A DNA stretch of 42,837 nucleotides from Candidatus Moranbacteria bacterium CG_4_9_14_3_um_filter_44_28 (GTDB lineage Bacteria > Patescibacteriota > Minisyncoccia > Moranbacterales > UBA11712), in contig PFVO01000010.1 of the NCBI GenBank assembly GCA_002790655.1, positions 1-42,837 of the forward strand, in the 5' to 3' direction. Positions 1-42,837 of the stretch are shown here, one piece after another. Made by a program: the position numbers and the translations under genes. Positions within the stretch are counted from its first letter, which is position 1. Each line of letters begins with the position of its first letter. The notes below the pieces were generated by a model that did not search any database, was not told where the DNA came from, and was given only the letters and a program-made list of their open reading frames with translations.

Positions 1-56
1 CCCGTGATTTCCAGGATGAAAACCTGGCGTCCTAGGCCGGGCTAGACGAACGCGGC
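1..56 (-). tRNA. tRNA-Glu (anticodon UUC), 3' end cut off by window edge
   Basis: Read on the minus strand, the sequence begins with acceptor strand GCCGCGT, then TC, a D-arm GTCTAG...GGAC, and a five-pair anticodon stem CCAGG/CCTGG around loop TTTTCAT, giving anticodon TTC (Glu). The T-arm begins (CACGGG) at base 1 and the rest lies outside the window. The arm layout matches bacterial tRNA-Glu. It is divergent from the gene at 174. Confidence 0.88.
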
Positions 57-120
57 ATATTAAAAAAACAGCAACTACAGCGATAATCATAACGAAAATA
101 GGAGAATTAGTCAATAATAT

Positions 121-150
121 TTGCTTTTTTCCCGCCCGAAATGCTAGAAT
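121..150 (+). promoter_or_regulatory. predicted sigma70-type promoter
   Basis: TTGCTT (121-126) and TAGAAT (145-150) are separated by 18 bases. The -10 is preceded by TGC, giving an extended -10. It would start transcription about 15-20 bases before the ATG at 174. Confidence 0.55.
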
Positions 151-173
151 TCAGAACTGATTAATTCATCTTT

Positions 174-1862
174 ATGCCCAAAAACGATACCGAAGTCTCA
201 CAACCGATAAAAGATTTTCTCAAGGTTTTTCAGGAAGAAACAGCCAAGTTCGAAGAAATTTCCGAAGAAAAAAAGGAAGAAAAAATAGAAACTGAAGAAG
301 CAAGCGAGAGCATAGCTCTTTTTTATGAGAAAATCCGCCGGCTTATTGAATACAAGGACGACCACCTCATCAAAAGAAGCGCTATTCAAAGAATCCTCAA
401 GCGCAATCTCATCATTGAATGGCGCCAGAGCGATTTCACCGGGCAATTTATAAACGAACTCGTTATGGCCGGCTACCTGAACCGCGAGCAAGCCGGCGAT
501 GAAGCAAAATCCGAAGTCGCACGAATTATCGGGAAGTATCAGGCTCTTTTCAAAAATCTTTACAACATTGAGCTCCGCCGCTGGCTGGTTGGAGTGGCTT
601 CCTGCGAAATCGAGGAAATCCTTTTCCCTCAACCGGTGAAAAAGGCGCTGGTAAGAGCGTTGTTTCAATCACTGGAAAATAAAATCGTCGTCCAAAATGA
701 ACCCCGCACCACAGAAAGCCGCGGGGAGAGGGCTGTGGTGCGGGGTGAAAATGATTCCACCGACCGGGAAATTCAAATCTATCTGGCCAGTCTCCGCTCT
801 CTCGTGAAAGTGGACAACGTCACGCTTGGTTTTGTTCTTCTCAAGATTTATCTCCCGGAATGGTTCCAAAAAAATACAAAGAAAAAATCTTATTCGACAA
901 GAGAACTTTTTTTGCTGAAAAAGAAGATTGAAAAGAAACTCGCGTCCCCTCTTATGTTTCGGATCGCCGTTGCCATAAAGAGAACAGCTTTGTATTTCAA
1001 CATCTTCTATGAAACTACATTGAGAAATGCCGGAAAAGCTGGAGCGATCACCGAGGATCCGGAAGCGCTTCGCTTTGCGGTTCAGCTGACTTGCGGCCAA
1101 ATTTATGATCAAGAAATGAAAAGATTTAAAAAGCGGGTCAGGCGCAGTCTGGCGTTTCTTGTCATCACCAAAGTGCTTTTGGCGATTTTCCTGGAATATC
1201 CTTACGCAAAATACGTTCTGGGCAACGTCGTCTGGCTTCCGATTTATATCAATCTTCTCTTTCCCCCGCTTTTCCTTGTCCTTCTTTCCGCGACTGTGTC
1301 AAAGCCCGATTCCAAAAATTCGGCTCTCATTGCCGAGGGTGTCGAAGGCGCAGTTTACAACAGCGGAAAAAACAAAGAAAAAATAATCGTCAAGACCAGC
1401 TTGCCCCGCACCACAGCGTCAGGCTGGCAGATGTGGCTTCCTGTGATGCGGGGTGAGAAAAAAAGTTTCTCGGCAATTTTCCTGGATTTGTTTTTCTTTT
1501 TGACTTTTGGGCTGTCATTCGGGCTGGCTGTCTGGGTTTTGCATTTTTTGAAGTTTGATTTGCCGGCCATTCTGATATTTCTTTTTCTCGCGAGCGTCGT
1601 GAGTTTCTTCAGCGCTTTGGTCCGCCAGCCGATTCGCGATTTGGCTGTGATGAAAGAAAGAGAGGGATTGATCACCACTCTTCTCGATACTCTCTTTTTG
1701 CCATTTGTGCGCATCGGAAAATGGATGACGGAAAACTTTTCCAAAGTCAACATTTTTCTTTTTATTTTCGACGTTTTCATTGAAGCCCCTTTCAAGGTTT
1801 TCGTCCGCTTCGTCCAAAATTGGGCGGGATTCATTCGAAAGAAAAAAGAGGAAATGATATAA
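174..1862 (+). CDS. multi-pass membrane protein of unknown function
   Basis: I do not recognise this family. The 562-residue protein has a charged, Glu/Lys-rich N-terminus (about 1-60), a soluble, mainly helical region to about 320, and a hydrophobic C-terminal half. Membrane segments are likely near residues 325-345, 350-372, 430-455, 462-482 and possibly 525-545. It ends in a basic tail (RKKKEEMI). There is no signal peptide and no catalytic motif I can name. Two copies of one palindromic repeat are translated in frame, as NEPRTTESRGE... near residue 176 and LPRTTASGWQM near 411, so both stretches are probably inserts rather than ancestral protein. The next gene, a glycosyltransferase, starts 11 bases after the stop and is probably co-transcribed, so a role in envelope or glycan export is conceivable but unproven. 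Confidence 0.85.
   Translation: MPKNDTEVSQPIKDFLKVFQEETAKFEEISEEKKEEKIETEEASESIALFYEKIRRLIEYKDDHLIKRSAIQRILKRNLIIEWRQSDFTGQFINELVMAGYLNREQAGDEAKSEVARIIGKYQALFKNLYNIELRRWLVGVASCEIEEILFPQPVKKALVRALFQSLENKIVVQNEPRTTESRGERAVVRGENDSTDREIQIYLASLRSLVKVDNVTLGFVLLKIYLPEWFQKNTKKKSYSTRELFLLKKKIEKKLASPLMFRIAVAIKRTALYFNIFYETTLRNAGKAGAITEDPEALRFAVQLTCGQIYDQEMKRFKKRVRRSLAFLVITKVLLAIFLEYPYAKYVLGNVVWLPIYINLLFPPLFLVLLSATVSKPDSKNSALIAEGVEGAVYNSGKNKEKIIVKTSLPRTTASGWQMWLPVMRGEKKSFSAIFLDLFFFLTFGLSFGLAVWVLHFLKFDLPAILIFLFLASVVSFFSALVRQPIRDLAVMKEREGLITTLLDTLFLPFVRIGKWMTENFSKVNIFLFIFDVFIEAPFKVFVRFVQNWAGFIRKKKEEMI
701..747. repeat. in-gene palindromic repeat, copy 1 (CCCCGCACCACAG family)
   Basis: CCCCGCACCACAG (702-714) pairs perfectly with CTGTGGTGCGGGG (733-745) around an 18-base centre. 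It is read through in frame by the 562-residue gene. Other copies lie at 1404-1453 and 26712-26759. Confidence 0.9.
1404..1453. repeat. in-gene palindromic repeat, copy 2 (CCCCGCACCACAG family)
   Basis: The left arm CCCCGCACCACAG (1404-1416) is identical to copy 1. The right arm CTGTGATGCGGGG (1441-1453) has one change. The centre is 24 bases. It lies in the same gene as copy 1, between predicted membrane segments. Confidence 0.88.
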
Positions 1863-1873
1863 TATGAGCGACT

Positions 1874-3577
1874 ATGTTCCCAATGACCAATTTGGAGAAA
1901 ATTTTCAAACAACGCTGGGATTATCTGATTTTGCTTTTCATAGTTGCGTTAGCCGCCGCCATCCGCCTCTATCATTTCCACGACTGGCTCTATTTCGCCA
2001 TGGATCAGGCACGGGATGGAATGCTCACTCGCGAGACTTATGAAAACGGCGCTTCGACTCTTCCGCTTCTCGGTCCGCGGGCAGCGGGAACTTTCCTGCG
2101 ACTCGGGCCGATTTTCTATTACTTCCAATATATTTCAGCAAAAATTTTTCATTCCACCGATCCGGCAGTATTGGCTTATCCGGATTTCCTTTTTTCAGTT
2201 CTTTCTATTCCGCTTTTCTTTTTCTTTTTGCGCTTGTACTTTCAAAAAGCAGTTTCACTTCTTGTGACGGCGGTTTGCGCTTTTAGCTTCATTGCCATCC
2301 AGTATGGGAGATTCTCCTGGAACCCGAATTCCATTCCTTTTTGGATTCTGCTCGTGTTTTTTGCTCTTCTCAAATTTTCCCGCTCCAAGGATGGCAAGCA
2401 AAAATATGCATGGCTTGCAGTAATGGCAGTTGCTTGGAGCGTTGTCAGCCAGCTTCACTTTCTGGTTTTTGTGACTATTCCGATCCTCGTCGTCGTTTTT
2501 CTTGCCTGGAACAGGAATATAAAAAAAACGGGACTCAAGGGTGCGCTCCTCGTGCTTCTCATCCTTCTTCTTTTCTATCTTCCGGTGATTCTAAGCGACC
2601 TGAAAACCGGCGGAGATAACGTGAAGCAGTTCGTTTTCGCTCTCAAAAACAAACCGCAGGCGGATTATTCTTGGCCGCAGAAATTTTTCCAGAATTTCAT
2701 AAACCACGGGAATTATTATACGCTTTATCCGACTTCCTATATCAGCCGGACAGGGAAAACATCCATGCTGGCTGGCCTTATATTGATTTTTGCCACTCTT
2801 CTCAAGATGTTCTGGATGTTCTGGGAAGAAAAAAATGAAAGCCGTAAAGCCTTTCTTCGCCTGATTTTCATCTGGTTTTTCGGATTTTTTCTGCTTCTCG
2901 TTCCATTTGCCTTTCAAATCCGTCCCCGTTTCTTTTTCCCGGTTTTCTTTTTGCCGTTTGTGTTTTTTGCTTTCTGGTTTGAATGGCTCTTAAACTGGAA
3001 AAAGGGAAAGTATCTCGGCTGGGCACTTGCGGCAGTTGTATTTTTGGCAGTTTTAACTCTCAATTCAGAAGCGACTTTCAGCTGGTACAAAAGCCTTGCC
3101 GAAGAAAAAGATCCCGAACCGTGGCTGGGACGGATGCTGGTTATTCAGCAGTTTCATAACGTGAAGGTTTCACAGCTCAAGAAGTTATCGGAGTACTTGC
3201 GTAAAAGAAGCGCCGAAGAAGGAAAAATTTTTGAAATTCACGGAATCATGACTTATCGCGTTCCGGTTCAGTATTTTCTGGAAGCCGATCCGCCGGTTGA
3301 TTACGGCCTCATCACCAAAAGCGACAAGGACTCGTCAAAACTTTATTTCGCGATGACTTCCGACAAAGACGGCTACGGCGCGGTTCCCGCCGACATCCGG
3401 GCCAAATTCAATCTGGTTGCGACTCATTCCTTCAGTTATCGCCTGAAGCTGTATGAACTGGAACTCAAGGAAATCCAGCCGGAATATAAAAAAGAGAAGA
3501 AATCAGACAGCGGGAGCAGTGAAGAAAAGAAACCAAGACCGAAGAGAAAGGAGAGGGTGAATTGGGAAGACTTATAA
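1874..3577 (+). CDS. GT-C fold glycosyltransferase (family 39/83-like), membrane
   Basis: A 567-residue polytopic protein whose first membrane helix (about 17-34) is followed by DQARDG (44-49), the position of the acidic catalytic loop in Dol-P-mannosyltransferase and ArnT-like enzymes. These transfer a sugar from a polyprenyl-phosphate carrier outside the membrane. About ten hydrophobic segments follow, then an extracytoplasmic C-terminal domain and a highly charged tail (KKSDSGSSEEKKPRPKRK). The start is the ATG at 1874; an ATG at 1883 is also possible. It follows the unknown membrane protein closely and precedes a hydrolase and a GT4 glycosyltransferase, suggesting a surface glycan cluster. 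The sugar donor and acceptor cannot be read from sequence. Confidence 0.8.
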   Translation: MFPMTNLEKIFKQRWDYLILLFIVALAAAIRLYHFHDWLYFAMDQARDGMLTRETYENGASTLPLLGPRAAGTFLRLGPIFYYFQYISAKIFHSTDPAVLAYPDFLFSVLSIPLFFFFLRLYFQKAVSLLVTAVCAFSFIAIQYGRFSWNPNSIPFWILLVFFALLKFSRSKDGKQKYAWLAVMAVAWSVVSQLHFLVFVTIPILVVVFLAWNRNIKKTGLKGALLVLLILLLFYLPVILSDLKTGGDNVKQFVFALKNKPQADYSWPQKFFQNFINHGNYYTLYPTSYISRTGKTSMLAGLILIFATLLKMFWMFWEEKNESRKAFLRLIFIWFFGFFLLLVPFAFQIRPRFFFPVFFLPFVFFAFWFEWLLNWKKGKYLGWALAAVVFLAVLTLNSEATFSWYKSLAEEKDPEPWLGRMLVIQQFHNVKVSQLKKLSEYLRKRSAEEGKIFEIHGIMTYRVPVQYFLEADPPVDYGLITKSDKDSSKLYFAMTSDKDGYGAVPADIRAKFNLVATHSFSYRLKLYELELKEIQPEYKKEKKSDSGSSEEKKPRPKRKERVNWEDL

Positions 3578-3599
3578 ATTTAAACTTTGAAATTTGACA

Positions 3600-4349
3600 A
3601 TGAACTCTGAAAAAAAATATAAAGATGAATCCTTTTTCTTTAGAGGTGATAATAATATCGGTATCCTTCTTCTCCACGGCTGGACTTCTCCTCCCGACGA
3701 GATGCGGCCGCTCGCGAAATATCTCAATTCTTTCGGCTACACTGTTTCGGCGCCGCTCCTCACCGGACACGGCACCCGACCCGAGAATTTAAGGGGTATT
3801 ACCTGGCACGATTGGCTTCGCGATAGCCGCAAGGCTCTCAAGAAACTAAAAAAGTACGCGGATAAGATTTTTGTCGGCGGGATTTCAATGGGCGGAAATC
3901 TGGCCATGTTTTTTTCAGAGGATGAAAATGTTTCCGGAATTATTGCTATGGGTCCCTCGGTCAGATATAAATTCCATAATTTGGCGAAACTCTCCATTTT
4001 TTTGATGGGGCTTACGAAAACCTACCGGAAAAAATATCATCCGCCCTGGGTTCGCAAAAAAATGGGGAAGCGGAAAGTATATCCGTATTACCCAATCGAA
4101 AGCGCCAAAACCGTCGTTGAACTTGCCGAGGAAACAAGAAAATTTCTCCCCAGAATAGAAAAACCGATTCTCATTATGCAGTCAACGACCGATCATATGG
4201 TTTCCAAAAAATCACCGAGGATTATTTTCGAAAACGTAAAGTCAAAGATAAAAGAAATTTTTTGGGTGGAGAATGTGTATCATGTGTTTGTGCGGGAGCC
4301 AAAGGTGTGGGAGAAAATATATAACTTTATTGCGAAAGTCGTTTTCTAA
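3600..4349 (+). CDS. alpha/beta hydrolase, carboxylesterase/monoacylglycerol lipase type
   Basis: A 249-residue cytosolic alpha/beta hydrolase. The oxyanion motif LLLHGWTS is at about 23-30, the nucleophile elbow GISMGG places Ser96, the acid is Asp198 (TTDHM) and His228 (VYHVF) completes the triad. Spacing and length fit the Est30-like carboxylesterases and monoacylglycerol lipases, which cleave short or medium acyl esters. The ORF track opens at a TTG (3594); the ATG six bases later is preferred. It sits 22 bases after the glycosyltransferase and 7 bases before the next one, so it is probably in the same operon. It may act on lipid or acylated-glycan esters; the substrate is unknown. Confidence 0.85.
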   Translation: MNSEKKYKDESFFFRGDNNIGILLLHGWTSPPDEMRPLAKYLNSFGYTVSAPLLTGHGTRPENLRGITWHDWLRDSRKALKKLKKYADKIFVGGISMGGNLAMFFSEDENVSGIIAMGPSVRYKFHNLAKLSIFLMGLTKTYRKKYHPPWVRKKMGKRKVYPYYPIESAKTVVELAEETRKFLPRIEKPILIMQSTTDHMVSKKSPRIIFENVKSKIKEIFWVENVYHVFVREPKVWEKIYNFIAKVVF

Positions 4350-4356
4350 GAAATTT

Positions 4357-5538
4357 ATGAAAATCGCCATTTTCACCAACAACTACCTCCCTAATCCCTA
4401 CGGCGTTTCGGGTTCCGTCGAGAGTTTTCGAAAAGAATTTGAGAAATTGGACCACGAAGTTTTTATTTTCGCTCCGCGCTGGAAAGGATATAAGGACGAA
4501 AACCAAAACGTTTTTTGCTATCCGTCGCTTGATATTGAGATAAAAATAAAATTTCCGCTGGCGATTCCATATTCCCAAAAAATTTCTAAAATATTAAAAA
4601 ATCTCAATCTCGACATCATTCATTCCCAGCATCCGAATCTTCTCGGAAGCGCGGCGGCCAAGTGGGCGAAGAAAAAAAACATTCCCCTTGTTTTCACCTG
4701 GCACACGCTCTATGACCAATACGCCCATTTCATCCCTTTCGTCCCGCAACGTCTTGCCGCCTGGTGGGCGATCCGAAATGCCAGAAATTATGCCAACCGG
4801 TGCGACGCAGTAGTTACTCCCACGGAATCGGTGATTGAGATTATCAAAAAATGGGGAGTGACGAATGAGAATATTTATTCCGTGCCAACGGGAGTGGAAG
4901 AGGAACAATTTGCTGATCCGGATCGCAGGCAAATAAGGGAGAAATATGATGTTCAAGACGACGAAACTCTTCTGGTCTTGATTTCAAGACTAACTGCGGA
5001 GAAAAACGTTGAACTTTTAGTAAATGCCGCAATAGGAGTATTGCAAAGAAATAATCGCGTGAAATTTATGATATGCGGCGATGGATACCTAAAGGGCAAA
5101 TTGAAAGACATAGTTTTGAAAGAGAAGCTGGGAAATAGGATTATATTTGTCGGGGTTGTCCCGTCTGAAGAGAAAAAGAATTATTACGCCGCCGGAGATA
5201 TTTTCGTTTACGCTTCAAAGTCGGAAACACAGGGGATGATTCTCACCGAGGCGATGTATTCCGGGCTTCCCATTGTGGCAGTACGGGCAACGGGTGTGCG
5301 AGACATCGTCGAGAATGGCAAAACCGGATTTCTGGTTTCGGAAAACAAACAGGAATTTCAAGAGATGGTTGAGAAATTGATAAGCGATTCAGTTTTGAGA
5401 AAAGATTTTTCCGAAAATGCAAAGAAAATCGCACGGGAAAAATATACGTCTTCAGTTTGCGCCAAAAAAATGCTGGAAATTTACGAAAAGCTAAGCTTTA
5501 AAAGAAGTGAGCGGCAGCTCGCTTCAAGAAAAGCTTAG
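4357..5538 (+). CDS. glycosyltransferase family 4 (GT-B)
   Basis: A 393-residue retaining glycosyltransferase. The N-terminal domain starts MKIAIFTNNYLPNPYGVSGS, the usual PimA/diacylglycerol glucosyltransferase opening with a glycine-rich acceptor loop. The C-terminal domain carries LISRLTAEKNV, FVGVVP and the nucleotide-sugar ETQGMILTEAMYSGLP segment with the conserved E-x7-E pair, followed by GVRDIVENGKTGFLV. The track ORF begins at 4273 inside the hydrolase, but the family N-terminus fits the ATG at 4357. Relatives transfer glucose, galactose or mannose to lipids or polysaccharides. With GDP-mannose genes in the same window, mannose is plausible but not shown. Confidence 0.88.
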   Translation: MKIAIFTNNYLPNPYGVSGSVESFRKEFEKLDHEVFIFAPRWKGYKDENQNVFCYPSLDIEIKIKFPLAIPYSQKISKILKNLNLDIIHSQHPNLLGSAAAKWAKKKNIPLVFTWHTLYDQYAHFIPFVPQRLAAWWAIRNARNYANRCDAVVTPTESVIEIIKKWGVTNENIYSVPTGVEEEQFADPDRRQIREKYDVQDDETLLVLISRLTAEKNVELLVNAAIGVLQRNNRVKFMICGDGYLKGKLKDIVLKEKLGNRIIFVGVVPSEEKKNYYAAGDIFVYASKSETQGMILTEAMYSGLPIVAVRATGVRDIVENGKTGFLVSENKQEFQEMVEKLISDSVLRKDFSENAKKIAREKYTSSVCAKKMLEIYEKLSFKRSERQLASRKA

Positions 5539-5549
5539 CTTTGGAAAAA

Positions 5550-6122
5550 ATGCGAAAAGTTCTTCCCCGAAAATTCTATTCCCGGAATACTCTGAAAGTT
5601 GCCCGAGACCTTCTTGGCTGTTTTTTAATCCGCGAATGCCGCGGAAAAATCTGGCGCGCGATGATCACCGAAACCGAAGCCTATCGCGGCGAAGACGATT
5701 TGGCCTGCCACGCTTCGCGCGGAAAAACTTCCAGAACGGAAGTGATGTACGGTGAGCCGGGACACACCTATGTCTATATGATTTACGGAATGTATTATTG
5801 CCTGAATATAGTGACCGAGCAAAAAGATTTCCCCGCAGCGGTTTTAATTCGGGGTGTGAAAATCATATCCTCCTCCCCTGCCCGAGGGGAGGAGTTAGAG
5901 GAGGGGTGGGAGCTAAACGGCCCCGGAAAACTCTGCAAATTTTTGCATATTGACCGAAAACTCAACAAATGGGATCTTACAAAAGGCAAAAAACTTTGGA
6001 TCGAAAAACCCACCCAAAATCCCGCCAAGCGGGATATCGTGGCGGGCAGGAGAATTGGCATCGACTACGCCCAACACTGCCGGGAATATTTGTGGAGATT
6101 TCAAATTGACTACCAAGACTAA
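5550..6122 (+). CDS. mpg: DNA-3-methyladenine glycosylase (AAG/MPG family)
   Basis: Base-excision repair enzyme that removes alkylated purines. Family landmarks are present in order: VARDLLGCFLIREC, ITETEAYRGEDDLACHA with the catalytic-region Glu, RTEVMYGEPGHTYVYMIYG, CLNIVTE, AAVLIRGV and NGPGKLCKFLHID. The ATG at 5550 is preferred over the TTG at 5541. It begins 11 bases after the GT4 stop, so it is the last gene of this unit. Two palindromic stretches are translated in frame: SSPARGEELEEGWE after LIRGV, a loop that is shorter in ordinary family members, and NPAKRDIVAGR near the C-terminus. A strong terminator overlaps the stop codon. Confidence 0.93.
   Translation: MRKVLPRKFYSRNTLKVARDLLGCFLIRECRGKIWRAMITETEAYRGEDDLACHASRGKTSRTEVMYGEPGHTYVYMIYGMYYCLNIVTEQKDFPAAVLIRGVKIISSSPARGEELEEGWELNGPGKLCKFLHIDRKLNKWDLTKGKKLWIEKPTQNPAKRDIVAGRRIGIDYAQHCREYLWRFQIDYQD
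5871..5893. repeat. in-gene palindrome within mpg (SSPARGEE segment)
   Basis: TCCTCCCCT/AGGGGAGGA, nine perfect pairs with a five-base loop, followed by a related G-rich stretch to about 5912. It is read in frame and lengthens a surface loop of the glycosylase. Confidence 0.7.
6021..6046. repeat. in-gene palindrome near the mpg 3' end
   Basis: CCCGCCA (6021-6027) pairs with TGGCGGG (6040-6046), and the alternative CCCGC/GCGGG also pairs. It is read in frame as part of NPAKRDIVAGR. Confidence 0.55.
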
Positions 6123-6155
6123 GTCTTAGGATAGTCCTAAGACTTAGTCTTTTTT
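6115..6155 (+). terminator. strong intrinsic terminator of the 174-6122 unit
   Basis: A perfect 17-base inverted repeat AAGACTAAGTCTTAGGA with loop TAG, followed by TTTTTT. The mpg stop codon lies in the left arm. Confidence 0.92.
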
Positions 6156-6249
6156 AGGGCTTATACAAGGTATATTTATCCATTTGTTTCACAAGGCCGG
6201 CCAATCATTGACAAGCCTGTTTTTTTATTATTTTCAAAATTTTTTTGTT

Positions 6250-6377
6250 TTGTCATCCCGAGCGGAATTCCGCTTTAGCGGGATGAAGTCGAGGGATCTT
6301 TATGAATTACTTAATGGATAATCATTTATTATAATCCGGTAGATTCCTCTACTCGCTACGCTCGGTCGGAATGACAA
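6250..6377. mobile_element. MITE-like palindromic element (TTGTCATCCCGA family), intergenic copy
   Basis: The element starts TTGTCATCCCGAGCGG and ends CGGTCGGAATGACAA, so its ends are imperfect terminal inverted repeats, with internal GAGGGATCT and AGATTCCTC halves also complementary. It is 128 bases with no ORF. A related copy interrupts the nucleotidyltransferase gene at 23710-23856. Confidence 0.8.
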
Positions 6378-6389
6378 TTGTAAAGTTTT

Positions 6390-8477
6390 TTATTCCAAAT
6401 GCACTTCCTTATTCATTCTCTCCAAAACTTCTTTCAGCAACGGGAATTTTTCCAGTTTCGGGTCGAACTCGAAGAGACTTTGGGCTTCAATTCTAGCTTG
6501 TTGAATGAGTTTCACGTCTGACAAATGCTGCATGGCCGCGTCGGCGATTCCGGACTGACGCGTGCCGATGAATTGACCCGGGCCACGGATTTCGAGGTCA
6601 TATTCGGCAAGTTTGAAGCCGTCTTCGGATTCGAGAAGGGCTTTTAATCGTTTTTTAGTGTTCGCCGATGAAGAATCGGTGAATAAAAAGCAATGCGATT
6701 GCTTTTCGCTTCGCCCGACCCGGCCGCGAAACTGGTGAAGTTGGGCCAAACCAAATCTTTCCGAACCCTCAATAACCATAATCGTCGCGTTGGGGACATC
6801 CACGCCGACCTCGATGACGGACGTGGAAACTAAAATATTGTATTTTTTATCCTTAAAATCTTTCATTACTTTCTCTTTATCCTTCGGTTTCATTCGACCG
6901 TGGAGAAGGCCGATTTTCAAATCGGGAAAAATATCACTTGATAATCTTTCGTGTTCTTCCGTCGCGGCTTTACCCGAAATTTTTTCCGATTCCTCAATGA
7001 GAGGGAAAATGAAAAAAGCTTGCCGGCCGTTTTTTATTTCAGCGCGGATGAAATCATATACTTTTTCGCGATTAGCAGGAGTAATTATCTCGGTAATAAT
7101 TTTTTTCCGCCCTTTGGGGAGTTCATCCAAGATTGAAAGATCCAGATTTCCATAAAAAGCTAAAGCTAGAGTTCTTGGAATGGGAGTGGCAGTCATTGAT
7201 AATAAATGCGGCACGGAATTCTTTAGGTTATCTTTTAGATTAGCGGCCGCTTTCTGGAGCCTCGCGCGTTGCTCGACGCCAAAGCGGTGCTGTTCGTCAA
7301 TGACCACAAGCGCAAGATTTTTGAATTCCACCGATTCCTGAATGAGAGCGTGTGTTCCAATAAGAATTTTTATTTCCCCCCGCCCAACTTTCCCGAGAAA
7401 GTTGCGGCGAGTATTTTTCTTCCACACAGTCCGGCATTGGCTGTTGGTCAAAATGCCGACTTTTTGGGAAAAATTTTTGAATATTTTTTTGAAAGTTTCA
7501 AAATGCTGGATTGCCAACACTTCCGTCGGCGCCATAATGGCCGTCTGGTATCCGGCCATCATCGTCTCGAGCGCGGCAATGGCCGCCACAACCGTTTTTC
7601 CGGAGCCGACGTCGCCTTCAAAAAGACGGTTCATCGGATGCGGTTTCTCAATATCCTTCAAGATCTGAAAAGCGGACTTTTTTTGCGCGTCGGTCAGTTT
7701 GAACGAGAGATAACCAACAAAATCTTTGATTAGTTTTTCATTGAAAGGTATTTCTATCGCCCGGCTTTGCTCCCAGTCCTTTCTTGCCCGCACCGAAACA
7801 AGCTGAATGAGAAACATTTCTTCAAGGGCTACTCGTTTTTGAGCCTCTTTTATTTTTTCAAAACATGACGGAAAATGAAGCTCTCTAACAGCTTCTTTGA
7901 CACCGATTAATTCTTGCCTTTTGAGAATGGCGTTGGGAATAATTTCCGGAATTTCGTTTAGGTATTTGCCAAGAAGCTGGCTTATTTTCCATCTTATCCA
8001 TCTGGAGGTTACGCCTCTTGTTTCCGGATAAACGGGAACAATGCGCCCAGTATTGGTCGGGACGCGCTTGGCCAGCTCATAAGCCGGGTTTGACAAATAC
8101 AGCCCCTTGTTGTCCCAGTTGACTTTCCCGCTTAGGCGGACCCGGAAGTCCTTTTTTATATTTTGCAATATAAACGGCTGATTGAACCAAACAACTCGAA
8201 TTAATCCGGACTTGTCCTGCACGGCTGCTTCGGTGATTGTCATTCTTCTTTTCCAGGTACGGATATTTTGAATGTCGATTATTTTTCCTTCAACGGTCGC
8301 GGTCTGGTCGGGCTTCAAATCGGCTATCTTCGAGAGTTTGGAAAAATCGTCGTAGCGATGCGGGAAGAAATACAAAAAATCCCGAACCGTTCTCACCCCA
8401 AGCCGTTCGAGTTTTTTCAAATATTTTTTTTCGACAAAAGATACGTTTCGGAGAGGAATTTGAAGATTGTTTGTCAT
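6390..8477 (-). CDS. recG: ATP-dependent DNA helicase RecG
   Basis: A 695-residue superfamily 2 helicase that remodels stalled replication forks and branched recombination intermediates. The N-terminal wedge/OB domain (IDIQNIRTWKRRM... through FRVRLSGKVNW) is followed by Walker A FEGDVGSGKTVVAA, the DEQH box VIDEQHRFGVEQR, motif III SMTATPIPRTLAL, and motif VI QFRGRVGRSEKQSHCF. The track ORF extends to 8507, into tRNA-Arg, but family alignment favours the ATG at 8477, which is only three bases from the mature tRNA 3' end. The gene therefore has no room for an independent leader and is probably co-transcribed with the tRNA from the promoter at 8566-8594. Confidence 0.95.
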   Translation of the reverse strand: MTNNLQIPLRNVSFVEKKYLKKLERLGVRTVRDFLYFFPHRYDDFSKLSKIADLKPDQTATVEGKIIDIQNIRTWKRRMTITEAAVQDKSGLIRVVWFNQPFILQNIKKDFRVRLSGKVNWDNKGLYLSNPAYELAKRVPTNTGRIVPVYPETRGVTSRWIRWKISQLLGKYLNEIPEIIPNAILKRQELIGVKEAVRELHFPSCFEKIKEAQKRVALEEMFLIQLVSVRARKDWEQSRAIEIPFNEKLIKDFVGYLSFKLTDAQKKSAFQILKDIEKPHPMNRLFEGDVGSGKTVVAAIAALETMMAGYQTAIMAPTEVLAIQHFETFKKIFKNFSQKVGILTNSQCRTVWKKNTRRNFLGKVGRGEIKILIGTHALIQESVEFKNLALVVIDEQHRFGVEQRARLQKAAANLKDNLKNSVPHLLSMTATPIPRTLALAFYGNLDLSILDELPKGRKKIITEIITPANREKVYDFIRAEIKNGRQAFFIFPLIEESEKISGKAATEEHERLSSDIFPDLKIGLLHGRMKPKDKEKVMKDFKDKKYNILVSTSVIEVGVDVPNATIMVIEGSERFGLAQLHQFRGRVGRSEKQSHCFLFTDSSSANTKKRLKALLESEDGFKLAEYDLEIRGPGQFIGTRQSGIADAAMQHLSDVKLIQQARIEAQSLFEFDPKLEKFPLLKEVLERMNKEVHLE

Positions 8478-8480
8478 GGA

Positions 8481-8553
8481 CGCGCCCTGAAAGATTCGAA
8501 CTCTCAACCTCCTGGTCCGAAGCCAGGCGCTCTATCCATTGAGCTAAGGGCGC
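8481..8553 (-). tRNA. tRNA-Arg (anticodon UCG)
   Basis: A full cloverleaf on the minus strand: acceptor GCGCCCT pairs with AGGGCGC, the D-arm includes GCTCAATGGATAGAGC, the anticodon stem CCTGG/CCAGG holds loop CTTCGGA (anticodon TCG), and the T-arm has GAGAGTTCGAATCTTTC. The discriminator is G and the next bases are TCC, so CCA is not encoded. Confidence 0.95.
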
Positions 8554-8565
8554 AAACACCCGGAT

Positions 8566-8594
8566 AACCTAGCAAAAAAACAAAAACTGGTCAA
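8566..8594 (-). promoter_or_regulatory. promoter for tRNA-Arg (and probably recG)
   Basis: On the minus strand TTGACC (8589-8594), a 17-base spacer, then TAGGTT (8566-8571) preceded by TGC. It lies just upstream of the tRNA 5' end at 8553. Confidence 0.7.
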
Positions 8595-8609
8595 TGTATA
8601 CAAAATATC

Positions 8610-8626
8610 ATCCCGCGAAGCGGGAT
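8610..8626 (-). terminator. possible weak terminator after the pilus operon
   Basis: ATCCCGC/GCGGGAT, seven perfect pairs with a three-base loop, 27 bases after the last pilus gene. The following T-tract (GATATTTTG) is poor, so it may simply be a repeat. Confidence 0.35.
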
Positions 8627-8653
8627 ACCAAAATTTTTAATTTTTAATTTTTG

Positions 8654-8965
8654 TTAGAATCCTTCCGGGAAAAACAAATCCCGGCCGCTGTATTTTTCCC
8701 CGCTTTGCAATCTCTCTTCCTTGATCTTCAGAAGATTGACGGCCTTTTCATAACTTTCTTTGTCAAAAGAAAAAACGGATTGTTCTTGAATATAGCTTTG
8801 TTTTTTCTCTTCGCTCCAACTGGCTTTGATTATATACTTGTTCCAGACCCAAAAAGCGTAAACCGAGGCGGAAATCAGCGCGGCAAAATAAAGCCAGCGC
8901 AGAGCATATTTTCCAATCGTTTTGGAAATTTCTATTATTTTGTTTTTCGCGTTATTTTGTCCCAC
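8654..8965 (-). CDS. small single-pass membrane protein in the PilP position of the pilus operon
   Basis: A 103-residue protein with a short basic N-terminus, one membrane helix (about 20-42, LRWLYFAALISASVYAFWVW) and a charged extracytoplasmic tail rich in Lys and Glu. It overlaps pilO by 14 bases and ends the operon. The position matches pilP in the pilMNOP order, but there is no lipobox and no recognisable PilP HR domain, so the assignment rests on context. A role in stabilising the PilN-PilO inner-membrane platform is an inference. Confidence 0.8.
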   Translation of the reverse strand: MGQNNAKNKIIEISKTIGKYALRWLYFAALISASVYAFWVWNKYIIKASWSEEKKQSYIQEQSVFSFDKESYEKAVNLLKIKEERLQSGEKYSGRDLFFPEGF

Positions 8966-9689
8966 GGCTGTATATGATAACCAATAAACTGAATTTCACG
9001 GTCTTGTCCTGGGCTTGAGAACCACCGCCTGCTGTTTGAGTACCGGCTGACAGAGCGCCTGTTCCCGAGCTGCCTGTCTGGCTGCTAACTTTTCCCGCTG
9101 AAAGATCGAGCGTCAAAACCCTCACGAAATACGGCAGATTTTCCATCCCCTCAAGAAAATTCATAATCGAGGAAAAGGACCCGGTGACTTCAAGATTAAA
9201 GGCCGGATGAACTTTGAGCTTGGAAATTTCATCGGCCTTGGCAGATTCGCCGGACTGGTCTTTGTTTTCAGAATTTGGTTTCTTTTTCACTCCCTCTTCT
9301 TCATCCGCCGCGGCATTGCCCGGTTTTGGCTTTAATTGATCCAATTTAACTTTGTTTAGATCGGCCGCTTCCACTTTAATCTGGCAGGAAGTATCGCTGG
9401 CTGCTTTTTCAAGAGCGCGGAAAAACGGCACCGCTTCGTTTTTCTCCAAAAACACGGCTTCCATTTTTTCTCTTTGATCTTCGATACCGGCCAGCTCCTT
9501 TTTGAGCTTGAATATTTTGTCGCCTTTTTCCTGGCGAATGAAAGAATCAAGTTTTTCCTTTTGAACCGCTTCGGCTGTTTCCCTTATTTTCGGAATTTGG
9601 ACAAAGAAAATAAGCCAGACCAAACCCAGCGTTACAATACTGACGAACAAAACTGCAAGAATCAATTTTCTGTCTATCTTTTTCATCAT
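8952..9689 (-). CDS. pilO: type IV pilus inner-membrane platform protein PilO-like
   Basis: A 245-residue bitopic protein with a membrane helix at about 9-29, then a coiled-coil (about 35-80, KEKLDSFIRQEKGDKIFKLKKEL) and an alpha/beta domain. This is the PilO plan: it pairs with PilN and links the cytoplasmic ring to the pilus machinery. The C-terminal domain contains a low-complexity linker (KKPNSENKDQSGESAKADE) and a Gly/Ser/Thr-rich stretch (SSQTGSSGTGALSAGTQTAG) unusual for PilO. The start is ATG-ATG at 9689/9686, three bases after pilN; the CCTAAAAG upstream is only a weak ribosome site. Confidence 0.85.
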   Translation of the reverse strand: MMKKIDRKLILAVLFVSIVTLGLVWLIFFVQIPKIRETAEAVQKEKLDSFIRQEKGDKIFKLKKELAGIEDQREKMEAVFLEKNEAVPFFRALEKAASDTSCQIKVEAADLNKVKLDQLKPKPGNAAADEEEGVKKKPNSENKDQSGESAKADEISKLKVHPAFNLEVTGSFSSIMNFLEGMENLPYFVRVLTLDLSAGKVSSQTGSSGTGALSAGTQTAGGGSQAQDKTVKFSLLVIIYSRGTK

Positions 9690-9692
9690 CTT

Positions 9693-10241
9693 TTAGGGTT
9701 GATTTAGATATTTTTTATCCAAGTCTGCTTCCACCTCAAAATTGAAATCCTTTGGCGAGACAACGTTGGAGACCGGCGATGTTAGATTTTTGAACCCCTC
9801 TGTTTTGAGTTTTTCCTGAAACTCCAAAAAGGCTTCCCGGGTTTTGGAAAATCCGGCTATTTTCATATGCTCCTTTTCAACATGAATCAGTGTCAGCTTA
9901 ATCCCTGCCGGAGCCGCTTGAGTGATCTGCAAAAATACTTTTGACCAGCGCGGGGTTTCCCCGGAGATTTTGTTTATTTTCTGGGAAAGGGAGTTGATAT
10001 TTACCAAAAAACTCTCCGCTTGTTCTGATTCTTTGCTAAAATTTTGCCGGCGGCTTTGGGAATCATCCCTGGCCAGTTTATAATCCGCGTTAAGTGTTAT
10101 TTGAGTGATAATAAGGATGCTTAACAGGACGACCAAAGCGAAAAAAATTGAAAAGCCAAAGCGCAAAATCGCGCCGATTTTTTGCTCGAGCATTCTTTCT
10201 TTTTTTTGCTCGTCGGGAATGATATTTATGTTAATTTTCAT
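9693..10241 (-). CDS. pilN: type IV pilus platform protein PilN
   Basis: A 182-residue protein with the diagnostic short cytoplasmic N-terminus KININIIPDEQKKE, the segment that docks into PilM, then a membrane helix (about 27-50), a coiled coil and a periplasm-side ferredoxin-like domain (PAGIKLTLIHVEKEHMKIAG). The track start at 10292 lies inside pilM; the ATG at 10241 gives the canonical N-terminus. ATG and the pilM TGA overlap as ATGA, indicating translational coupling and supporting a PilM-PilN complex. Confidence 0.92.
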   Translation of the reverse strand: MKININIIPDEQKKERMLEQKIGAILRFGFSIFFALVVLLSILIITQITLNADYKLARDDSQSRRQNFSKESEQAESFLVNINSLSQKINKISGETPRWSKVFLQITQAAPAGIKLTLIHVEKEHMKIAGFSKTREAFLEFQEKLKTEGFKNLTSPVSNVVSPKDFNFEVEADLDKKYLNQP

Positions 10242-11305
10242 AAGCAATCGTTTGCCTTCATTGCTAGACCCACCGCCGTCGCAAACGGGCAAATGTCCCG
10301 GACGACTTCGGCGGGCAAATCCTTGGAAATCCCCAGCCCCTTTGCCGGGCTGCCAAGAATCACTTGTCCTTTGATTCTCTTCGAAAGATAATCGGCCATA
10401 TATCTCAAAAGCGATCCTCCGCCCGAGAGAATAATACTCTCCACTTGGCTGTTTGGATCAATAGAATCCGCATAAAACACCAATGATTTTTCAATTTCAC
10501 GAGCCAAATTTTCAAGAAGCGGGTTATAGATGTTATAAAGCATGTCGTCTTTTTGCATTTTCCCGAGGCCGTATTTCGCCTTAAGCTCTTCTGCTTTTTC
10601 CCAACTCACTCCTAGCCCCTTTTGGAGCGCGTCGGTAAAGGTTTTGCCGCTTACCGGCAGGCTCGAGGTAAAATAAGGAATTTGATTCCTGCAAACAGAT
10701 ACACTCGTTACATCCGCTCCGACATCAACAATAAGGGTTGTCTTGACTTCCTGTTCCGAAGTCAAACTTCTTATCGTAGCGATTACGTCCACTTCCGCCG
10801 CCAAAGGAAAAAGTTTTGCTAATCTCATGGATTCATAGTATCCATCAGCTATTTCTTTGGGAACCGCCACAACCAAGACTTCTTCGTTTTTTTCTTTGGA
10901 TTCGATCACTTGCCAGTCCAAATAAACTTTGTCGGCGGAAACCGGAATATTGGCTTCCGTTTCCCACTTGACGGCTTCAACGGCTTCCTCTCTGGTCATC
11001 TTTGGAATCTGAATCGTGCGGATAAAGGACTTCGACTCGGGAATGGAAAAAACAACAAATTTTGATTTGATTGGCCTGGGCTTTGCCGAAGCCAAAAGTC
11101 CGCCGATTTCATTCGCCAGTTCCTGCTTATTCACAACCTGCCCATCCTGTATGATGCCTTTTTTCATCTGCCTTGCCGCGCAGGAGACAACTTCGGCGCC
11201 CTTTCGGGTTTTTTTGAGCATGATTGCCTTGAGCGAGCTGTCCTCAATCTCAAGCCCGAATCCATTCGGCCTGATCCCCAATAAATTGTACAATAATAAA
11301 CTCAT
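10238..11305 (-). CDS. pilM: type IV pilus assembly protein PilM (actin-like ATPase)
   Basis: A 355-residue cytosolic protein of the FtsA/actin fold that forms the ring under the pilus platform and binds the PilN N-terminus. The motifs are GFGLEIEDSSLKAIML (phosphate-1 region), LIVDVGADVTSVSV (phosphate-2) and IILSGGGSLL (adenosine site). The start is the ATG at 11305 (MSLLLYNLLGI), with GGACGAG just upstream; the longer TTG start runs into an intergenic repeat. The gene is preceded by a repeat-filled gap after the PilX-like gene and overlaps pilN by four bases. Confidence 0.93.
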   Translation of the reverse strand: MSLLLYNLLGIRPNGFGLEIEDSSLKAIMLKKTRKGAEVVSCAARQMKKGIIQDGQVVNKQELANEIGGLLASAKPRPIKSKFVVFSIPESKSFIRTIQIPKMTREEAVEAVKWETEANIPVSADKVYLDWQVIESKEKNEEVLVVAVPKEIADGYYESMRLAKLFPLAAEVDVIATIRSLTSEQEVKTTLIVDVGADVTSVSVCRNQIPYFTSSLPVSGKTFTDALQKGLGVSWEKAEELKAKYGLGKMQKDDMLYNIYNPLLENLAREIEKSLVFYADSIDPNSQVESIILSGGGSLLRYMADYLSKRIKGQVILGSPAKGLGISKDLPAEVVRDICPFATAVGLAMKANDCL

Positions 11306-11318
11306 CTCGTCCGCAATG

Positions 11319-11397
11319 ATCAATGATCAATAATCAATGATCAAAAAATTATTTTATAAAATTATTGTTCTTTGTTCACTGTTTACTAATCACTGAA
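11319..11397. repeat. intergenic tandem-heptamer element between pilX-like gene and pilM
   Basis: Short repeats of TGATCAAT/TAATCAAT, an A/T-rich centre, then TTGTTCACTGTTTACTAATC. The same two-part architecture fills the gap at 18229-18304 upstream of pilB. It has no coding potential. Confidence 0.75.
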
Positions 11398-11399
11398 AA

Positions 11400-12914
11400 T
11401 CACAGTTCCTGCCACAGATCAATCTGATATTTATCCCCAGTCGGAAAAAACGGCGGCGGCCAGTAAATCAAATTGTTGTCGAAAGTGATGTTTCGCGTTT
11501 CATAGCCCGAAACCCGCTGGCCGGTTTGAGTATTAATCCAGGAGAATCCGTATCTTTGCTTGGTGACAATCGCCCCATAAACGGTTATCGTGTCCCGCAG
11601 ATAATATTCCGGCGGAGAACTATAGTAATCTCTTCCTACTCTTCCACGCCGCGCCAAGAGCGCCGCGTCAATTTCCAAGTCATTTTCACTATAAAGACCG
11701 ACAGTCACGTTGTCCTGCGCGAGGAGTCCCAAAATGTCACGGCCATCCTTATTAGTATAAAGTATATCGTTGTTAATATAAATATCCTTGTCATGCCCCG
11801 GCGGCTCCGGCTCTCCCGGATTTTCCATCAGATCCGCCGCCACCACTGACAGATGTTCGCTGTCAATGCGCCCCTCAACCCAGGCGTGATTTTCCACGAA
11901 AATCAAGCCGCTATCCGGAACGTCATATGTAACCGCCGGCGTGGTCTCCTGGAGAATGCGATAGCTTCCTGTGCCATAGCTGGTTACCATTGAAACGGAA
12001 ATTGTGTCATTACCTTCGCCCGCCTGGGGATTGAAAATGAGATGGTAACCGTCTACTGCTTTGTTATTAACGGTGATTTCGCGCCAGCTGCAACTTCCTC
12101 CGCCGCAATACCAGTCTCTTACTGTGCCACTCACTTTATCCTGCCCAAGATATAATCCGCCGTCCTCCGGCCCGGAATAATCTTTGGCCAGATTCAGATT
12201 GGCAATTACCGCAGAAAAGTTTTGCTCCGGAACCGGAAAACGTTTGCCGGCCAGAAATCTCTCGGATTCAGGAGGATTGTTGGTCCACACGCCGTCATGC
12301 CAGCCCCGCACGTCCTGATCCTGAATCCAGTATGTTTCCGGCCAGGCAGTCACCAGATGGTGCGCAACACCGTCGAATTGAACCCCGCCGTTAGAATGAA
12401 CCTGGCCGTAAACCTCGGTTCCCGCGCCGAAGCGTATATTGCTGTCCGCAAGAACCACATATTCGCACCAGGCTGGTTTCCTGAAACGGACTTGGATTGT
12501 CCTTTTTTGATTCGGATTCTTGTTGGTCCAGCCAGTCGATTTGACGGTGATTATCGAAGAGCCGGACGGAGGCTTGGTGACTTCCAGGCTGTATTTCCCG
12601 AACGCGCTCACACCGGGATTGGGATAATCCGCCTCGTAAGCGTTATTTGTCCCGACCCCTATCGGTGCGGGAACGCTGTTCCAGAATTGATCCACTTCCC
12701 TCGCCGTTTTTCCCTCAATCATATGCGCCAAATACCAGCGGTACCAGTATACTCCGGCTTCCGCGGTCTGAAATGCCTGCTCGCGGGTATTCACCCTGCG
12801 GCTGTTCTTGTCCTGCGCAACGATAAAAGTAAATAGTCCCAAAAGAACTGTCGCTCCGATGGCGGCGATTATGATGATGAATATGAGAGCAGAGCCTTTG
12901 TTGTTTTTGTCCAT
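11400..12914 (-). CDS. PilX-like minor pilin / pilus assembly protein
   Basis: A 504-residue protein starting NNKGSALIFIIIIAAIGATVLLGL, the PilX N-terminal signature: a short basic leader, a Gly before the hydrophobic helix, and then REQAFQTAEAGVYWYRWYLA. The rest is a large extracytoplasmic beta-rich domain with many Gly, Tyr and Trp, and Cys pairs (WYCGGGSC). Such proteins cap or prime the pilus in other bacteria. At 504 residues it is far larger than classical PilX, so the C-terminal part probably carries an adhesive or structural domain I cannot name. It is downstream of the PilV- and PilW-like genes, in the classical order. Confidence 0.82.
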   Translation of the reverse strand: MDKNNKGSALIFIIIIAAIGATVLLGLFTFIVAQDKNSRRVNTREQAFQTAEAGVYWYRWYLAHMIEGKTAREVDQFWNSVPAPIGVGTNNAYEADYPNPGVSAFGKYSLEVTKPPSGSSIITVKSTGWTNKNPNQKRTIQVRFRKPAWCEYVVLADSNIRFGAGTEVYGQVHSNGGVQFDGVAHHLVTAWPETYWIQDQDVRGWHDGVWTNNPPESERFLAGKRFPVPEQNFSAVIANLNLAKDYSGPEDGGLYLGQDKVSGTVRDWYCGGGSCSWREITVNNKAVDGYHLIFNPQAGEGNDTISVSMVTSYGTGSYRILQETTPAVTYDVPDSGLIFVENHAWVEGRIDSEHLSVVAADLMENPGEPEPPGHDKDIYINNDILYTNKDGRDILGLLAQDNVTVGLYSENDLEIDAALLARRGRVGRDYYSSPPEYYLRDTITVYGAIVTKQRYGFSWINTQTGQRVSGYETRNITFDNNLIYWPPPFFPTGDKYQIDLWQEL

Positions 12915-12917
12915 AAT

Positions 12918-13124
12918 GCGATGCTAATCTGCGAATAAATGCCTGCCCGAAATGCTTTGATTGTTATCGAAGTGATTACAAAATAACAAGCTAATAAGTT
13001 TATCGAGGAATAACAAATGTGGACAGAGGCATTTCAAAGCAGGCGGGCTAATCAACGAATCACGAATTTTATTCGCACATTCGCAATTCGTTGATTCGCA
13101 TTTATTTGCGGATTCGCATCACAC
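12918..13124. repeat. long nested palindromic element (TTCGCAATTCG family), copy A
   Basis: GATGCTAATCTGCGAATAAA (12920 on) is the inverted counterpart of TTATTTGCGGATTCGCATC (ending 13120). Inner arms CCTGCCCGAAATGC and GCATTTCAAAGCAGGCGGG also pair imperfectly. It fills the whole gap between two minor pilin genes; one end abuts the pilW-like stop codon. Related copies lie at 15201-15252 and 38591-38665. Confidence 0.8.
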
Positions 13125-13757
13125 CTACCAGTTATCTTTTAAATTTCTCAGCATTACATATGATTCGAGACGAATATTGTTCGGCGCCCGGAACGGATCG
13201 ATATTGACATACGCGTCAACCTTCACGAGCCTGATATCCGCAACGGGAGAAACCGGAGCCGCTAGCGGATTATTGACCTGATCCGCTGGATAGTCGGTGT
13301 TGAAATAGCTGAATATAGGCTGCACGGCGCTATTCACTACAGATTCGGCTATCGTTGTCACCGTTTCATCACCCGCCGGATATGACGGAGGCGTACCGCT
13401 GGGATTGCTTATGCCTCTTTTTATCAAATTATTTTCCAGATAATAATGAACTTTTTCCGTGACATTGTCTTTGTCCACATCGGAATAAAAAATAAAATCA
13501 AAATCGTCCGCGGATTCTATGGGATATGCTCCCGTGTCGGACTGCCGCATGCCCCGGATATCCTCGATTATGTATTTCAGGCTGTGCTCCACCGCGGCCA
13601 CCGACATTCCCTGCTCCATCGCGAATCCGTAGTTTTTGTATATCCGGTGCAGAACATAAACCGAACTGAACATCATCAGAATAAAAATGAACATGGCAAT
13701 GAGCATTTCAACGAGAGTCATGCCACTTTGAGCAAACTTTTCGGCTTTGATTCTCAT
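13125..13757 (-). CDS. PilW-like minor pilin with type IV prepilin signal
   Basis: A 210-residue protein with leader MRIKAEKFAQSG followed by MTLVEMLIAMFIFILMMFS, a class III prepilin signal with cleavage expected after Gly12 and Glu at mature position 5. The remaining extracytoplasmic domain includes a predicted beta-rich region ending LESYVMLRNLKDNW. It sits 17 bases after the PilV-like gene and upstream of the PilX-like gene, matching pilV-pilW-pilX order. The prepilin peptidase needed to process it is not in this window. Confidence 0.87.
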   Translation of the reverse strand: MRIKAEKFAQSGMTLVEMLIAMFIFILMMFSSVYVLHRIYKNYGFAMEQGMSVAAVEHSLKYIIEDIRGMRQSDTGAYPIESADDFDFIFYSDVDKDNVTEKVHYYLENNLIKRGISNPSGTPPSYPAGDETVTTIAESVVNSAVQPIFSYFNTDYPADQVNNPLAAPVSPVADIRLVKVDAYVNIDPFRAPNNIRLESYVMLRNLKDNW

Positions 13758-13774
13758 TAATCTCTGGCTATTTA

Positions 13775-15142
13775 TTATTCCGGGAGCAATTTTATTTCTT
13801 TTTGAGTTAGTTGATTGATATCTACCGTTCCGGAATAACTCTGAAATCCGGAAGCGGACACCTCAAGATTGTACTGCCCGGCAGTCAGAGTAACGGGAGG
13901 ATCAACAACGGGCGGGAAAAAAACTTGTCCTGCTACCCCAGTGACGAGAGTCTGATCAAAACTTGCACCGTCCCAGACGCGGACACTGGCGCCGTTGATT
14001 CTTTCACCGGTGGCGTCGTTGAAAACTTTTACTACAAGCGAATCAACGGCGTTGTCAGCTATAATCAGGGTTAGAATCGCATCCTGGTCGGGAACAAGTG
14101 AAAACGGCATCAGCGGCGTTTCAGCACCAATCAAAGTAAAGCCAGGCTCGCTGACTGTCAGGGTATAATTTCCGGGCGATGCATCATTCAGCGTATAATT
14201 TCCCCCGCTGTCCGTTTCTGAATTAATGTTATGTTTATAAACCGTCTCGGAAACCTGCGGAGGGTCAACAACGGTCTGCCCCAAAATTCTTCCTCCCTCG
14301 AGATTGAAATTCACATTTGGGACGATTTGATCGTTTATGTTTTTCGATACGAGACTGATGCTCCCAAGTTTGTCTATAATAATCGCTTTGCTGTTAAGCT
14401 CCCCCTCAATGACGGAGCCGTGCAAATCGACCGGCTCATAGGAGGGATTAGTGGGATAAGGCGGCAAAGTTGCGACGGTTTCATACCCACTCTTCGACAC
14501 GGAAAATTCGTAAGTCTGGTCCCCAACTGGCATACCCGCCAGAAGGATGCTTCCCGTGGAATCAGTTTGGAAATTATCTTCATAGCGCGGATCCAATACG
14601 TTGTTTTCTATATGAACACTCGCTCCTTCGATTCCCACTCCCGTGCTGTCAATGGTATTGAAACGCAAAGTGCCTCCTCCCGACTCACTCTCCACGCCGT
14701 TGGGAACAATGTTGGATACCAGAACAACTCCTTTCCCCAACTGAATGCCACCCCAGGTCACTTCAACTCGAGCCTCGCGAAAGTCCCTTGAAACTCCATT
14801 ACTGTCATTTGGAACTACTCCATCTAGGGGATCATCTATGTATCTGATAGTCGTTTGCACATTGAACTTCTGATTGCTTTTCCAGACCGTCTCGTTTTGA
14901 GGGAGACTGCCGCTGGGAATTCCCCCTTGCGTTCCAATGTCGGCGTAATTCATGTTGCGGATAATTTCCATTTTTTCATTTGCCAATTCCGTTGCCGCGA
15001 TTCGGTGCTTCGACTGCGCCAAAGACTTCAAGCCCGCGCTGAAAGAACCATAGATCGATATCGTCACTATGGAAAAAATGAAAACCGCCGCGATAACTTC
15101 GAGAATGGAAAACCCTGATTTGGTTTTTGTTTTTGCTTTCAT
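13775..15142 (-). CDS. large PilV-like minor pilin with carboxypeptidase-regulatory-like repeats
   Basis: A 455-residue protein with prepilin leader MKAKTKTKSG and FSILEVIAAVFIFSIVTISI, then the PilV-type helix region (ATELANEKMEIIRNMNY). Beyond about residue 150 there are three to four beta-sandwich units of the carboxypeptidase-regulatory/transthyretin-like type: GVGIEGASVHIEN...MPVGDQTYEFSVSKSGYET, IVPNVNFNLEGG...SPGNYTLTVSEPGF, and GERINGASVRVWDG...AGQYNLEVSASGF. Each ends in the typical YxLxVSxxGF/Y motif. Ordinary PilV has no such tail, so this looks like a pilin carrying a stalk of Ig-like modules, suited to surface attachment. The binding partner is unknown. Confidence 0.87.
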   Translation of the reverse strand: MKAKTKTKSGFSILEVIAAVFIFSIVTISIYGSFSAGLKSLAQSKHRIAATELANEKMEIIRNMNYADIGTQGGIPSGSLPQNETVWKSNQKFNVQTTIRYIDDPLDGVVPNDSNGVSRDFREARVEVTWGGIQLGKGVVLVSNIVPNGVESESGGGTLRFNTIDSTGVGIEGASVHIENNVLDPRYEDNFQTDSTGSILLAGMPVGDQTYEFSVSKSGYETVATLPPYPTNPSYEPVDLHGSVIEGELNSKAIIIDKLGSISLVSKNINDQIVPNVNFNLEGGRILGQTVVDPPQVSETVYKHNINSETDSGGNYTLNDASPGNYTLTVSEPGFTLIGAETPLMPFSLVPDQDAILTLIIADNAVDSLVVKVFNDATGERINGASVRVWDGASFDQTLVTGVAGQVFFPPVVDPPVTLTAGQYNLEVSASGFQSYSGTVDINQLTQKEIKLLPE

Positions 15143-15200
15143 TTAACCGTTACTTCGTAAATCATGCAATAAACGCAACTTGTCTTTTTTTAAAAATATT

Positions 15201-15252
15201 CGTGGCATTCGCAATTCGTTGATTCGCATCTATTCGCGGATTAGCATCACAC
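15201..15252. repeat. half copy of the TTCGCAATTCG element (copy B)
   Basis: TTCGCAATTCGTTGATTCGC followed by ATCTATTCGCGGATTAGCATCACACC, nearly identical to the right half of copy A. It directly follows the pilC stop codon on the coding strand. Confidence 0.8.
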
Positions 15253-16461
15253 CTACATTTGCTCCATCACCGAATACATCGGCAAGATCATCGAGACGGC
15301 AAAAAAACCGACGGCCGAGCCAATGATGACCATCAAAACCGGTTCTATGATCGAGGAAAGATTCTTGGTCATCTGGTTGATTTCGCTTTCATAGAATCTC
15401 GCCAGATTCAGAAGCACGTCGACCGTTTTTCCTGTTTCCTCCCCTACCTCCATCATCTGGACGGTAAGAACCGGGAAAATCCGGGGATATTTGGCCAGCC
15501 CTTCGTGAATCGGTTTTCCTTTCTCGACTTCTTCGCTTATTTGCCAGAGAGCCTTTTTATAGGAATCATTCGTCAGAGTTCTGGAAATGATTTTCAGCGA
15601 TTCAACAACAGAAACCCCGCTTTTTGTGAGTGAGCTGTAGATACGCACGAAACGCGCGTTATTCACCTTTATCACGACATTTCTTATCACCGGAGTTCTG
15701 AAAAAAACGAAGTTAAAAACCTTTTTCCCTATTCTGGACTTGAAGAAAACGACAAGCGCCGCCACGACGAAAATGATGCCAAAAAGAACCAGCCATTGGT
15801 GAGTGGACATGAAATCGCTGGCGGCGATAATCATCCGCGTCGAAAATGGAAGGGTTGTCTGGATATCGGAAAAAACCGTCGTCAGTTTGGGGACAACGTA
15901 CATCATCATGGCAATTCCGACTGCGATCATAACCAAAACAATCACCGCCGGATAATACATCGCCCCTCTCACCCGGCTCAAAAGAGTATGCTCCTTTTCA
16001 AGCTGGTTGGCCAGAAGCACCAGAACTTCCTCAAGATTTCCGCCAACTTCTCCGACCCGGACCATATTGACCGACAATTCATCAAAGACCGGGTGTTTTT
16101 CGAGGCTATCCGCCAGGCTGTTTCCCATTTTGACATCCCGACCCAACTCTTCCAGGATTCTCCTGAATTTCCTGCTCTTTGACTGATTTGAAATAACTTC
16201 AAGCGATTTTGGGAGGGAAAGCCCCGAAGAAAGCATTACCCCCAGATGCTTGGCAAACATCATTTTGTCTTTGAGCGATACACCGGAAAACATCGGGAAT
16301 TTTGTTTCCTTTTCTTTTTTCTCTTCCTTTTCTGTTATCGCCGTCACAAAGAAACCTTCCGTGCGAAGCGCCTCAACAACCGATCTTTTGTCTTTCCCTT
16401 CGATATCTCCGCTTTTTATTTCTCCTTCCGAGCTTTTAGCAATGTAATTGAATGTAGGCAC
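15253..16461 (-). CDS. pilC: type IV pilus inner-membrane platform protein PilC
   Basis: A 402-residue polytopic protein with two type II secretion F domains. The first (MFAKHLGVMLSSGLSLPKSLEVI) and second (VRIYSSLTKSGVSVVESLKII) are each followed by VGEVGGNLEEVL or VGEETGKTVDVLL motifs. Three membrane helices lie at about 165-190, 217-237 and 371-395. PilC is the rotor/platform on which PilB acts. It begins MPTFNYIAKSSEGEIKSG, the usual PilC opening, and starts 26 bases after the pilB stop. Confidence 0.96.
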   Translation of the reverse strand: MPTFNYIAKSSEGEIKSGDIEGKDKRSVVEALRTEGFFVTAITEKEEKKEKETKFPMFSGVSLKDKMMFAKHLGVMLSSGLSLPKSLEVISNQSKSRKFRRILEELGRDVKMGNSLADSLEKHPVFDELSVNMVRVGEVGGNLEEVLVLLANQLEKEHTLLSRVRGAMYYPAVIVLVMIAVGIAMMMYVVPKLTTVFSDIQTTLPFSTRMIIAASDFMSTHQWLVLFGIIFVVAALVVFFKSRIGKKVFNFVFFRTPVIRNVVIKVNNARFVRIYSSLTKSGVSVVESLKIISRTLTNDSYKKALWQISEEVEKGKPIHEGLAKYPRIFPVLTVQMMEVGEETGKTVDVLLNLARFYESEINQMTKNLSSIIEPVLMVIIGSAVGFFAVSMILPMYSVMEQM

Positions 16462-16487
16462 GACAATTATATAAAAATAATTTGATA

Positions 16488-18227
16488 TTAATCTTCTGTT
16501 ACTCTCAAAATTTCCTCAATTGATGTCACTCCCTGAATAGCTTTTATCATCCCGTCTTCGATCATTTTTATCATTCCTTCTTTTTGGGCTTGCTTTTCTA
16601 TGTCATCGCTGGTAGCCTGCTTGGCAACCATCTCCGAGATTATCTCCGTCATTTCAAACACTTCGAAGATGCCGATTCTTCCCTTGTATCCCTCTTGGCG
16701 GCACCGGGAGCAGCCGCTGGGGCGATAAAAAGAAATCTTTGACCAGTCGCGGCTCCCGGAAATTTCTTTTCCGAGCAAATTGTTTTTGAGCGCCACATCG
16801 AAAATTCTTTCCAAATCAATCTGTTGTTTCAAAGAATTGACAAGTTCGTCGTCCAGACTATACGCTTGCCGGCAATCGGAACAAAGCCGCCGTACAAGTC
16901 TCTGCGCCATCACCACGTTGACCGTCGAAGCCACCAAAAACGGCTCCGCTCCCATGTCAAGGAGGCGCGGGATAGCTCCCGCCGCGCTGTTGGTGTGAAG
17001 CGTCGAAAGAACCAGATGCCCCGTCATTGCCGCATGAATCGCGATATCCATCGTTTCCTCGTCCCGAATCTCACCCACCATTATTATGTCAGGATCCTGG
17101 CGAAGAAGCGCCCGCAACCCATGGGAAAAGGTAAGTCCTATCGGCGGATTGACCTGGGTCTGGTTGATCCGGAACATTTTGTATTCAATCGGGTCTTCGA
17201 CCGTCGAAATATTCACCTGCGGCACGTTCAAAATATCCATAATCGTATAAAGCGTCGTCGTCTTTCCGGATCCGGTCGGGCCGGTCACCAAAATCATTCC
17301 ATTCGGTTTCTTGATGGCCTGGTGAACCTGCTCGAGCGGCTGTCCCCAAAGACCCATCCCCTCAAGCGTGAGACCCTTTGATGACTCATCAAGAAGACGC
17401 ATAACGACTTTTTCCCCCGAATAAACCGGGAGGATTGATACGCGAAAAGCTATTCTGCGGTCGTCCTGCTCGATTTTGAAGCGTCCGTCCTGGGGCAGGC
17501 GATGCTCATCCAGTTTCAAATTCGAGAGTATCTTTATGCGCGCCACAATGCCGTCGAGTACCGCTTTCGGGAGAGTCATGGCATCGTGAAGCAGACCGTC
17601 AATCCGGTAGCGAACTCTGACTTCTTTTTCGTCAGGTTCGATATGAATGTCACTGGCCTCCTGCAGGACGGCGTGTTTTAGGAGCGTGTCAACAATCCGG
17701 ATTACCGGGAGATCTTGAGCAGCTTTTTCCAAATCTTCCACTCCCGAAACCTGGGCCGTGCTTTTTTCAATAATGTCCCCAAACTCGGCTTTGAGGCTCT
17801 GCTCGTACTGCTTGAGCGCGTTCGTGATTCCCTCCTCGGTCGTGATGCAGGGAGCAATCTTAAGGCCTGTTTTTTTCCGGATGAAATCAATTGTCTGCAG
17901 ATCCTCGGGATTAAGCATCGCCACCTTAAGCTCTCGATTGGTCTTTTTGAAAGCGACAATTTTATATTTTTTCGCAATAGGCTCAGGAATAAGCTGCAGA
18001 ACCTCTTTAGGAATGATTTCTTTTTCGAGATTTACGAAAGGGATGCCGAGAATGTAGGAATAAAGCTGGCGGATTTGATCGGCGTCCATCAGTTTTTTTT
18101 CCACCAAAACATCCCCCAGTTTTTTTCCGGTTTTGCCGCTTTCCTCGACGGCTTGATTTATTACGTCCTCGCTGACAAGGCCGGCATCAAGTATGAAACT
18201 TTTTAGACGCTCGTTATCAACATACAT
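16488..18227 (-). CDS. pilB: type IV pilus extension ATPase PilB (GspE family)
   Basis: A 579-residue hexameric ATPase that drives pilin assembly. The N-terminal MshEN domain (LGDVLVEKKLMDADQIRQLYSYILGIPF) is followed by Walker A GPTGSGKTTTLYT (about 315), Asp box and Walker B DPDIIMVGEIRDEET (about 378), His box HTNSAAGAIPRLLDMG, and a four-Cys zinc site from CSDC (about 449) and CSRC (about 510). The presence of MshEN and zinc Cys identifies it as an extension ATPase rather than the retraction ATPase PilT, which is absent here. The upstream gap of 77 bases holds a repeat. Confidence 0.96.
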   Translation of the reverse strand: MYVDNERLKSFILDAGLVSEDVINQAVEESGKTGKKLGDVLVEKKLMDADQIRQLYSYILGIPFVNLEKEIIPKEVLQLIPEPIAKKYKIVAFKKTNRELKVAMLNPEDLQTIDFIRKKTGLKIAPCITTEEGITNALKQYEQSLKAEFGDIIEKSTAQVSGVEDLEKAAQDLPVIRIVDTLLKHAVLQEASDIHIEPDEKEVRVRYRIDGLLHDAMTLPKAVLDGIVARIKILSNLKLDEHRLPQDGRFKIEQDDRRIAFRVSILPVYSGEKVVMRLLDESSKGLTLEGMGLWGQPLEQVHQAIKKPNGMILVTGPTGSGKTTTLYTIMDILNVPQVNISTVEDPIEYKMFRINQTQVNPPIGLTFSHGLRALLRQDPDIIMVGEIRDEETMDIAIHAAMTGHLVLSTLHTNSAAGAIPRLLDMGAEPFLVASTVNVVMAQRLVRRLCSDCRQAYSLDDELVNSLKQQIDLERIFDVALKNNLLGKEISGSRDWSKISFYRPSGCSRCRQEGYKGRIGIFEVFEMTEIISEMVAKQATSDDIEKQAQKEGMIKMIEDGMIKAIQGVTSIEEILRVTED

Positions 18228-18228
18228 A

Positions 18229-18304
18229 AAGCTGATGATCAGTGATCAATGATCAGTGATCAATAAAAAATGCTGTTCACTGTTCACTGTTCACTGCTCA
18301 CTGA
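18229..18304. repeat. intergenic tandem-heptamer element between response regulator and pilB
   Basis: Repeats of TGATCAGTGATCAATGATCA, an A-rich centre, then CTGTTCACTGTTCACTGTTC and CTGATTACTG. Same architecture and orientation as 11319-11397. Confidence 0.78.
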
Positions 18305-18688
18305 TTACTGCTTCAGGTTTTCCTTCACCTTTTCCAAAACATCCTTGAGGCTAAAGTCTGATTTTACCATAAAGGTTGTCGCGCCAAGATCCAAAGCTTT
18401 TTGGACGTTGTCAATTTCCTCCAAATTGGTGAGTATCAGCACCGGGATATTTTTCGTCGCCTCACCTTTTTTGATCGTCTCAAGAATCTCATAACCGTCT
18501 TTTTTCGGCAGGATTATGTCAAGCAGAATCAAATCCGGTTTTCCCGCGGCAAGTTTCAGAATTCCTTCCTCGCCGTCAAACGCGGAAGCGACCTGATACC
18601 CCGCCTGACCCATAATCTCAACGAGAGCATTCTGAAGAGAACGATCGTCTTCGATAATGAGAATTTTCTTTTTTGGCAAATTGTTCAT
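18305..18688 (-). CDS. single-domain response regulator (CheY/receiver type)
   Basis: A 127-residue receiver domain without an output domain. Conserved positions are the acidic pair Asp14-Asp15 (IIEDD), phospho-acceptor Asp57 (LILLDIILPKKDG), Thr87 (LILTN) and Lys109 (FMVKSDF). It lies 18 bases after the histidine kinase and upstream of pilB, so it would be made with its partner and the pilus machine. With no DNA-binding domain it probably acts by protein contact, perhaps with PilB or another motor component; that target is an inference from position. Confidence 0.9.
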   Translation of the reverse strand: MNNLPKKKILIIEDDRSLQNALVEIMGQAGYQVASAFDGEEGILKLAAGKPDLILLDIILPKKDGYEILETIKKGEATKNIPVLILTNLEEIDNVQKALDLGATTFMVKSDFSLKDVLEKVKENLKQ

Positions 18689-18706
18689 AATATTATGTTT
18701 ACAAAA

Positions 18707-19648
18707 TTAAATCGCCGGCAAACTGACATAAAACGTAGAGCCTTTCTCTGCTTCACTCTCGAACCAAACCTCGCCGCTAAAGTGTTTGAGAATTGCCTTA
18801 ACCAGATAAAGGCCCAGCCCAACGCCTTCAGTTCGATATCTTGATTTATTGTCGCTCCGAAAAAATTTTTCGAAAATTCTGCCATGCTGATAGCGGGGAA
18901 TACCCACGCCCCAATCCCGAACAACAAAGAGAACTTTTTTCTTTTCCGGGTACAGCTTTATCTCCACTTTTCCGCCATCATAGGAATATTTCACAGCGTT
19001 GGAAATGAGATTTTCCATTATGATTTTCATCTTTTTTGGATCGATGTAAATTTGAGGCAGATTAGCGTCGAATTTTTTTATCACTTCAACATCTTTTAAT
19101 TTTATCAAATGCCTCAAGTCATCAATAATCTCTTCGGCAAGCGGAACGAGATTTATGTTTTCCATATGAAACACGGAGCGCCCCTGATCAATGCGAACCA
19201 CTTCAAGAAGATCACTGACGAGTTTTAGCATTTTGTCATTTGATTTTTTCACATTCTCAAGAAATATTTTCTGCTTCTCGCTTATTTTGCCATTTGCTTC
19301 CGTTTCTAAAATTTCCAAATTCCACCTCACTGCGGAAAGGGGAGTGCAGAGCTGATGGGAAATAATGGAAATAAATTCACTTTTCATAATATTGGCTTCT
19401 GCAACTTTTTCGAATCCTCGGACAACAAAATTTCCAACAGTGAAAATTATCATTCCCACTGCCGAAACACTCACTATCGTGACTGTTTCGTTGTCGAACC
19501 ATTTGGAAACTAAATATGTTCCGAACATAGCCACGATGGTCAAAAAACCCATTGCCAAAAACAAAAAATTCGGGCACTGCCAAAGGCCAAGGTTGTATTT
19601 CTTGCACCTCGCGATGAAATTCAAATCATCAAGCAACTTCCAAAACAA
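18707..19648 (-). CDS. membrane sensor histidine kinase
   Basis: A 313-residue kinase with two membrane helices (about 29-49 and 57-77) joined by a very short loop, so it has no sizeable external sensor domain. The HisKA H-box is FISIISHQLCTPLSAVRWNL with phospho-acceptor His98. The usual SHELRTPL reads SHQLCTPL, with Cys for Arg. The HATPase domain has the N-box (ENLISNAVKYS), G1 (VRDWGVGIP), F-box (IFEKFFR) and G2 (GVGLGLYLVK). The only start before the first helix is TTG at 19648, with an in-frame stop seven codons upstream; its use is uncertain. It heads the pilus operon behind an extended -10 promoter. Confidence 0.88.
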   Translation of the reverse strand: MFWKLLDDLNFIARCKKYNLGLWQCPNFLFLAMGFLTIVAMFGTYLVSKWFDNETVTIVSVSAVGMIIFTVGNFVVRGFEKVAEANIMKSEFISIISHQLCTPLSAVRWNLEILETEANGKISEKQKIFLENVKKSNDKMLKLVSDLLEVVRIDQGRSVFHMENINLVPLAEEIIDDLRHLIKLKDVEVIKKFDANLPQIYIDPKKMKIIMENLISNAVKYSYDGGKVEIKLYPEKKKVLFVVRDWGVGIPRYQHGRIFEKFFRSDNKSRYRTEGVGLGLYLVKAILKHFSGEVWFESEAEKGSTFYVSLPAI

Positions 19649-19679
19649 GGTTTTTGTTTTTACGACTTAACCCGTAATA

Positions 19680-19688
19680 ATTATACCA
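19680..19688 (-). promoter_or_regulatory. extended -10 promoter for the kinase-pilus operon
   Basis: On the minus strand TGGTATAAT (19680-19688) gives a consensus extended -10 about 30 bases before the kinase start; no good -35 is visible. It follows the purH terminator directly. Confidence 0.6.
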
Positions 19689-19690
19689 CA

Positions 19691-19737
19691 AAACAAAAAA
19701 TCCCTCTAGCGGGGGATCTCCCGTCAGGGAGACCGCT
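19691..19737 (-). terminator. purH terminator
   Basis: On the minus strand TCCCT (19726-19730) pairs with AGGGA (19701-19705), enclosing CGGG/CCCG, then TTTTTTGTTT. A competing AGCGG/CCGCT, CTCCC/GGGAG hairpin covers 19708-19737. Confidence 0.7.
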
Positions 19738-19740
19738 GAT

Positions 19741-21363
19741 TCAATGCCCGAAAAATCCTCTGGCTATCTTATCTGGAAGCTGGACAAGTGTGATTCCCTT
19801 ATCTTGGCAAAGTTTTTGAACTTTTTCATCACCCACCGACCCGGAAGTGGAAAAAATAGCTTTAACTCCCGCTTTAATCAGCGTCCCGGGACCGTCTGGG
19901 AGCGGGAAAAAGCTGTCACTCGAGGCTACTGCGTCTTGCGTGTTATGCCCGGCGTCTTTGGAGCGCTTGATTGCCAGTTCACAGCACCCCACCCGATCTT
20001 GTTGACCGACACCGTTGCCGATGAGTTTTGCGTCTTTAACCAAGGTAATCGTATTTGAATTCGACGTCGCCGAAACCGCCCAAGCCAACAATAAATCCCC
20101 CTTATTTCCCCAATTCCCCCAATCCCCCTGATTCCCAAAAACTTTCACTTCCGGATTTGCAAAATCCAAAACAAAAGTATAATTCGGCTGAATCAGAAAC
20201 CCCCCTCGCACATAGCGAAATCTTTTTTCTCGGTCTAAACTATTTTTACTAATGTCAGCTAAAGCAGAGTTAACTATAAAACGGCACTTGTCTTTTTTGC
20301 GCCTTGAAAGCTCGAGAGCTTTTTCCGAAAAGCCGGGTGTTATAATCCCGTCTAATAATCTTCTCTGCCCCCCATCCATTAGGTGAGTTAGTAATGTTTC
20401 CGCCTCCTCCTCGCCAAAATCGAAATTGAACATTGCCAGTCCCCCAAAGATCGCCCGCGGATCGCCTTCGACTACTTTTTTAATTACTTCAATTTCATCG
20501 TCGCCATAGGCCGCGCCGCAGCAATTGCCATGTTTCACCGCCAGACCATAATATTTCGCGGGGATATTATTCACGTCGAACGCCGTCGCGAGATGAGTTA
20601 TCGTCTGGAGCATACGGTCAACATCGCAAAGATTGTTGTAGCTCGGCGCCATTTCGGTGAGAACTTGGAACTTATCCAGTGCTAGCGGATCGTCATTCTT
20701 CGTTGAATATAATCTTCCCGGCACTTGCCATGCGTTTTCTCCATATAAAGTTTCAGCAACTTGTTCTCCGACAATTCCGGAATATTTTTTCTTCGAATGA
20801 AACTTGGCCGATTCGAGGCAGTATTTCGCCACGACATATTCAGCCTTCGCCGCCAGCTCTCTTATTTTTTCTTCCCCGATTTCCCCCATCTTTCCAATTT
20901 CCCCAATCACCCAATCCCGATCCGCCGGATCGCAAATTACAATCCGCCCGCCTTTGGCCGCCGACCGCAATAAAGTCGGCCCGCCGATGTCGGTCGCTTC
21001 GATCACAGATTCGTAACTGGCGTCTGATTTCGCAATTGCTTCTTCCAGCGGATACAAATCAACGCAGACCAAATCAATAAAAGGAATCCCCAATTTCCCC
21101 AACTCTCCCATATCTCCCTTATTTCCCTTCCTCGCCAAAAGCCCCGCGTGAATTTCCCGCGAAAGCGTGACGACCCTGTGTCCAAGTATTGCTTTCCCAC
21201 CAGCCAATTCCGCCACATCCCTGACTTTTACACCCTTCTCCGCCAAATATTTCGCCGTCCCCCCCGACGCCAAAATCTCCCAGCCCAAATCAACAAGGTC
21301 TTTCACGAATTTTTCGATGCTGTCTTTGTGATAAACAGAAACTAAAGCGGTTTTTTTCTTCAT
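19741..21363 (-). CDS. purH: bifunctional AICAR transformylase/IMP cyclohydrolase
   Basis: A 540-residue enzyme of the last two steps of purine synthesis, AICAR to FAICAR to IMP. The N-terminal MGS-like cyclohydrolase domain has ALVSVYHKDSIEKFV, ILASGGTAKYL and ATDIGGPTLLRSAAKGG. The transformylase domain has VKHGNCCGAAYGDD, where many bacterial enzymes have KHxNPCGxA, and the late DSFFPLPDG segment. Of two ATGs (21369, 21363) the second is better spaced from GGAAG. Three stretches of tandem Gly-rich sequence (GNKGDMGELGKLG, GEIGKMGEIGE, GNQGDWGNWGNKGD) come from G-tract repeats in the DNA. No other purine genes are in the window, so it may serve AICAR salvage or recycling. Confidence 0.94.
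   Translation of the reverse strand: MKKKTALVSVYHKDSIEKFVKDLVDLGWEILASGGTAKYLAEKGVKVRDVAELAGGKAILGHRVVTLSREIHAGLLARKGNKGDMGELGKLGIPFIDLVCVDLYPLEEAIAKSDASYESVIEATDIGGPTLLRSAAKGGRIVICDPADRDWVIGEIGKMGEIGEEKIRELAAKAEYVVAKYCLESAKFHSKKKYSGIVGEQVAETLYGENAWQVPGRLYSTKNDDPLALDKFQVLTEMAPSYNNLCDVDRMLQTITHLATAFDVNNIPAKYYGLAVKHGNCCGAAYGDDEIEVIKKVVEGDPRAIFGGLAMFNFDFGEEEAETLLTHLMDGGQRRLLDGIITPGFSEKALELSRRKKDKCRFIVNSALADISKNSLDREKRFRYVRGGFLIQPNYTFVLDFANPEVKVFGNQGDWGNWGNKGDLLLAWAVSATSNSNTITLVKDAKLIGNGVGQQDRVGCCELAIKRSKDAGHNTQDAVASSDSFFPLPDGPGTLIKAGVKAIFSTSGSVGDEKVQKLCQDKGITLVQLPDKIARGFFGH
20096..20137 (-). repeat. G-tract repeat in purH, tract 1 (G-quadruplex motif)
   Basis: On the coding strand five runs of three to five G are separated by 3-6 bases, satisfying the simple G3+N1-7 quadruplex rule. 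It encodes GNQGDWGNWGNKGD. Confidence 0.85.
20874..20918 (-). repeat. G-tract repeat in purH, tract 2
   Basis: Runs of G4, G5, GG, G4, G3 and G3 on the coding strand with similar AATT/ATC spacers. One tract is only GG, so it is a near-quadruplex motif. It encodes WVIGEIGKMGEIGE. Confidence 0.75.
21088..21127 (-). repeat. G-tract repeat in purH, tract 3 (G-quadruplex motif)
   Basis: Five G runs (G3-G4) with 5-6 base spacers on the coding strand. It encodes GNKGDMGELGKLG. The unit GGGxxATxxGGG is shared with the other two tracts. Confidence 0.85.
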
Positions 21364-21398
21364 AATCATATTCTTCCATTTCGAAACAAAAAAATCAA

Positions 21399-21433
21399 GA
21401 AAAAAAACTGGCTCCGGCCTTGCGAGTCAAGCC
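21399..21433 (-). terminator. groEL terminator
   Basis: On the minus strand GGCTTGACTCGCAAGGCC...GGAGCC folds as a hairpin (CTTG/CAAG core or GGCT/AGCC), followed by eight T with one interruption. It lies between groEL and purH. Confidence 0.6.
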
Positions 21434-21460
21434 TTTTAAAAACCGATTTTCTAATTTTTC

Positions 21461-23218
<1,758 letters not shown>

Positions 23219-23220
23219 TT

Positions 23221-23319
23221 AAATTATTAATTTCCAATTTAGAATAAATTTTAAATGGCTTAATTTTGAATTCAATCATTAGATCTTGATTCGAAATTCA
23301 AAATTCAGAATTCAAAATT
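23221..23319. repeat. AT-rich inverted repeat upstream of groEL
   Basis: Multiple AAATTCAAAATTCAGAATTC and complementary TTTTGAATTC stretches; no ORF. Similar AT-rich palindromes precede trpS, ssb and recA. Confidence 0.55.
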
Positions 23320-23334
23320 GGCACTCACAGTGCC
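23320..23334. promoter_or_regulatory. candidate operator palindrome in the groEL leader
   Basis: GGCACT-CAC-AGTGCC, a perfect six-base inverted repeat about 22 bases downstream of the predicted -10. It shares GCACT/AGTGC with the CIRCE operator but lacks its nine-base spacer, so the regulator is unknown. Confidence 0.35.
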
Positions 23335-23355
23335 CGACTGCCAATCGCAATAGAT

Positions 23356-23383
23356 ATTATAGAAAATCTTTTTTACTTGTCGA
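23356..23383 (-). promoter_or_regulatory. groEL promoter
   Basis: On the minus strand TCGACA (23378-23383), a 16-base spacer and TATAAT (23356-23361). It overlaps the last codons of the upstream nucleotidyltransferase gene. Confidence 0.65.
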
Positions 23384-24475
23384 GGCTTTGAATTTTTCTA
23401 ATATTCCCGGTCCCTGCGGTTCGGGGAGGAATACCAAATTTTCGTCGTCATATTCGACATATCCTCCTTTCTTATACGTCAGCGGGTTGCGTTTAATCCG
23501 CGCGATTTGCTTTCGCTTGAGCCAGGATTCTATTCTATCGCCAAATATAAAATTTAGCAAGACTTCGCGGGGCTTTTGAATAAATCGGCTGAATCGGCTG
23601 TGTTCCATATAATATTTGGATGGTTTTAATTCTGAAAACTTAAAATTAGGTTTAAATTTTTTCATCCATTCAATATTTGCTTCGCCAAATTGACAAAAAA
23701 CACTTTTTTTTGTCATCCCGCACTCATTTTTTGTCATCTCGACCAAGTCCCGATTTATCGGGACGCGCGGAGAGATCTGTGTCGAAATTGCATGGCTAGC
23801 CAATGCTTTATTTACATAGATTTCTCGACTCCGCTCCGCTCCGCTCGGGATGACAAGAGAGTCAAATATTGGGTATATGAAAGAATATTCGTTCGCGGCA
23901 AAAAGGTCTTGGCGCTTGATTTCGAGGCTTCCGGTGGTAATGAAATAATTCAAACAAATCCGGTTTTTTATTTTATCACCATGCCGCCGCTTGCCAAGCA
24001 AGTGCACCGCGAGCGTCACCAACAATCTCCCCGTCCAGATTCTTCCTTTCTCTAATACTACGAGAAAATCAATATCGCTGTTCTTTTCCGGATTCTTCAT
24101 CGCCAGCGTTCCGGTTACGGCAACCATTCGCACAAACGGCACGAACCGCAGCCACCAAGCCACGCGCTCGGCGATTTTGTATTTGGCGATTGAATTTTTG
24201 TCGTTTTGGATTCTTTGCTCAACCAGAGTCTTGCGTCCTCTCAAAAAATAAAATCCCCGAAATTCTTCAATATGCTTTTTCAACTCCTTGCTCTCAAGAG
24301 CTTCGATAATTTCACCCAGGCTTATTTGGACATTCGATGTCCAAGTCCAATTGGACATCGAATGTCCATCAATCACGGTCAAATATTTCCAAACCTCAAA
24401 GGAAGTAAGGGGAAAATTCAGAATGTCGCAATAGATAATCGTATTTAGTATATTTTTTGTAATTTGAGATTGCAC
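23357..24475 (-). CDS. nucleotidyltransferase-fold protein carrying two repeat insertions
   Basis: A 372-residue protein. Its central part has AVTGTLAMKNPEKNSDIDFLVV, the G-[ST]-x(n)-D-x-D metal site of the Pol beta-like nucleotidyltransferases. An N-terminal helical region (TKNILNTIIYCDILNFPLTSFEVWKYL) looks like a winged-helix fold. The substrate is unknown; the family modifies nucleic acids, proteins or antibiotics by adding nucleotides. Two DNA repeats are translated in frame: a 40-base double palindrome (DGHSMSNWTWTSNVQ) near residue 37, and a long element giving DSLVIPSGAERSREI to MTKNECGMTKK at about 207-255. The reading frame survives both. It lies 22 bases after uvrA in the same direction. 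Confidence 0.8.
   Translation of the reverse strand: MQSQITKNILNTIIYCDILNFPLTSFEVWKYLTVIDGHSMSNWTWTSNVQISLGEIIEALESKELKKHIEEFRGFYFLRGRKTLVEQRIQNDKNSIAKYKIAERVAWWLRFVPFVRMVAVTGTLAMKNPEKNSDIDFLVVLEKGRIWTGRLLVTLAVHLLGKRRHGDKIKNRICLNYFITTGSLEIKRQDLFAANEYSFIYPIFDSLVIPSGAERSREIYVNKALASHAISTQISPRVPINRDLVEMTKNECGMTKKSVFCQFGEANIEWMKKFKPNFKFSELKPSKYYMEHSRFSRFIQKPREVLLNFIFGDRIESWLKRKQIARIKRNPLTYKKGGYVEYDDENLVFLPEPQGPGILEKFKASTSKKDFL
23710..23856. mobile_element. MITE-like palindromic element (TTGTCATCCCGA family), copy inside a gene
   Basis: Starts TTGTCATCCCGCACTCA, then a second start TTGTCATCTCGACC, and ends CCGCTCGGGATGACAA, with AGAGATCT/AGATTTCTCGA internal halves. The double left end suggests a nested or partly duplicated copy. 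It is read through by the nucleotidyltransferase frame. Confidence 0.85.
24328..24367. repeat. double palindrome (ACATTCRATGT family), copy inside a gene
   Basis: GGACATTCGATGTCCAA (24328-24344) pairs perfectly with TTGGACATCGAATGTCC (24351-24367). Each arm is itself a palindrome (GGACAT...ATGTCC), so a cruciform or two hairpins can form. The related intergenic copy is at 35797-35833. Confidence 0.9.
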
Positions 24476-24497
24476 AAACCTAATTTAAAATTCAAAA

Positions 24498-27401
24498 TTA
24501 TCGCATATATTTCCCCGTCCACGTTTTCGCCCTCGCCAATTCTCTCGGCGTCCCGGAAAATATGACGTATCCGCCTTCTTCTCCTCCTTCCGGACCGAGC
24601 TCAATCACCCAATCGGTAGAGCGGATAACGTCGAGATTGTGTTCGACAACGATAACTGTGTTTCCTTTTTCAACTAGTTCATCCAAAATCGCAAGAAGCC
24701 GTGAAACATCCTCGAAATGCAGTCCGATGGTCGGTTCGTCAAGAATATACAAGGCTTTCCCGTTTGTTCGGCGGGCAAGTTCGGTTGAAAGTTTGATTCT
24801 CTGCGCTTCCCCACCCGAGAGATTCATGGCTGATTGACCTAGTTTCAAATACCCCAGACCGACTTCGCTCAAAGTTTTTAGTTTTTCGACTACCAGCGGG
24901 AAGCGGTGAAAAAACTGAAGAGCATAATCAATGCTCATATCAAGAACTTGAGCAATATTTACTCCCTGATACTCAACTTCAAGAGTTTTTTGGTTGTATC
25001 GCGAACCCTCACAAGCCTCGCAGGGCGCGTAAAGATCCGGCAAAAGATGCATTTCAATTTTTTTCTGCCCTTCCCCCTGACAAACTTCGCAACGGCCGCC
25101 TTTCATATTGAAGCTGAAGCGCGAAGGCAAAAATCCCCGTTTTTTCGCCTCGTCCGTTCCGGCAAAGATTTCCCGGATCAGAGAAAACACACCCGTATAA
25201 GTGGCCGCGTTTGAGCGGGGCGTGCGCCCGATCGGCGACTGGTCAATGCTCACAACTTTGGAAACATTTTCCAACCCCTTTATTTTTTTGTGCTTCCCCG
25301 GTATGTCTTTTGCTCTTGAGAAATGTTTGCGCAATGCCTTTGTGAGAATATCTTCAACTAAGGTGCTTTTTCCCGATCCTGAAACGCCGGCCACAGCTAC
25401 CAGTTTCCCGAGCGGAATCGAAAAATTAATGTCCTTGAGATTATTTTCCCGCGCGCCGATTATCTCGATTTTCTTCCCGCTACCTTTGCGATAAACTTTT
25501 TTGTCAAAAACCTTTTTCTTTCCGCGCAAAAATTCTCCGGTCGAAGTTTTGGAGGAAACCAGCTTTTTGGCGGATCCTTCAAATATAATTTCTCCTCCAT
25601 CTTCTCCCGCACCGGGACCCATATCAATTATCCAGTCGGCCGAGCGGATGATTTTCCCATCATGTTCAACCACAATGACGCTCGATCCTTCCTGCTTCAA
25701 TTTCCGGAAAGTGTTTATTAGTCTTTCTGTATCGCGCTCGTGAAGACCAACTGTTGGCTCGTCGAGGATATATAAAATTCCAGTCAGCCCCGACCCGATT
25801 TGAGTGGCCAGGCGCACCCTTTGCGCCTCCCCACCGGAAAGAGAATTGGCACCCCGGGACAATTTCAAATAGCCAAGACCTGTTTCGCAAAGATGGCCGA
25901 CAATTTTCTCCGTTTCCCTGTAAATTTCATTAAATAGATTTTCTTCCGCCGAAGACAACTTTGCGCTTCTGATAATTTTTTTGATTTGCGAATTAAAATT
26001 ATCAAGGCTGATCTCGCAAATATCGTGAACGGATTTCCCGCCGATTTTCACCGCAAGTGTTTCCGGTTTTAAGCGTTTTCCCTCACAAACAGGGCAAGTC
26101 TTGATAATCATATATTTCTCGACTTCGCCCCGGACAAAATCAGAGCCGGCCTCTTTGTATTTTCGTTCGAGCATCGGCACAATTCCTTCGTAATTCAACT
26201 CTTTGTCTCCGTAAAGAATCGCACCGAGAGCCGCGTTATTTAAATCTTTTATAGGTTTATCCAAAGAAAAATTATACTCTTTTGACAGTACTTCGAGTAA
26301 CTTGTGATACCTGTTGTGGTTCCCCCCGCGCAGTCCCAGTCCGCTCCAGGGCTTTACTGCTCCTTCGCGAATGGAAAGATTTTTGTTGGGAATAATCTGA
26401 TCAATATCCACCTCCAGTTTTGTTCCAAGTCCCGAACAAGAGAGGCATGCTCCCTCCGGGCTGTTGAAAGAAAAATGGCGCGGCGTTATTTCGAAAATTG
26501 TTACTTCGCAATCACTGCAAACAAGATAGCGATTATATTTCTTTTCGGGGCCGCCGTCAAGCAAAGCGACGATAACTTCGCCTTGCCCCAGCTTCATGGC
26601 TGTTTCAATAGAATCAATGAGTCTCTCTCGGTCCTGAAAATTATTTGATATATTTATGCGATCAACCACAATTTCAAGACTTTCAATTTCCCCGTCGTCT
26701 TTTCCGAGATTCACCCCGCACCACAGCTTTACCTCCGCGACTCCCTGTGGTGCGGGGTGAATCTGATCGGAGGCAATAATTTTTTTGTTGATTCGAAGTC
26801 TCGCATATCCCGATTGCCAAATTTGGGAAATTTTTTGAGTTGCCTTTTCCTTCTCAATCTGGACTGGAGCTAAAATTGCAATCTGCTCCTTATTGCCTCT
26901 GTAAAGACCAATAACTTCTTCAGCCACTTCGCCGGCGGTTTTCCGCGAAAGCGGTTTTTGACATTTTGGGCAGTACGGTTTCCCGATTTGGGAAAACAAG
27001 ATGCGAAGATAGTCATAAATCTCCGTAATTGTGCCTACCGTCGAGCGCGGAGAGCGGTTGACATTCACCTGATTAATGGCAATTACCGGCGAAAGGTTTT
27101 CAATTTTGTCCACGTCGGGTTTGGCCATAACGTTCAGGAACTGCCGGGCGTAAGCTGACAAATTCTCAACATATCGGCGGTGCCCCTCGGCAAAAATCGT
27201 ATCAAACGCCAAAGACGACTTCCCTGATCCGGAAAGTCCGGTGATGACTACCAGTTTGTCGCGCGGAATCTTAACTGATATATTTTTCAAATTATTCACC
27301 CGCGCCCCTTTGACGATGAGATGCGATTTGTTTCCGCCAGATTTATTGGCGCCAGCCAGAGGCTGGTCAGCCTTTGGCTGAGATCCGCCTTTGGCGGACA
27401 T
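24498..27401 (-). CDS. uvrA: excinuclease ABC subunit A
   Basis: A 967-residue damage-recognition ATPase of nucleotide excision repair. The first ABC half has Walker [11 protein letters not shown], and the signature [16 protein letters not shown] lies mid-protein. The second half has [22 protein letters not shown] and [11 protein letters not shown]. Zinc-binding Cys pairs appear in CPKC, CSDC...CLSC, CPVC and the C-terminal CEVC...CEAC module. The start is ATG 27401; a GTG at 27413 is less likely. The N-terminus has about 28 extra residues ([20 protein letters not shown]) encoded by three consecutive small hairpins. Near residue 218 an insert [16 protein letters not shown] comes from the CCCCGCACCACAG palindrome. 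Both extras lie outside the ATPase motifs. Confidence 0.96.
26712..26759. repeat. in-gene palindromic repeat, copy 3 (CCCCGCACCACAG family), in uvrA
   Basis: CACCCCGCACCACAG (26712-26726) pairs perfectly over 15 bases with CTGTGGTGCGGGGTG (26745-26759), with an 18-base centre. The total is 48 bases (16 codons), so it preserves the reading frame. Confidence 0.92.
27352..27398. repeat. three consecutive mini-hairpins at the uvrA 5' end
   Basis: CCAGCC-AGA-GGCTGG, TCAGCC-TTT-GGCTGA and TCCGCC-TTT-GGCGGA follow one another with 0-2 bases between. Each is 15 bases with a six-pair stem and three-base loop, so each keeps the frame. Confidence 0.85.
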
Positions 27402-27645
27402 TTTATCTAACACGATATTATTATGAAATGATATTATATGCCCCCAATGAGAATCCCTGCTTGCCGGCAGGCAAAAGAAAACTGTTTATCCAGCTTCAGT
27501 TGCCAAGCAATAATTTAATATAGAAGCTATAAGCATTAAACTTTGATGAAGAAAAAAACCGAATCATTATTTCGCAACTGGGGCTGAACTAAGTGTTTAT
27601 TGTATAGCAGAAAATAAAAAAAGTAAAGCCCCGTGGTTAAACCAA

Positions 27646-27680
27646 AAACCCAAGAGCCGAGCTCTTGGGTTTCTTTTTTT
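27646..27680 (-). terminator. RNase J terminator, possibly bidirectional
   Basis: AAACCCAAGAGC (27646-27657), loop CGA, GCTCTTGGGTTT (27661-27672), a perfect 12-base stem. T-tracts follow on both strands (minus TTTTTGG, plus CTTTTTTT). Confidence 0.85.
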
Positions 27681-27694
27681 CCAAAGACTTTTCG

Positions 27695-29398
27695 CTACAC
27701 CTCGATCATCACCGGCAAAACCATCGGGCGGCGCTGGGTTTTGGAATAGAGGAACTGGCCGACGACGTCGCGGATTTCGTCTTTGACGTAGGACCAGTTA
27801 ACGTTAGCATCCTTTGAGGTCGCGTGATGAACCACTTCTTTCACTTTCCTTTTAGTCGCGTTCACCAGATCAAAATTTTCTTTGACGTAGATGAATCCGC
27901 GGCTGGTTACCTGCGGCTCGCCGATGACGCGCTTGGTTTTGGAATCAATGATTGTCACAATCGTGAACATACCGTCGCGCGCCAAGATTTGCCGGTCGCG
28001 AAGAACCACCTGCCCAATATCGCCGACGCCCAGTCCGTCAACCATAACATAATTCGAAGGCGCTTTCTCTTCAGTAAGTTTCCCGTTCCCGCGATAGTCA
28101 AATTCAATCACCTGTCCGTTGTCCCCGAGAAAAATATTCTCCGGCTTCATTCCGACTTGTTCCGCCAGTTCTCCGTGGAGTTTTCGCATATAGAAATGGC
28201 CGTGAAACGGAATCAGGTATTTGGGCCGCAGGAGATTTATCATCATCTTGAGGTCCTCCTGACGGGCATGTCCGCCGGCGTGAACATCAAGTATTTCGGA
28301 ATGAATTACCCGCGCTCCTTTCCGGCATAACCCATCCTTGAGACTTTGCACTGTCCGCTCGTTTCCCGGAACAACCGAGGAAGAAAATATCACCGTGTCG
28401 TTTTTGTGGATTTTGACGAAGCGGTGTTCGCTGTTGATAATCCGCATCAGCACCGCTTTATCCTCGCCTTGCGCTCCGGTACAGATGATCGTCACTTTAT
28501 TGTCCGGATAATCATTGACTTCATTTATCGGAATGAGGGTGTTCTTTTTTACCTCAAGATATCCGAGTGTCCGCGCGATTTCCACGTTGGTCCGCATAGA
28601 ATAGCCGTCAATGGCCACTTTGCGGTTGTATTTTTCAGAAAGTTGAATGAGCTGCTGGATACGGGAAATCAGCGCCGCGAACGTTGCCGCGATGATGCGG
28701 CCTTCCATCTGTTCAAATATCTCATCAAGATTTTTCCTGATAGTTGACTCGGAAAGTGAATACCCCGGCGTCTGGCTGTCAGTTGAGTCACTCATAAGCG
28801 CGAGCACTCCCTCACTCCCGATGCGGGCGATTTTGGCAATATCGGCCGGCGCGTCCCCGACGGGGCTGTGGTCAAACTTGAAATCCCCCGTCACGACAAC
28901 CGTTCCCACGGGAGTAGTGATGGCCAGACCCACCGCGTCGGGAATAGTGTGATTGACGTGGAAAAATTCAATGTTGAAAGCGCCAAGAGACAGCCGGTCA
29001 ATCTTTTTCACCACTTTTACGTTGATGGGAATTTTGTACTCTTCCTGGCGCTTGAGAATGATTCCACGCGTGAGCTCGGTCGCGTAAACCGTGGGATTGC
29101 CGAGCTTGGGAATGAGATGCGGAATAGCCCCGATGTGGTCGTAGTGCCCATGGGTGATAATCACTCCGCGGATATTTTTTTCCTTGCCGCGAAGATAATC
29201 CGCGTTGGGGATTATATAGTCAATCCCTAGCATATCCTCTTCCGGAAACTGGAGTCCCATATCAACGATAATGATGTCTTTCCCGTATTCAAAGACAGTC
29301 ATATTGCGGCCGACTTCTTCGAGTCCCCCAATGGGGATAACTCTCAAATTGTTTTTGACGCTGGCTCTTCCGCCGCGTCGCGATCTTGTTGCAATCAT
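27695..29398 (-). CDS. rnj: ribonuclease J
   Basis: A 567-residue metallo-beta-lactamase/beta-CASP nuclease acting in mRNA decay and rRNA/tRNA maturation as endo- and 5'-3' exonuclease. The zinc motif HGHYDH is at 83-88 (THGHYDHIGAIPHLI), VTGDFKFDHSP and MSDSTD complete the active site, and PFHGHFYMRKLH and the C-terminal domain follow. The N-terminus begins with a basic stretch (RSRRGGRASVK) before the canonical LRVIPIGGLEEVG. It lies downstream of tRNA-Leu, with its own possible promoter at 29423-29452. RNase J in place of RNase E is typical of many monoderm-like bacteria. Confidence 0.95.
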   Translation of the reverse strand: MIATRSRRGGRASVKNNLRVIPIGGLEEVGRNMTVFEYGKDIIIVDMGLQFPEEDMLGIDYIIPNADYLRGKEKNIRGVIITHGHYDHIGAIPHLIPKLGNPTVYATELTRGIILKRQEEYKIPINVKVVKKIDRLSLGAFNIEFFHVNHTIPDAVGLAITTPVGTVVVTGDFKFDHSPVGDAPADIAKIARIGSEGVLALMSDSTDSQTPGYSLSESTIRKNLDEIFEQMEGRIIAATFAALISRIQQLIQLSEKYNRKVAIDGYSMRTNVEIARTLGYLEVKKNTLIPINEVNDYPDNKVTIICTGAQGEDKAVLMRIINSEHRFVKIHKNDTVIFSSSVVPGNERTVQSLKDGLCRKGARVIHSEILDVHAGGHARQEDLKMMINLLRPKYLIPFHGHFYMRKLHGELAEQVGMKPENIFLGDNGQVIEFDYRGNGKLTEEKAPSNYVMVDGLGVGDIGQVVLRDRQILARDGMFTIVTIIDSKTKRVIGEPQVTSRGFIYVKENFDLVNATKRKVKEVVHHATSKDANVNWSYVKDEIRDVVGQFLYSKTQRRPMVLPVMIEV

Positions 29399-29422
29399 TT
29401 TTGTAGTTTGTAGTTAGTAGCT

Positions 29423-29452
29423 AGTATAAATTATTAAGCATCTAGCTAGTAA
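29423..29452 (-). promoter_or_regulatory. possible rnj promoter
   Basis: On the minus strand TTACTA (29447-29452), an 18-base spacer and TATACT (29423-29428), 25 bases before the rnj ATG. Confidence 0.4.
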
Positions 29453-29481
29453 CAGATTTAATTAGAAGGCTAATTAGTTTG

Positions 29482-29565
29482 TGCCTTGGGGGAGAGTCGA
29501 ACTCCCAATCCCTTGCGAGAACATGGTCCTGAACCATGCGCGTATGCCAATTCCGCCACCAAGGC
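29482..29565 (-). tRNA. tRNA-Leu (anticodon CAG)
   Basis: An 84-base class II tRNA on the minus strand: acceptor GCCTTGG pairs with CCAAGGC, the D-arm has TGGCGGAATTGGCA, the anticodon stem CATGG/CCATG holds TTCAGGA (anticodon CAG), a long variable arm (TTCTCGCAAGGGA) follows, and the T-arm is GGGAGTTCGACTCTCCC. Discriminator A; CCA is not encoded. Confidence 0.95.
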
Positions 29566-29588
29566 ATTTCGGGCAGGTCTGCCAGTTC

Positions 29589-29620
29589 CCCGCCTCGACT
29601 CGCCATCTCGGCGAGGCGGG
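29589..29620. repeat. GC-rich palindrome upstream of tRNA-Leu
   Basis: CCCGCCTCG (29589-29597) pairs with CGAGGCGGG (29612-29620); an alternative CTCGCC/GGCGAG pairing is inside. It lies in the transcribed leader of tRNA-Leu and shares CCTCGCCGAG with the ssb linker region at 39689-39698. Confidence 0.65.
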
Positions 29621-29738
29621 CGCCACTCGCCCAAAAGAAACGAATAGCCAAAAATGGCTTAAGAAAGGGTAAATTTGAAGCAAATACCGATTTTTCCGGC
29701 TTTGGTTTTATTGAAAAAAAGTAGCTTGTAATCAAAAG

Positions 29739-29767
29739 ATTCTAGCACAACCAATCTACTTTGTCAA
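29739..29767 (-). promoter_or_regulatory. strong promoter for tRNA-Leu
   Basis: On the minus strand consensus TTGACA (29762-29767), a 17-base spacer and TAGAAT (29739-29744) with TGC before the -10. A second TTGACA lies just upstream. It overlaps the end of the isomerase gene. Confidence 0.85.
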
Positions 29768-30786
29768 ACCTGTGTCAATTTTTTCTTCAATTCTTCCACC
29801 ATCTCTATTGGAGTGGGATCAATTTCGTATTTGAGAGCAAGGTAATATGACGCCCAGTAGCCGATTTGAAGAGTGGCGAAAATGCGGTATAACATTACAT
29901 CTTCGGGCATATCAACGATCGTCGAATCCACATCGTAATTCTTCAAAATATCAGAAGTAACTTTGATTCGCTTCAAATTGCCTGGATGATCTTTCTGATC
30001 CCGCAATATAATCAAATGAAATTTTCCCTGCAATTTTGTGAAACCAACCATCTCGTTATGGTTCAGTTCCGGGAAAAAATTCCAAAAGGCTGGCGTCTTG
30101 GCATTTTCATTGAGCATAATTTTCCAGATCATCGCCAGCGACTTGAATTTGGTTGAGCCGTAAATCACTGGTGTTTTTCCTACCAGTTCCCCCGCAACTT
30201 TTTCTCCCTGTTCCCGAAATTCTTTTTCGTTTTCTTTTAATTTATTCGCAGTCTCCTCAAATTTTTCTCGCTCGTCTTCGATCATCCCGGAATTTACCAA
30301 AATCTGGAATACCGCTGCCAAATTATAGCCCGTTGCCATTCTCGGCTGAATTCCCAAGGGCATCTTTACATAAGGAATATTATTTTTTTCGCAAAGTTCA
30401 AGAACTTTTCCTCCCGCCGCAATCCCGACGCAGGGAAGATTATTTTTTAATGCCTCTTCAAAAGATGAAATCGTCTCTTCTGTATTTCCTGAATAAGACG
30501 AAATTATATTGAGACAATTATCAAAGGCTTCCGGCGGAAGAGTATAAAAGCGATTCTGATAAACTCCGAAACGATGATTGGCCGATGGATTTTTGCGGAA
30601 TAAATCGTGAAGATAAATCCGAAGCAAATTCCCGGGAAGCGCCGAACCTCCCATGCCAGAGATCTCGATAGCTTTGAATTTGCCTTCAACTTTCACGTCT
30701 TTAGCCAATTCCAGACCCTTGATTAGTTGATCGGGAATATTTTTGATAACTTCATAGAGATTTTCTTTGTCAATTTTGTTTTGCAT
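29764..30786 (-). CDS. bifunctional phosphoglucose/phosphomannose isomerase
   Basis: A 340-residue SIS-domain isomerase that interconverts glucose-6-P, fructose-6-P and mannose-6-P. SIS motifs are ISGMGGSALPGNLL (about 43-56) and ISSYSGNTEETISSFEEA; the C-terminal domain has FFPELNHNEMVGF, containing the conserved Glu and His of the PGI/PMI type. The start is ATG 30786; a GTG two codons upstream is possible. It begins eight bases after the peptide-binding protein gene, so the two are probably co-transcribed. It can feed the mutase at 34392 and guanylyltransferase at 35843. Confidence 0.92.
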   Translation of the reverse strand: MQNKIDKENLYEVIKNIPDQLIKGLELAKDVKVEGKFKAIEISGMGGSALPGNLLRIYLHDLFRKNPSANHRFGVYQNRFYTLPPEAFDNCLNIISSYSGNTEETISSFEEALKNNLPCVGIAAGGKVLELCEKNNIPYVKMPLGIQPRMATGYNLAAVFQILVNSGMIEDEREKFEETANKLKENEKEFREQGEKVAGELVGKTPVIYGSTKFKSLAMIWKIMLNENAKTPAFWNFFPELNHNEMVGFTKLQGKFHLIILRDQKDHPGNLKRIKVTSDILKNYDVDSTIVDMPEDVMLYRIFATLQIGYWASYYLALKYEIDPTPIEMVEELKKKLTQV

Positions 30787-30794
30787 AAACACAA

Positions 30795-32468
30795 TTATTT
30801 TCTAATTCTTTTTGTCTTCATATACCATTCCGTCACATTGGCAAATCTTTTATCCGGCGTGTTCATCGAATTTATTTCAATCCCCTGAACTTTTTTGTTG
30901 GTTATGCAAAGATAATTGGGACTGTAGAGGAAAACCACTGGCACATCCTCGCTTACGCTCTGTTGAAATTCTTTGTACAACCCCATTCTCTTTTCATTGT
31001 CGGCCTCCTGTCTTATTTTTTCCAAAATTTTATCCACGCTCTGATTGGAATAGAGCGCCAGATTCAGTCCCGGATCTCTCGTCTGCGACGAGCTCCAAAA
31101 AGCGTACGGATCCGGATCGATGCCCAGCGTCTGACCGAAAAGAAGAGCTTCGTATTCCCTCGGACGGATGTAATTTTGCTGAACGTCGGCCGCGTCAAGA
31201 GACTCGACATTCACTTTCACTCCAATTGCTTCCCATTGTTTTTCTAGTATTTCCGCAGTCTGGGCCAAATCCGGCCAATCTGTCGCCACAAGTTTCACTT
31301 CCAGCGGCTGGCTGTCTTTTTTGCGAAAGCCGTCTTCGCTTTTTTTCCATCCTGCGTTATCCAAGGTCTTGTTTGCCTCATCGATATTATACTCAAATTT
31401 TTTTATGTCATCCGTCGCTCCAAATAATCCGGGAGGAATTGGAGAATAAATTTCCTTTCCCTCTCCTCCCAGAACTTCGTTTATGATCGCTTTTCTGTCA
31501 GTGGCAAGCGAAAGAGCTTTTCTCACGTCGCGATCAGCCAGAACCTTGCTCTTCTGCTGGTTGAGAAAAACCGCGAAATAGCGGGGAATGTTTATGGAAT
31601 GCACGTCCGCGCTGCGGCGGCTCTTGAGATCCTTAAGCCCCGAGGGGGACAAATAGCTCAAACCAAAAACTTGCTTGTTGTTATAGGCCTCAAGCATCGA
31701 ATCCTCGTCAAAATAGAAAGAAAAGCTGATCCGGCTAATGAAAGGTTTTTGGCCAAAATAATTTTCATTCACTTCAAGATCATAAGAAAGAATGTTGCCG
31801 TCCGGATCCTTCTCAAAATCCGAAAATTTGTATGGCCCTGTCCCGACCGGCCGAAGATTGTATTCGGCCAGTGGAAAATTCGCCGGCGCGATCGTCTCCC
31901 AGATGTGTCTTGGTAAAATGCCAATCGTCAGATTATTGAGAAAAAAAGCGTAAGGAGCCTGAAGAATGAAGCGCACCGTGCTTTCATCATCTGTTTCAAC
32001 GCCCACCCCCTGCCAGATCTGCCGCAGGGGACTTTTAAAGGCCGGATCCTGGATGGCCTGAATGGTAAAAAGAACATCATCAGCCGTAAAAGGCTCGCCA
32101 TCATGCCATTTCACATCTTTTTTCAACTTTATCGTATAGGTCAGCCCGCTTTTGTCAGTTTCATAATCCTCGGCAAGATCAGGAATGATTTTTCCGTCCG
32201 CGTCATATTTGAAAAGGCCGGAAAAAACAAGGGCGCACAGATCCTGATCGGCGTCGCTTCCCCGGGCAAGAATCGGATTGATATACATCGGCTGACCGAC
32301 AATTCCTTCGGAATAATCACCTCCCGGAACCGGAATGGGTTTTGTAAAATGATAATAAAACCCGACAACGGTTGCGATCAAAGAAGCAACCAAGACAAGA
32401 ATCAGAACATTGACCGTAATTTTCTCTTTGTGAGACAAAACTTGAGAAAGTCTCTGCCAAATACTCAT
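30795..32468 (-). CDS. membrane-anchored oligopeptide-binding protein (SBP family 5)
   Basis: A 557-residue DppA/OppA-type substrate-binding protein. An N-terminal membrane helix (about 18-41, VNVLILVLVASLIATVVGFYY) replaces the usual lipobox, so it is anchored by the helix. The mature part has PMYINPILARGSDADQD, LVFSGLFKYDADGKIIPDLAEDYE, KKDVKWHDGEPFTADDVLFT and VPVVFLYSPNYL, the family landmarks. The track start at 32702 overlaps secG; the ATG at 32468 (MSIWQRLSQ) is chosen. No permease or ATPase genes adjoin it, so its transporter, if any, is elsewhere. It might instead act as a peptide receptor or chaperone-like capture protein. Confidence 0.9.
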   Translation of the reverse strand: MSIWQRLSQVLSHKEKITVNVLILVLVASLIATVVGFYYHFTKPIPVPGGDYSEGIVGQPMYINPILARGSDADQDLCALVFSGLFKYDADGKIIPDLAEDYETDKSGLTYTIKLKKDVKWHDGEPFTADDVLFTIQAIQDPAFKSPLRQIWQGVGVETDDESTVRFILQAPYAFFLNNLTIGILPRHIWETIAPANFPLAEYNLRPVGTGPYKFSDFEKDPDGNILSYDLEVNENYFGQKPFISRISFSFYFDEDSMLEAYNNKQVFGLSYLSPSGLKDLKSRRSADVHSINIPRYFAVFLNQQKSKVLADRDVRKALSLATDRKAIINEVLGGEGKEIYSPIPPGLFGATDDIKKFEYNIDEANKTLDNAGWKKSEDGFRKKDSQPLEVKLVATDWPDLAQTAEILEKQWEAIGVKVNVESLDAADVQQNYIRPREYEALLFGQTLGIDPDPYAFWSSSQTRDPGLNLALYSNQSVDKILEKIRQEADNEKRMGLYKEFQQSVSEDVPVVFLYSPNYLCITNKKVQGIEINSMNTPDKRFANVTEWYMKTKRIRK

Positions 32469-32490
32469 TGAAAAATATAGATCACAAGAA

Positions 32491-32721
32491 TTAAATTCCT
32501 TGGGACGAAAGATAAAATATGACCACTGAAAATCCAATAAAAAGCGCGCCCAAAACAATGCTTCCCCAGAACAAGAATTTTTCAAATCCTCTCTTGGTAT
32601 AATAGCCTCCAAAGTCTCCCCCAAAAGTCGCCGAAAGCCCTGCTCCCCTGTTCTGAAGCAGAATCGAAGCCGTAAGCAGTATCGAAATAATAATTTGTCC
32701 AAAAATTAATCCTTTTTCCAT
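32491..32721 (-). CDS. secG: preprotein translocase subunit SecG
   Basis: A 76-residue protein with two membrane helices (about 6-22 and 49-71) joined by the conserved LLQNRGAGLSATFGGDFGG loop. SecG assists SecYE-mediated protein export. Length and loop fit the family. It lies six bases after the small membrane protein gene and 22 bases before the peptide-binding protein, which is itself a Sec substrate. Confidence 0.93.
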   Translation of the reverse strand: MEKGLIFGQIIISILLTASILLQNRGAGLSATFGGDFGGYYTKRGFEKFLFWGSIVLGALFIGFSVVIFYLSSQGI

Positions 32722-32727
32722 AATTTT

Positions 32728-33081
32728 TCAATGTTCATTTTCGCTAATAAGAGATGAGACGAGATAGTTTATCGTACTTATTACGACCACTGCCCAAAAA
32801 GCGGCTGTCCAGGTATCGATAATGAGAGTCCTTGCAACTTTAGCGGCTAAATTGAGCATAAGAACATTTATGACAATTGTAAATAGCCCGAGAGTAATCC
32901 AGATCAAGGGGGTGGAAATTATTTTTACTATTGGTTTTATGAAAAAGTTGATGAAACCCAGCACTGCGCCAGTGAGAATCAGCCATTTCCAATCGCCATA
33001 AAAATGGATTCCCGGTACCAGCCGCGCCGCCGCCCAGATACCGAGAGCGTTGGAGAGGACATGTATTATGAGTCGAAGCAT
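32728..33081 (-). CDS. phage-holin-4/YvlD-like small membrane protein
   Basis: A 117-residue protein with about four membrane helices and motifs LVPGIHFYGDWKWLILTGAVLGFINFFIKPIVKI, typical of the family named from mycobacterial phage holin 4 and Bacillus YvlD. Members are common in chromosomes without phage genes and their function is unsettled. No lysis genes are nearby, so a phage role is unlikely. It heads the secG operon. Confidence 0.87.
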   Translation of the reverse strand: MLRLIIHVLSNALGIWAAARLVPGIHFYGDWKWLILTGAVLGFINFFIKPIVKIISTPLIWITLGLFTIVINVLMLNLAAKVARTLIIDTWTAAFWAVVVISTINYLVSSLISENEH

Positions 33082-33138
33082 AGAAAATAATCTTAACGAA
33101 GACTAGCATATTAAAGATAAAAGTCAACAAACCAGATA

Positions 33139-33266
33139 AATTTTCAATTTCTAATTTTCAATTTTCAAACAATGCTTAAATTTCTCAATTTTTCAATGAT
33201 TTTATTTTTGAAATTGATTCATTGGATCATTGAAAATTTTTTGAAAATTTGTAAATTGAAAATTTT
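33139..33266. repeat. AT-rich inverted repeat upstream of trpS
   Basis: The left arm AATTTTCAATTTCTAATTTT is complementary to the right arm ending TTTGTAAATTGAAAATT. Same family as 41697-41812. The -35 box of the trpS promoter starts at its right edge. Confidence 0.7.
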
Positions 33267-33294
33267 GACAGAAAGCTTCCTTTAACTCTATTAT
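33265..33294 (+). promoter_or_regulatory. trpS promoter
   Basis: Consensus TTGACA (33265-33270), an 18-base spacer and TATTAT (33289-33294), 38 bases before the ATG. Confidence 0.75.
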
Positions 33295-33332
33295 AACCCT
33301 AGCTAACACCAATAATCAAGTAATCAAGACTT

Positions 33333-34310
33333 ATGCAAAAACGCATCTTCTCCGGCATTCAGCCTTCGGGCGTGCTTCATTTGGGAAACTATCTGGGGGC
33401 TATCAAAAACTGGATGGAACTTCAGGACAAATATGAATCAATTTTCTGCGTGGTTGATCTTCACGCTATCACCGTCCCGCAAAAACCGGAAGAGCTTCGC
33501 CAAAAAACGATTGAAGTCGCCAAAATATATCTCGCCGCCGGAATCAACCCGGAAAAATCAACCATTTTCGTCCAATCTCATATTCCCGAACACACGGAGC
33601 TGGCCTGGATTTTGAATACGATTACCAAAATCCCAGAGCTTGAACGAATGACCCAGTTTAAAGACAAATCTCAAGAATTCAGACAACATCTCAACGCCGG
33701 ACTGTTCAACTATCCCATTCTTATGGCGGCTGACATTTTGCTTTATGATACAAATTTAGTGCCGGTCGGCGAAGATCAGCTTCAGCACGTGGAAATTGCC
33801 CGTACGCTTGCCAAACGTTTTAATACTACGTTCGGAAAAACTTTTGTCATTCCCGAACCGTTTGTTGTCAAAGAAGGAATGAGGATTATGGGCCTTGACA
33901 ATCCAGCCCAAAAAATGAGCAAATCCGCCTCCTCGAAGTATAATTATATCGCCCTTACCGATTCCCCGGAAAAAATCCGCGAAAAAATCAAGCGGGCCGT
34001 CACTGACAGCGGAAAAACGATCAAATATTCCGACGACCAGCCGGCGATTAAAAACCTAATTAATATTTACGCTCTTCTCGACAACGCAAAGCCAAAAGAC
34101 ATTGAAGATGCTTATCACAAAAAAGGCTATGCCGAATTTAAAAAAGATCTGGCGGAAGTGATTGTTGACTTTTTGAAAGACTTCCAGCTAAAATACAATG
34201 ATATTGATGACAAGGAGGTCATGAGTATCCTTCAACAGGGCGCCGAAAAACTCCGGCCTCTGGCGGAGAAAAAGATGGAGGAAGTAAAGGAAAAAGTTGG
34301 GTTGATTTAA
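33333..34310 (+). CDS. trpS: tryptophanyl-tRNA synthetase
   Basis: A 325-residue class I synthetase charging tRNA-Trp. It has the HIGH-type motif GIQPSGVLHLGNYLGAI (about 6-22), the Trp-binding region FVQSHIPEHTELAWILN, the VPVGEDQLQHVE motif, and KMSKS (193-197). Length is normal. No Trp leader peptide or T-box is visible upstream; expression appears to come from a plain promoter and the gene is monocistronic, ending at a hairpin shared with the convergent mutase gene. Confidence 0.96.
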   Translation: MQKRIFSGIQPSGVLHLGNYLGAIKNWMELQDKYESIFCVVDLHAITVPQKPEELRQKTIEVAKIYLAAGINPEKSTIFVQSHIPEHTELAWILNTITKIPELERMTQFKDKSQEFRQHLNAGLFNYPILMAADILLYDTNLVPVGEDQLQHVEIARTLAKRFNTTFGKTFVIPEPFVVKEGMRIMGLDNPAQKMSKSASSKYNYIALTDSPEKIREKIKRAVTDSGKTIKYSDDQPAIKNLINIYALLDNAKPKDIEDAYHKKGYAEFKKDLAEVIVDFLKDFQLKYNDIDDKEVMSILQQGAEKLRPLAEKKMEEVKEKVGLI

Positions 34311-34359
34311 AAATATAAAAGACAAAATATCTAGAAGGTGCGGATTATTGCGGATTATT

Positions 34360-34393
34360 AGCTCCCGACATCCGATGTTGGGAGCTTTCTTTT
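34360..34393 (+). terminator. trpS terminator
   Basis: AGCTCCCGACA pairs with TGTTGGGAGCT (one G-U) around TCCGA, followed by TTCTTTT. Just upstream the decamer GCGGATTATT occurs twice in tandem (34340-34359). Confidence 0.75.
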
Positions 34394-35738
34394 ATTCTCT
34401 GATTATTTTTAAAGCTTCGTTAACTTTTTCCTTCATCAATTCTTCCGTATTCGCTTCGAGATTCAACCGCAGAACCGGTTCCGTGTTTGATGGCCGGACA
34501 TTCAGCCACCAATCGGGAAATTCAATTTTCACTCCGTCGAGTTCCGAAATTTTTCCGTCAGAATATTTTTCCTTCAATTTATTTATTACTTCGTCTTTGT
34601 CCGCGACTTCACTGTTGATTTCCCCCGAGTGAAAATATCTTTTTACGTCTTTTACTAATTCTGAAATCTTTTCGCCTGTCTCGGCCATCAAGTTTAGGAG
34701 CATAATCGCCGCAAGTATCGAGGCCTCGGCCATATAGTTTTCCTTGAAGTAATAATGCCCCGAAAGTTCCCCGGCGAAAGCTCCGCCTTCATCGCGCATG
34801 ATTTTTTTGATATTGGCGTGCCCCACCGGACATTCGAGAGCCACACCGCCATTTTCTTCGATGAACTCTCTCACCGATTTTGATGATCGGAGATCATAGA
34901 AAATCTTGGCGCCGGGATTTTTTTCCAAAATCATCTTGGCAATCAATGCCGTTATCAGGTCCATCGGAATAATTTCGCCGTTTTCATCAATGAATCCTAC
35001 TCTATCGGCATCTCCATCGTAAGCAATGCCCAGATCGGCATTATTTTCCCGAACTTTTTCCTGCAAATCTTTTAACGTTTCGGTTTTCAAAGGATTGGCT
35101 TCATGGTTGGGAAATTTCCCGTCGAAATTGTCATAAAGCGTCACCAGTTCAATGTTATCGGGAAATTTTTTATAGATATCCAAATCCAAAATTCCCATCG
35201 CGTTGGCAAAATCAATCACAACCTTGAATTTTTTATCACCGAGATTGGCAAATGATGAGAAATAATCTATATAATCATTTTTTATTTCTTCTTTCGGAAT
35301 AATTTTCCCCTTTTTTCCCGCTTCAGGAAAATTTCCAGCCATAACTAAATCTCTGATTTCAAAAAGTCCGCTATTTTCTCCGATCGGCACCGCTTCAGCG
35401 CGGCATATTTTCATCCCGTTCCACTCGGCCGGATTATGAGAAGCGGTGAGAGAAATTGCTCCATCAATATCGAGTTTGCCAGAGGCAAAATAGACCATCG
35501 GCGTTGAAGCCAAGCCAATATCATAAACATCGGCTCCCTGTTCGGTTATCCCTTTTGCCAGAGCCCCGAATAACGCCAGGCTCGACTCGCGAATATCGCG
35601 CCCGACCGCGATTTTTTTCGCGCCGAGATATTGAACTATCGCCCGCCCAATTTTATAAACGACATCTTCGTTGATATCGGCGGGATAAATTCCCCGAATA
35701 TCATAGGCTTTGAAAATTTTCAGATTGATTTCTAACAT
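34392..35738 (-). CDS. manB: phosphomannomutase/phosphoglucomutase
   Basis: A 448-residue alpha-D-phosphohexomutase converting mannose-6-P to mannose-1-P (and probably glucose-6-P likewise). The four domain signatures are present: the phosphoserine loop TASHNP with Ser100, the metal loop DGDADRVGF, the sugar loop GELSGHYYF, and the phosphate-binding RPSNTEPVLRL. Start MLEINLKIFKAYDIRGIYP fits the family. It is divergent from the guanylyltransferase, with a shared intergenic palindrome that provides its -35 box. Confidence 0.95.
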   Translation of the reverse strand: MLEINLKIFKAYDIRGIYPADINEDVVYKIGRAIVQYLGAKKIAVGRDIRESSLALFGALAKGITEQGADVYDIGLASTPMVYFASGKLDIDGAISLTASHNPAEWNGMKICRAEAVPIGENSGLFEIRDLVMAGNFPEAGKKGKIIPKEEIKNDYIDYFSSFANLGDKKFKVVIDFANAMGILDLDIYKKFPDNIELVTLYDNFDGKFPNHEANPLKTETLKDLQEKVRENNADLGIAYDGDADRVGFIDENGEIIPMDLITALIAKMILEKNPGAKIFYDLRSSKSVREFIEENGGVALECPVGHANIKKIMRDEGGAFAGELSGHYYFKENYMAEASILAAIMLLNLMAETGEKISELVKDVKRYFHSGEINSEVADKDEVINKLKEKYSDGKISELDGVKIEFPDWWLNVRPSNTEPVLRLNLEANTEELMKEKVNEALKIIRE

Positions 35739-35775
35739 AACTCAAAATTTTACAAATTAATGGCACTTCGCTACC

Positions 35776-35805
35776 ATTGTAGCAGAAGATTGATAAAACA
35801 TTCAA
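35776..35805 (-). promoter_or_regulatory. promoter of the phosphomannomutase gene
   Basis: On the minus strand TTGAAT (35800-35805), an 18-base spacer and TACAAT (35776-35781) preceded by TGC. The -35 lies inside the palindrome at 35797-35833. Confidence 0.65.
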
Positions 35806-35833
35806 TGTTAGGGAAACCCTAACATTGAATGTT
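35797..35833. repeat. double palindrome (ACATTCRATGT family), intergenic copy
   Basis: AACATTCAATGTTAGGG (35797-35813), loop AAA, CCCTAACATTGAATGTT (35817-35833): a perfect 17-base inverted repeat whose arms are each palindromes. It ends nine bases before the guanylyltransferase ATG. Related to 24328-24367. Confidence 0.9.
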
Positions 35834-35842
35834 GAAAAAATT

Positions 35843-36922
35843 ATGAAATTAGTCATTATGGCCGGTGGCCGCGGAACCCGTTTGTGGCCGATGAGCCGGC
35901 AAGGCATGCCGAAACAATTTCAAAAACTGGTTTCGAAGAAAACAATGCTTCAGGACACCTTTGAAAGACTCCTAAATATCGTTGAAGCAAAAGATATTTT
36001 TGTCTCAACGAATAAGGAATACGCCGAAATCGTGAAAAGCCAGCTTCCCGAAATGCCACCGGAAAATATCATTGCGGAGCCAGTGGGCAGAAGCACCGCG
36101 CCCTGCATCGCGCTTTCGGCGGCCATTATTTCCGCTCGTGGCAGAAATGAAACAATTGGTTTTTTTCCGGCAGATCATCTCATTAGAAATCCGGAAAACC
36201 TTCTCGAAGCTGTGAAGCAGGGAGAAAAACTTTTGGAAAATTACCCCGACCACCTGATCACCTTTGGTATCACTCCCACTACTCCGGATACCGGTTTGGG
36301 ATATATTGAAAAAAATGATCTTCTCGAGAAAATCGAATCTATTGAATTCTATAAAGCGAAAAGATTTGTGGAAAAACCGGATCTCAAAACAGCCCAGAAA
36401 TATCTAGGGTCAGGAAATTTTTACTGGAACAGCGGAATGTTCCTATTTAAAGTCAGTACAATCATCGAAAAATTCAAAGCTTATGTCCCGGATATTTATG
36501 CGCGCTTGGTGAAAATAAAATCAGCCGCCGGGACTGAAAATTTTGAAGCTGTCTTGAAAGAAGAATTTCCAAAAATGGACAAAGTCAGCATTGATTATGC
36601 CGTGATGGAAAACGAGCCAAATGTAGCCTTGGCACCCGTCACCAGCGACTGGAGCGATATCGGAAGCTGGACGGCCCTCAAGGACACTTTGATTGGAGAT
36701 AAAAAGAAACATCTAGTAAAAATTGAAGGAGAACATCTTGACTTTGACAGCGAAAACTTGCTCGTTTATGGCTCTGACAAACTTATCACCACTATCGGTG
36801 TCAAAGATTTGATTATCGTTGACACTCCCGACGCCATTCTCATTTGCGACCGGAACAAATCCCAGCTCGTTTCAGATGTAGTGAAAAAACTGGAAGAATC
36901 AGGGAAAATTAAGTATTTATAA
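35843..36922 (+). CDS. manC: mannose-1-phosphate guanylyltransferase
   Basis: A 359-residue nucleotidyltransferase making GDP-mannose from mannose-1-P and GTP. The N-terminal signature MKLVIMAGGRGTRLWPMSR, the NIIAEPVGRSTAPCIALSA and NFYWNSGMFLF motifs, and VTSDWSDIGSW are diagnostic. It lacks the C-terminal isomerase domain of long ManC proteins, consistent with a separate isomerase at 29764. The track start is a TTG at 35825 inside the palindrome; the ATG at 35843 gives the canonical N-terminus. The hairpin just upstream could affect ribosome access. ychF follows after five bases. Confidence 0.94.
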   Translation: MKLVIMAGGRGTRLWPMSRQGMPKQFQKLVSKKTMLQDTFERLLNIVEAKDIFVSTNKEYAEIVKSQLPEMPPENIIAEPVGRSTAPCIALSAAIISARGRNETIGFFPADHLIRNPENLLEAVKQGEKLLENYPDHLITFGITPTTPDTGLGYIEKNDLLEKIESIEFYKAKRFVEKPDLKTAQKYLGSGNFYWNSGMFLFKVSTIIEKFKAYVPDIYARLVKIKSAAGTENFEAVLKEEFPKMDKVSIDYAVMENEPNVALAPVTSDWSDIGSWTALKDTLIGDKKKHLVKIEGEHLDFDSENLLVYGSDKLITTIGVKDLIIVDTPDAILICDRNKSQLVSDVVKKLEESGKIKYL

Positions 36923-36927
36923 AATTC

Positions 36928-37971
36928 ATGAGCTTGAAAGTGGGCATCGTCGGCCTTCCTAATGTCGGGAAGTCCACTCTTTTCAAAGCCCTCACCAAAA
37001 ATCCGGTGGATATTGCCAATTATCCATTTTGCACCATTGAGCCGAATGTTGGGGTCGTTCGCGTGCCGGACGAGCGGCTTGATAAAATCGCAAAAATCGC
37101 CAAAGCGGAAAAAATCGTTCCGACGATTATTGAATTCGTGGACATTGCCGGACTTGTAAAAGGCGCGGCTGTTGGAGAGGGTCTCGGGAATCAATTTTTG
37201 GCGCATATTCGGGAAGTTGATGCCATCGCCCAAGTCGTTCGCGTGTTTGAGGACAAAAATATCACGCATGTTCACGAGAAAATCGATCCCCTGCACGATA
37301 TAGAAATCGTCAACACGGAACTGATCCTGGCTGATTTGGAAACAGTAAAAAAGAAAATCATCAAACTGGAGCAGGAGGTCCGCGGAATGAAAAAAGAGGC
37401 CGCGAAGAAACTGGAAATTACAAAGAAGATGGAAAAAATTTTACAAGAGGGAAAATTGGCGCAAGAACTAGAATTAGGCGAAGAAGAATACGAATTAATA
37501 AAAGACCTGTACTTGCTTACCTGGAAACCAATAATTTACGTTCTCAATAAAAAACAGGATGAAAAGATGGCCCCAGACCTGCCCCAGGATTATCCTTTTG
37601 TAGAGATCAACTTGAAAATCGAAGAAGAACTATCCGAGATGTCGAGCGAAGAAATCAAGGAATTAGGAGAAAAATCAAACCTGGATGAGCTGATTTTGAA
37701 ATGCTACGAAATTCTGGATCTTATAACCTTCTTCACCATCGCCAACCGCCAAGCCCAGGCCTGGACGGTGAAAAAAAATACCCCGCTTCCCAAAGCCGGC
37801 GGAGTGATTCATACTGATTTTTGCGAAAAATTCATCCGGGCAGACGTGATCAATTGGCAGAAACTCCTGGAAGCCGGTTCCTGGACCAAAGCCCGCGACT
37901 TCGGATGGCTCCGCACCGAAGGAAAAGAATATATCATTCAGGACGGGGATGTGGTGGAGTTCAAGATCTAG
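36928..37971 (+). CDS. ychF: ribosome-associated GTPase/ATPase YchF (OLA1 family)
   Basis: A 347-residue Obg-superfamily P-loop protein. G1 GLPNVGKST is at 9-17, switch and G3 DIAGLVKGAAVGEGLGNQFL follow, and a coiled-coil helical domain (about 130-190, KKKIIKLEQEVRGMKKEAAKKLEITKKMEKI) precedes the C-terminal TGS domain (FFTIANRQAQAWTVKKNTPLPKAGG...DGDVVEFKI). The G4 position reads LNKKQDE. YchF homologues prefer ATP and act in translation and stress control. Its stop TAG overlaps the stop codon of the convergent gene in the four bases CTAG. Confidence 0.95.
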   Translation: MSLKVGIVGLPNVGKSTLFKALTKNPVDIANYPFCTIEPNVGVVRVPDERLDKIAKIAKAEKIVPTIIEFVDIAGLVKGAAVGEGLGNQFLAHIREVDAIAQVVRVFEDKNITHVHEKIDPLHDIEIVNTELILADLETVKKKIIKLEQEVRGMKKEAAKKLEITKKMEKILQEGKLAQELELGEEEYELIKDLYLLTWKPIIYVLNKKQDEKMAPDLPQDYPFVEINLKIEEELSEMSSEEIKELGEKSNLDELILKCYEILDLITFFTIANRQAQAWTVKKNTPLPKAGGVIHTDFCEKFIRADVINWQKLLEAGSWTKARDFGWLRTEGKEYIIQDGDVVEFKI

Positions 37972-38246
37972 GCCGCTTTGTTGGTGACATGAGATTTAGC
38001 CCGCACTCTTTTCAGTTCACCTAACACTCCTTTCGTCTCTGCTCCTATTTCTCCCAGTTGAGAATTCAGCTTTTGTATTTCTTCTGGACTTAAGTTTAAA
38101 TCATCTTCATTAAGAAGTTCTTTCGATAATTTAGCATTTTCCTCAAAAATTTTCTGAGTTTTTCGTATAACTTCTTCTTCTCTTTCTGTCAATTCTTGTT
38201 CGGGGCTAATTTGCGGCTCGAGATTAATCTTTTCTAGTTTAGACAT
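37968..38246 (-). CDS. small acidic coiled-coil protein, unknown function
   Basis: A 92-residue, Glu/Lys-rich soluble protein (LTEREEEVIRKTQKIFEENAKLSKELL, then LSPEEIQKLNSQLGEIG), predicted helical and coiled-coil. No family recognised. It lies 16 bases after another small helical ORF (38263-38409), suggesting a two-gene unit. Its stop overlaps the ychF stop. Confidence 0.65.
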   Translation of the reverse strand: MSKLEKINLEPQISPEQELTEREEEVIRKTQKIFEENAKLSKELLNEDDLNLSPEEIQKLNSQLGEIGAETKGVLGELKRVRAKSHVTNKAA

Positions 38247-38262
38247 AGATTTATATTATTCC

Positions 38263-38409
38263 TTAATTATTCTGAACTTTGCGAGCTTTATAAATAATCC
38301 GGGCAACCCTCTCCTGTCTCGTTTCTATATCCTCCAGCTTTTTCAGCGCCTTGCTATAGGCTTCTCTCATCCGCTCCAGATCCTTTTGCACTTTTTCCTC
38401 GTCAAACAT
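38263..38409 (-). CDS. 48-residue helical protein (not in the ORF track)
   Basis: An open frame ATG at 38409 to TAA at 38263, giving MFDEEKVQKDLERMREAY...RKVQNN. The composition is charged and alanine/leucine-spaced, fitting a single long amphipathic helix. It precedes the 92-residue coiled-coil gene by 16 bases. No homologue recognised and no clear ribosome site. Confidence 0.5.
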   Translation of the reverse strand: MFDEEKVQKDLERMREAYSKALKKLEDIETRQERVARIIYKARKVQNN

Positions 38410-38500
38410 ATCAAAATATCCAGTTATTACATTATAATCCTATCACAAGCGCAGAGGACTTGCCAAGACCCAGACGGTATGATAGACTCTCAATACAATT

Positions 38501-38584
38501 AAGAAAGTCCAAAGTTTCCCCGCCCCTCATGGGATTGGGAAATAAAATCCGCTAAGGAGGACTTTCTTTAGCGGAATTTTTTTT
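38501..38584 (+). ncRNA. candidate attenuator/structured leader RNA upstream of rpsF
   Basis: AAGAAAGTCC (38501-38510) is perfectly complementary to GGACTTTCTT (38559-38568). Between them TTTCCC (38515-38520) pairs with GGGAAA (38537-38542), enclosing CCC/GGG. The 3' strand of the long stem overlaps the terminator hairpin TCCGCTAAGGA/TCTTTAGCGGA (38548-38575), which is followed by eight T. The two folds cannot coexist. An AAGGAGG Shine-Dalgarno-like string lies in the terminator, with no start codon at usual spacing. A TATAAT at 38433-38438 could be its promoter. The known family is not identified. Confidence 0.6.
38548..38584 (+). terminator. intrinsic terminator of the leader RNA
   Basis: An 11-pair stem TCCGCTAAGGA/TCTTTAGCGGA (one G-U), loop GGACTT, then A and eight T. 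It lies upstream of rpsF on the same strand. Confidence 0.85.
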
Positions 38585-38590
38585 GAGCAT

Positions 38591-38665
38591 GATGCTAATC
38601 TACAAATAATACTCGCTTATTCGCAATTCGTTGATTGGCATTTATTTGTAGATTTGCATCACACC
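38591..38665. repeat. TTCGCAATTCG palindromic element, copy C, upstream of rpsF
   Basis: GATGCTAATCTACAAATAAT at the left is the inverted counterpart of TTATTTGTAGATTTGCATC at the right; the centre has TTCGCAATTCGTTGATTGGC. It ends three bases before the rpsF ATG and so occupies the ribosome-binding region. Confidence 0.82.
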
Positions 38666-38667
38666 TT

Positions 38668-39141
38668 ATGGAGTACGAACTTCTCTTTTTCATCTCTGTT
38701 TCCAATGAAGACCGGGTGGACATAATCAAAAAAGAATTGATTGAAATTTTGGAAAGCCTTGGAGCGAAACTCTTGGGCGATTTTACTGATATTGGAAAAA
38801 GGAAATTGGCTTATCCCATCAAGCGCGACACGCACGCTTTTTACAGCTGGGCGCGTTTCACGCTCGACGATGAAAACCGGAACAATATCCCCGAAATTAA
38901 TAAACGTATTTCATTAAATAATAAGATTACCCGTCATCTGATTGTCCGCGCCGACGAAATCGGAAAGCCGGCTTCCGTGGCCGCTCCGGAAACTGAAGTT
39001 GAAAAATTGGCCGCCGAAAAAATAAAGGCCGAAATCAAAAAACCACGGGCGAAAGCAAAGCCAGCCAAAAAGGAATCCAGAGCCGCTCTTTCTGAACTTG
39101 ACGAAAAATTGAGCGAGATTTTAGAAGAAACCCCGGGTTAA
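38668..39141 (+). CDS. rpsF: 30S ribosomal protein bS6
   Basis: A 157-residue protein with the S6 ferredoxin-like fold (MEYELLFFISVSNEDRVDIIKKEL, FTDIGKRKLAYPIKRDTHAFYSWARFTL, ITRHLIVRADE) in the first ~100 residues, plus an Ala/Lys/Glu-rich C-terminal extension. S6 binds the 16S central domain with S18. The track start at 38635 is inside a repeat; the ATG at 38668 is the family start. There is no Shine-Dalgarno because the repeat abuts the ATG. Downstream are ssb and rpsR, the common bacterial order. Confidence 0.95.
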   Translation: MEYELLFFISVSNEDRVDIIKKELIEILESLGAKLLGDFTDIGKRKLAYPIKRDTHAFYSWARFTLDDENRNNIPEINKRISLNNKITRHLIVRADEIGKPASVAAPETEVEKLAAEKIKAEIKKPRAKAKPAKKESRAALSELDEKLSEILEETPG

Positions 39142-39143
39142 TT

Positions 39144-39810
<667 letters not shown>

Positions 39811-39816
39811 ATTAAA

Positions 39817-40044
39817 ATGGATCAACGACCACAGCCAATTGTCAAAAAATCCTGCTACTTTTGCGCCAATAACATCAATGCTATTGACTACAAAGATACG
39901 CAGCTGATGCGGCGTTTTATGAATTCGCAAGCCAAAATTGTCCCGCCCCGCCGGAGCGGAAATTGCTCCAAGCATCAGAGAATGATTGCCAAAACGATCA
40001 AGCGGGCGAGAGCAATGGCGCTTTTGTCATATACGATTAAGTAA
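39817..40044 (+). CDS. rpsR: 30S ribosomal protein bS18
   Basis: A 75-residue S18 with KKSCYFCANNINAIDYKDTQLMRRFM and IVPPRRSGNCSKHQRMIAKTIKRARAMALLSY. The Cys pair of CYFC plus Cys/His of NCSKH make it the zinc-binding (C+) form. It partners S6 on the 30S platform. Its TAA overlaps the efp ATG as TAATG, suggesting translational coupling. Confidence 0.96.
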   Translation: MDQRPQPIVKKSCYFCANNINAIDYKDTQLMRRFMNSQAKIVPPRRSGNCSKHQRMIAKTIKRARAMALLSYTIK

Positions 40045-40604
40045 TGCTTTCTCTCTCCGACATCAAAACCGGGAAAACGATAACCCTCGCCGGCGAACCT
40101 TACGCCGTCATTTTTCACCAGCATTCCAAAATCAGCCGGGCCGGAGCGGTTTTGCGAACGAAGCTCAAAAATTTGCGAACGGGAGCTATTCTCGAAAAAA
40201 ATTTCCAGGGATCAGACAAAATCGAAGAAGCGGAAATTGGAAAGTCCAAAGCCCAGTATTTATACCGCGAAGGGAAAAATTATTTTTTTATGGATAACGT
40301 CAGTTTTGAACAATTTTCCCTTCCCAAGTCCGTTTTGGGAAATTTGACGAATTATTTAATCGATGGCACAGAAGTAATAATTCTGAATTATAATAACAAC
40401 CCGATCAACATCGAACTCCCAATTAAAATGGAATTTCGGGTCGCGGAAGCTCCGCCGGCCATTCGCGGCAACACCGCCGACGGCGGAACGAAACAAGTGA
40501 TGCTCGAAACGGGGATCAAAGTCTCAACGCCTCTTTTTATAAAAGAAGGCGACATCATCCGCATCAACACCGAAACGGGAGAGTATGCTGAACGAGCTAA
40601 GTAG
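40044..40604 (+). CDS. efp: elongation factor P, arginine-tip type
   Basis: A 186-residue, three-domain EF-P that relieves ribosome stalling at polyproline. Domain I is KTITLAGEPYAVIFHQHSKISRAGAVLRTKLKNLRTG; the C-terminal signature GDIIRINTETGEYAER is present. Aligning GEPYAV and KLKNL with E. coli EF-P (equal spacing) puts Arg32 where E. coli has the modified Lys34. Arg at this tip is known from EF-Ps rhamnosylated by EarP. No earP or rhamnose genes are in the window. The gene ends at a bidirectional terminator. Confidence 0.95.
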   Translation: MLSLSDIKTGKTITLAGEPYAVIFHQHSKISRAGAVLRTKLKNLRTGAILEKNFQGSDKIEEAEIGKSKAQYLYREGKNYFFMDNVSFEQFSLPKSVLGNLTNYLIDGTEVIILNYNNNPINIELPIKMEFRVAEAPPAIRGNTADGGTKQVMLETGIKVSTPLFIKEGDIIRINTETGEYAERAK

Positions 40605-40627
40605 GTAAAAAACAGCTTATATAAAAC

Positions 40628-40664
40628 AAAAAGCGGCCGCTGTCAGCATGAAGCGCCGCTTTTT
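40628..40664. terminator. bidirectional terminator between efp and recA
   Basis: AAAAAGCGG pairs with CCGCTTTTT, with an inner CGCT/AGCG stem after a one-base bulge. T-tracts exist on both strands, serving efp (+) and recA (-). Confidence 0.88.
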
Positions 40665-40686
40665 ATAATTCTGCTAGTTTTACTAT

Positions 40687-41679
40687 TCACTCTTTCACTT
40701 TCTCTTTTATCGCTTTTAAAATATCGCCGTAAACTTTTGGATTTTCTTTGAGGAATGCTTTCGCTTTTTCACGGCCGACGCCGAGTTTTGTTTCACCGAA
40801 GGAAAATGAATTTCCGGTTTTGGCAACGACTCCGTATTTCACGCCCGTGTCAACCAAATCCCCTTCTTTCGAAATTCCTTCGTTATACATAATGTCAAAT
40901 TCCGCCGTCTGGAAGGGCGGGGCCACTTTGTTTTTCACCACTTTCGCCCGCACCCGGTTTCCGACAATCGCTTCTCCCTGCTTGATCTGAGCCGCACGGC
41001 GGACTTCGATGCGCACCGAGGAATAAAATTTCAAAGCCTGCCCGCCGGAAGTCGTTTCGGGATTTCCGAACATCACCCCGATTTTCATCCGGATCTGATT
41101 TATGAAAATAACCGTCACGTTTCCTTTCGCGACAATCGCCGTCAGTTTTCGAAGCGCTTGGGACATCAATCTTGCCTGCCGTCCGACATGATGATCGCCC
41201 ATTTCGCCTTCGATTTCCGCCTGCGGAGTCAGAGCCGCAACGCTGTCAATCACAATCACGTCCACTGCGTTCGAGCGCACCAAAGCTTCCACGATATCAA
41301 GCGCCTGCTCGCCGTTGTCAGGCTGGGATATCAAAAGATCATCCATTTTGACGCCGATTTTTTTGGCGTAAGCCGGATCAAGCGCGTGTTCGGCGTCAAT
41401 GAAAGCGGCCGTTCCCGTTTTTTGGGCGTTGGCGACAATATGAAGCGCGAGCGTCGTCTTACCCGATGCTTCCGGCCCGTAAATTTCAATGACGCGCCCG
41501 CGCGGAACTCCGCCGATTCCAAGCGCGATATCAAGCGAGGGAGAGCCGGTGAGAATGGCAGCGATGTCAACTTTTTTCACTTCCCCCAGCTTCATAATCG
41601 AACCCTCGCCGAAGCGGTCTTTTATCTCCTTCACAGTTTCTTCCAATATCGTTTCTTTATTCTCCTTATCTTTTGTCAT
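40687..41679 (-). CDS. recA: recombinase RecA
   Basis: A 330-residue recombinase for homologous strand exchange. Walker [13 protein letters not shown], Walker [11 protein letters not shown], loop L1 [23 protein letters not shown] and loop L2 [24 protein letters not shown] are canonical. The C-terminus ends in KAIKEKVKE without the long acidic tail of E. coli RecA. Start ATG 41679 ([14 protein letters not shown]). No clear LexA box is visible in the AT-rich upstream repeat. Confidence 0.97.
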
Positions 41680-41696
41680 AAAGTTTGGTCATTATT

Positions 41697-41812
41697 AATT
41701 TTCAATTATCAATTTACAATTTACAATGAATTTTCAATGACTAAATTTTCAACGTTTGGAAATTGATAAATTGATCATTGATTGAAAATTGTGAATTGAA
41801 AATTGAAAATTT
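41697..41812. repeat. AT-rich inverted repeat upstream of recA
   Basis: The left arm AATTTTCAATTATCAATTTA and right arm GTGAATTGAAAATTGAAAATT are complementary with few mismatches. Same family as 33139-33266. It fills the gap between the RodZ-like gene and recA. Confidence 0.7.
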
Positions 41813-42823
41813 CTAATCGTTAGGCGTAAACACAATATCTCTCACTATCCCCGGCGTGTCGGCCAAAATCTTCTCCGCCTTGCCGTTCACCCGAATAAAA
41901 GCCTGATTGGCTTTTCCGCTGGTGAGGCAAAGTTCACTGCCAGCTTTGAATTCCTGAATCGCGCCAGGAAGCATCGTTCCGGAATAAACCAAGTTGCCGT
42001 CCGATTCAACCGAAAGCCAGGTCGGAAGAGAGTCGATTCTTACCGCGACTTTAACCCCGCTCTCTCTCTTTGAATTTTGCTCTCCGCTCACCTCGCCGCC
42101 GCTCCCGCTCTCGTTTTTCCCGCTCACGGCCATTTCCGGATTTTGATAATCCGATTTTACGTTGATAATTTGAGTAGCCGTTTTTCCAAAACGATTGACG
42201 GAGTTTATGGTTATCGTATTGAGTCCTCTCCGTAGAAAAATGTCTTCCTTGAACTCGCCGCTGTCGCTTACCACCACCGGCTGATCATTGATAGTCAGCT
42301 TTGCATCCTCATCGGTGAATCCGACAAGTGTTATTAAATTTCCTTCAACGCTGGCTTCGTTGCTTCCCGGTTGAGTGAGAACCAGCCGCGGGACCGCCGC
42401 GAAACGGCCAATTTCCTTGTAAAGATAGAAAAATCCTCCCAGCACAACAAGGGCGATAACTGCCGCCGTAATGATCTTGGGAGTGACGACAAAACGGGGA
42501 ACATATTTTGCCTTCGGGGGAGCGGCCGGCTTCCCGCCTCCATTCAAATTCATTTTTATATCCCGCTCCCGCGCGTAAAGACTGATGAGTTTTTTTGATT
42601 CAACTCCCAGAAATTCCGCATAACTGCGCAAAAACCCCCTGACATAGACATCCGGGGGAAGTGATTCATACTTTCCCTCTTCAATCATTTCAAGATACTT
42701 CACCGGAATTCTTGTTTCCCGCGAAACTTCGTGAAGAGTAATCCTTCCGTCACTGCGAAACTTTTTGAGCTGCTCGCCGAGGGTATAGGAGCCGACTTTT
42801 TTTCGAATGAAACCGCGAAACAT
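41813..42823 (-). CDS. RodZ-like helix-turn-helix membrane protein
   Basis: A 336-residue bitopic protein. The N-terminal Cro/C1-type HTH (LGEQLKKFRSDGRITLHEVSRETRIPVKYLEMIEEGKYESLPPDVYVRGFLRSYAEFLG) matches the RodZ cytoplasmic domain that contacts MreB and shapes the cell. A linker and one membrane helix (about 116-135) follow, then an Ig-like domain (LITLVGFTDEDAKLTINDQPV...GLNTITINSVN), a low-complexity linker, and a C-terminal DUF4115-like domain (GVKVAVRIDSLPTWLSVESDGNLVYSG). The extra Ig-like domain is not part of E. coli RodZ. Start ATG 42823, near the window end. recA follows after 133 bases. Confidence 0.88.
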   Translation of the reverse strand: MFRGFIRKKVGSYTLGEQLKKFRSDGRITLHEVSRETRIPVKYLEMIEEGKYESLPPDVYVRGFLRSYAEFLGVESKKLISLYARERDIKMNLNGGGKPAAPPKAKYVPRFVVTPKIITAAVIALVVLGGFFYLYKEIGRFAAVPRLVLTQPGSNEASVEGNLITLVGFTDEDAKLTINDQPVVVSDSGEFKEDIFLRRGLNTITINSVNRFGKTATQIINVKSDYQNPEMAVSGKNESGSGGEVSGEQNSKRESGVKVAVRIDSLPTWLSVESDGNLVYSGTMLPGAIQEFKAGSELCLTSGKANQAFIRVNGKAEKILADTPGIVRDIVFTPND

Positions 42824-42837
42824 AATAAATGAAAACT

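Follow-up and report, generated by a model that had tools for sequence, protein, structure and literature searches.

What is specified by the DNA directly upstream of the rpsF-ssb-rpsR-efp operon, and to which molecule might it respond? Within the 42,837-nt stretch that was analysed as a whole (the window), an earlier note had marked 38501–38584 as a candidate attenuator ahead of this operon, and the candidate was borne out: covariance model R1, built from 30 relatives, scored 82 bits at the window leader and matched upstream of rpsF at 86 of the 90 order-level loci (E < 0.1). That the leader is a conserved attenuator is held to be nearly certain, and the RNA is apparently undescribed, real and conserved. 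Control by a ribosomal protein is considered probable. The full explanation, anti-antitermination by S6:S18 leading to autorepression, in which we infer effector, binding site and sign, is put forward with moderate confidence.

Promoter, operon and parts of the leader

A sigma-70-like promoter was predicted by consensus scan at 38460–38488 (+), with a −35 element TTGCCA (38460–38465), a 17-nt spacer and an extended −10 element TAGACT (38483–38488; TG-A-TAGACT), from which transcription is predicted to start at about 38495, approximately 6 nt 5′ of the AAGAAAGUCC strand. The RNA would thus begin slightly upstream of the 38501–38584 extent given in the earlier note, of which the stems and coordinates stood. 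Among relatives, 82 have TTGNCAAAA and TATANT elements at constant spacing to the leader 5′ strand, with the presumed start, ACAAYU, directly 5′ of the AAGAAAGUCC strand. Transcription into rpsF from this side, on which the proposal had depended, is consistent with the orientation of this conserved promoter.

The first gene of the operon is rpsF (ribosomal protein S6; 38668–39141, ATG at 38668; PF01250, E 8e-13), followed by ssb (39286–39810; PF00436), rpsR (ribosomal protein S18; 39817–40044; PF01084) and efp (elongation factor P; 40044–40604; PF09285, PF01132 and PF08207), all on the + strand. In relatives an rpsF homologue likewise lies 3′ of the leader, and the order rpsF-ssb-rpsR-efp is kept behind it.

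The leader RNA occupies 38495–38584 (+), is promoter-proximal and comprises a P2/P3 hairpin, the P1 antiterminator stem and an intrinsic terminator. The 5′ strand of P1 (strand a, the antiterminator 5′ arm; 38501–38510, +, AAGAAAGTCC) contains an AAAGUCC core and pairs over 10 bp without mismatch with the 3′ strand (a′, the antiterminator 3′ arm; 38559–38568, +, GGACTTTCTT), which was located by complement search and P1 covariation; the perfect 10-base stem around a nested hairpin that had been described earlier was recovered, the enclosed hairpin lying at 38514–38543 (+). In this hairpin, P2 (GTTTCCC/GGGAAAT) and P3 (CCC/GGG) flank an internal loop of CG (38521–38522) opposite ATT (38534–38536), the latter being ATA in most relatives; P2/P3 is presumed to form the effector-binding core. 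The terminator was delimited by terminator scan and covariation, with 5′ arm b at 38548–38559 (+, TCCGCTAAGGAG) and 3′ arm b′ at 38564–38575 (+, TTCTTTAGCGGA); by tool count, 38548–38575 forms 12 pairs with a 4-nt loop, and a U-tract of 8 T follows at 38577–38584 (+; sequence, terminator scan). Place and T-run thus agreed with the earlier description, and the stem of 11 bases given there was counted as 12 pairs. Strand a′ has bases in common with both the loop and the 3′ arm of the terminator, its overlap with the terminator stem being only partial.

Several neighbouring features were recorded alongside. A hairpin at 38590–38666, with arms of approximately 19 bp, lies between attenuator and rpsF; it was considered as a part of the switch and rejected, being a repeat that is dispersed over its own genome, where it gave 13 matches. 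Copies occur in the window at 13058–13126 and 15207–15254, related copies were seen in many genomes of the order, and the stretch from U-tract to rpsF is mostly much shorter in family members than in the window; the repeat looks like an insertion lengthening this leader. The interval between rpsF and ssb (39140–39285) is AT-rich and inverted-repeat-like (AAAATGCAAAAATCAAAGTGCAAAATGACAG ... complementary bases) and resembles another dispersed element. On the opposite strand, a small ORF of 48 aa (38263–38409, −) starts with MFDEEKVQKDLERMREAYSKALKKL and is divergent from rpsF; its start region was seen by eye at the same place in four family members (G001, G004, G005 and G006).

Conservation and mutual exclusion of the two folds

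The closest rpsF relatives bear the names Ca. Moranbacteria or Moraniibacteriota, by which the window is assigned to Ca. Moranbacteria (Patescibacteria). For the comparison, regions upstream of rpsF were collected from 90 genomes representing 11 families within the order to which the window belongs, and searched both with R1 and with a hand-written parser pattern (AAAGUCC, then P2 with CG/AUA, AUUA or ACCA as internal loop, and a terminator 3′ of it). The pattern was present in 83 of 90; in G001, which was not parsed, it can be made out by eye, and this leader is also matched by the covariance model. The four loci outside the R1 matches comprise three supported by the parser (G056, G044, G028) and one borderline case (G025). 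When whole genomes were searched with R1 at E ≤ 0.005, at most one match per genome was obtained, each just upstream of rpsF. Outside the order, no convincing match was found by scans that were less sensitive, the phylum scan using strict filters by which remote relatives may be missed; weak matches had E values of 0.005–0.03. Two of these were rejected, G326 on locus inspection, with no sign of an adjoining rpsF, and G247 with its match on a contig other than that of rpsF. The class-level scan outside the order gave five more weak R1 matches, locus inspection having covered G326 and G247.

Covariation among relatives had been named in the earlier note as one of two tests by which the proposal could be refuted. 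It is strong, with compensatory changes in each helix. The main test was run on a MAFFT alignment that was not fitted to the structure, using shuffles and slid helices as controls. In this alignment, 85% of the P1/P2/P3 cells were paired (73% in shuffles, 39–66% in slid helices) and 84 cells were changed on both sides, compared with 22.9 in shuffles and 5–27 in slid controls; all cells of the inner P2 pairs and of P3 were paired (100%), with both-side changes in all of these pairs. For the terminator, 33 double-changed cells were counted against 12.0 in shuffles, and 7 of 8 pairs showed compensatory changes. A larger, structure-fitted alignment agrees on covariation, again with compensatory changes in each helix. 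When leaders were tested individually, a P1 complement behind P2 was detected at p < 0.05 in 59 of 83. By these data the leader has a trait of ribosomal-protein leaders: it is a structured RNA with covarying helices that was found at one ribosomal-protein operon alone.

Conservation extends beyond pairing. Six of the seven AAAGUCC positions carry 1.84–2.0 bits (U, 1.0) over 86 relatives and form invariant columns in alignment A1, a value to be read with the preference of parser and model for AAAGUCC-like strands, although the parser allowed approximately 3 mismatches and met almost none. Strand a is mostly more conserved than its pairing partners (alignment positions G9, 1.84 vs 0.31 bits; C12, 1.91 vs 0.48 bits), in keeping with its recognition in unpaired form. 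In the internal loop, the unpaired C, G, A, T and A are conserved, CG and AUA being nearly invariant in an otherwise fast-changing hairpin. A constraint on AAAGUCC beyond pairing is supported at the level of sequence.

Folding calculations were carried out on the window leader. The 96-nt fold was more stable than 200 of 200 dinucleotide shuffles (z −3.4). When the growing transcript was folded at increasing lengths, P2 formed first and then P1 as GGACUUUCUU emerged (ends 38561–38573); P1 + P2 was the minimum-energy form at transcript ends 38567–38573, and terminator + P2 took over at end 38575, at which the 3′ arm is complete, just 5′ of the U-tract. For the full-length RNA, −31.8 kcal/mol was calculated for the terminator form and −29.5 kcal/mol for the antiterminator form; in this model, a terminator lead of about 2 kcal/mol would be a reasonable balance for a switch, yet weighs against a settled default without effector. 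The minimum-energy fold of many full-length relatives retains most of P1 or another pairing of strand a, and the thermodynamic switch calculated for the window is, as modelled, not a clean rule across all relatives.

The terminator and antiterminator folds had been proposed to be mutually exclusive, and shared bases, folding order and the covariation of both helices agree with this. In most relatives it is the loop or the 3′ arm of the terminator that contains the P1 3′ arm; in several members of family f10 (e.g. G067, G022) the P1 complement has shifted to the 3′ arm and U-tract of the terminator. As the register differs in f10 and the folds nevertheless stay exclusive, it may be argued that exclusion itself is what is selected. 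The 5′ leader is thus of the attenuator type, with an antiterminator and an intrinsic terminator that exclude each other and are both conserved. Fold, mutual exclusion, promoter, operon and the AAAGUCC constraint are all supported by sequence comparison. The f10 leaders L082 and L092 are examples of a register shift of the antiterminator 3′ arm with the switch kept. In family f5 (e.g. L054, L102, L104) the terminator hairpin is much longer and the P1 complement lies in or near its apical loop, where strand a would form a loop pseudoknot and would not displace the whole stem.

Effector and sign of control

In the mechanism proposed, the rpsF-ssb-rpsR-efp mRNA would begin with a 5′ leader that acts as a transcription attenuator. 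With the AAGAAAGUCC strand free, it would pair with GGACUUUCUU as this emerges (P1, antiterminator), and RNA polymerase would read into rpsF; with the strand withheld, the terminator would be completed and transcription would stop before rpsF. Free S6:S18 heterodimer would hold the AAAGUCC strand as well as P2/P3 and its CG/AUA loop, and so block P1 (anti-antiterminator), and a surplus of S6 and S18 would shut down their own operon. Such an effector, one that by keeping hold of P2 and of the unpaired strand would prevent P1 and bring about termination, is suggested by the nearly invariant AAAGUCC and CG/AUA. Autoregulation by S6:S18, a known autoregulator of such operons in other bacteria (PMC4647458, PMC10931766), would agree with the operon content and with an element found once per genome and only before rpsF. 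Judged from the operon alone, S6:S18 is the most likely effector, ssb and efp being encoded there too. Against the 16S rRNA of relatives (the window's own assembly yielded none), no convincing case of mimicry of the S6:S18 site emerged: these 16S sequences read GAUA-helix-GGAACACC and the leaders GGAUA-helix-AAnAUCC, a resemblance that is only suggestive.

The same protein pair could also act with the opposite sign. Were S6:S18 to bind the P1-closed form, as in RpsF_leader (RF02893), readthrough would be favoured, and the leader would work in the opposite direction or as a check on S6:S18 availability. In the alignment of RF02893 to E. coli the parts follow one another as they do here, with a closing stem, a hairpin with asymmetric internal loop and a 3′ bulge with UCCG (bulge segments GAAUAAUCCGUAAGGAG in E. 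coli and GAAAUAAAAUCCGCUAAGGAG in the window). The RpsF_leader consensus includes the closing stem; should the bound RNA keep this stem closed, the effect of binding in the present leader would be antitermination. (A/U)CC follows P2 in 72 of 83 leaders, 11 being without it, and if S18 recognised this UCC, binding would work against the terminator and reverse the sign of control. The terminator arm begins with CC in 29 of 44 leaders, compared with 28 of 113 other terminator-like hairpins, many of which may be chance hairpins; however, a strong, GC-rich terminator base needs CC as well. Positive feedback is moreover unusual for ribosomal-protein operons, RF02893 gives no match here, and the stronger constraint on strand a than on a′ would be left unexplained. 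Binding of the P1-closed form is kept as the main rival, yet is on balance rather improbable. Taken together, opposite-sign sensing of S6:S18 or an effector other than a ribosomal protein, in which the bound effector holds the antiterminator closed and the operon on, is regarded as unlikely; if true, the leader would be an order-wide regulatory RNA for which no counterpart was found.

Nearly invariant unpaired bases next to a terminator expression platform are also what would be expected of a riboswitch that senses an ion or small molecule, with P2/P3 and the AAAGUCC strand as aptamer. Such a switch is disfavoured because the element was found only before rpsF, without a second strong copy in the genomes searched; no metabolic or transport gene is associated, and the core (2×3 internal loop and 7-nt strand) is very small, all of which makes a riboswitch very unlikely. 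Little credence is likewise given to SSB or EF-P, or to a protein encoded elsewhere such as S15, as the effector: ssb and efp are conserved in the operon too, but S6:S18 already controls this operon in other bacteria (PMC4647458), and no report of EF-P as such a regulator was found in the literature searched. Equally slim is the chance of an unregulated leader, in which readthrough would be set to a constant level by the terminator, with P1 only adjusting it; such a leader would suit the close energies of terminator and antiterminator and an effector that we infer, but near-invariant AAAGUCC and CG/AUA in a fast-changing hairpin suggest a role in recognition.

Known leaders and significance

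The leader could not be matched to a known class in the earlier note, and this held for Rfam 15, in which no family recognised it, RF02893 included. Membership in RF02893 was rejected by covariance model in both directions: the RF02893 model (gathering threshold 37 bits; E. coli positive control 110 bits) gave no match at E ≤ 10 in window 38400–38750 or in the rpsF regions of 20 relatives, and none over cut-off in 57 relative genomes, with 0 of 3 weak matches located at rpsF; conversely, R1 gave no match to E. coli. Like the present leader, RpsF_leader stands immediately before rpsF in an operon with rpsR and has a closing stem and an asymmetric-loop hairpin. A possible further likeness is the A-rich 3′ bulge with UCC(G), of which the CC(G) is contacted by S18 in RpsF_leader and coincides here with the terminator base. 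The two differ in that output in E. coli is translational (PMC4647458), whereas the closing stem of the present leader has an intrinsic terminator as its competitor, and in that the AAAGUCC strand and CG/AUA loop are absent from the E. coli RNA. S6:S18 binding has also been reported for the B. subtilis RpsF_leader, with an output that appears translational; S6:S18 leaders of known output act on translation.

The S6:S18 leader of Chlorobi (PMC7247131) is similarly lineage-restricted and lies before rpsF-ssb-rpsR; it is confined to Chlorobi and shows, according to its authors, no apparent rRNA mimicry (PMC7247131). The Rfam scan of the leader described here matched no family. The closest likeness in logic is the B. 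subtilis rplJL attenuator, at which a ribosomal-protein complex, L10(L12)4, controls its own operon through overlapping antiterminator and terminator, and for which the use of anti-antiterminator, antiterminator and terminator has been demonstrated (PMC4538822). Protein and fold differ, the anti-antiterminator there being a kink-turn; here, it would consist of the protein-bound strand and hairpin, no third helix having been identified, unlike in L10(L12)4. A search of mainly freely accessible literature gave no such leader in Moranbacteria, Parcubacteria or Patescibacteria. The RNA is most likely a lineage-restricted, attenuator-type ribosomal-protein leader that would respond to S6:S18.

Autoregulation by S6:S18 is known for a widespread leader, which in E. 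coli controls translation, and a candidate leader for it has been described separately in Chlorobi. If the S6:S18 mechanism proposed here is true, a third, unrelated-looking leader, working by transcription attenuation and present order-wide in Patescibacteria, would indicate that this control is readily re-invented. With its small core and clear switch, the leader is directly testable in vitro, and it would provide a first handle on RNA-level control of the ribosome in a mostly uncultured group.
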